From Verrucomicrobiota bacterium (GTDB lineage Bacteria; Verrucomicrobiota; Verrucomicrobiia; Opitutales; Opitutaceae): a stretch of 44,994 nt of DNA. Made by a program: the position numbers and the translations under genes. Below, in pieces: positions 1 through 44,994 of this stretch. Positions within the stretch are counted from its first letter, which is position 1. Each line of letters starts with the position of its first letter. The notes under the pieces were generated by a model. That model worked only from the letters and a program-made list of their open reading frames with translations. It was not told the origin of the DNA and did no database searches. The stretch covers positions 1-44,994 of the forward strand of contig JANYJB010000110.1 in NCBI GenBank assembly GCA_025361935.1, read 5' to 3'.

Positions 1-123
1 CCCGATCACCGCGCCGCGTTTTTCCACTCGCGCCGCCGCCACCGCCGCCGCGAGCGGCGCATGGTCCGCCACCCGCAGATCGCGCTTGAACCAGACCAGC
101 TGCAACTGTGTGCCCGTGGACAT
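1..123 (-). CDS. Cryptochrome/DNA photolyase family protein, N-terminal fragment
   Basis: Only the first 41 residues are present; the rest lies beyond the left edge of the window. Translation from the ATG at 123 on the minus strand gives a short start followed by LVWFKRDLRVADHAPL. This is the hallmark N-terminus of the photolyase/cryptochrome alpha/beta domain, which binds the light-harvesting cofactor. The family repairs UV-induced pyrimidine dimers with FAD and blue light, or acts as a blue-light sensor. Class (CPD photolyase, 6-4 type or cryptochrome) cannot be decided because the FAD-binding part is missing. It is divergent from the acyltransferase at 253, with a 129-bp shared upstream region in which I recognise no promoter. 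Confidence 0.8.
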   Translation of the reverse strand, partial: MSTGTQLQLVWFKRDLRVADHAPLAAAVAAARVEKRGAVIG

Positions 124-252
124 CTCCGCGCACGTTGCGCGCCTTTGCCCGTCCCGCAACTCGACTCGTGAATCCGCCAAGCAAGCTTGCCCTCACGTTG
201 TTTGCCCTGTGGAAACGCAGCATGTATTACCACATCGGCTCCGCCAAAACCC

Positions 253-1395
253 ATGACTGACGGAACCCGGGATTCCTCCGGGCGACCGCGCCTCGACGCG
301 CTCACTTCGTTACGCTTCTTCGCGGCTGCGATGATCGTCGGCGTGCATGGTTGCGACGTGTTCGGATTCGATCTTGGCGACTCCACCCCCTACGCGCTCG
401 CCAGCGGCGTGTCGTTCTTCTTCGTGCTCTCGGGGTTCATCCTCGCCTACAACTACCCCACCCTGCCCGACAAACACGCACGGCAAAACTTCTGGGTCGC
501 CCGCTTCGCGCGCGTATGGCCGCAGCATGTGCTCGCGCTTGTCGTCATGCTCTTCGCCATCGGGCAAAGCGGCTGGTTCCAACCCGGGATAAAGCCGTGG
601 CTCGCTGGCCTGCTAACAACTTTTCTCCTCCAATCATGGATACCCATCGGCGGATATGCGACCGCGCTCAACGCGCCTGCCTGGACGCTGTCGGTCGAGG
701 CATTTTTCTACGCATGTTTTCCGCTGTTGCTCGTCGCGATGCGCCGGAACACAGCTTTCACGCTCATCGCGGTCGCGGGTGTGAGCCTCGCCGGCCCGCT
801 CTTTGCCAACCGCTTCGGATCAACCGCCGCCCCGATACCGATTGACCATGTGAACTGGTTCTTCCTCGACCATATGTTCCCTCCCGCGCGCCTGCTCGAA
901 TTCGCTATAGGGATGGCGGCGGCGTTATGGTGGAGTTCGCGCCGAGCGCGGGCGTCCACCAACGGGGCAAAGGCGACGATTTTTGAAATGGGAGCACTCG
1001 CGCTTCTGCTGGTAGCAATGCCGTGGGTTTACCGAATACCGCATGCGGGGCCGGTGCTTGGCTCGGGGATCGCCGATTGGTTGACTCAGGTAAGCCTGGC
1101 ACCTTTCTACCTGCTCGTGATCCTCGCGTTCGCCGGTGGCGGCGGCCATTTAGCCCGGTGGCTGTCGAAGCCGATGTGGGTGCGCGCGGGCGAGCTCAGC
1201 TTTGCGATCTACCTGCTTCATTTGGCGGTGCTGGACGTCGTGAACCGGTGGCGCGCCGGACACCACTGGAGCCATGCGACCGCGACGATGGTTTTCATCG
1301 TGCTGATGACATTGGTCGCGTGGCTCGCGTGGCAATTCGTGGAGACGCCGGCGAGAAAGGCGATCCTCGGCGCATGGCGACGGAGGCAGGTTTAA
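253..1395 (+). CDS. Acyltransferase 3 family membrane protein (OafA/YrhL type)
   Basis: A 380-residue integral membrane protein of the acyltransferase-3 family, which transfers acetyl or other acyl groups to sugars of O-antigen, exopolysaccharide or peptidoglycan at the inner membrane. The N-terminus shows the family motif LDALTSLRFFAA followed by VGVHG with the expected conserved His (about residue 32), then FFFVLSGFILAY in the second membrane segment. About ten hydrophobic segments follow. I chose the ATG at 253 because the domain starts 13 residues later; an in-frame TTG at 187 would add a non-conserved tail. It ends convergently with gltD, 48 bp away. The substrate cannot be told from the sequence, and no polysaccharide genes are adjacent. 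Confidence 0.85.
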   Translation: MTDGTRDSSGRPRLDALTSLRFFAAAMIVGVHGCDVFGFDLGDSTPYALASGVSFFFVLSGFILAYNYPTLPDKHARQNFWVARFARVWPQHVLALVVMLFAIGQSGWFQPGIKPWLAGLLTTFLLQSWIPIGGYATALNAPAWTLSVEAFFYACFPLLLVAMRRNTAFTLIAVAGVSLAGPLFANRFGSTAAPIPIDHVNWFFLDHMFPPARLLEFAIGMAAALWWSSRRARASTNGAKATIFEMGALALLLVAMPWVYRIPHAGPVLGSGIADWLTQVSLAPFYLLVILAFAGGGGHLARWLSKPMWVRAGELSFAIYLLHLAVLDVVNRWRAGHHWSHATATMVFIVLMTLVAWLAWQFVETPARKAILGAWRRRQV

Positions 1396-1443
1396 CGCAG
1401 GCCGTATTTTTTAAAAATAAAGCCCGGCGAAAACAACCCGACC

Positions 1444-2922
1444 TCAAGGCAGCGTGGTAGCGCCCATGAGGTAGCGGTCGCACTCGCGCGCGGCGGCGCG
1501 GCCTTCGTTGATCGCCCACACGACCAAGCTCTGGCCGCGGCGGCAGTCGCCGGCGGCGAACACTCCGGGGAGGTTCGTGGTGTGGACGTTGTGGTCGGCC
1601 TTGATGTTGCTGCGCGGATCGGTGTCGAGGGTGAGCGCCTTGATGAGCGGTTGCTCCGGCCCGAGGAAACCCATCGCGAGCAACACGAGTTGCGCGGGGC
1701 GGGTCTTTTCGGTGCCGGGCTGCTCCTGCGGGACGAACTGACCCTTGTCGTTCTTGCCCCACTTGATCTCCACGGTAACGAGCGACTCGACGCGGCCGGA
1801 GGCATCGGCGTTGAACTTTTTGACGGTGGTTAGATAGACGCGCGGATCAGCGCCGTAGCGGGCGGCGGCTTCTTCCTGGCCGTAGTCCATCTTGTAGGTC
1901 TTGGGCCACTCGGGCCAGGGGTTGTCGGCGGTGCGCTCCGTGGGAGGCTTGGGGAGAATCTCGATCTGGGTGACGCTCTTGCAGCCGTGGCGGAGCGAGG
2001 TGCCCACGCAGTCGGTGCCGGTGTCGCCGCCGCCGATGACGATGACATCCTTGTCCTTGGCGGAGATGGTCGGCGCGGCGCCGGCCAAGACGGCCTTGGT
2101 GTTGTCGGTGAGGAACTCCATCGCGAAGTGGACGCCGGCGTGGGCGCGGCCCTCGATGGGCAGATCGCGCGGGAGTGTGGCGCCCGTGCAGACGACGATG
2201 GAATCAAAATCCTTGCGGAACTGCGCGGCGTCGTGGGTGACGCCGATGTTGGCGTTGCACACGAACTTGATGCCCTCCTCTTCCATGAGGCGGATGCGGC
2301 GGAGGACGACCTTTTGTTTGTCCAGTTTCATGTTGGGAATGCCATACATGAGAAGACCGCCCGGACGATCAGCGCGCTCGAAAACGGTGACGGCGTGGCC
2401 GGCGGCGTTGAGCTGCGCGGCGGCGGAGAGCCCGGCGGGACCGGAACCGATGACAGCTACTTTTTTGCCAGTGCGGCTGCGCGGCGCGGCGGGAAGAACC
2501 CAGCCTTCTTCCCAACCTTTCTCGATGATCGAATACTCGATGTTCTTGATGGTGACGGGCGGCTCGTTGATGCCGAGCACGCAGGAACCCTCGCACGGCG
2601 CGGGGCAGACGCGACCGGTGAACTCGGGGAAGTTGTTTGTTTTGTGCAGCCGCTCGAGCGCCTCCTGCCAGAGTCCGCGGAACACGAGGTCGTTGAACTC
2701 GGGGATGAGGTTGTTGATAGGGCAGCCGGAGGCCATGCCGCTGATGAGCTTGCCGGTGTGGCAGAACGGAACGCCGCAATCCATGCAGCGCGCACCCTGG
2801 TTGCGGAGCGGCTTCTCATCCATGTGGAGGTGGAACTCCTGATAGTCGCGCACGCGCTCAAGCGGCGGCCGGTCGGTGGGTATTTCGCGGAGGTATTCGA
2901 GGAAGCCGGTGGGTTTGCCCAT
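1444..2922 (-). CDS. gltD: Glutamate synthase (NADPH) small subunit
   Basis: A 492-residue GltD. It supplies electrons from NAD(P)H through FAD and Fe-S clusters to GltB, which makes two glutamates from glutamine plus 2-oxoglutarate. Visible features in order: an N-terminal cysteine-rich Fe-S region ([31 protein letters not shown]), a first dinucleotide-binding motif [15 protein letters not shown] for FAD, a second [13 protein letters not shown] for NADPH, and a C-terminal [17 protein letters not shown] segment closing the FAD site. Length is normal for the family. It lies 44 bp downstream of gltB on the same strand, so the two are almost certainly one operon. The bases just before its ATG are CCTCCC rather than a Shine-Dalgarno motif. 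Confidence 0.97.
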
Positions 2923-2966
2923 GGGAGGAAAAGTTTAAGAGTGAAGTTAAGTTTAAGGGACCGGGC

Positions 2967-7604
<4,638 letters not shown>

Positions 7605-7644
7605 GACAAAATCAGGCGAGTTGAGCAAAGGGAGGAAGGGGGGT

Positions 7645-7675
7645 AAAAAAAGCGGCCTCAATCACGAGGCCGCTT
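7645..7675 (-). terminator. Rho-independent terminator of the glutaredoxin-like gene
   Basis: A perfect 10-bp stem (AAGCGGCCTC at 7650-7659 with GAGGCCGCTT at 7666-7675) and a 6-nt loop. Read on the minus strand, the stem is followed by seven T (complement of 7645-7651). It lies just after the stop of the glutaredoxin-like gene and before the gltB start, so it separates the two transcription units. Confidence 0.85.
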
Positions 7676-7706
7676 ATCGAGTGATCTGATGCAAGTGGCC
7701 AAGCTA

Positions 7707-8042
7707 TTAGAAGAACCGGACGGTTTTCGTGGCCATTTTAGCGTGTTCCTCGTCGGAGCAGCCGGCGTTGAGCGGCGCATCGACAGGTTTGCTGTTGGCT
7801 TTCACCAGATCGTTGGAGACGAGATAGTTTTCCACCTCTTCGCCAGAGATGTCGGCCAGCATGACGCCATCGATTTCGACGCAGGGCGAAAGGGGCTGGC
7901 CGGACTTCTGGACCATCTCCGCGTAATTGTCGCGGTTGTTGATGATATCGATGTCCTCGAACGGCAGGTTGTATTTGCGCATGATCGTGCGAACACCATT
8001 GGACCAGCCACAGGACGGTTTGAGATAAGCTTTAATTTTCAT
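7707..8042 (-). CDS. Glutaredoxin-like protein with CGWS active site
   Basis: A 111-residue protein with a glutaredoxin/thioredoxin-like fold. It starts MKIKAYLKPSCGWSNGV, with the redox motif CGWS at residues 11-14: one active-site cysteine and a serine in place of the second, as in monothiol glutaredoxins. A later segment PLSPCVEIDG corresponds to the cis-proline region of the family, and ISGEEVENYL to the C-terminal helix. About 25 residues extend beyond the usual domain end and contain a third cysteine (NAGCSDEE). It is cytoplasmic, with no signal peptide. Its own terminator follows directly. The partner is unknown; family members reduce disulfides or carry Fe-S clusters, and which applies here cannot be seen. 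Confidence 0.75.
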   Translation of the reverse strand: MKIKAYLKPSCGWSNGVRTIMRKYNLPFEDIDIINNRDNYAEMVQKSGQPLSPCVEIDGVMLADISGEEVENYLVSNDLVKANSKPVDAPLNAGCSDEEHAKMATKTVRFF

Positions 8043-8266
8043 GCGATGAACAAACTTAGGACGGAAAACGGTGCAACCTATAGGAGCAGGTTTCGGCCGT
8101 TCAAGAGAAAGCTTTCATATTTTCAGGCATTTTACGTCCCGCCCGATCCCGTCTTCGCAGCAAAAAGCATTTCTCGGGCGGGTGTTGATCGCAAAAATGC
8201 CGTTTGAGATTTGCGACCCACCGCGCACCCTTTGCATCCGATCGCCAACGCCAAACCCGCCCACAG

Positions 8267-8632
8267 ATGAAAACAATCCTCCTGCTCATCCTCTCGAACA
8301 TCTTCATGACCATCGCCTGGTATGGGCAGTTGAAACTCAAGTTCTTCGAGGGCAAATCTCTGCCGGTCATCATTCTTATATCATGGGGCATAGCCCTGCT
8401 GGAGTATTGTTTTATGGTCCCGGCCAACCGCATCGGCTACCAGAGCGGCGCGTTCACCGGCTACCAGCTCAAGATTATCCAGGAGGTGATCACGCTCGGT
8501 GTTTTTGTCGTCTTCGCCTGGCTCATCCTCAAAGAAAAACTCACCTGGAACTACGCCGTGAGCTTTCTGTTCATCTTGGGGGCCGTATATTTCGCCGTCG
8601 CGTTCAAACCCGCACCGACGGGCGGCCACTAA
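8267..8632 (+). CDS. DMT-superfamily DUF486 small membrane protein
   Basis: A 121-residue protein with four hydrophobic helices, matching the DUF486 family, single-domain relatives of drug/metabolite transporters. Recognisable segments are MTIAWYGQLKL in the first helix, LLEYCFMVPANRIGY in the second, and a C-terminal helix near FLFILGAVYFAV. The ATG at 8267 starts directly before the first membrane helix. Longer in-frame starts would add a polar tail not expected in this family. The substrate of the family is unknown. It is divergent from the glutaredoxin-like gene (224-bp gap, in which I see nothing recognisable) and lies upstream of recA on the same strand, 156 bp away. Confidence 0.8.
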   Translation: MKTILLLILSNIFMTIAWYGQLKLKFFEGKSLPVIILISWGIALLEYCFMVPANRIGYQSGAFTGYQLKIIQEVITLGVFVVFAWLILKEKLTWNYAVSFLFILGAVYFAVAFKPAPTGGH

Positions 8633-8788
8633 TCCCCCTCCCTGCGGAAAATCTCTCCACTAATCGAACGGTGGGCTTGCTTCCCCGCGCGGCCCCGCTT
8701 CACGTTTTGCCAGTATTATTCACCGGCGATTCAAACGCCTATTCTTTTCCCGACAAAACACATCCCTCAGCCCTAACGCACGACCATC

Positions 8789-9871
8789 ATGTCCAAAGCC
8801 GCTCCCACCAAAACCTCCGCCGCTCCCGCTGTTACCGCCGCCGATCCCGCCGCCCGCAAAAATGTGGAACTCGCCGTCAGCGCCATCACCAAACAATTCG
8901 GCGAAGGCTCGATCATGCGCCTTGGCGACAACCACAAGATGGCCGTCGAAACCGTCTCCACTGGTTCACTCGCCATCGACCTCTGCCTCGGCGGCAAGGG
9001 CCTCCCCCGCGGTCGTATCATCGAAATTTACGGACCGGAATCCTCCGGCAAAACCACCTTTTGCTTGAGCGTCATCGCCGAAGCCCAGCGGCGCGGCGGA
9101 CTCGCCGCCTTCATCGACGTCGAACACGCCCTCGACCCGAAATACGCCCGCGTCGTCGGCGTCAAACTCGACGACCTCCTCGTCTCCCAGCCTGACTCCG
9201 GCGAAGACGCGCTCAACATCACCGAGACCCTCATCCGCTCCAACGCCATCGACGTCATCGTCATCGACTCCGTCGCCGCCCTCATCACCAAGGCCGAGCT
9301 CGACGGCCAGATGGGCGACATGACCATGGGCAGCCAGGCCCGCCTCATGTCGCAGGCCATGCGCCGCCTCACCGCCGTCGTGAGCAAGACCAAGTGTATC
9401 TGCATTTTCACAAACCAGATTCGCGAAAAGATCGGCGTCATGTTCGGCAGCCCCGAAACGACCTCCGGCGGACGCGCCCTGAAGTTTTTCTCCTCCATCC
9501 GCATCGACATCCGCCGCAAGGACCAGATCAAGACCCCCGACGGCAAGGTCATCGGCAACCGCACCAAGCTGAAGGTGGTCAAAAACAAAGTCGCCCCGCC
9601 CTTCACCGAGTGCGAGTTCGACATCATGTATGACGAAGGCATCTCCGCCTCCGGCTCCATCATCGACCTCGGCATCGAACACAAAATTCTGGAAAAGAAA
9701 GGCGCGTGGATCTCCTTCAACGGCGACCTCGTTGGCCAAGGCCGCGACGCCGCCAAGCAGGCCGTGCGCGAAAAGCCGGAGCTCGCCGCCAAGCTCACCG
9801 CCGCGATCATGGAAAAAGTCACCGTCACCGGCGGCACCTCCGTGACGGGAGCAACCGCCGCAGCCGAATAG
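8789..9871 (+). CDS. recA: Recombinase RecA
   Basis: A 360-residue RecA, the ATP-dependent strand-exchange protein of homologous recombination and activator of LexA-type self-cleavage. Walker A is GPESSGKT at residues 82-89 and Walker B is in [11 protein letters not shown]. The DNA-binding L2 region appears as [20 protein letters not shown]. The N-terminal extension before the core is Ala/Thr-rich, and the C-terminus is also Thr/Ala-rich, without the long acidic tail of E. coli RecA. I see no Escherichia- or Bacillus-type SOS box in the 156-bp upstream region. A strong terminator follows 25 bp after the stop, so recA is probably monocistronic. Confidence 0.98.
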
Positions 9872-9895
9872 TTTTAAAAGCTACAACCCTCCCCC

Positions 9896-9935
9896 GCAAA
9901 AAGGCCCCGCCGCAGCCGCGCCGGGGCTTTTTTGC
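9896..9935 (+). terminator. Rho-independent terminator after recA
   Basis: An inverted repeat pairs GCAAAAA-GGCCCCG (from 9896) with CGGGGC-TTTTTTGC (to 9935) around a roughly 12-nt GC-rich loop. A T-tract at 9928-9933 follows the stem on the plus strand. The matching A-tract on the other side means it could also work in reverse. It separates recA from mnmE. Confidence 0.88.
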
Positions 9936-10005
9936 GTTCGGGTTCCGGAAGGGTCGAACGGGATTTCGTTTTGCTTTCAAGCGCAAGGCCCGTTGCCTAG
10001 GCGGA

Positions 10006-11358
10006 ATGTCCGCTGAAACCATCGCCGCCCTCGCCACACCCGTCGGCACCGCCGCCCTCGCGGTGGTGCGCGCCAGCGGGCCCGAGTGCGCGCAACTGGC
10101 CGCCGACATCTTCGGCTCCACTCCCCCACCCCGCGTCGCCACCCACGCCGACTACCGCGCCACCGATGGCCAACTCCTCGACGATGTCGTTGTAACCTAC
10201 TGCGCCGGGCCGCGCTCCTACACCGGCGAAGACCTCCTCGAAGTTTCCTGCCACGGAAATCCATTTATAGCACAAGCCGTTTTTCAAGATTTACTTAATC
10301 GCGGCTGCCGCGCCGCCGAAGCCGGCGAATTCACTCGTCGCGCCTTTCTGAATGGCCGCATGGACCTCAGCCAGGCCGAGGCCGTCATGGACCTGATCCA
10401 CGCTCGCAGCGAACGCGCCCTCGCCGCCGCCAACCAGCAGTTGCGCGGCAGCTTGGGGCGGCACATGCAGACGCTCACCGAAGACCTGCTCCTCGTGCTC
10501 GCCCGCGTGGAGGCCTACATCGATTTTCCCGATGAAGACCTCCCTCCAGAGGACAAAGCCATCGCCCGCGACGAACTGACTCGTGTTCTACGTGGAACCG
10601 AACGCCTCCTCGCGACCCACCGCTACGGCGAACTCCTGCGCGACGGCATCAAAACCGTCATCATCGGCGAACCCAACGCCGGCAAAAGCAGCCTCCTCAA
10701 CCGCCTCGTCGGCCACGACCGCGCGCTCGTCAGCCCGGAACCGGGCACCACCCGCGATTTTATCGAAGAACGCCTGATTCTCGGCCCGCATTGCCTCCGC
10801 CTCATTGACACCGCAGGCCTCAACCCCACCCCCGCCGCCCTCGAAAAACTCGGCATGGCCAAAACCCTGGAACGCGCCGCCGAAGCCGACCTCTTCCTCT
10901 GGGTCGTGGACGCCACGCTCCCCTGCCCGTCTCTGCCCGCCGAAGTCTCCACCCGCCTCACGCCTACAAACACCCTCGTCCTGCTCAACAAAAGCGACCT
11001 CCTCGCCGACCGGCCGACCATCGCTCGCCCCCCGCTCGTGCTACCTGCCCTCACGGTATCCGCGCTCACTCATCAGGGCTTCGACGCATTGACCGCAGCT
11101 ATTATTCACCACGCCGAAGCCTTTCGCCAAGATCAAGGCGAAGACCTCATCGCCATCAACAGCCGCCACGCCGACGCCCTCCGACGCGCCCGCGAAGGCT
11201 TAGAGTCCTCCCTCGCCAAACTCACTAACAACGGCCCCGTAGAGCTGATCGCCAGCGATCTACGCAGCGCCCTCAACGCTCTCGGCGAGATCGCCGGTAA
11301 GATTGATAATGAACGGATGCTCGACCACCTTTTCTCCACCTTTTGTATTGGTAAATAA
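10006..11358 (+). CDS. mnmE: tRNA uridine-5-carboxymethylaminomethyl(34) synthesis GTPase MnmE
   Basis: A 450-residue MnmE (TrmE). With MnmG it modifies U34 of tRNAs reading two-codon boxes. The N-terminal formyl-tetrahydrofolate-binding domain begins [21 protein letters not shown] helical domain surrounds an inserted G domain with G1 GEPNAGKSS (about residues 221-229), [13 protein letters not shown] and NKSD. The protein ends in CIGK, the C-terminal signature with the catalytic cysteine. The ATG at 10006 fits the family start; in-frame upstream sequence runs through the recA terminator and is not coding. The stop overlaps the start of mnmG by one base (TAATG), so the partners are translationally coupled. 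Confidence 0.97.
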
Positions 11359-13244
11359 TGATATACAACAAGATACAATTTGACGTGATCGTGTGCGGCG
11401 CCGGCCATGCCGGCTGCGAAGCCGCGCTCGCTGCCGCCCGCATGGGAGCCTCCACCCTGCTGTTGACCGGCAACATAGACACGATCGCCCAGATGAGCTG
11501 CAACCCCGCCATCGGCGGCCAAGCCAAAGGCCAGATGGTCCGGGAAATCGACGCTCTGGGCGGCGAAATGGCCGTCAACACCGACGTCACCGGCATTCAA
11601 TTTCGCCTGCTCAACGAATCCAAAGGCCCCGCCGTCCAGTCGCCCCGCGCCCAGTGCGACAAAAAGGCTTACCAGTTCCGCCTCAAACATACCCTTGAAC
11701 TGGAGCCCAACCTCCAAGTCTTCCAAGCCACGGTCACAGGATTGGTTTTCACGGGCCAAAAAGTCACCGGTGTCCGCACCAACCTAGATATCGAGTTCGC
11801 CGCGCTGACCGTAGTCGTCACCACCGGCACCTTCCTGCGTGGCCTCATGCACATCGGCCAAAACAAGAACGAAGGCGGCCGTCTGGGTGATTTTAGCGCC
11901 AAAACCCTCTCCGCCAGCTTCCTCGAAGCCGGTATTGAGCTCCGCCGCCTCAAAACCGGCACCCCTCCCCGCCTCCTTGGCCGCAGCTTGGACTTTTCCA
12001 AGATGGAAGAACAGCGCGGCGATACCAACCCGACTCTCTTCGCCTTTTACGACACACGCGGCCCGGAAGATCTGTTCCACGTGGAACAGAACGGCGAGCA
12101 ACGCATCGGCTGGAAGCCGGGCACAAGCCAGGTTTCATGTTGGATGACCCATACCACGGCCGAAACCGCCCGGCTCGTCCGCGAAAACCTGCACAAATCC
12201 GCCATGTATTCCGGCGAGATCGAAGGCGTCGGCCCACGCTATTGTCCGAGCATCGAGGACAAGTTTGTGCGCTTCGCCGACAAACCCCGCCATTTACTCT
12301 TCCTGGAGCCCGAAGGCCGCTCGACCAACGAATACTACGTGAACGGCCTTTCGACTTCGCTGCCGTTCGATGTGCAGCTCGACATGGTTCATAGCGTGCC
12401 CGGACTCGAAAACGCCCAGTTATTGCGACCGGCCTACGCCGTCGAATACGATTTCGCCCCGCCGACCCAACTTTACGCCTCACTGGAATCCAAGAAGGTC
12501 GAAAATCTCTTCTTTGCCGGCCAGATCAACGGCACATCCGGCTACGAAGAAGCCGCCGCGCAAGGCTTGATTGCGGGCGTCAATGCCGTCCGCAAGGTCC
12601 GTCAGGAAGAACCTCTTATCATCGGCCGCCACGAGGCTTACATCGGCGTGCTGATCGACGACCTGATCACCAAAGGCACCAACGAGCCGTATCGCATGTT
12701 CACGAGCCGCGCCGAATACCGGCTGCTATTCAACCACGGCAGCGCCGAGCTTCGTCTTTTCCATCACGCAAAAAATCACGGCTTGGTTTCATCGGAACGC
12801 TTGGCTCGCATGGAGGAAAAAAAGCGCCTGACCGAGCACTGGATCGCGTTTCTGGAAGCTCAAAAAGCACCGGTCGGGCAGGGGACTTTTGGCGATGCCA
12901 TCCGTCGGGCAACGACGGGTAGGGGAGCGATGCCCGAATTACCCAACGCGCTTACAACCCTCCCGGAAGCTTTGCAACAAGAGGTCCTTTATAGGGTTAG
13001 CTATCAGGGTTATTTATCCCGCGAACAACGGCAAATCGACAAGCTGGCGGACATCGAAAAAATCAAGATCCCGCCGCACATTGACTTCCTGCAAGTGAGG
13101 GGCTTGCGCAAGGAAAGCGCTCTTAAACTCACCGAAATCAAACCCTACACTTTGGGTCAGGCAAGTCGCATAAGTGGGGTTAACCCAGCAGATATCAGCG
13201 TTTTAATGGTTTTAATTCAAGCGGGCAGGGTGCCCCAAAGCTAG
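11358..13244 (+). CDS. mnmG: tRNA uridine-5-carboxymethylaminomethyl(34) synthesis protein MnmG (GidA)
   Basis: A 628-residue MnmG, the FAD-dependent partner of MnmE. The N-terminal FAD motif is [14 protein letters not shown] (residues 10-23), followed by the family signature [19 protein letters not shown] and later by LKTGTPPRL. The C-terminal helical domain ends with [19 protein letters not shown], which contacts MnmE and tRNA. Length is normal. Its ATG shares a base with the mnmE stop, so the pair is one operon. In many bacteria rsmG (gidB) and parAB follow mnmG; here a PhoB/PhoR-like pair follows instead. Confidence 0.97.
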
Positions 13245-13275
13245 CCGACATCCTGTCGCTGTAACATTTGTGAAA

Positions 13276-13312
13276 CGGTGCCTAAATTCACTGGCTGAGC
13301 CCAAGGGCACCG
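13276..13312 (+). other. Stem-loop in the leader of the PhoB-like gene
   Basis: In the 83-bp gap after mnmG, CGGTGCC (13276-13282) pairs with GGCACCG (13306-13312). A smaller stem GGCT/AGCC (13293-13301) lies inside the loop. No T-run follows, so it is not a classical terminator. It ends 15 bp before the ATG at 13328 and could affect translation or mRNA stability of the two-component operon. Function is unproven. Confidence 0.35.
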
Positions 13313-13327
13313 AGTATCTTAACGAAT

Positions 13328-14032
13328 ATGCCGGAAACCAAACCCAAGAAAATCCTGGTGGTGGACGACGAGTCGGATGTGAGCGAACTCGTAGCCTACC
13401 ACCTCAAAGCGAAGGGTTTTCAGGTCGAAGTAGTGAATGATCCCAACAGCAGCATAGGCACCGCGCGTTCATTCCTCCCTGATCTTGTAATTCTAGATGT
13501 GATGATGCCCGACCTTAATGGCATCCAGATTTGTCGGATGCTGCGAGCGGACCCGAAGCTTAAAAAAGTCCCCGTCATCTTCCTGACCGCCAAAGCCGAG
13601 GAAAACGATCGCGTTCAAGGTCTGGAAACGGGGGCCGACGATTATATATGTAAGCCATTTAGCAACAAAGAATTAGTTCTTCGCGTGCAGACGATTTTGC
13701 GTCGCCTTTCGGATGGCGCCCCGGAAGAACCCAAGCGCCTTCAGGCTGGTCAGATTGTCATCGATATAGAGCGCCACGAAATCAGCATCCACGGCAAACC
13801 GGTGGAGTTGACCGCCACGGAATTCAACCTGTTGCGCCTGCTCATCGAGCGCCGTGGTCGCGTGCAGACTCGCGAGCATCTCCTGATCAACGTTTGGAAC
13901 TACGAAACCGAAATCGAAACCCGCACGGTCGATACCCATGTGCGCCGCCTTCGTGAAAAGCTCGGCACCGAGGCCGACTGGATAGAGACCATCCGTGGGG
14001 TGGGGTATCGCTTCGCGGAACGCAAAGCGTAG
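13328..14032 (+). CDS. OmpR/PhoB-family response regulator
   Basis: A 234-residue response regulator. The receiver domain (about residues 8-122) has the acidic pocket VVDDE, the phospho-acceptor Asp57 in LVILDVMMPDLNG, and the conserved Lys109 in DDYICKPF. The C-terminal winged-helix domain (about 135-232) has ELTATEFNLLRLL and ends in the typical IRGVGYRF. It is closest in style to PhoB, the regulator of phosphate starvation, and sits 64 bp upstream of a PhoR-like kinase. No phosphate-transport genes are in the window, so the signal is inferred only from family resemblance. The calls are firm for the family but less so for the exact role. Confidence 0.93.
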   Translation: MPETKPKKILVVDDESDVSELVAYHLKAKGFQVEVVNDPNSSIGTARSFLPDLVILDVMMPDLNGIQICRMLRADPKLKKVPVIFLTAKAEENDRVQGLETGADDYICKPFSNKELVLRVQTILRRLSDGAPEEPKRLQAGQIVIDIERHEISIHGKPVELTATEFNLLRLLIERRGRVQTREHLLINVWNYETEIETRTVDTHVRRLREKLGTEADWIETIRGVGYRFAERKA

Positions 14033-14096
14033 CCGGTTTGATCCAGCGCCAAAGGCGGCGGGCGGTTGGTTTCCCTTCATTCCGTGCGGTTGAGGA

Positions 14097-15428
14097 TTGT
14101 TATCCGCGTCAATTTCCCACGGATTAAACGTCAAACTCATATCCATGCTAATCGTCATCACGCTTTTTTTGGCCACCGCGCTAAGCGTGACCCTGGTCAA
14201 ACTTTTCAATCATCGGCAGGCTGTGCGAAGCCTTCATCAAGCTTTGGTTAAAAAACAGCCGTTCTTGAGGGAAGAGCTGCCGGGACTCTCGGGTCATAAT
14301 TGGGACGAGCTTTGCAGCCTCAGCAACGATTTGATCGTCGAGGTGAGCCATCTTCAGCAACTCCGCAACGGCCAGCTTGCCCAACTCGAGGCCACCCTGG
14401 GGAGCCTTCAGGAAGCCGTGCTCATCGTTGATTCAAACAACTACATTCTCTTGGCTAACAAAGCATTGAAGAGCATATTTCCACGTGCCATCAATATCCT
14501 TGGCCAGAGGCTGGAGCTCGTGCTGCACAGCGTGAGTTTTCTCAACTACGTCGAATCGGTGAGACGGGGCACCGCCCAGCCTCAGCACGAAATCGAATTT
14601 ATTGACGGCCCTATATCCACCTGGGTCGAGGTTACTGGCACCAGCATTGAGACCATCAACAGCCAAAAGGCACCGTGGACGCTCTTCGTTCTCCACAACA
14701 TCACCCAGCAGAAAAAACTCGAGGCCGTGCGAAGGGATTTCGTCGCCAACGTCTCCCACGAACTGCGCACGCCACTCAGCGTAATTAAAGGCTACGTGGA
14801 AACCCTCGTGGATGGCGCGGAGGACATCCCGGCATCGGATCGCGCACGGTTTCTTAAAACCATCCAGCGCCATACCGAAAGGCTTAACTCCCTCCTGGAA
14901 GACCTGTTGGTTCTATCCCGACTGGAGTCGATCAATCCCGGACTAAGCCGCGAACCGACCGACCTAAACGCTTTTCTTGAAAGCATCATGGACGACTATC
15001 GCGGACGTCCCGCAGGCAAGGAGCACATCCTCGATTTCACGCCGGACACAGCCATCGGTTGTTTGCAGGTTGATCCGCTCAAGCTCACCCAAGTTCTGGA
15101 AAACCTCCTCGATAACGCGCTTAAATACACCCCCAAGGGTTCTAAGATAGAACTGTCCGCGCACCCGAAAGGCTCGACCGAAGTCATCGTCTGCGTTCGG
15201 GATAACGGACCCGGCATCCCGGAAGCAGATCTCCCCCATGTGTTCGAGCGATTTTACCGGGTGGACAAAGGCCGCTCCCGAGAAAAAGGAGGGACTGGTT
15301 TGGGGTTAAGTATCGTGAAACATATTATCAATCTCCACGCTGGCCGAGTGTGGGTGGAAAGCAAACAAGGGCAGGGGACTTCCTTCTTTTTCAGCCTGCC
15401 CCTGGTCACCGGCGTATCAACCGCTTGA
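14097..15428 (+). CDS. PhoR-like sensor histidine kinase
   Basis: A kinase of up to 443 residues that probably phosphorylates the response regulator just upstream. It has one clear N-terminal membrane helix (around MLIVITLFLATALSVTLV), then a helical linker and a PAS-like domain (about residues 105-205, with EAVLIVDSNNYILLANKA). The HisKA domain has the phospho-acceptor His221 in FVANVSHELRTPLSVIKGY. The ATPase domain has NLLDNALKYTP, DNGPGIPEAD and GGTGLGLSIVKH. With only one membrane segment and no large periplasmic domain, it resembles PhoR of E. coli in architecture. The start is uncertain: TTG at 14097 keeps the whole N-terminus, whereas ATG at 14145 begins inside the membrane helix. Confidence 0.92.
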   Translation: MLSASISHGLNVKLISMLIVITLFLATALSVTLVKLFNHRQAVRSLHQALVKKQPFLREELPGLSGHNWDELCSLSNDLIVEVSHLQQLRNGQLAQLEATLGSLQEAVLIVDSNNYILLANKALKSIFPRAINILGQRLELVLHSVSFLNYVESVRRGTAQPQHEIEFIDGPISTWVEVTGTSIETINSQKAPWTLFVLHNITQQKKLEAVRRDFVANVSHELRTPLSVIKGYVETLVDGAEDIPASDRARFLKTIQRHTERLNSLLEDLLVLSRLESINPGLSREPTDLNAFLESIMDDYRGRPAGKEHILDFTPDTAIGCLQVDPLKLTQVLENLLDNALKYTPKGSKIELSAHPKGSTEVIVCVRDNGPGIPEADLPHVFERFYRVDKGRSREKGGTGLGLSIVKHIINLHAGRVWVESKQGQGTSFFFSLPLVTGVSTA

Positions 15429-15520
15429 CCATCGAAAACGGAACCATCGGAGACGTTTTGCCGCATCAAGACGTTGTTGTTTGAACCCCACCGTGCAAGT
15501 TTAAGGATTCATACTCTTTC

Positions 15521-16105
15521 ATGCCGCTAGAAATCGCCCAAGCCCTGAGCGCCTCGCGCCTCGCCGAAATCCGCGCTAGCCTGTCTTCTCTTTTGCCGAC
15601 CACCCGGCCCGTCACGTTGGAAATCGGCAGCGGCCACGGTCATTATCTTACCGCCTACGCCGCCGCCCACCCGGAGCGCCTGTGCATCGGCATTGACTTG
15701 ATTGGCGAACGCTTGGAACGCTCCGCCCGCAAATCCAACCGCGCCAAACTCACCAACGTCGTGTGGATGCACGCTGACGCACGGCTTTTTGTTGAAGCGC
15801 TGCCCGCCGATGTTGCTCTTTCAGAGATTTTTGTGTTATTTTCCGACCCGTGGCCCAAGCGGCGCCACTGGAAAAATCGCGTCATTCAGCCGGAGTTCCT
15901 GAGCCTGCTGGCAACCAAAGCAGGGAAGGGGACCCGCCTTTATTTCCGCACGGACCATGATCACTACTTCAACCAGGTGACCGCACTCATCCAAGAGCAT
16001 CCCTCGTGGGCCCTGGTGGTCGATGAGCCTTGGCCGTTTGAATTGCCCACGGTTTTCCAACAGCGCGCCGCGAGCCACCAGTCGCTCATCGCCACCAGAG
16101 CGTGA
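15521..16105 (+). CDS. trmB: tRNA (guanine-N7-)-methyltransferase
   Basis: A 194-residue TrmB, which methylates G46 of tRNA using S-adenosylmethionine. Motif I is VTLEIGSGHGHYL, the next strand gives CIGIDLIGERL, and the family signature FSDPWPKRRHWKNRVIQPEF is intact. The C-terminal part reads RLYFRTDHDHYF and PTVFQQRAAS, where the family has its last conserved stretch. It is a little shorter than many homologues at the N-terminus, but the start at 15521 is the only suitable ATG. It sits alone between the two-component pair and the atp operon, 92 bp after the kinase gene. Confidence 0.93.
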   Translation: MPLEIAQALSASRLAEIRASLSSLLPTTRPVTLEIGSGHGHYLTAYAAAHPERLCIGIDLIGERLERSARKSNRAKLTNVVWMHADARLFVEALPADVALSEIFVLFSDPWPKRRHWKNRVIQPEFLSLLATKAGKGTRLYFRTDHDHYFNQVTALIQEHPSWALVVDEPWPFELPTVFQQRAASHQSLIATRA

Positions 16106-16286
16106 CGTCATCCTTACAAATCACCCGTAGGCATTACATTTATCATCGATTTTTCCACCCGCGCCGAGAGGAGGGTTGTTTACCACAGGAATCCATCATT
16201 AGGAGAATTGATTTCAGGTATTGACGACGTTTCCCGCGCTTGCCTAGCTCAACCTTTTAACCCTTTCCACGCTTACTTTCCAGCCG

Positions 16287-17171
16287 ATGTCACGAGTCAA
16301 AAAACTCATCCTCTTTCTCTCCCTCCCGGGCACTGTCGCGACAGTGTTTGCCGGTGAAGAGCACGGCCTGAGCAAGTCGGCTGAAGTGCTGTTTAACATC
16401 GGTCCGCTTCCCGTCACCAATAGCATGCTTATGACTTGGATCGTTTCGGCGGTCCTGATCTTTGCGCTCCGATTCATCGTCGGGCGTCCACAGCTTATCC
16501 CCTCCCGCGGCCAGGCCGTCGTGGAAAACCTTCTCGACGGCGTGCGTAATCTCACCGCCCCCGTTGTTGGCGCTAAAGTCGCCCGCTACACCTTTCCCCT
16601 CCTCATCGGCTTCTTCACCTACATCCTGATCCAGAACTGGAGCAGCCTCATTCCGGGTGTCGGCACTTTCATGTCGAAGAACGCTACCACCGGCGAGTGG
16701 CACCCCATCGTCCGCGCCGCCAATGCCGATCTCAACGGCACTCTCGCCCTCGCGACCGTCGGCATCGTCGCCTGGCTGTATTTTATCTTCCGTTACGCCG
16801 GGCTGAAAGTCATCCTTAAGGACATCTTCGGCAATAAGGCCACCAAGGGGGAAGTTAATCCCATCCTCTATAAAATCCTCTTCGTCGTCTTCTTTCTCAT
16901 CGGCTTCATCGAGCTCATCACGATGGCCTTCCGGCCGGTCTCCCTTTCCCTCCGTCTCTTCGGCAACGCTTTCGGTGGTGAATACATTATTCACACGATG
17001 TCGGCGATCACCCGCTGGGGACTCCCTGTTCCCTTTTACCTGCTCGAATGCCTAGTCGGCCTGATCCAAGCCCTCGTCTTCACCCTCCTCATCAGCGTTT
17101 ACATCGGCCTCCTGTGCAACCACGAGGGCGGCGAACACAAAGACCACAACGACGAGAAAACCGCCCACTGA
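16287..17171 (+). CDS. atpB: ATP synthase F0 subunit a
   Basis: A 294-residue subunit a, the stator half-channel of the proton path. The essential arginine lies in FRPVSLSLRLFGNAFGGE, followed by the final helices with LIQALVFTLLISVYIG. The N-terminus looks like a signal peptide (MSRVKKLILFLSL, then ATVFAGEEHG), which would put the N-terminus in the periplasm. The C-terminal tail after the last helix is rich in His, Glu and Asp. It opens the atp operon; no atpI/atpZ gene lies before it. A weak promoter candidate, TTGACG (16221-16226) with TAGCTC 18 bp later, is in the 181-bp gap after trmB; I give it low weight. Confidence 0.95.
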   Translation: MSRVKKLILFLSLPGTVATVFAGEEHGLSKSAEVLFNIGPLPVTNSMLMTWIVSAVLIFALRFIVGRPQLIPSRGQAVVENLLDGVRNLTAPVVGAKVARYTFPLLIGFFTYILIQNWSSLIPGVGTFMSKNATTGEWHPIVRAANADLNGTLALATVGIVAWLYFIFRYAGLKVILKDIFGNKATKGEVNPILYKILFVVFFLIGFIELITMAFRPVSLSLRLFGNAFGGEYIIHTMSAITRWGLPVPFYLLECLVGLIQALVFTLLISVYIGLLCNHEGGEHKDHNDEKTAH

Positions 17172-17185
17172 TTTTTCCCAATTTA

Positions 17186-17216
17186 CCGCCGGGAGTGTGA
17201 CGACTGCACACGGCGG
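17186..17216 (+). other. Stem-loop in the atpB-atpE intergenic region
   Basis: CCGCC (17186-17190) pairs with GGCGG (17212-17216). Inside, GTGTG (17195-17199) pairs with CACAC (17207-17211) around a 7-nt loop, with a GGGA bulge on one side. It stands 24 bp before the atpE start, directly ahead of an A/C-only leader. It may mark an mRNA processing or stability site that allows more subunit c than subunit a to be made. Function is inferred. Confidence 0.45.
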
Positions 17217-17220
17217 ATAA

Positions 17221-17238
17221 CCAAACAAACCAAACAAA
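17221..17238 (+). repeat. Tandem CCAAACAAA repeat forming the atpE leader
   Basis: Two perfect head-to-tail copies of CCAAACAAA, followed by CC and the atpE ATG. The stretch holds only A and C, so it should be unstructured. There is no Shine-Dalgarno motif. It probably acts as an open ribosome-entry site for the most abundant subunit of the operon. Confidence 0.55.
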
Positions 17239-17240
17239 CC

Positions 17241-17453
17241 ATGATCATCACCACCATCGCTGAAATCACCGGCAACATCCAAGGCGGCCTCGGCTGTCTC
17301 GGCGCCGCCATCGGCGTCGGCCTCGTTGGCGCCGCCGCCACCGAAGGCGTCGCCCGCAACCCCGGAGCATCCGGCAAGATCCTTGTGCAGTGCCTCCTCG
17401 GCATCGCCCTGACCGAGTCTGTCGTGTTCTACGCGCTGTTCATCCACACCTGA
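17241..17453 (+). CDS. atpE: ATP synthase F0 subunit c
   Basis: A 70-residue subunit c, which forms the rotor ring. It has two membrane helices: the first is Gly/Ala-rich (GAAIGVGLVGAAATEG), then the polar loop VARNPG, then the second with the ion-binding glutamate in GIALTESVVFYALF. The Gln found in the first helix of sodium-translocating rings is replaced by Val by my alignment, so proton coupling is more likely, although the ES pair and the Tyr are present. It is at the short end for the family. The A/C-only leader and upstream hairpin suggest enhanced translation relative to atpB. Confidence 0.95.
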   Translation: MIITTIAEITGNIQGGLGCLGAAIGVGLVGAAATEGVARNPGASGKILVQCLLGIALTESVVFYALFIHT

Positions 17454-17523
17454 TCGGAGAGTCCCTACCAAACCGCGGCGCGGCCTCGGCCCGCTGCGGT
17501 TCCTTTTCGTCCCGCCTTTTCCC

Positions 17524-18084
17524 ATGCCTGTTCTCGCCGAAGTCACCGCTCCCGCCGCCCACGCCCAGTCCGCGAACGTCATCACGCAAATCATCGACGC
17601 ATTTGGGCTGAACTGGTCCTCGTTCATCGGCCAAGTCGTCAATTTCTGCATCGTCGCCTACGTCCTCTGGCGCTTTGCGTTCAAGCCCGTCCTCGCGACC
17701 CTCGACGAGCGTCAGAAAAAAATCGCCGACGGCCTCCGCTACGCCGAGGAAACCAAGGCCCGCCTTGATTCGGCCCAGCAGGAAATCACCGACGCGCTCA
17801 AGAAATCCCAAGTCGAAGCCGCCGCCATCATCGAGCAGGCTCGCAAGGCCGCCAAGGAAGTCGCCGAGCGCGAGACCGGCGCCGCCACCGCCCGCGCCAA
17901 CGAACTCATCACGAAGGCCCAGCAGGCCATCGAACTCGAAAAGCAGAAGATGCTCGCCGAGGCCCGCACCGAGATCGCCCGCCTCGTCATCGCCACCACC
18001 CAGCGCGTCCTCGCCAAAGAGCTGAACGACGCCGACCGCAGCCGCTACAACGAAGCGGCCACCCGTGAACTCACCTCGGTTTAA
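17524..18084 (+). CDS. atpF: ATP synthase F0 subunit b
   Basis: A 186-residue subunit b, the peripheral stalk. After an N-terminal stretch of about 35 residues that looks periplasmic (Ala-rich, with AHAQSANVI) comes one membrane helix (FIGQVVNFCIVAYVLWRFAF). A long charged helix without breaks follows, containing LDERQKKIADGLRYAE and many Ala/Glu/Lys heptads, as expected for the b dimer. Its TAA stop is followed only six bases later by the atpH ATG in the same reading frame. A stop read-through would therefore give a b-delta fusion of the kind known as one gene in mycobacteria. Confidence 0.94.
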   Translation: MPVLAEVTAPAAHAQSANVITQIIDAFGLNWSSFIGQVVNFCIVAYVLWRFAFKPVLATLDERQKKIADGLRYAEETKARLDSAQQEITDALKKSQVEAAAIIEQARKAAKEVAERETGAATARANELITKAQQAIELEKQKMLAEARTEIARLVIATTQRVLAKELNDADRSRYNEAATRELTSV

Positions 18085-18090
18085 TCCATC

Positions 18091-18486
18091 ATGGCGTCCG
18101 GCAAAAAACAGATCACCCAGCTCGCACAGAAGCTTTTCAAGCTGAGCTTCGTTGATGGTCGTCTCTCCGAAGAGCGCGTCATCGGCGTGCTGGCTTACGT
18201 TGAAAAACATCCGCCCGCCAAGCCCGTCGCCGTGCTGCGCGCCTACAGCCGCCTCGTCTCCGTCGAGGTCGCCAAAGGCCAGGCCATCATCGAACACGCC
18301 GGTCCAGTGGCCGACGCCACCCTCCAATCCATCGCCGCAGCCATGACCAGCCGTTACCAGCGGCCGGTTGTCGCCAGCGCCAAACCCAACGCCAACCTTC
18401 TCGCCGGCCTCCGCATCCGCGTAGGGGACGACGTTTACGAATCCTCCGCTTCCGGCCAACTCGCCGCCCTTTCCGCCGCCGTCTGA
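18091..18486 (+). CDS. atpH: ATP synthase F1 subunit delta, short form
   Basis: Only 131 residues, against about 175-180 in most bacteria. The C-terminal part fits the delta/OSCP family, with [19 protein letters not shown] near residues 104-123, matching the conserved end that binds subunit b. The N-terminal six-helix domain that caps the alpha subunits must be much reduced. A missed upstream start cannot explain this, because the atpF stop codon lies in the same frame six bases before the ATG. Position between atpF and atpA is canonical and supports the call. Whether the short form is typical of the lineage cannot be told here. Confidence 0.85.
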
Positions 18487-18524
18487 TTTCAGCTCATTTT
18501 TTTAAAACCCAACCCTTACGTCGC

Positions 18525-20051
18525 ATGTCCACGGTCATCGAACAAATCGAACAACAGATCGCGAAGCTTTCCACCAAAGCCGTTCGCAAGAACACCGGCG
18601 TCATCCGCACGGTCGCCGACGGCGTCGCCAAAATCGACGGCCTCTCCGACGTGATGTATAACGAGATGGTGCAGTTCCCCAACGGCGTCATCGGCATCGC
18701 CCTCAATCTCGAAACCGACGAAGTCGGCTGCGTCGTCCTCGGTGACGTCTCCCAGCTCAAGGAAGGCGACCCCGTCGAGACCACCGGCAAGCTCCTCTCC
18801 ATTCCCGTCGGCAAAGCCCTCCTCGGCCGCGTGGTGGACGCCCTCGGCAATCCCATCGACGGCAAAGGCCCCATCGCCGCCACGGAAACCTATCCCGTCG
18901 AGCGCATCGCCCCCGGCATCATCGCCCGCAAATCCGTTTCCCAGCCCCTCTTCACCGGCATCATGGCCATCGACTCCATGATCCCGATCGGTCGCGGCCA
19001 GCGCGAGCTCATCATCGGCGACCGCGGCACCGGCAAGACCACCATTGCGATCGACACGATCATCAACCAGGCGAAGATCAACAAGGTCGGCATCGCTTCC
19101 GGCGACCCGAAGTTCCGCCCCGTTTACTCCATCTACGTCGCGGTCGGCCAGAAGAACTCCAACATCGTCCGCACCATCGGCGCCCTTGAGGCCGCCGGCG
19201 CGCTCGAGTTCACCGTCATCGTCGGCGCAACCGCCTCCGACAACGCCGCCAACCAATACATCGCCCCCTTCTCCGGCGCCGCCATCGGCGAATGGTTCAT
19301 GGAAAACGGCATGGATTCGCTCATCGTTTACGACGATCTCTCCAAGCACGCCGTCGCCTACCGCCAGATCTCGCTCATCCTGAAGCGCCCCTCTGGTCGC
19401 GAGGCGTATCCCGGCGATGTGTTTTATCTCCACAGCCGCCTCCTCGAGCGTTCCGCCCGCCTCGACGGCAAGGGCTCGCTCACCGCGCTCCCCATCATCG
19501 AGACCCAGGCTGGCGACGTTTCCGCCTACATTCCGACCAACGTGATCTCGATCACCGACGGTCAGATCTTCCTCGAGACCGATCTCTTCAACCAAGGCAT
19601 CCGTCCCGCCGTCTCCGTCGGTCTCTCCGTCTCGCGCGTCGGCTCCGCCGCGCAGATCAAGGCCACCAAGCAGGTCGGCGGCAAACTCAAGGGCGAGCTC
19701 GCCCAGTTCCGCGAACTCGCGGCCTTCGCCCAATTCGGTTCCGACCTCGACGCCAAGACCAAATCCCAGCTCGACCGCGGCGGCCGCATCGTTGAACTCT
19801 TCAAGCAGCCCGCCTTCAGCCCGATTCCGATCGAACAGCAAGTCGTCACCCTCTGGGCCATTCAAAAGGGCTACTACGACAGCCTCGATATCAAGAAAGT
19901 CACCGCTGCGTCCGTTTCACTCCGCGACTTCTTCGCCACTCGCAAGGACGCCCTCCTCACGGAAATCCGCACCAAGGCCGCCCTCGACAAGGATCTCGAA
20001 GCAAAGATCGAGGCCGCGATGAATGAGTGGAAGCCCTCCTTCACCGCCTGA
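18525..20051 (+). CDS. atpA: ATP synthase F1 subunit alpha
   Basis: A 508-residue alpha subunit, the non-catalytic nucleotide-binding subunit of F1. The P-loop GDRGTGKTT lies at residues 165-173. The ATP synthase alpha/beta signature is at [17 protein letters not shown], carrying the arginine finger that completes the catalytic site of beta. The N-terminus ([14 protein letters not shown]) is the helix that normally contacts subunit delta. Length is normal. It is the fifth gene of the operon, 38 bp after atpH. Confidence 0.98.
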
Positions 20052-20080
20052 TCGTCTCCGCGTCCACCTCCTAAAACACC

Positions 20081-20959
20081 GTGGCCTCAACACGCGACAT
20101 CCGCCGACGCATCAAGTCGGTCAAAAACACCCGCCAGATCACCAAGGCGATGGAGCTGGTGGCTGCGTCGAAGATGAAGAAGGCGCAGCAGGCGGCCCTC
20201 GCCGGCCAGCCCTACGCGCAGCTTCTCTCCAACATGCTCGCCGCCCTGGCGCCGCATGTGACCGACAATCTCCACCCATTCCTGGTCCGCCGCACCGTAA
20301 AAACCCGCGGCATTCTTCTCATCACCTCGGACAAGGGCCTGTGCGGACCGCTCAACGGTAACCTCTTCAAGATCGCCTCAGAGATCAAGACGCCCGCCAA
20401 GTTTTACTCGATCGGCCGCAAAGGCACCCAGTTTCTCGCTCGCACGAAACGCGATCTCGTCGCCGATTTCTCCGTGCAGGACCGCGTGCCCTTCAATGAG
20501 GTCAAGGCCGCCGTCGATTTCATCACCAAGCAGTATCTCGATGGCATGATCGACACCGTGGAGGTCATCTTCCCGCGTTTCAAAAACACCCTCGTGCAGG
20601 AGCCGGTTATCCGCCCTGTGTTGCCGTTGGACAATCTTCGCGAGTTCCTCGCTGCCCTTCAACGCCACGCCGGCGTGGTCGCTGCCGATGAGATTAATCG
20701 CAACCAGCCCTTCGAGTTCGAGCCCGAGGCTGAAACCGTGCTCGCCGCCCTGCTGCCTTATTACGTGAGCCGCGAGATATACCAGTTCGTGCTGCTGGCC
20801 CGCGCCTCCGAGCACAGCGCCCGCATGGTGGCCATGAAGACCGCCAAGGACAACGCCACCAAGCTCGTCGGCGAACTCACCCTCGAATACAACAAGGCCC
20901 GCCAGGCCGCGATCACCCAGGAAATCCTCGAAATCGCCGCCGCCTCGTTCTCCGCCTGA
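20081..20959 (+). CDS. atpG: ATP synthase F1 subunit gamma
   Basis: A 292-residue gamma subunit, the central rotor shaft. The N-terminal helix STRDIRRRIKSVKNTRQITK is typical, the middle holds LLITSDKGLCGPLNGN, and the C-terminal helix ends ARQAAITQEILEIAAAS, the classic gamma signature. The start codon is GTG at 20081, chosen because it begins exactly at the conserved N-terminus. It lies 29 bp after atpA. Confidence 0.97.
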   Translation: MASTRDIRRRIKSVKNTRQITKAMELVAASKMKKAQQAALAGQPYAQLLSNMLAALAPHVTDNLHPFLVRRTVKTRGILLITSDKGLCGPLNGNLFKIASEIKTPAKFYSIGRKGTQFLARTKRDLVADFSVQDRVPFNEVKAAVDFITKQYLDGMIDTVEVIFPRFKNTLVQEPVIRPVLPLDNLREFLAALQRHAGVVAADEINRNQPFEFEPEAETVLAALLPYYVSREIYQFVLLARASEHSARMVAMKTAKDNATKLVGELTLEYNKARQAAITQEILEIAAASFSA

Positions 20960-20986
20960 TCCCTTTCACAAATCCTCTTTAACTAA

Positions 20987-22425
<1,439 letters not shown>

Positions 22426-22435
22426 GTTTATCTTC

Positions 22436-22843
22436 ATGGCCCTCACGCTCGAAATCGTCACCCCTCAGGCGCGGGTTTACTCCGATACCATCGACACCGT
22501 CGTCATCCCGACGACGGCCGGTGAGATCGGCGTGCTCCCTGGCCACATCTCGCTGGTCTCCCAGGTCGCCGATGGCGAACTGCGCGTGACCAAGGACGGC
22601 AAGCCGGTCGTCCTCGCGGTGGGCGGCGGTTTTGTCCAGATCGACAACGACAAGATATCCGTTCTCGCCGAGCAGGCCATCACAGTGGATAAAATCGATG
22701 TGACCGCGGTCGAGGCTGCTCTAAAGCGCGCCCAGGATCAACTCAAGGACGCCGCTCATCTTGATCCTGCCGAACAGGAGCATCTGCACAGCCTCGTTCG
22801 TTTCGCCGGCGTTCAGCTCAACATCAAGAGCCGCCACCGGTAA
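22436..22843 (+). CDS. atpC: ATP synthase F1 subunit epsilon
   Basis: A 135-residue epsilon subunit, which sits on the rotor and inhibits ATP hydrolysis. The N-terminal beta-sandwich begins MALTLEIVTPQARVYSDTID and contains TTAGEIGVLPGHISLVSQV, the family hallmark. The C-terminal helical hairpin follows (AALKRAQDQLKDA). The ATG at 22436 matches the conserved start; an in-frame GTG at 22403 inside atpD would add 11 unrelated residues. It is the last gene of the operon, 10 bp after atpD. Confidence 0.95.
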   Translation: MALTLEIVTPQARVYSDTIDTVVIPTTAGEIGVLPGHISLVSQVADGELRVTKDGKPVVLAVGGGFVQIDNDKISVLAEQAITVDKIDVTAVEAALKRAQDQLKDAAHLDPAEQEHLHSLVRFAGVQLNIKSRHR

Positions 22844-22867
22844 GTTTTGTTTTTGGCACCCATTCCC

Positions 22868-22895
22868 AAGCCTAGCCGCAATGCCGGGCTTTTTT
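22868..22895 (+). terminator. Probable terminator of the atp operon
   Basis: AAGCC (22868-22872) pairs with GGCTT (22887-22891), with a possible G-T pair inside, followed by a T-run at 22890-22895. The stem is short, so the prediction is modest. Position fits: 25 bp after the atpC stop and abutting the convergent methyltransferase gene. Confidence 0.45.
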
Positions 22896-23697
22896 ATTGA
22901 GGGGCATCCAAAAGCAAGGCGCCTTTTTCCAAGTCGAGCGAACGCACAGTCCAGTTTGGATGTAGCCGGGTCCATTCGATAAGCGTTTCCTTGATCTCCA
23001 TACGGGCTCCGTCGTCAAAAAGAACGCGCGCACCTGGTTTCAATGTAGAGGCAAGTTTTTGTATTATCACGCCGCGGCTCGCATGCTTGATCCATCCGGG
23101 AGGCCCGTCAACCACGGCCAGCTTCACCTCCGCAAGGCCGCTCCAAACCGTCTCGTCATACGAGATTATAGAGGGATCGGCACTGGTTGGTGCCAATGGA
23201 GCATGCTTAACCTCAGCCCATGCCGCGAGCCCCCGTCGCAGCAGCTCTGCTTGGGTAGCTGCCACAAATTCCGCCTCGTGATCAAAGGATGATATCTTGC
23301 CTGTCCCAATCCTGCGCAACGCGTTTGCCATCAGAATGGTGGACGATCCGCAGCCAAATTCGGCGATCACCCGCGGCCGACGCGCGAAAATTTCATCCAT
23401 CAGTAAAGCGGCAAAGTCCGGAGCCACCCTGATGCCTCCAAGTTCGGGCAGGGGGAGTGCTTCTGCACCGAGTTGCACCGCTATTTGTGCGATGTGGTGT
23501 GTGTTTTGCCCCAACCGTTTGTTCGCGGCATCCTGCTGCCTTTGCAAACGCCGGAAAAGCATCAGCGGCCACAACGCGGCAAAACAAGCCACACCCGCCA
23601 GCAACGCAGGAGCAGGCAGCCCCCGCCAAATAAGCCACGCAAGCGCGCCGACGACACCACCAACACTCAAGCTTATCTGAATGTCTTTTCGATGCAT
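22894..23697 (-). CDS. Membrane-anchored class I SAM-dependent methyltransferase-like protein
   Basis: A protein of about 267 residues. The N-terminus has two hydrophobic segments (ISLSVGGVVGALAWLIW and PALLAGVACFAALWPLMLF). A Rossmann-type methyltransferase domain follows: motif I is VIAEFGCGSSTIL, then KISSFDHEAEF, then LAVVDGPPGWI, and a late strand ends GARVLFDDGARME. This order resembles the Methyltransf_24/TylF-like group, whose substrates vary widely. The ATG at 23697 starts just before the first membrane helix; a TTG at 23769 would add 24 residues without obvious conservation. It is transcribed towards the atp operon and follows an unknown membrane-protein gene on the same strand, 79 bp away. 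The substrate is unknown. Confidence 0.75.
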   Translation of the reverse strand: MHRKDIQISLSVGGVVGALAWLIWRGLPAPALLAGVACFAALWPLMLFRRLQRQQDAANKRLGQNTHHIAQIAVQLGAEALPLPELGGIRVAPDFAALLMDEIFARRPRVIAEFGCGSSTILMANALRRIGTGKISSFDHEAEFVAATQAELLRRGLAAWAEVKHAPLAPTSADPSIISYDETVWSGLAEVKLAVVDGPPGWIKHASRGVIIQKLASTLKPGARVLFDDGARMEIKETLIEWTRLHPNWTVRSLDLEKGALLLDAPQ

Positions 23698-23776
23698 GCT
23701 TTCAAGGGTGAGGGTAAAATGGCGGTAAGACCAATCCCCATTCCCGCTATCGTGAAAAAAGCCCGCCAAACACCGC

Positions 23777-24652
23777 TCAATACCGCACGCTCCGCCCGAA
23801 ATAACTGAGCAGCCAGTATTCCTTCCACACGCGGTAGCGGCCTTCGTGGCTGATCTTGCCGTGCTCCTCGCGTTCGCTATGCGGAAAAAGAAAACCCAAC
23901 TCAGTGTTGATCTGTTCCAATTCGCGCTGCTGGTTGTTCAAATCGCTCAAGGGATCCGTCGTCCATGGCGTGCAGAGTGCGTTAGCGTAGGCCAGCCGGT
24001 TCTTGTGCGCAGCCATCAGCCTGGCCAACGAACGCGTCCATGGATTGCGTTTCACCAGCCAGTTTTCCGGATAAAAACCCGCGAATGGCAGATAAAGATT
24101 ATCCGTCACATAACGATAACCGCTCACCGTATTCGACGAGAGGCTGTAGCAAACCGACAGCGCACCGTTAGCCTGCGGGAAAAACGTGACCTGCGCCCGT
24201 GTCTTGGCTTCGGAATCCTGGTAGATCGACACGCGCAAATAAATACCCGGACCCACTTCTGCCTTGAGTGCTTGGACCTGCTTGAAGCCGTTTGCGCGAA
24301 GCCAGTTTCTGATTTTCAGCAGGCGCGGGTTGGTCGGCCATTCTTCGCCCGATGTATTCGCCGTAAATTTGGGAAACAGCGGCAGGGGACTGACGCTGAG
24401 CGCGTGGATTGCCAGCCAGTTATAGAGTGTTTCCAAAAGAAACCAGAGAAGGAAAAATATCAGCACGACGACCGGATAAGGGCGATCCGTCCAGCCAAGC
24501 TCGAGTGCGGCCTTGGCCCCGCCGAATGCGAATATGAACCAGCGCAACCACCTGTTAAAAATCGCGATCACTGGCGACCCGTTGCGCTGATTCATCTGCG
24601 TAAGCAAAAGAAACAGCACCATTCCAATAATAAGTGGATAATCGGAAGCCAT
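23777..24652 (-). CDS. Unrecognised membrane protein with soluble C-terminal domain
   Basis: I do not recognise a family for this 291-residue protein. It starts at ATG 24652 with a hydrophobic helix (YPLIIGMVLFLLLTQM), then a probable second (LRWFIFAFGGAKAALELG) and a strong third (PVVVLIFFLLWFLLETLYNW). About 190 residues of soluble, tryptophan- and tyrosine-rich sequence follow, with YLPFAGFYPENWLVKRNPW near the middle and a basic, aromatic C-terminus. A TTG at 24688 would give a longer start with little support. It lies 68 bp after dnaN and upstream of the membrane-anchored methyltransferase on the same strand, so the two may be expressed together. A role at the envelope is possible but is only an inference. 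Confidence 0.6.
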   Translation of the reverse strand: MASDYPLIIGMVLFLLLTQMNQRNGSPVIAIFNRWLRWFIFAFGGAKAALELGWTDRPYPVVVLIFFLLWFLLETLYNWLAIHALSVSPLPLFPKFTANTSGEEWPTNPRLLKIRNWLRANGFKQVQALKAEVGPGIYLRVSIYQDSEAKTRAQVTFFPQANGALSVCYSLSSNTVSGYRYVTDNLYLPFAGFYPENWLVKRNPWTRSLARLMAAHKNRLAYANALCTPWTTDPLSDLNNQQRELEQINTELGFLFPHSEREEHGKISHEGRYRVWKEYWLLSYFGRSVRY

Positions 24653-24720
24653 GGGGTTCTCGAAAAGGCTAGAGTGCCAACACTCCACCTCGATCTATCG
24701 ATGCCGGCTGTAGGCGCTGC

Positions 24721-25845
24721 TTAGCTTAAGCGCACCGGCATGATCACGCAGATGAAACTTTCCAGTGTCTTGAAGACGCCAGGGCTTACCTCATCCTTCA
24801 ACTCGAAGAAAACCTCGTCTTTGGTCAGCGCCTTAAGTGGATCCAGCACGAAGGCTGGATTGAACGCCACCTGAAGATCGGGACCGCTGTAGGCAATGGC
24901 CATCGACTCATGAGCCTCGCCGAAATCCGGACTTTGGGCGGTGATTTCGAGCAGGTTGCTCGTGAGTTTGATCTTAACCGAATTCGACTTTTCAGAAGTC
25001 ACTAGGGCCGCGCGATGCACACACTGGAGGAACAGTTCACGCTCCAACTTGATGCGCTGGTGGGTTTCTTTCGGAATCACCTGCTGGTAATTTGGATAAT
25101 TTCCTTCCACAACTTTAGAGTAGAGGTAGATCGAATCCACCAGACCACTGGAGTCTTTGTCCGTGTTGATCTGGAACGAGGCGCGGCGGTCGTTAAACGC
25201 GATTTTGAGCTTCTCGCCCTTGTCCAACATGCGCATGAGCTCGGAGACCGTCTTGGCGGGAAGAATGATGCTTCCTGCGCTTTCGGCAGGCACTTCCAGC
25301 TCCTTGGAAATAAGCGCGAGGCGGCGGCCGTCCGTGGCGACGAGCGAAAGTTTGCCGTCACGAAAGTTAAAATAGACGCCGTTGAGGATGTAGCGGGTTT
25401 CATCCGACGACTGCGCGTAAGAGACGCTGCGAATCATCGCCGTAAGCTCGGCTTGCTCGAGGGTGAAAGATTTTTCGTCACCAAATTCAGGAAGCGGGGG
25501 GAACTCTTCTTTGCCGATCCCCATGATACGGAAAGTCGAGCCGCCGGAAGTAAGTTTGACTTGGTGATTGGGGGTGCCGTCAAACGCGACGTCGATGTTC
25601 GGCAATTCACGCACAATGGTGGCGAGGCGTTTGACCGGGAGGGTTACGGTGCCGGTTTCTTTGACCTCGGCCTTGATTTTGCAGCGGATGCCCAGATCAA
25701 GATTGGTCGTTGTAAGAGTGATATGGTCCTTCTCGGCCTCGATCAGCACATTGCTAAGGATCGGCATGGTGGCTTTGGAGCCGACGACGTTGAGGACTTG
25801 GGCGAGACCGTTGCTAAAGTGATCGCGGTTGATCTTGAATTTCAT
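24721..25845 (-). CDS. dnaN: DNA polymerase III subunit beta (sliding clamp)
   Basis: A 374-residue beta clamp, which tethers DNA polymerase III to DNA. It begins [19 protein letters not shown] and shows the typical three-domain repeat, with [11 protein letters not shown] in domain 1, [10 protein letters not shown] and [11 protein letters not shown] in domain 2, and the conserved C-terminal CVIMPVRLS. Length is normal. Its ATG is preceded by GCCTCCC, not by a Shine-Dalgarno motif. dnaA, recF and gyrB, its usual companions, are not adjacent. The 238-bp region upstream is AT-richer than the rest of the window and carries small repeats. Confidence 0.98.
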
Positions 25846-26083
25846 GGGAGGCGTGAGCTGCTTGGGGCGGAAGTTAACAAAGGATAAAAGATACCTAGTT
25901 CAATAAGATATGTTATCAGTCTTATTATGGGGTGCGAGAAACACCAATAACTATTCCTTTTCCAGTCGTGAAAACGTGATGGGCTGGCTGCGAAAAACCC
26001 CGTTTTAAGAGTTCAATAAGGAAGCGGTTGTTCACAGATGTAGGGTTATTGGTCGGTTATTGGTCGGTTAATCGGAAGACGGT
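25846..26083. other. AT-richer intergenic region upstream of dnaN with short repeats
   Basis: A 238-bp gap between pssA and dnaN, visibly AT-richer than its surroundings. It holds two direct copies of AGTTCAATAAG (25897-25907 and 26010-26020) and a tandem 11-mer near 26044. One loose match to a DnaA box exists (TTGTTCACA near 26027-26036, two mismatches to TTATCCACA), but no perfect one. It must contain the dnaN promoter. It could also be a regulatory or replication-related site; an origin is not shown. Confidence 0.4.
26044..26074. repeat. Tandem 11-bp repeat GGTTATTGGTC
   Basis: Two perfect copies of GGTTATTGGTC (26044-26054 and 26055-26065), followed by a degenerate third copy (GGTTAATCG). 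The 11-bp period is about one helical turn, as expected where a protein binds cooperatively on one face of DNA. It lies just after the pssA stop, about 200 bp upstream of the dnaN start. Confidence 0.6.
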
Positions 26084-26977
26084 TCACACAAGTGGAGCAC
26101 GTTTGGTGATGCCGTGTTTTCGCCAGTGTCTAATAAGCCCGTAAAAGATGTAACCCAGACATGCGATAAACATACCATATTCCTTGAAGGCCACTACGGC
26201 TGCGGCCACTACTCCGAAAAGGACAAAAGTGGTGAGTTTCGTCTTTGTCTGGAGATCTATCTGTTTACCACTGGGATAGCGCACCGTGCTCACCATAAGC
26301 ATGGCGATCAGCAGTAACAGCGGCGGCAAGGCGAGCGCCCAATGCTGGAGTGAACGATCATGAGCAGCGAGATTGATGAGAAATAACACCAGTGAAGCCA
26401 CGGTTCCAGCCGCCGCCGGCACGGGAAGGCCGATGAATTCTTTACTGCTCGGCTTTGCCTCTCGGTGTCGGTGGAGGAGGGGATTGGTGATGACATTAAA
26501 CCGCGCCAACCGGATGGCTGCGCAGAGAAGATAAACAAACCCAAGCAAACCGCCAATATTTCTAAAAACAGGATAACCCTGTGTAGGGGAAAGGATAAGG
26601 AAAAAAACCATCAGGGCTGGAGCCATTCCGAAGGAGACGATGTCGGCCAACGAATCGAACTCCGCGCCAAACAACGACTCGCGTCCCCCCATGCGGGCAA
26701 GACGCCCATCGAGCATATCGAACGCCATGGCTCCAAAAATAAACCACACCGCTTGCGTGTAGAGCTCACTTGCAACCGGTGTGATGACACCGGCGACGGG
26801 CTCTCCGTTTTGCATGTCATAGTGGGCGCGAATACACCAGATAACCGCCATAAACCCACAAAACAAGTTACCGGCTGTCATTAGGTTAGGCAAGAAATAG
26901 ATCCTGCTAGCCTGTGTGACATTATAAGGATTTTCGCTGTCGTCGCCGTCAAACCGAGGAAGGTCGTCGTTGGCCAT
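26084..26977 (-). CDS. pssA: CDP-diacylglycerol--serine O-phosphatidyltransferase
   Basis: A 297-residue inner-membrane enzyme that joins CDP-diacylglycerol to serine to make phosphatidylserine, the precursor of phosphatidylethanolamine. The CDP-alcohol phosphotransferase signature D-G-x2-A-R-x8-G-x3-D-x3-D is intact (DGRLAR from residue 90, Asp108 and Asp112 in GAEFDSLAD). FLPNLMTAGNLFCGF before it is the usual start of the first helix in this family, and about seven further hydrophobic segments follow. Identification as the serine rather than glycerol-phosphate enzyme rests on the length and on the PNLMTAGNLFCGF region. I prefer ATG 26977 over an upstream in-frame start at 27016. It follows an orphan RelE/ParE-like gene by 8 bp. 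Confidence 0.88.
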   Translation of the reverse strand: MANDDLPRFDGDDSENPYNVTQASRIYFLPNLMTAGNLFCGFMAVIWCIRAHYDMQNGEPVAGVITPVASELYTQAVWFIFGAMAFDMLDGRLARMGGRESLFGAEFDSLADIVSFGMAPALMVFFLILSPTQGYPVFRNIGGLLGFVYLLCAAIRLARFNVITNPLLHRHREAKPSSKEFIGLPVPAAAGTVASLVLFLINLAAHDRSLQHWALALPPLLLLIAMLMVSTVRYPSGKQIDLQTKTKLTTFVLFGVVAAAVVAFKEYGMFIACLGYIFYGLIRHWRKHGITKRAPLV

Positions 26978-26985
26978 GGCGAATG

Positions 26986-27339
26986 TTATTTGGTAAGCGA
27001 TTCGAGGTATTTCCAAAACTTGGAGTGCTGCTCCACCAATTGGCTTTCGGAAACAGGCAACTTATTACGCAACAAAAAGTCCTCCAATGAGTTACTGTGT
27101 AAAATATAGACCACATGTAATGATTCCTGACCTTTGGTTTCAAAGTAGAACCGATGGCCGCCGCAACGCAGCCGATAAAGCGACTGACCGGCACGGTTGA
27201 AATGGCCCAGGGGCTCGCGAGGGTGTTCCAGATCGGCTGGCTTCAGGGAAGTGATCGGTTCGACAACTTCCAACTGCACAAGCTTATCGAGCTTGTTGAG
27301 CTCCAGCATGCTTTGTTCGGAAAATGTAACCTGATACAT
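26986..27339 (-). CDS. Orphan RelE/ParE-superfamily-like protein
   Basis: A 117-residue protein whose first 80 residues resemble the RelE/ParE toxin fold. It has MYQVTFSEQSMLELNKLDK (helical start), a Pro/Gly middle, then SLYRLRCGGHRFYFETKG and SLHVVYILHSNS, matching the strand pattern and the basic Arg/Tyr-rich core of the superfamily. A charged C-terminal extension of about 30 residues follows. No antitoxin-type gene lies next to it on either side. It probably forms an operon with pssA, whose ATG starts 8 bp after its stop. It may therefore be a housekeeping member of the fold rather than a toxin. A longer in-frame start at 27390 exists but adds no conserved sequence. Confidence 0.65.
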   Translation of the reverse strand: MYQVTFSEQSMLELNKLDKLVQLEVVEPITSLKPADLEHPREPLGHFNRAGQSLYRLRCGGHRFYFETKGQESLHVVYILHSNSLEDFLLRNKLPVSESQLVEQHSKFWKYLESLTK

Positions 27340-27470
27340 GGTGAAGTGACGTTGGTGAAAAAGAGGGGCTTGCACGTTTGCGTCAAACAAGGCGCACGCG
27401 GGTCCATGAAGCGGTTAATTTCTACCCACCGTCAGCCACTCAGCAACGCTATTCGTTTTGAATCGCGGGT

Positions 27471-27521
27471 TGGCGGGATTGTCGGCCACTCCGTAAAAAG
27501 AAGTGGCGCACCATCCCGCCA
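27471..27521 (+). promoter_or_regulatory. Large two-part hairpin just upstream of the transporter fusion gene
   Basis: An outer 9-bp stem (TGGCGGGAT at 27471-27479 with ATCCCGCCA at 27513-27521) and an inner 6-bp stem (GCCACT at 27485-27490 with AGTGGC at 27502-27507) are separated by symmetric 5-nt internal strands. They close an 11-nt A-rich loop. The structure ends 18 bp before the ATG at 27540 and has no T-run. It could be an RNA control element or a DNA operator; no known riboswitch is recognised. A smaller palindrome, GTTTG-CGT-CAAAC, lies further upstream at 27376-27388 in the same divergent gap. Confidence 0.5.
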
Positions 27522-27539
27522 GCGCGCACACCTTGGGCG

Positions 27540-29867
27540 ATGCGGTCGCGCCGGCTCATGATTATTTGGTTTGGGATGGGGTGCCTTCTGGCGCCGGGCC
27601 CACTCCGCGCCGCCGATCACGCGCCCATCGTTTTGGACATTCCCGTATTGGTTGCGGGCTATGGGAGTGTTTTTTTCGAGGAGACGGCGCGGGAGTTTGA
27701 AGCTCTGCGGCCCGGCGTGAAAGTGCATCTGCGCGGCAATCCACGCATCAACGACCAGGTGCGCATCCGCGTCATGGCGGGCGATTATCCCGACGCGACG
27801 GACGCCGTGCTGCTCTATCCCAACCTCATCAACGCCGGGCGCATTCTGGATCTCGTGCCTTACCTCGACGGGCCGAATTGGGAAGGCGACGCCCGCTGGC
27901 GCGATACGTTTCTCCCCGGCGTGCTCGACCGCTGGTGCGCGACGCCCGGTGAAAACAAAACCAAGGGAGGCATCTACGGCCTGCCTTTCGCCCACGCCGT
28001 CTGGACGATTTTCTACGACAAAAAACGCTTCCGCGAAAACGGCTGGGAAGTTCCGCGCACGTGGGACGAGTTCTTCGCACTTTGTGACTGCATCGAAGCA
28101 AAAGGCGTTGCCCCGGTCGCGCTGCCTGGGGTGGTCATGCGCTACGGCGATGCCTTCTTGCGGGCCGCGCACTACAATCTCGTCGGCACCGACGGCTACC
28201 GCGCCTACAATGAACTCGCGCCCGGCACGCGCACCGATCCCCGTTTCATCCGCGCGGCCGAGGTCACGCAGCGTCTGACGACCCGTTACCTTATCAAAGG
28301 ATGGGAGGGCATGACGCACACCGCCGCGCAGCTTGCGTTCATCAACGGGCAGGCGGCGATGACGGTTTCAGCGTCATGGTTCGTGAACGAGATGCGCGGC
28401 AAGTTGCCCGCCGGTTTCGAGCTGGGTGCGATGAATTTTCCCGTTTTTCCGGACGGCATCGCCGATCCGGCGACGCTCCAGACGCAGAGCGCCTACTACT
28501 TCTTATTCGCCACCGGCGATCCGGCGCGGGAGCGCGCGGCGGTGGATTTTTTCCGTTATCTCACGTCGAGAACCAGCGCCCGGCGTTTCGCGCGCACGGT
28601 GGATTCCCCCGTCGCCCTCCGCGCGGTGGTGCCTGCGGATTATTCGGCCGCGATGCGCGACACCGCCGAGTTGTTGTCGCGCAGCCCCGGTTCGTTCGAC
28701 GCGGCGCCGCCGGCCTCGGCCGCGCAGCTCGCGCTCATCAACCAGGCCATGACGGATGCACGCTATCGGCTTATGACGGGCCGTATTACGCCGCAAGAAT
28801 TTGGACAAAAACTCGAAGCCGCCGCCGCGGCCGAACGCGCGCGCCGTGCAGATCCTGATCGTGTGGAAAACAACCACGGATTTGCGACGGCGGGCCTCTT
28901 GTTGGCGCTGGCCGGACTTGCGGGCTGGCTGGGATGGTCTTGGACGCGCATGCGAGGGGAGAGATCCGCAACGCCCGCCCCCGAACATCTTGGGCGGCTG
29001 CGGGGCGGCTTTGCCGCTGGCTTCGTCGGACCGGCGCTTGCGTTGTTTAGCGCGCTGGTGATTTTGCCGGGGATCGTGTCTTTTGCGTGGGCTTTTACGC
29101 GTTGGGACGGGCTGGGTGCGCAGACGTGGGCCGGACTTTTCAATTTCAAGTGGCTGCTGCTGGAGAGCGATGTGTTCTGGTTCGCGCTCAAAAACAACCT
29201 CTACCTCATGCTCGTGCCCGCGTTGGTCGTGGTGCCGGCGGCGTTGTTTTTTGCGACGCTGATCCATCGTGGAGTCTGGGGGGCGGGCGTGTTTCGCGTG
29301 GTGTTTTTGTTCCCCAACATGCTTGGCGGGATTGCCGCGACGCTGCTGTGGATGAGCGCCTACGCGCCGCACGGCGGCCTGGTTAACACTGCTCTCGCGA
29401 AACTTGGACTCACCGGTTTCGATGGCTTTGCGTGGCTGTCGCAGGGGCATCTCTATGGCGCGCTCATCCCGATCTATCTATGGATGGCGTGCGGCTTTAA
29501 TCTCGTGCTCTACCTCGCGGCGATGGAGGGCATCCCTGCCGATTTCTACGAGGCGGCGGAACTCGAAGGCGCGTCGAAGGCACGGCAGTTTTTCACGATC
29601 ACGCTGCCGCTTATCCGCGAAGTGCTGGTGATCTCGGCGGTGTTTCTGGTGATTGGCGGCCTGAACGCTTTTGAAATGGTCTGGCTGCTCACGTCACAGG
29701 ATCCGGCGAGCGGATCGCACACGCTGAGCACGCTGATGGTCTCGACGATGTTCCAGGAGTTCCAGATCGGCCGCGCGACCGCGATCGCGGTGGTGATGTT
29801 CGTGCTCGTGCTGACGGGCAGCGCCGCCGTGATGCGCGCGCTGAAACGCGAAGCCGTGGAAATGTGA
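27540..29867 (+). CDS. Carbohydrate ABC transporter: solute-binding protein fused to MalF-type permease
   Basis: A 775-residue natural fusion. Residues 1-24 look like a signal peptide (RSRR, hydrophobic core, LRA-AD). About 25-435 is an extracellular sugar-binding protein of the CUT1 type, with YGLPFAHAVWTIFYDK, FINGQAAMTVSASWF and SAYYFLFATGDP. An added membrane helix (about 445-468, GLLLALAGLAGWLGW) and a short basic linker lead to a MalF-like permease (about 490-775). This has six predicted helices and the EAA loop EAAELEGASKARQFFTITLP, which docks the ATPase. The extra helix makes the topology work: binding domain in the periplasm, linker in the cytoplasm. The second permease follows 13 bp later; no ATPase gene is nearby. 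The transported sugar is unknown. Confidence 0.9.
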   Translation: MRSRRLMIIWFGMGCLLAPGPLRAADHAPIVLDIPVLVAGYGSVFFEETAREFEALRPGVKVHLRGNPRINDQVRIRVMAGDYPDATDAVLLYPNLINAGRILDLVPYLDGPNWEGDARWRDTFLPGVLDRWCATPGENKTKGGIYGLPFAHAVWTIFYDKKRFRENGWEVPRTWDEFFALCDCIEAKGVAPVALPGVVMRYGDAFLRAAHYNLVGTDGYRAYNELAPGTRTDPRFIRAAEVTQRLTTRYLIKGWEGMTHTAAQLAFINGQAAMTVSASWFVNEMRGKLPAGFELGAMNFPVFPDGIADPATLQTQSAYYFLFATGDPARERAAVDFFRYLTSRTSARRFARTVDSPVALRAVVPADYSAAMRDTAELLSRSPGSFDAAPPASAAQLALINQAMTDARYRLMTGRITPQEFGQKLEAAAAAERARRADPDRVENNHGFATAGLLLALAGLAGWLGWSWTRMRGERSATPAPEHLGRLRGGFAAGFVGPALALFSALVILPGIVSFAWAFTRWDGLGAQTWAGLFNFKWLLLESDVFWFALKNNLYLMLVPALVVVPAALFFATLIHRGVWGAGVFRVVFLFPNMLGGIAATLLWMSAYAPHGGLVNTALAKLGLTGFDGFAWLSQGHLYGALIPIYLWMACGFNLVLYLAAMEGIPADFYEAAELEGASKARQFFTITLPLIREVLVISAVFLVIGGLNAFEMVWLLTSQDPASGSHTLSTLMVSTMFQEFQIGRATAIAVVMFVLVLTGSAAVMRALKREAVEM

Positions 29868-29880
29868 CCGACGCGCGCCC

Positions 29881-30720
29881 ATGAAACTCTCCCGCATCCT
29901 CATCTTCTCGATTCTCGCGGGCTACCTCGCGTGGGTGGCGTTTCCGATGGCGTGGGTGGCTTATTCCTCCCTCAAGACCGACGAGGCGATCTTTCGCGAG
30001 GCGTTCGCGCTGCCGGCGGCTGGGGATTTGCAGACCGACAACTATGCGCGGGCTTGGCGCGAGGCGAAGTTCGGCGACTATTTCGTCAACTCGGTCGTGG
30101 TCACGGTGTCATCGGTCACGCTCATCGTGCTGCTCGGCTCGATGGCGGCGTATGCGTTGGCGCGTTTTTATCATCCGCTGGGCAAGGCGGCGTTCTGGCT
30201 GTTTCTCGCGGGGCTGATGATTCCGGTGCAGCTCTCGATCGTGCCGCTTTTCTTCGAGCTGCGCGCGCTTGGGTTGCTCAATTCGCGGCTCGGGCTGGTT
30301 TTGGTTTACACGTCCAACGGCCTGCCTTTCGCGATTTTTATTCTGTCAGGGTTTTTCAAGGCGCTGCCGCGATCGCTCTACGAGGCGGCGGTGGTGGATG
30401 GCTGCACGGAGACCGGAGCCTTTTGGCGCGTGATGCTGCCGCTGGCGAAGCCGGGCTTGGTGACGGTGGCGATCTTCCAGTTCATTGGTATTTGGAAGGA
30501 ATATTTCTTTGCCTTCATGTTCACGAGCGGTGACGCAGGGACGGGGGCGCGCACACTGCCGCTGGGGTTGGCGAATCTCTCCATCGCCTCACAGTATCGA
30601 AGCGACTATGGCATGCTGTTCGCCGGACTGGTGATGGTGACGGTGCCGATTCTGGTGATATTCATCGCGCTTCAAAAACACCTCGTGAAGGGCGTGACGG
30701 CGGGTGCCGTCAAAGGGTAA
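29881..30720 (+). CDS. Carbohydrate ABC transporter permease, MalG type
   Basis: A 279-residue inner-membrane permease of the CUT1 sugar importer family. It has six predicted helices, starting with ILAGYLAWVAFPMAWVAYSSLK. The EAA loop reads EAAVVDGCTETGAFWRVMLP, and the C-terminus ends LQKHLVKGVTAGAVKG, the usual MalG-type ending. It lies 13 bp after the binding-protein/permease fusion and must pair with that protein's permease half. The ATP-hydrolysing subunits are not encoded here; a shared MalK/MsmX-type ATPase elsewhere is the likely supplier. Confidence 0.93.
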   Translation: MKLSRILIFSILAGYLAWVAFPMAWVAYSSLKTDEAIFREAFALPAAGDLQTDNYARAWREAKFGDYFVNSVVVTVSSVTLIVLLGSMAAYALARFYHPLGKAAFWLFLAGLMIPVQLSIVPLFFELRALGLLNSRLGLVLVYTSNGLPFAIFILSGFFKALPRSLYEAAVVDGCTETGAFWRVMLPLAKPGLVTVAIFQFIGIWKEYFFAFMFTSGDAGTGARTLPLGLANLSIASQYRSDYGMLFAGLVMVTVPILVIFIALQKHLVKGVTAGAVKG

Positions 30721-30743
30721 CGCACCCTCAAGATCGGCGCGGT

Positions 30744-30992
30744 TCAGGTAAACGCGGGCGGCATCCGGTCGCTTTCCGGCGACGCGGCGTCGAGCTGGGC
30801 GATGATCGCTCGAGCGGCCTCGGCGTTTTCCTGGGTTACCTGGATGCGGATGCCGCCGATGGCAAAAATCAGATACGGCGCGGTCTGGGCGGTGTTTTCA
30901 TCGGGGATAAAGACCGCGATGCCGCTGTCGTTGAGCACGGATTTCACCAGTTGGACGCTGGCCGAATCATTACAGGTAGCGACCGTGATCAT
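30744..30992 (-). CDS. DUF2007-type small protein
   Basis: An 82-residue protein from ATG 30992 (96 residues if ATG 31034 is used) resembling DUF2007. It starts MITVATCNDSASVQLVKSVL and continues SGIAVFIPDENT, IRIQVTQENAEAARAII. The pattern is a ferredoxin-like alpha/beta unit that occurs in many bacteria, sometimes described as a putative signal-transducing domain. It has no signal peptide or membrane helix. It is convergent with the ABC permease gene (23 bp apart) and divergent from the PAS-phosphatase gene. Function is not known. Confidence 0.6.
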   Translation of the reverse strand: MITVATCNDSASVQLVKSVLNDSGIAVFIPDENTAQTAPYLIFAIGGIRIQVTQENAEAARAIIAQLDAASPESDRMPPAFT

Positions 30993-31104
30993 GGCCAGAG
31001 TCTGTGCATCAGGCTTGAAATGGCCAGAAAGCATATGGTCGGCCTGCGTGTTAAAGCTGGATTGCGTGGAGGGCAGGGTTTAGACCCATGCTCCCTTGTC
31101 TCCC

Positions 31105-33504
31105 ATGTCTTCGTCCGAAGAACCTCCCCTGCCCATGAATGCGTTTCCCTTGAGCGGGAAGGGGATGAATTACGAGGATTGGCTCAGGCGCGGGGTTGAC
31201 GAGCATGCCATCGTTGCGGTGACGGATGCACAGGGCGTGATCACTTACGCCAACGACCGTTTCTGCAAAATATCCGGGTATTCGCGCGCGGAACTGATCG
31301 GTCAGACACATCGAATCTTGAAGTCGGGTGCGCATCCGCCGGGCTTCTTCGCCGACATGTGGCACACCATCAGTTCCGGTGGCGTCTGGCACGGCACGAT
31401 TTGCAACCGCGCGAAAAGCGGAGATTTCTACTGGGTCGAAAGCACGATCGTTCCTTTGATGGGAGCCGACGGCAAACCCACCGGCTACCTAGCGCTGCGC
31501 ACCGACATCACCGCGCTTAAGCTTGCCGAAGAGTCGACCGCGCGTCTCGCCCACGACTACGCCGAACAGGCCGCGCAACTGCGCGATGCCCGCAGCCAGC
31601 TTCAGATTTTCTTCGACCAAGGCCCGATCGGCCTGAGCTGGCGGGAAATGGATGCCAACGGACTCCCCGGATTCAATAATCTCAATCGGCGGTTTTGCGA
31701 AATCATTGGGCTTACCGCCGAAGAGGCGCGCGACATCGAAAACGTCCGGCGCATCACCCATCCCGAGGACTGGGCGCGGCAGAAGGAGCTCTCCCGTGAG
31801 CTCTACGAAGGCCGGCGCGATCGCTTCACCCTCCAGAAACGTTACATCCAGAAGGACGGCCGTGTCGTCTGGGCCGAGCTGACGGTCGTCGTGGTGCGCG
31901 ATGCATCCGGCCGTGTCACCCATCACTTTGCCATGTTGGAGGACGTGACCGCTCGCCACGCCGCCGAGCAGGAACTCAAACGCAGCGAAGCCCGCTGGCG
32001 CACCTATGTGCAGACCGCGAGCGAGATACTCTACGCCATCACGCCCGAGGGCCGGTTCAAATTCGTCTCCGATGCGTGGACCTCGAAGCTTGGCCACCAG
32101 ATCAACGACGTCATCGGCCGGCCCTACACCGAGTTTGTTCATCCCGACGACCTGTCCCTCTACGTCGCCTTCGTAAACGAGACCCTTGAAAAAGGCACCA
32201 ACGTGGGCGGCATCGAGTATCGCGTGCGCCACAGCGACGGGCGCTGGATATGGCACGCCTCGACGGGTTCGGCCTACACGGATCGAGACGGCCGCCGCGC
32301 CTATTTCGGCGTGGGGCGCGACATCAGCATCCGCCGCAAGGCCCAGGACGAGCTGCGCGCCGCGCTCGCCAAGCGCGAGGAACTCGAGCAGATCATCAAC
32401 CGCTCGCCGTCCGTCGTCGTTCTTTGGAAATCCGAGGCCAATCAATGGCCGGTCGAATTCGTTTCCCAGAGCATCCGCCAGTTCGGCTACCAGCCCGAGG
32501 ATTTCACCGGCCGCCGCCTCAGCTTCCGCAGCATCACCCATCCCGACGATCGCGAACGCGTCGAGGCCGAGGTCAACGCCCACGCCGCCACCGGCCACCA
32601 CGAATACAATCAGGAATACCGCGTCGTGTGTGCCGACGGTTCTGTTCGTTGGGTGGACGACCACACCGTCGTCCGTTTCGATGCCGCCGGAAAGGTCACC
32701 CATCACGAGGGTCTCATCACCGACATCACGGTCCGCAAGGATGCCGAAGACCGTGAACGCGACCTGCGCGAACGTGATCTGCGCCTGGCCGGCGAAGTGC
32801 AGCACCACCTGCGCCCGCATGTTTTCCCCGATATCGGCGAGGTTGAGATAGAAGCGCTTTCCCAGCCGTCCACCCATCTCGGCGGCGATTACTACGACGT
32901 GCTGGCGGTGGATAAACGCCGCTGGGGATTTGTCATCGCGGACGTCGCTGGCAAGGGGCCTGCCGCCGCCCTGATGATGGCCGCATGCCGCGCCACTTTG
33001 CGTCTCTGCGCCGTGGGCGAGCCGAGCGCCGCCGTCGTGGCCAAGCGCGTCAATCGTGCGCTCCATGGCGACATGCCTCGCGGCATGTTCATCTCTCTTT
33101 TCTACGGCATTCTTGATCTCGACACCAATCGCTTCAGCTACGTCCGCGCCGGTCACGAGCCCGCCTTGTTGCTGCGCGCGGGCGGAGGCGCCCCCGAGCT
33201 GTTGGCGGCGGGCGGCCTCGCGCTCGGGTTTGATGACGGGGCGGTTTTTGACGAAACGCTGGAAGAGGGCGAAGTGGAGTTGCGCTCCGGCGACCTGCTG
33301 GCGCTTTACACCGACGGCATCACCGAGGCCGCCAACGCCGCCGGCGACGAATTCGGCCGCGATCGTTTCGCCCAGGCGCTCGCGCGCCACGACCAGACAT
33401 CGCTCGCCAAGATGGTGGACAAGCTCGACCGCTACCTGCGGCAGTTCTCCGCCCTCGCGCAGCGCAACGATGATCGCACGCTGCTGCTCGTCCGGCCCCG
33501 CTGA
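31105..33504 (+). CDS. Four-PAS-domain SpoIIE/RsbU-type serine phosphatase
   Basis: A cytoplasmic protein of about 799 residues with no membrane helix. Four PAS domains follow in series: roughly 30-135 (VTDAQGVITYANDRF), 165-285 (GFNNLNRRFCEI), 300-410 (EGRFKFVSDAW) and 430-545 (VEFVSQSIRQFGY), several with the PAC-type ending DIT. A PP2C/SpoIIE phosphatase domain occupies about 558-797, with LGGDYYDVLAVD, VIADVAGKGPAAALMM and LYTDGITEA carrying the metal-binding aspartates. Such enzymes dephosphorylate anti-anti-sigma factors in partner-switching control. No STAS or kinase partner gene lies nearby. The ATG at 31105 is preferred; a TTG at 31096 is also possible. Confidence 0.92.
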   Translation: MSSSEEPPLPMNAFPLSGKGMNYEDWLRRGVDEHAIVAVTDAQGVITYANDRFCKISGYSRAELIGQTHRILKSGAHPPGFFADMWHTISSGGVWHGTICNRAKSGDFYWVESTIVPLMGADGKPTGYLALRTDITALKLAEESTARLAHDYAEQAAQLRDARSQLQIFFDQGPIGLSWREMDANGLPGFNNLNRRFCEIIGLTAEEARDIENVRRITHPEDWARQKELSRELYEGRRDRFTLQKRYIQKDGRVVWAELTVVVVRDASGRVTHHFAMLEDVTARHAAEQELKRSEARWRTYVQTASEILYAITPEGRFKFVSDAWTSKLGHQINDVIGRPYTEFVHPDDLSLYVAFVNETLEKGTNVGGIEYRVRHSDGRWIWHASTGSAYTDRDGRRAYFGVGRDISIRRKAQDELRAALAKREELEQIINRSPSVVVLWKSEANQWPVEFVSQSIRQFGYQPEDFTGRRLSFRSITHPDDRERVEAEVNAHAATGHHEYNQEYRVVCADGSVRWVDDHTVVRFDAAGKVTHHEGLITDITVRKDAEDRERDLRERDLRLAGEVQHHLRPHVFPDIGEVEIEALSQPSTHLGGDYYDVLAVDKRRWGFVIADVAGKGPAAALMMAACRATLRLCAVGEPSAAVVAKRVNRALHGDMPRGMFISLFYGILDLDTNRFSYVRAGHEPALLLRAGGGAPELLAAGGLALGFDDGAVFDETLEEGEVELRSGDLLALYTDGITEAANAAGDEFGRDRFAQALARHDQTSLAKMVDKLDRYLRQFSALAQRNDDRTLLLVRPR

Positions 33505-33522
33505 GTGCGGACGTCAGTCTGT

Positions 33523-34818
33523 TTAGAACGTGTATTTGACGCCCGCGCTGACCAGCCAGTGGACGTATTCGCGGCCGGGTTTGTTGGCCACGGCCGAATC
33601 GCTCCACTCGCGGGTGATGGTCCCGTCCAGTTTGGTTTTGGCGTTGAGCGCATAAGCGACTCCGCCCGAGACGGTGTAGATCGAGTCGTTCCGGTAGTTG
33701 GCAGGTGTGACGTAGTCGAGGTTGTCGCCTTCCTGGTAATTAAACCCCGCGGCGGCGCTCCACGATTTTGAAAACGTGTGTTTCCATGCGAGATCATAGA
33801 GAATGTTTTCGTAGGCGCCGCGCCCGCCGGACGACAGCCAGAGATAATCTTTCATGGAGAGAGTGAAGGTGTCGGTCTTGGACGGAGTCCACGTTGCGGA
33901 GCCTTCGGCAAAGTGTGTCGCGCGGGTGCGATCAAAGCCGGGCTCCACTGCGGAATCGGTGTATTGGCGCACATCGGGGCCTCCGAAAAACTTGATGGAA
34001 AACGACGGGCAGACCTTGCCTTCAAAGCCCAGCAGGAAGCGCGTGAGCGTGTTGGAGTAGTTGTTTTTCACGCCGAGCAGATTTCCCTGCCTTTGTTCGC
34101 CAAAACGCACGCTTGCGACAAGCGCGAGGACCTTGCGGACGAACCATCCGATGTCCGGTCCCGCCGACCATTCGGAGTGGTCCACGTAGTTCGCGTAGCC
34201 CGGAATCGCGCCGATGCCGGTCGTGGGTTTTTGTGTGGTGCGGAAATCCTGAAAGCTGGCGGCGCCCGTTGCGCGCACGAAAGCCTCCGGGCAAACCGCG
34301 TAGGTGAGATTGCCGCCGCCCTTGGTGACGGTTTGGTCGCGGCGCGCGCGAACCTGCTCGCCGCCGATCGCGGGCGTGCCGCCCACTTGGCCGAAGATGG
34401 GGGAATCAGACGAGCCATCTACGATCAGCAGGTTGCCCTTCGCGTCGTAACTCCACGCGCCGCTTTGCCCGTGCAAGCCGGCGTTCAGGCGGTGGTCGTC
34501 ATGATTCTCGGCATTGAAACGCTGGTAACGGATGAGCTCCGGCGCGTAGCCCGCATCGAGAGCGAGGGCTTTGACCGGTTGCCAAGTCACGCCAAGTGCC
34601 AGCGAAGCGCTATAAACCATCGAGCCCGCTTCTGCACCCACGCCCTTGGCGTTTACCGTCATGGGGTTCCTGTCCTGAAGGAAAACATTGTCGTCATAAA
34701 CCGTGCGCGCGCTGGCGGCCGCGCTGGTTTTCCACGCCGCGCCAGTTTCGGCCGCGACGGCGAAACCGGCGAGCAGTATGAAGACGCTGATGGCTAGAGT
34801 GCGGCGTGAAGCGTTCAT
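33523..34818 (-). CDS. Outer-membrane beta-barrel protein
   Basis: A 431-residue exported barrel. The N-terminus is a signal peptide (MNASRRTLAISVFILLAGF, cleavage near AVA-AE). The mature protein begins with ARTVYDDNVFLQDRNP, a pattern seen in putative beta-barrel porin-2 type proteins, and contains many short amphipathic strands. It ends AGVKYTF, with the terminal Phe expected for insertion by the BAM machinery. It probably sits in the outer membrane; pore function and cargo are not evident. It is convergent with the PAS-phosphatase gene (18 bp apart) and divergent from yjjP. No polysaccharide genes are adjacent to suggest an export role. Confidence 0.8.
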   Translation of the reverse strand: MNASRRTLAISVFILLAGFAVAAETGAAWKTSAAASARTVYDDNVFLQDRNPMTVNAKGVGAEAGSMVYSASLALGVTWQPVKALALDAGYAPELIRYQRFNAENHDDHRLNAGLHGQSGAWSYDAKGNLLIVDGSSDSPIFGQVGGTPAIGGEQVRARRDQTVTKGGGNLTYAVCPEAFVRATGAASFQDFRTTQKPTTGIGAIPGYANYVDHSEWSAGPDIGWFVRKVLALVASVRFGEQRQGNLLGVKNNYSNTLTRFLLGFEGKVCPSFSIKFFGGPDVRQYTDSAVEPGFDRTRATHFAEGSATWTPSKTDTFTLSMKDYLWLSSGGRGAYENILYDLAWKHTFSKSWSAAAGFNYQEGDNLDYVTPANYRNDSIYTVSGGVAYALNAKTKLDGTITREWSDSAVANKPGREYVHWLVSAGVKYTF

Positions 34819-35009
34819 GACATGTCCACTTTAACTCCGATAGGGAATCGCGGCGGGGCGAATATTGGGATTATTTGCGCGCTGGTTGCTTGCCCGTGTG
34901 TTCATATTTGCGTGCGGTTGACCAAAAAACGCAGAGGATAGGAGTAATAACTTTGCTATATTAAGCGCGATGAACCGGCCACTTCACCCTTTAAGCCATG
35001 CCGCCGCCG

Positions 35010-35037
35010 GTCTGGTTTGCCCAGACGAAGGGAGAGG
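35010..35037 (+). promoter_or_regulatory. Hairpin next to an unusually clear ribosome-binding site
   Basis: GTCTGG (35010-35015) pairs with CCAGAC (35021-35026) around a 5-nt loop, followed at once by GGGAGAGG (35030-35037) and the yjjP ATG at 35041. This is the one strong Shine-Dalgarno motif I found in the window. It decides the start codon over an in-frame TTG at 35017, which would fall inside the hairpin's right arm region. Confidence 0.55.
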
Positions 35038-35040
35038 TGC

Positions 35041-35847
35041 ATGAGCACCGATTATCAACCGTGGGTGAAGGACGATCAACGCGAGATCACCCGGCTTTGT
35101 GTGCAAGTCGGCGTGATGATGTTGCAACACAGCGCGGAGAGCGCGCTCGTGGAATCGGTTGCGCGGCGGCTCGGGCTGGCGCTTGGCATGGACTCGGTCG
35201 AGATCGCCCTCATGGCCAACGGCATCACCGTGACGACCATCCGCGACGGACGTTGCCACACGACCGTGCGGAGAAACATCGACCGCGGCATCAACATGCA
35301 CGTCGTGACCGAAGTCCAGCGCATCATGCTTCTCACCGAGGAGAAGAAACTCGAAATGGCCGAGGTCGCGCGGCGGCTCGACGAGATCAAGCCCCTGCGT
35401 TACCCGCGCTGGCTCGTGTCGGTGATGGTCGGGCTTTCGTGCGCCGCCTTCGCTCGTCTGGGTCTTCTGGCGCACGGCGCGCAGGCCGATCTCGGGACCT
35501 TTGTGATCACGTTTGTGGCGAGTGCCGTGGCGATGCAGGTGAGGCAATGGCTGGCGCATCTGCATTTCAATCCGTTGCTCAATTTCGCCACCGCTGCGTT
35601 TGTGGCCACGTCCATCGCCGCGCAAGGCGTCATCCACCACTGGGTGGATAACCCGAGGGTCGCCATGTCGGCGTGCGTGCTCCTCTTCGTGCCGGGCTTT
35701 CCCCTTATCAACGCGGTGTCCGACATGGTCAAAGGTTACATCAACACGGGCATCTCGCGCGGCGTCATGGCGCTGCTGCTGCTGCTGGCCTGCTGTTGCG
35801 GCATCGTTTTCGCCATGACTGTGTGGAACGCCTGGACTTGGTTATGA
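35041..35847 (+). CDS. yjjP: YjjP/ThrE-family exporter, large subunit
   Basis: A 268-residue protein of the threonine/serine exporter N-terminal family. The cytoplasmic half (about 1-120) carries ALVESVARRLGLALGMDSVEIALM and KLEMAEVARRLDEI. About five membrane helices follow, with VPGFPLINAVSDMVKGYINTG in the last part, a stretch highly typical of this family. With the next gene it matches the E. coli YjjP/YjjB pair, reported as a succinate exporter; relatives export threonine and serine. The substrate here is undetermined. The strong Shine-Dalgarno motif and a 4-bp overlap with yjjB show tight co-expression. Confidence 0.85.
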   Translation: MSTDYQPWVKDDQREITRLCVQVGVMMLQHSAESALVESVARRLGLALGMDSVEIALMANGITVTTIRDGRCHTTVRRNIDRGINMHVVTEVQRIMLLTEEKKLEMAEVARRLDEIKPLRYPRWLVSVMVGLSCAAFARLGLLAHGAQADLGTFVITFVASAVAMQVRQWLAHLHFNPLLNFATAAFVATSIAAQGVIHHWVDNPRVAMSACVLLFVPGFPLINAVSDMVKGYINTGISRGVMALLLLLACCCGIVFAMTVWNAWTWL

Positions 35848-36311
35848 ACACATTTCTCCAACTCTTGCAGGATTTCGGTCTCGCCGCCGTGCCGGCGGTG
35901 GGGTTCGCCATGATTTTCAACGTGCCGAAACCGGCGCTCAAATACTGCGCGATCGCCGGTGCCATCGGCCACGCGCTGCGGTTTAGCCTCTACAAGATCG
36001 GGCCGCTGCCCATCGAGTGGGCCACGCTGATCGCCGCGAGCGTCATCAGCCTGATCGGCATCTACTGGGCGCAAAAATGGCGTGCGCATCCCAAGGTGTT
36101 CACCGTGGCGGCGATGATCCCGATGATTCCCGGCGTCTATGCGTTCACCGCTCTGCTGGCTTTGGTGGAGATGGAGCGCAATGGCTTCACGCCCGAGCTG
36201 CTCAAGACCGCGTTTGATAACGGGCTGAAGGCGGTCTTCATCGTCACCGCCCTGGCGATCGGCCTGGCGCTGCCGGGAATGCTTTTCTACCGGCGGCGTC
36301 CCGTGGTCTAG
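35844..36311 (+). CDS. yjjB: YjjB/ThrE_2-family exporter, small subunit
   Basis: A 155-residue membrane protein with four to five helices, matching the ThrE C-terminal half that is a separate gene in the YjjP/YjjB arrangement. Typical segments are FGLAAVPAVGFAMIFNVPK at the start and TVAAMIPMIPGVYAFTALL near the end of the third helix. The start ATG overlaps the yjjP stop (ATGA), so the two proteins are translationally coupled and probably form one transporter in the inner membrane. Confidence 0.85.
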   Translation: MNTFLQLLQDFGLAAVPAVGFAMIFNVPKPALKYCAIAGAIGHALRFSLYKIGPLPIEWATLIAASVISLIGIYWAQKWRAHPKVFTVAAMIPMIPGVYAFTALLALVEMERNGFTPELLKTAFDNGLKAVFIVTALAIGLALPGMLFYRRRPVV

Positions 36312-36325
36312 GTCGGCGGTCTGTC

Positions 36326-36901
36326 TTACGGATATAACGGCTGTTTGGACCACTTGTTGCCGTGGCGGGTGTAGAACAGCCGCTCGTGCATGCGGAACGG
36401 TTTTTCCTGCCAAAGCTCTATGGTCTCGTGCACCAGGCGGTAGCCGGACCAGTTGGCGGGCCTGGGCACGCGTCCGCGCGGATGGCGTATCATTTCGGCG
36501 GCGACGCCACGTTCGAGCTCGGCATAACCGTCAAGCGGCTGTGACTGCTTCGAGACGCGCGCGCCGATGCGGCTCAGGTAGGGGCGGGAGTTGAAATAAG
36601 CGTCGGCCTCCTCGTCGGTCACGGGTTCGACACGTCCGGTGACGCGCACCTGGCGGCCGGGAGGGTTCCAGTAAAAGCAAAGGGCGGCGCAAGGGCAGTG
36701 GCGCAAATCGGCGGCCTTGGGGCTGTCGGTGTTGGTATAAAACACGAATCCCCTCGGATCGGCGTGTTTGAGCAGGAGCATGCGCACGGCCGGATGGTTG
36801 TTCTCGTCCACCGTGGCTAGCGCCATGGCGGTGGGCTCCTGGACGCCGTGGCGCTTCGCGTCGTCAAGCCAGGTTTGAAAGGTGTGCAGCGGGTCCGTCA
36901 T
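36326..36901 (-). CDS. pdxH: Pyridoxamine/pyridoxine 5'-phosphate oxidase
   Basis: A 191-residue FMN enzyme that oxidises pyridoxamine or pyridoxine phosphate to pyridoxal phosphate (vitamin B6), in the cytoplasm. Motifs of the family are present: AMALATVDENNHPAVRMLLL, GFVFYTNTDSPKAADL with the FMN-binding residues, FYWNPPGRQVRVTGRVEPV, SRPYLSRIGARVSKQSQPL, and the C-terminal half with PANWSGYRLVHETIELWQ. It ends in WSKQPLYP, close to the usual xxxRLxP end. Length is slightly shorter than the E. coli enzyme (218). It stands alone, convergent with yjjB. Confidence 0.95.
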   Translation of the reverse strand: MTDPLHTFQTWLDDAKRHGVQEPTAMALATVDENNHPAVRMLLLKHADPRGFVFYTNTDSPKAADLRHCPCAALCFYWNPPGRQVRVTGRVEPVTDEEADAYFNSRPYLSRIGARVSKQSQPLDGYAELERGVAAEMIRHPRGRVPRPANWSGYRLVHETIELWQEKPFRMHERLFYTRHGNKWSKQPLYP

Positions 36902-37027
36902 TAGAAGGGATTCTAGAGGTCATTGGCCTTGGGCGCTGCGCATGGGTTGACCTTCACTGCGCAAAAGTGGTGCTGCTGCGGCCAACCACCTCAGGACGAG
37001 CTCGCCTTGGCGCCGATAAGCGCCAGC

Positions 37028-37399
37028 ATGGCGACCGTGCCCGACGCGACCAAGGCGAGCGGGCGCACCGTGAACACACCGACCGACTGCCTTCGTTGCG
37101 GAGTTTGCTGTTTTTCCCAGCTCGACACCTTTGTGCGCGTGACCGGTGCGGATTGGGACCGGCTCGGCCCCGAGGCGGCAATGGTTGCCCATTTCATCGG
37201 GCATCGCGCCTACATGAAAATGACGGATGCGCACTGCGCGGCGCTTGCGCCGAGGCGCACGCCGGAAGGCGAGACGGAGTTTTTCTGCACGGTTTACGAC
37301 AGGCGGCCGCAGGTGTGCCGCGAACTCGCCCGCGGTTCGCCGGAGTGCGAGGGCGAACTGGCGACAAAGGCGGAACGCGCGGCCCAGGGAAGGGCTTGA
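37028..37399 (+). CDS. YkgJ-family cysteine cluster protein
   Basis: A protein of about 123 residues with a cysteine pattern of the YkgJ/UPF0153 group, thought to bind zinc or an iron-sulfur cluster. The motif begins CLRCGVCCF, with further cysteines in DAHCAAL and FCTVYDRRPQVCREL. No signal peptide, so it is cytoplasmic. The ATG at 37028 is chosen because the conserved core starts about 18 residues later; a GTG at 37070 directly before the core is also possible. The function of the family is not established. It is divergent from pdxH (126-bp gap) and convergent with the DUF4202 gene. Confidence 0.75.
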   Translation: MATVPDATKASGRTVNTPTDCLRCGVCCFSQLDTFVRVTGADWDRLGPEAAMVAHFIGHRAYMKMTDAHCAALAPRRTPEGETEFFCTVYDRRPQVCRELARGSPECEGELATKAERAAQGRA

Positions 37400-37413
37400 A
37401 GCGCCCGTTGTGG

Positions 37414-37995
37414 TCAGCCGGCCAGCGCCTCGCGGACGAGACTTGCGATGGGGGGCGGAAGATCGAGGCCGAGAGCGGCCTGCTGCGCGGCGGGGCTGAG
37501 CTTGCGCCAGGTTTTGCGCAGAATATCGACAAACTTTTCGGCGGGATAATCGGCATGCTGCGCCGCGAAGGCGCCGATTTCGTTTTCCAAAAACACGAGC
37601 ACGGCGGCGTCTTCGAGGGCCTGGGTGCCGGGGTTGGTCTTGAGGCTGGTTTTGGATATCCACGTGCGCGCCTCGTCGGCTTCGGCGGCGGATACGCCGG
37701 CGGCGAGGAGGAGGTCGCGGGCGCGGTCGGCTTGCTTGACGTAAAGGGAGCGCCGCCAGTTGAGGTAGCCGACTTTTCCTTCTGGAAACGTCGCGCGGGG
37801 GGTGAGCCAGCGTTCGAGGTGCTGGCAGCGGGCGGCGAGGCGGAGAATCGGCGCGGCGTCGGGGACGAGTCTGGCTACCCAGGTTTCGACGCGGTCGGCG
37901 TAAACGAGTTCGGCGGCGCGGCCGTCGGCAGAGCGTGCCGGGTCGGCGGCGTGGGCGGCGTCGATGAGCGAGCGGGCGCGGTCGTGGGCGGTCAT
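37414..37995 (-). CDS. DUF4202 family protein
   Basis: A 193-residue soluble protein matching DUF4202, a family with no known function. Recognisable pieces are RCQHLERWLTPRATFPEGKV, GYLNWRRSLYVKQADRARDL, TQALEDAAVLVFLENEIGAF and a C-terminal KTWRKLSPAAQQAAL. The mix of His, Arg and acidic residues suggests an HD-like helical enzyme, though I cannot place a metal site with certainty. It is the last gene of a minus-strand run that includes a haem-binding protein, a di-haem oxidoreductase, an EF-hand protein and a two-component pair; it may be co-transcribed with them (14-bp gap to the haem-binding gene). Confidence 0.8.
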   Translation of the reverse strand: MTAHDRARSLIDAAHAADPARSADGRAAELVYADRVETWVARLVPDAAPILRLAARCQHLERWLTPRATFPEGKVGYLNWRRSLYVKQADRARDLLLAAGVSAAEADEARTWISKTSLKTNPGTQALEDAAVLVFLENEIGAFAAQHADYPAEKFVDILRKTWRKLSPAAQQAALGLDLPPPIASLVREALAG

Positions 37996-38009
37996 GCGGT
38001 CGGCGAGGC

Positions 38010-38486
38010 CTACTCCTCGAGTTTGTTGGCGGTGATGATCTGCTGGCGAACGCTGTCGGCCCAGTCGGCCAGCAGTTTTTCCTGTGCGGGCGTGAGGCGG
38101 GCGTCAGGGTGGCCGAGTTTATAGGAGGCGAGCGGCATTTCGTGGTCGGTCACTTCGTCCACGACCTGGTCGAGTTTGCTGGCGGCCCGCTTGGGGGAGT
38201 AGGTGAAAAACTCGGAGAAGTTGAGGTGGGCCTTGCCTTCGTTCACATGCGACGCAAGCAGCCAGGCGGCGGGCTGGATGTTGGCATACCACGGGTAGCG
38301 CGTGGTGTTGGAGTGGCAGTCGTAGCAGGCGACCGCGAGCAGTTGTTTGACGGCGGGCGGCGCGGGGTAGTGGTCGGTGATGTCGTTTTCCGAGGGGCGA
38401 GAGGCGATGTTTCTCGCGGGGCGGACAAACTGGATCGCCACCAACAAAACAACCAGACCGAGGATAATTTTTTTCAGAAGTTTCAC
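38010..38486 (-). CDS. Membrane-anchored haem-binding domain protein
   Basis: A 158-residue protein with an N-terminal hydrophobic anchor (residues 6-22, IILGLVVLLVAIQFV) and a periplasmic domain with one c-type haem motif, CYDCH at residues 54-58. It fits the Haem_bd (PF14376) family: the pattern around ACYDCHSNTTRYPWYANIQP and HLNFSEFF is very typical. These proteins are small mono-haem proteins near the inner membrane, whose role is unclear. It lies 14 bp before DUF4202 and 63 bp after the di-haem oxidoreductase gene, so it may serve as an electron partner for that enzyme. Confidence 0.88.
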   Translation of the reverse strand: MKLLKKIILGLVVLLVAIQFVRPARNIASRPSENDITDHYPAPPAVKQLLAVACYDCHSNTTRYPWYANIQPAAWLLASHVNEGKAHLNFSEFFTYSPKRAASKLDQVVDEVTDHEMPLASYKLGHPDARLTPAQEKLLADWADSVRQQIITANKLEE

Positions 38487-38549
38487 CGTTCCTTATGACA
38501 CTCGCGCGATGGCAAAGTGTCAAAAAAGGAAACGGTGGGGCGGGGAGGC

Positions 38550-39803
38550 TTACAGGGAGCGCAGGAAGGCCAGAAGTTGCTGCTGGGAGGCCGCCGGGAG
38601 CTGCGTGTAGCGGGTGCGGGCGGCGGTGGCTTCGCCTGCATGGGCGCGGATGGCTTCGTCGAGCGAAGAGGTGCGACCGTCGTGCAGGTAAACCGGGCGG
38701 GAGCCGACGCCCCAGAGCGGGGCGGTGCGCATGTCGCGCGCGCCGGCGGTGCCCTGGACGATGCCATCGCTGAGCGCGCCCATGTCGTGGAGCAGGAGAT
38801 CGGAGTAGAGCGGCACGGTTTTCCTCGATAGCGAGGCCACGGGGCTGGGGCCGGTGGTGAGGGAGGGCGTGTGGCAGGTGGTGCAGTTGATGGAGGCGAA
38901 GAGGCGTTCGCCGGCGATTGCGGTGGGGCTGGAGGCTACGCGGGCGGGCGGAGCCAGCAGGCGCATGAAATCGGCCGCGCGGTCCACGTCGCCCTTGCCG
39001 GTTTTGGGATCAACCTCGTCCTCGGGATCCTGGATCTGGTCGGCCTGCGCGAGGAGGGCGGTGTTGCCGTTGGGCGCGTTTTCCTCGGAAAAGAAGCGGT
39101 TGGTGATGCCCATCTCGTTGACATAAGCGTCGGCGGCGAAGGCGAGAAGCGTGGCCTGCTGCGCTTTCCAGCCAAACCGGCCGACGCGTTGCGTGCCGGT
39201 GGTGACATCGTTTAAGAGAGAAACGCGGCCGTGGACGCCGTCGGTCGTCTGCCGGGCGGCGGCGGCGATGAGGGTGGCGTCGGGAATGGCCTCGATCAAA
39301 CCGGCGCCGAAAAGAGGCGTGGTGACGCGTTGTGCGACGGTGTTGGCGTTGCGGGGCAGGACTTCGCGGAACGCGGGGTCGATGGCGCGCGCCTGGAGAA
39401 GAGAGCCGCCGCGGCTGGTGAGCGGGTCAAATACGCCGTTGGTGGTGTTGCCGAAGCGCGTGACGAACCGACGACTGGCGCCGCCGAGCGCGGGGGTGTT
39501 GTGACAGGCGGCGCAGGATACGTCGTTGAAGATCGGGCCGAGGCCGCTGTCCACAGTTTCAACCTGACGAAACGCCGCCGTGCCGGCGCGAAACGAGGCC
39601 GATTCGGCCAGGGTCAGTCCGGCCAAAGGAACAGCGGGAGACGGGGCGGCGGCCTGCGGAGCAACGGGAGCGGGAGATGGAGCCGCGGGCGGCGGCGTTC
39701 CGGGAGGCAGGGAGGTGCGTGGCGGCGGCGGCATTTGCGCGAAGGCGTTGCTACCAAGGGAAACCAACAGAGTGGCCAGAGAAAGGGTGAGACGTGTGTT
39801 CAT
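38550..39803 (-). CDS. Di-haem oxidoreductase (DHOR/COG3488 type)
   Basis: A 417-residue exported di-haem c-type protein. A signal peptide (cleavage near AFA-QM) is followed by a proline/alanine-rich linker of about 35 residues. The catalytic domain begins ETVDSGLGPIFNDVSCAACH (haem site 1, CAACH 97-101). The second haem site is CTTCH at about 306-310. DLLLHDMGALSDGIVQ, RTAPLWGVGSRPVYLHDGRT and LDEAIRAHAGEA are typical of the DHOR family, related to MauG-like peroxidases. It should act in the periplasm. The ATG at 39803 is chosen because it begins directly with the signal peptide. It follows the EF-hand gene by 45 bp on the same strand. Confidence 0.92.
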   Translation of the reverse strand: MNTRLTLSLATLLVSLGSNAFAQMPPPPRTSLPPGTPPPAAPSPAPVAPQAAAPSPAVPLAGLTLAESASFRAGTAAFRQVETVDSGLGPIFNDVSCAACHNTPALGGASRRFVTRFGNTTNGVFDPLTSRGGSLLQARAIDPAFREVLPRNANTVAQRVTTPLFGAGLIEAIPDATLIAAAARQTTDGVHGRVSLLNDVTTGTQRVGRFGWKAQQATLLAFAADAYVNEMGITNRFFSEENAPNGNTALLAQADQIQDPEDEVDPKTGKGDVDRAADFMRLLAPPARVASSPTAIAGERLFASINCTTCHTPSLTTGPSPVASLSRKTVPLYSDLLLHDMGALSDGIVQGTAGARDMRTAPLWGVGSRPVYLHDGRTSSLDEAIRAHAGEATAARTRYTQLPAASQQQLLAFLRSL

Positions 39804-39848
39804 GGGGTGGGGTTTTTGAAGACCGGAGAAGATTAAAACGCGCAAGGG

Positions 39849-40178
39849 TTACAGTTCGGGAGGGGGAGGAGGCATATCGCCTTCGGGGCTGCCTTCGCCG
39901 GGAGGCGGGGGCGGGCATTGGGGCGGGCGAAGCTCGTCGGGGGTGAGCTGGCCGTCGCCGTTTTTGTCGAGCTTGGCGAGAACGTCGGGAGCCGCGGCGA
40001 TCTCCTCGGCGGAAAGCACGCCGTCGTGGTTGGTGTCAAAAAGCCCAAACGGGCCGAGGGCGTGTGAGCCGCGCAGGGCGGGGCGGGTGTCGGCGGCCGC
40101 CTGCGAAAAAACCACGACGGACAGAACGAGGGCCAAGGCGCTGCTGAACAAAAGCCAGGAGGAGATGAGAGTTTTCAT
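39849..40178 (-). CDS. Exported EF-hand calcium-binding protein with proline-rich tail
   Basis: A 109-residue small exported protein. Residues 1-29 are a signal peptide (hydrophobic stretch, AAA-D). Two EF-hand loops follow: DTNHDGVLSAEE (48-59) and DKNGDGQLTPDE (71-82), both with the acidic residues and central Gly needed for calcium binding. The C-terminus is a proline-rich tail (about 86-109) with one cysteine. It lies between a CpxAR-type two-component pair and the di-haem oxidoreductase, and could hold or report periplasmic calcium for either; that link is inferred from position only. Confidence 0.85.
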   Translation of the reverse strand: MKTLISSWLLFSSALALVLSVVVFSQAAADTRPALRGSHALGPFGLFDTNHDGVLSAEEIAAAPDVLAKLDKNGDGQLTPDELRPPQCPPPPPGEGSPEGDMPPPPPEL

Positions 40179-40264
40179 GGTGGGAAGTTTCTTCCCCTAG
40201 AAAACCATCGTCGTGTAACGGTCGTATGAGCGCCGGCCGGAAATTTGTTAAGCCCGTGTAAACC

Positions 40265-41719
40265 TCACGCTGCCGGCAGCCGGAGGATCGCGCGGAAGCC
40301 ACGCGGCTCGCGGTTTTCAAAATGCACGTCGCCTCCGCACGCCTCGGCGCAGCTTTTCACGATGGCGAGGCCCAGGCCCGCGCCGCCGGTTTCACGGGAG
40401 CGCGCGGCTTCAGGACGGAAGAGGGGTTCGCCGAGGCGGGCGAGCGCCTCGGGCGGCACGCCAGGGCCTTCGTCCTCGACGATGATAAAGACAGCGCCAC
40501 GGAGGATTTCGGCGCGGAGGGTGATACCGGACGCGCGGCCGGCGTGGCGGAGGGCGTTGCGCACGAGATTGCCGAGGGCGCGGGCGAGCAGATCGGCGTC
40601 GGCGCGCACGGCGAGCGGGGCGGGAAGATCAATGCGCACGGCGTCGTCGGCCGCTTCGCGCGCGACGACGCGCGCGACGAGCGGGGCGAGCGGGACGGAT
40701 GCGAGCGCGGCGTCGCGCGGGCGCAGGCCGGCCTTGGTGAAGGCGAGGAGTTCGCCGACAAGGGCGGCCATGTGATCGACCTCTTCGCGCACATCGGCGA
40801 TGGCGTTGTGTAGTCCGGGGCCGGCGCGTTGCTGCAAGATTTCTACGCTCACCTGCATGCGGCCGAGCGGGGAACCGAGTTCGTGGGCGATGTCGCCGAG
40901 AAAGCGTTTCTGGCCGGTGACCAGCCGGTCGAGGCGCCCGGCCATGCAGTTGACCGAGCCGCCGAGCGCGCCGAGTTCGTCGCGGCGTGTTTCCGGCACG
41001 CGGGTCTCGAAGCGGCCGTCGGAAATGGCCTCGGTGGCGAGAGTAAGTTTTCCGAGATCGCGGGTGAGGCTTCGCACGAAGGGCAGCCAAAACAACAGCG
41101 AAACCACCACGGCGCCCACCCCGAGCCAGAGCCAGGGGGTGAGATCGAGGAGTTGAAGCAGCCGGCCGAGTGTTGGTGCGCGCAAAACCATGGTCATGCC
41201 GGCGCGGAGTCCGGTTTGAGGCGGCTTTACGCGCACCGCGATCCAGAATGCGGCGGGATCGCCGGCGCGGATCAACAGGCGCTGCGTGCGGAGCTCGGGT
41301 CCGGGAGGAAGGTCTTCTTGCGGTTCTGGCGGGCCATCGAGTCCGGGTTCGCGGGGAGGGCCTTCAAATTGGTCCCGCCGGGGTGGATGACGCGGGCTTA
41401 ACAAGTCGCGAAGTTTTGACGGCAGCTCGGTGCGGTCGCCGGCGAGAATCTCACCGCCTTCACCAAAAAACATGACGGAGACACCGTGGCTGGCGGTGAA
41501 ACGGGCGAGGATTTCGGCGCGGGTGGAAGGTGATTGGTTGCGCAACTCGGCGGCGGTGGCCTCGGCGAGATCCTGCATGCGCCGGCCGGGCGGGCCTTCC
41601 ACGAGGGCACTCCAATTGAAACCGCCCTGGCTAACGATCAGGCCCGCCGCGAGCGCGACCAGCAACGCGAGGTTGAGGAGGAGCCAGCCGGAAAACTTCA
41701 GGGCGAGAGGAATGCGCAT
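40265..41719 (-). CDS. CpxA-type sensor histidine kinase
   Basis: A 484-residue membrane kinase. The first membrane helix lies at about 10-31 and the second at about 193-215. The periplasmic sensor domain between them includes a proline- and acid-rich insertion at about 108-143. HAMP (about 212-265) leads to HisKA with His279 in FLGDIAHELGSPLGRM, then the ATPase domain with LGNLVRNALRHAG, EDEGPGVPPEAL and GGAGLGLAIVKSC. The HELGSPL motif differs from the usual HELRTPL but keeps the phospho-acceptor histidine. It follows the response-regulator gene by 10 bp. The sensed signal is unknown; the neighbouring periplasmic EF-hand and haem proteins make calcium, redox or envelope stress plausible. 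Confidence 0.94.
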   Translation of the reverse strand: MRIPLALKFSGWLLLNLALLVALAAGLIVSQGGFNWSALVEGPPGRRMQDLAEATAAELRNQSPSTRAEILARFTASHGVSVMFFGEGGEILAGDRTELPSKLRDLLSPRHPPRRDQFEGPPREPGLDGPPEPQEDLPPGPELRTQRLLIRAGDPAAFWIAVRVKPPQTGLRAGMTMVLRAPTLGRLLQLLDLTPWLWLGVGAVVVSLLFWLPFVRSLTRDLGKLTLATEAISDGRFETRVPETRRDELGALGGSVNCMAGRLDRLVTGQKRFLGDIAHELGSPLGRMQVSVEILQQRAGPGLHNAIADVREEVDHMAALVGELLAFTKAGLRPRDAALASVPLAPLVARVVAREAADDAVRIDLPAPLAVRADADLLARALGNLVRNALRHAGRASGITLRAEILRGAVFIIVEDEGPGVPPEALARLGEPLFRPEAARSRETGGAGLGLAIVKSCAEACGGDVHFENREPRGFRAILRLPAA

Positions 41720-41729
41720 GGGCGGCGGG

Positions 41730-42464
41730 TCAGGGTGATGCCGGATCAGTCAGCATGTAGCCGGCGGAGCGGAGCGTGCGGATGAAGCGAGGGTTCTTGG
41801 CGTCATCGCCGAGTTTTTTGCGCAAAGCGGAGATGTGCACGTCGATCGAGCGGTCGAAGACCTCGTAGTTGCGGTCGCGGATTTCGTCGAGCAGCGCCTC
41901 GCGCGTGCGCACGCGACCGCGCGCCTTGGCAAGGCTTGCGAGCAGGTCGAACTCCACGGGGGTGAGCGAAAGCGGCTGGTCCGACAGCAGGGCGAGACGG
42001 GCCTCGGGTTGGACGCGGAGCGGGCCGACCACGATCTCGGCAGCAGGGGCGGTCTCGGCCGGGCCGCGGGCGGTGCGGCGCAATACCGCGCGGAGGCGGG
42101 CGAGTAGTTCGCGGGTGGAAAAAGTTTTCGGCAGATAATCGTCCGCGCCGACTTCGAGGCCCACGATGCGGTCGGTCTCGTCGCCGCGCGCGGTGAGCAT
42201 GAGCACGGGCATGTCGCTGGAGCGGCGGATGCGGCGGAGAACCTCAAATCCGTCGAGGCCAGGCAGCATCACGTCGAGGATGACGGCCTGCCATTGGGCG
42301 TCCGGGGCGGTCGCCCGCTCTGCGCCGGTGGCGCCGTCGTGCTCGGCGGTCACGTCGAAACCCAGCGGCCCGAGGTAATCGCCGACGAGCCGACAAAGCT
42401 TCCGGTCGTCGTCAATCATCAGCAGGCGGATGCGGCCTGCGGCGGGGTCTTGGGCGGCGGTCAT
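41730..42464 (-). CDS. OmpR/CpxR-family response regulator
   Basis: A 244-residue response regulator that pairs with the kinase 10 bp downstream. The receiver (about 12-125) has MIDDDRK, the phospho-acceptor Asp64 in VILDVMLPGLDGFEVL and Lys113 in DDYLPKTF; Thr replaces the nearly invariant Pro after this Lys. The DNA-binding winged helix (about 140-240) has LTPVEFDLLASL and ends in LRSAGYM. I use ATG 42464; a TTG four codons upstream is possible. As the first gene of the minus-strand run, it may control the EF-hand and haem genes after the kinase. Confidence 0.94.
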   Translation of the reverse strand: MTAAQDPAAGRIRLLMIDDDRKLCRLVGDYLGPLGFDVTAEHDGATGAERATAPDAQWQAVILDVMLPGLDGFEVLRRIRRSSDMPVLMLTARGDETDRIVGLEVGADDYLPKTFSTRELLARLRAVLRRTARGPAETAPAAEIVVGPLRVQPEARLALLSDQPLSLTPVEFDLLASLAKARGRVRTREALLDEIRDRNYEVFDRSIDVHISALRKKLGDDAKNPRFIRTLRSAGYMLTDPASP

Positions 42465-42578
42465 GAGGCGAGTCAAACTGGTTTTGACGGAGAAAGCAGT
42501 CCACTTTACGCGCGCTTAACAATTTTTCCCGACGAAGATCGGCTGGACTGGTGCGGAGCTTGCTGGGATTTTATCACG

Positions 42579-42974
42579 ATGATGAATTTTATGCGCATAC
42601 AGGGCTGGATGCTTCTCGCGGTCTTCGGGCTGGTGATCGCAAGCGCGGGCGGCGCGGCCGAGCCGTCGTCGGAACCGGTGGCCGTCATCACGCAGGCGAT
42701 CCGGGGAAAAGGCGTGCTGACGTTTGTCTATCACGGCAAGGAGCGGACAGTAGAGCCGCATGCGCTCGGCAAAACCCCGGATGGCAAAGTGGCCTTGCTC
42801 GGATGGCAGACGGCGGGAGGCAGCAACACGGAACCGCCGCCGGGCTGGCGCACGTTTCTCGTCGGTGAAATCACCGGGCTCAAGCAGGCGGGGAAAACCT
42901 TTGCAAAACCCCGAGAAGACTATCGCACGCAAAACCCGGCCCTCAAAACTGTGGACGCCGAGGTGGCGCTGTAG
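42579..42974 (+). CDS. Small exported protein with WYL-like domain
   Basis: A 131-residue protein with a probable signal peptide (GWMLLAVFGLVIASAG, cleavage near AA-EP). The mature part reads AVITQAIRGKGVLTFVYHGK, RTVEPHALG, KVALLGWQTAGG, GWRTFLVGEITGL and ends with KPREDYRTQNPALKTV. This order (a strand with Y-x-G/K-x-R, then V-x-P-H, then the W/G turn, then R-x-F-x-V-x-x-I) looks like the WYL ligand-binding fold, normally a cytoplasmic regulator domain, and like small stand-alone relatives. Here the export signal is the unusual point. It is divergent from the two-component operon (114-bp gap) and convergent with glyQS. The function is unknown. Confidence 0.7.
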   Translation: MMNFMRIQGWMLLAVFGLVIASAGGAAEPSSEPVAVITQAIRGKGVLTFVYHGKERTVEPHALGKTPDGKVALLGWQTAGGSNTEPPPGWRTFLVGEITGLKQAGKTFAKPREDYRTQNPALKTVDAEVAL

Positions 42975-42997
42975 GCCGGGGTTGGGGGCGGGCGACT

Positions 42998-44524
42998 TTA
43001 ATAAACGTGTTCTTCGAGGAGAGCGAAGAGCTCGGTCTCGGTGATACGGCGCTGGGCCATCGAGTCGCGTTCGCGGAGGGTGAAGGTGTCGCCCTCCTTC
43101 TCGATGGTGTCGAAGTCGATGGTCACGCACCAGGGCGTGCCTATCTCGTCCTGGCGGCGGTAGCGGCGGCCGATTGCGCCGGCTTCGTCGTAGAAGCAGG
43201 GATACTTGCGCTTGAGTTTGGCGTAGAGTTTCTGGGCGCGGCCGACGAGCTGCTCCTTGTTTTTAAGGAGCGGGAGCACGGCGACTTTCACCGGGGCGAT
43301 GCGCGGGCTGAAACGCAGCACGGTGCGCGTCTCGGTGTTGCCCTTGTCGTCGGTGACCTGCTCCTCGGCGTAGCACGAGGAGAGGACGGCGAGGAAGATG
43401 CGGTCGAGGCCGACGGCGGGCTCGATGACGTGCGGGACGAATTTTTTCTTGGTGGCCTCGTCAAAGATTTCCTGCGGCTTGCCGGAGGCGTTGGCGTGCT
43501 GAGTGAGGTCGTAGTTGCCGCGGGCGGCGATGCCCCAGAGTTCCTGCACGCCGAAGGGGAACTTGAACATGATGTCCGTCGTGCCCTTGGAGTAGAATGC
43601 GAGCTTCTCCTTGAGATGGTCGTATTCGGAGAGGTGTGACGCGGGCAGGCCGATGGAGAGGAGCCAGTCCTTGCACCAGTTGATCCAGTAGCGGTGCCAC
43701 TTGGCCCAGTCGTCGTCCTCGTGGATGAAGAATTCCATCTCCATCTGCTCAAACTCACGGGAGCGGAAGATGAAGTTGCGCGGGGTGATCTCGTTGCGGA
43801 AGGATTTGCCGGTTTGGGCGATGCCGAAGGGGAGCTTCACGCGGCCGGTGTCCACGACGTTTTTGAAATCGACGAACATGCCCTGCGCGGTCTCGGGGCG
43901 GAGGTAGGCGACGGACGAGGCGTCGGTCATGGCGCCGACGTTTGTTTGGAACATCATGTTGAACGCGCGCGGCGGCGTGAGGTCGCCGGCGTTGCCGGTG
44001 GCGGGCGAGGGAATCAACGCGACCTCCTCTGGCTTGGCCTCAGTGAAGTCTTTGACGACGACGGGGGCTAGGGTGCCTTGGATGGCCTTCTTGCGTTTAA
44101 AGAGTTCGGCGGCGGCCTGGAGTTCCTCGGTGGTCTTGTCGCTTTCGAGTGCGGAGACGTAGCCGACCGTGTTGCCGTCGATGATGACGGGGGCGAAGAA
44201 CAGCTGGTCGGCGCGGTAGCGGTTTTTGGAGACCTTGCAGTCCACGAGCGGGTCGGAGAAGCCGGCGACGTGGCCGGAGGCTTCCCAGACTTTCGGGTGC
44301 ATGATGATGGACGTCTCGATGCCGACGATGTCGTCACGGCGGCGGACCATGTCGTTCCACCAGCAGTCGCGGATGTTTTTCTTGAGCTCCACGCCGAGGG
44401 GGCCGTAGTCGAAAAAGCCGTTGAGGCCGCCGTAGATTTCCGACGACTGGAAAACGAAGCCGCGGCGTTTCGCGAGGGAGACGACGGCTTCCATGAGGTT
44501 CGAGGACTCGGGCTGCGTGGACAT
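42998..44524 (-). CDS. glyQS: Glycine--tRNA ligase (dimeric type)
   Basis: A 508-residue class II glycyl-tRNA synthetase of the single-chain alpha-2 type. Visible motifs: [20 protein letters not shown] and [11 protein letters not shown] near the start, the motif-2 region [12 protein letters not shown] with [12 protein letters not shown], motif 3 [14 protein letters not shown], and a C-terminal anticodon-binding domain with [13 protein letters not shown] and [19 protein letters not shown]. Length is within the usual range. The ATG at 44524 fits the conserved N-terminus. It is divergent from the htrA-like gene, with a small inverted repeat in the 111-bp gap. Confidence 0.97.
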
Positions 44525-44584
44525 AAGGGTGACGAATTAGCCGAACGCCCCCGTCCGGGTCAACGCCGGCGTGCTAACCGAAAT

Positions 44585-44600
44585 GGAACCTCCAGGTTCC
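44585..44600. repeat. Short perfect inverted repeat in the glyQS-htrA gap
   Basis: GGAACC-TCCA-GGTTCC forms a 6-bp stem with a 4-nt loop, 35 bp before the htrA-like ATG and 60 bp from the glyQS ATG on the other strand. It could be an operator for either gene. No further evidence. Confidence 0.4.
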
Positions 44601-44635
44601 GCGAAAGTCACAGGCGGGGGAAACCTTCTTTCCCA

Positions 44636-44947
44636 ATGAAACAACATATCCTCTCCTCCAAAGTCATGCTTTGCGCCCTGTGCCTCGCGCTGGGCGCGGG
44701 CAGCCTGGCCGTTTACGCCGAAAACAGCAGGCCGACCAGGCTGCCGATGAAGCTGCAGCTCGACGCCAAGCCGATCGACCGCGACACGGCCAACCGCGTG
44801 AGCTTTTCGCCGATCGTAAAGAAAACCGCCCCGAGCGTCGTCTATGTTTTCTCCAGCAAGAAGGTCAAAAACCGGCGGAACATCGGGTCGTTGAAAAACG
44901 GATTCTGCGCGACCGGGTTTTTGACCTTCTTGCTGGAGAAAACATAG
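44636..44947 (+). pseudogene. HtrA/DegP-type serine protease, N-terminal fragment joined to its own inverted copy
   Basis: The first 79 or so codons look like the start of an HtrA-type periplasmic protease. There is a signal peptide (VMLCALCLALGAGSLAVYA), then NRVSFSPIVKKTAPSVVYVF, the usual opening of the protease domain. At 44873 the sequence turns back on itself, so the last residues up to the stop at 44947 are not real coding sequence. Reading the complementary strand from the right end shows the true continuation: KKVKNPVAQNPFFNDPMFRR, which matches the NPFF..PFFRRFF pattern of DegP-like proteins. The complete gene continues beyond this window. The ATG at 44636 is the natural start. The catalytic triad is not covered. 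Confidence 0.75.
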
Positions 44948-44994
44948 ACGACGCTCGGGGCGGTTTTCTTTACGATCGGCGAAAAGCTCACGCG
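44795..44994. repeat. 79-bp perfect inverted repeat at the window end (fold-back)
   Basis: Bases 44795-44873 are repeated exactly, in reverse complement, at 44916-44994, with a 42-nt spacer. The spacer (44874-44915) read in reverse complement continues the open reading frame of the left arm, so the plus strand switches to its own complement inside the gene. The switch point carries AAAAACC-GG on one side and CC-GGTTTTT on the other, a short inverted homology that would allow snap-back. Confidence 0.9.

Follow-up and report, generated by a model that had tools for sequence, protein, structure and literature searches.

The window, by which we mean the whole 44,994-nucleotide stretch analysed here (contig JANYJB010000110.1), carries on its forward strand a gene that joins a sugar-binding protein (SBP), an extra transmembrane helix and a MalF-type permease in a single polypeptide (27540–29867, stop codon included). 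The frame opens with an ATG and runs uninterrupted for 775 residues, and its orthologues likewise keep the two halves in one frame. Pfam places SBP_bac_1 on residues 47–344 (E 6e-25) and BPD_transp_1 on residues 565–759 (E 6e-11), both above the curated cut-offs. Among the NCBIfam models, carbohydrate receptors of the NgcE-like kind match the first half best, with a score below the equivalog cut-off, and the second half is closest to UgpA/GlcT and other sugar-type permeases, with MalF further down the list. The nearest solved receptor is an oligosaccharide receptor from Bifidobacterium (9h0n, E 5e-28), and the nearest solved permeases are SugA (8ja7, E 9e-17) and MalF (2r6g, E 1.3e-9). Hydropathy resolves an N-terminal signal-type segment (6–24), an extra helix (447–465) and permease segments from residue 495 onward. 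An AlphaFold2 model built on a 60-row alignment (mean pLDDT 87.8, pTM 0.84) follows the same order, with receptor elements at 30–437, a helix at 447–474, a low-confidence loop at 475–488 and the permease from 489. The earlier note on this DNA had read a signal peptide, a binding protein, an extra helix and a MalF permease with its EAA loop into this one frame, and reading frame, Pfam, hydropathy and model all agree with it.

At the N-terminus, a basic n-region followed by the hydrophobic stretch marks a Sec signal peptide (residues 1–25; 27540–27614), which is likely cut after LRA. No lipobox was seen in this N-terminus, and those of the orthologues are similar in kind without being conserved in sequence. 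The sugar-binding domain (residues 28–437; 27621–28850) is defined by the SBP_bac_1 match and by the folds that the model resembles best, which are binding proteins for fucosylated lacto-N-biose, chitin oligomers, xylo-oligosaccharides and raffinose. Past a polar stretch that differs between species (430–446), hydropathy and model place the extra helix that would tether the receptor (residues 447–474; 28878–28961); it is hydrophobic in all 60 aligned orthologues, the best 19-residue mean being at least 1.28, with a median of 1.96. A basic linker (residues 475–488; 28962–29003), predicted to be cytoplasmic and modelled as a low-confidence loop, leads into the permease. Across the 60 orthologues this linker spans 20–77 residues, and the net charge of the region corresponding to 470–492 has a median of +4 (range +1 to +8). 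Hydropathy, linker charge and model are together consistent with the topology proposed before, in which the receptor would lie outside and the permease N-terminus inside. The permease domain (residues 489–775; 29004–29864) is of the MalF/UgpA/SugA type by Pfam, NCBIfam and the SugA and MalF structures, and its EAA coupling loop, read from the sequence, is YEAAELEGASKARQFFTITLPL (residues 670–691; 29547–29612). Y670, G677 and P690 are invariant in the 60 orthologues, and E671, A672 and A673 are each kept in at least 90% of them.

Downstream on the same strand lies a MalG/UgpE-type partner of 279 residues (29881–30720), identified by its reading frame, Pfam and NCBIfam, with an EAA loop at about 30382–30444. 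It has no insertion, and the earlier reading of a MalF-fused receptor with an ordinary MalG partner holds up. Of 70 loci, 68 have a MalG homologue next to the fusion. Upstream, on the opposite strand, pssA-like and dnaN genes recur, with the dnaN cluster found at 44 loci. No sugar-use gene cluster was found among these neighbours, and an attempt to derive the substrate from them failed, since pssA, dnaN and unrelated genes point to no sugar. Also in the window are a minus-strand DUF2007 putative signal-transducing protein (30744–31034), situated between the transporter and an 802-residue protein farther downstream that combines four PAS stretches with a SpoIIE-type phosphatase domain (31096–33504), and a minus-strand frame of 134 residues between pssA and the fusion (26986–27390) with a RelE/ParE-type resemblance by eye.

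Conservation of the fusion and its presumed partner subunits

When 56 relatives were searched with the fusion protein, copies that were full-length or broken by contig ends turned up in most members of the genus and in roughly half of those sampled from the family; scanning genome contigs yielded 79 loci, the majority in Opitutaceae. Profile searches found both halves in 100 frames of the orthologous group, a count that includes some genes fetched twice. The earlier note had suggested such a search for the SBP-TM-MalF order and had named two separate proteins in all close relatives as the outcome that would speak against a fusion; relatives instead encode the same fusion. Among 60 aligned copies, identity to the window's protein is 43–89% over the whole length, and the single frame is kept. 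Cultured carriers include Geminisphaera colitermitum TAV2, Opitutaceae EW11 and IMCC26134, the last with an interrupted copy. Between close relatives, pN/pS is 0.33–0.39 at the junction, 0.12–0.25 in the receptor and 0.05–0.14 in the permease, so that the junction changes more quickly than the two domains it connects but stays under coding constraint.

Two outlying copies were observed in passing. In the complete genome of IMCC26134 (CP011265.1; L094:10977–12207), the permease half of the orthologous fusion is broken by an insertion that bears an IS3-like transposase frame (L094:11017–11985, minus strand; IS type by eye). A fusion 43–44% identical to the window's lies on a contig labelled Myxococcales (L103:8929–11172), a placement that would be due either to transfer from one phylum to another or to an error in the labelling or binning of the contig.

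The window's genome (G000) is about 88% complete, so that absences from it are provisional, and another receptor or ATPase may have escaped the assembly. One CUT1 permease pair is present; the other BPD_transp_1 proteins are of the Opp/Dpp or nitrate/sulfonate/Sao type where checked, and the remainder, on contigs C49 and C94, lie in frames with two domains. The fusion is the only protein with an SBP_bac_1 match above the curated cut-off, and a match below it, on C94, is weakly like phosphonate or polyamine receptors. The sole OB_MalK protein is a MalK/UgpC-type ATPase on contig C72 (L153:3448–4746), which scores 477 bits against the UgpC-subfamily cut-off of 432. Of 32 relatives, 12 of the 13 that bear the fusion have OB_MalK, against 7 of the 19 that lack the fusion (Fisher p 0.003, uncorrected for relatedness), and one relative, G006, has the fusion with its OB_MalK match absent. 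We infer that the C72 ATPase pairs with the fusion and MalG from an unlinked gene. By eye, the neighbours of this ATPase gene are a GntR/LacI-like regulator, a right-handed beta-helix protein, an alpha-L-fucosidase and a sialate esterase, with no permeases among them.

The single tethered receptor put forward in the earlier note is strengthened as a prediction, because no other SBP_bac_1 protein above the cut-off and no second CUT1 pair were found in a genome of this completeness. Since there is also a single OB_MalK protein, the simplest complex would contain two MalK subunits besides a single fusion and a single MalG. The earlier note also proposed that such tethering may be of benefit at low substrate.

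Proposed working and alternative explanations

We consider it very probable that the locus encodes a type I ABC importer of the CUT1 (MalFGK2-like) kind whose MalF subunit permanently carries the receptor as one of its domains and whose MalK is supplied from elsewhere in the genome. The course that we infer, covering topology, composition and stoichiometry of the complex, substrate class and kinetics, would begin with the signal peptide directing export of the sugar-binding domain, after which helix 447–474 would cross from outside to inside and anchor the receptor at the membrane, while the basic linker would remain inside and lead to the permease N-terminus. The fusion would then join the MalG encoded next to it and a pair of C72 ATPase subunits in a complex with one tethered receptor. 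Once this receptor has bound an oligosaccharide, a substrate class suggested by the nearest solved receptors (lacto-N-biose, chitin oligomers, raffinose), it would dock on its own MalF–MalG pair at high local concentration and deliver the sugar via the normal alternating-access cycle. The predicted mechanism is well supported by anatomy.

Before any of this, the frame itself might be an artefact, in which an assembly or sequencing error merged two ordinary genes through a lost stop codon or a frameshift. The source assembly is indeed fragmented (115 contigs), and in one relative from another family of the class (G489) receptor and permease fall into two frames. The same single frame, however, recurs in orthologues from dozens of independent assemblies and from cultured isolates, on which ground we rejected an artefact, leaving it a negligible chance; the fusion is confirmed as real, conserved and natural. 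As for the G489 copy (L220, reverse strand, about 3626–3850; G489:C78), its receptor and permease frames overlap, the tether helix sits in the SBP frame, and base-level inspection found no ATG, GTG or TTG ahead of the first helix of the MalF frame. It was rejected as a true split orthologue on these grounds, and the likeliest reading is a fusion whose linker contains a frame change.

With the fusion accepted, one may still ask whether the receptor stays attached. A periplasmic protease could free it from a polypeptide made whole, yielding a soluble, MalE-like protein, and the polar, variable residues 430–446 ahead of the helix would offer a place for such a cut; yet a tether helix retained in 60 of 60 orthologues and followed by a positive linker would be needless if the receptor were normally released, and we hold cleavage to be improbable. 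Rather less probable still is that the tethered domain acts as a sensor or regulator in a complex that is not a canonical importer. The housekeeping neighbours pssA and dnaN, in place of a linked sugar-catabolic cluster, would fit such a role, whereas the strong conservation of the MalF half (the lowest pN/pS range above), its intact EAA loop, the conserved MalG partner and the co-occurrence of MalK with the fusion all argue against it.

Comparison with known importers

In CUT1 systems the receptor is usually a separate periplasmic or lipid-anchored protein, a usual rather than a defining trait, and it is this trait that the window and its orthologues depart from by fusing the receptor to MalF. 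In other respects the system resembles MalEFGK2 and UgpBAEC of E. coli and LpqY-SugABC of mycobacteria: it has an SBP_bac_1-type sugar receptor, adjacent BPD_transp_1 permeases of the MalF and MalG types with EAA loops, and one copy in the genome of a MalK/UgpC-type ATPase with an OB domain as its presumed partner. It is unlike all three in that receptor and MalF form one polypeptide via the extra helix and in that the ATPase gene is unlinked.

Receptor–permease fusions are established in GlnPQ and OpuA, and the window's system shares with these the covalent link between receptor and transmembrane domain. GlnPQ and OpuA, however, belong to amino acid or osmolyte families, whereas the best NCBIfam matches of the window's permease are of the sugar type. 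By these family tests the fusion is a CUT1 member, one that would share the mode of working of the tethered-receptor importers while falling outside their families. The order of domains differs as well, the receptor following the permease in OpuA and preceding it in the window. ArtRQP of B. subtilis is by its name a member of an amino-acid transporter family, in contrast to the CUT1 fusion described here. The OpuA complex has two receptor domains, attached through an anchoring helix and an 11-residue linker (PMC11065425), whereas in the window's system one of two different permeases carries the receptor. A 2021 review mentions fused-receptor importers, citing the OpuA work (PMC8276074), and a 2024 survey, in the excerpted part, describes ArtRQP as unique among the type I importers of B. 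subtilis in having its binding protein fused to one permease and mentions no CUT1 fusion (PMC11466899). The Mycoplasma-type spermidine/putrescine permease/substrate-binding protein (NF043073) is likewise one polypeptide of the BPD_transp_1 superfamily; it differs from the window's fusion in being a polyamine system and in belonging to another family. The open-licence literature yielded no account of a natural SBP-MalF (CUT1) fusion, and we provisionally regard this arrangement as undescribed.

The maltose transporter, a textbook case among ABC importers, works with a free receptor, and it has long been asked to what extent transport is limited by the abundance of the receptor and by its docking. 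With a single receptor built in, a natural CUT1 importer would be a 1:1 system that has no receptor pool and would allow docking kinetics, basal ATPase activity and affinity to be measured.

Further receptor–MalF fusions in Verrucomicrobiota

A profile search of 388 genomes, followed by inspection of the loci, found further SBP-MalF fusions in the phylum, mostly of 800–1000 residues and in the order SBP-helix-MalF. The permease tree recovers as clades the window's group (support 100), a second group made up of L141, L154-L163, L165 and L168 (moderate support, 91) and a third made up of L034/L205, L166, L167, L169-L171, L192-L200, L207, L210 and L211 (support 100). A common origin of all these fusions was rejected on this quick tree with long branches (p-AU 0.0001). 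The tree requires five changes between the fused and split states, and under it, as an estimate, such fusions appear to have arisen at least three times in the phylum, with L130 and L208 as possible additional cases. Three frames of fusion-like length (L209:3605-5968, L164:4315-6354 and L185:3859-5868) have no SBP in frame and were counted as split. Conservation across the family and several origins within the phylum go beyond what the earlier note had envisaged, and repeated origin within one phylum suggests a selective reason, for which fused and split relatives permit a direct comparison.

The other fusions (L154-L171, L192-L200, L205-L211) share the order of the window's and differ from it in their separate branches of the permease tree and in a large periplasmic insertion in the MalG partner. 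In the second and third groups this partner has one helix, then 330–480 extra residues in the first periplasmic loop and then the usual permease, as on the minus strand at L154:2418-4241, L155:1281-3005 and L205:2259-4070 and on the plus strand at L207:6678-8585, L211:4612-6486 and L166:2633-4822. We tentatively suggest, giving it somewhat less than an even chance, that receptor–MalF tethering evolved repeatedly and that in at least two lineages the large MalG insertions form a docking cradle for the tethered receptor. If so, Verrucomicrobiota would possess a whole class of CUT1 importers that are self-contained, with a receptor that stays on the transporter throughout. The second-group loop (L154) has no Pfam match. 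The third-group loop (L205, L207, L210, L196, L211) matches a short part of the GH42 model, a segment that by eye seems repeated within the loop, and because only this short, seemingly repeated part is matched, the loop is not a full hydrolase.
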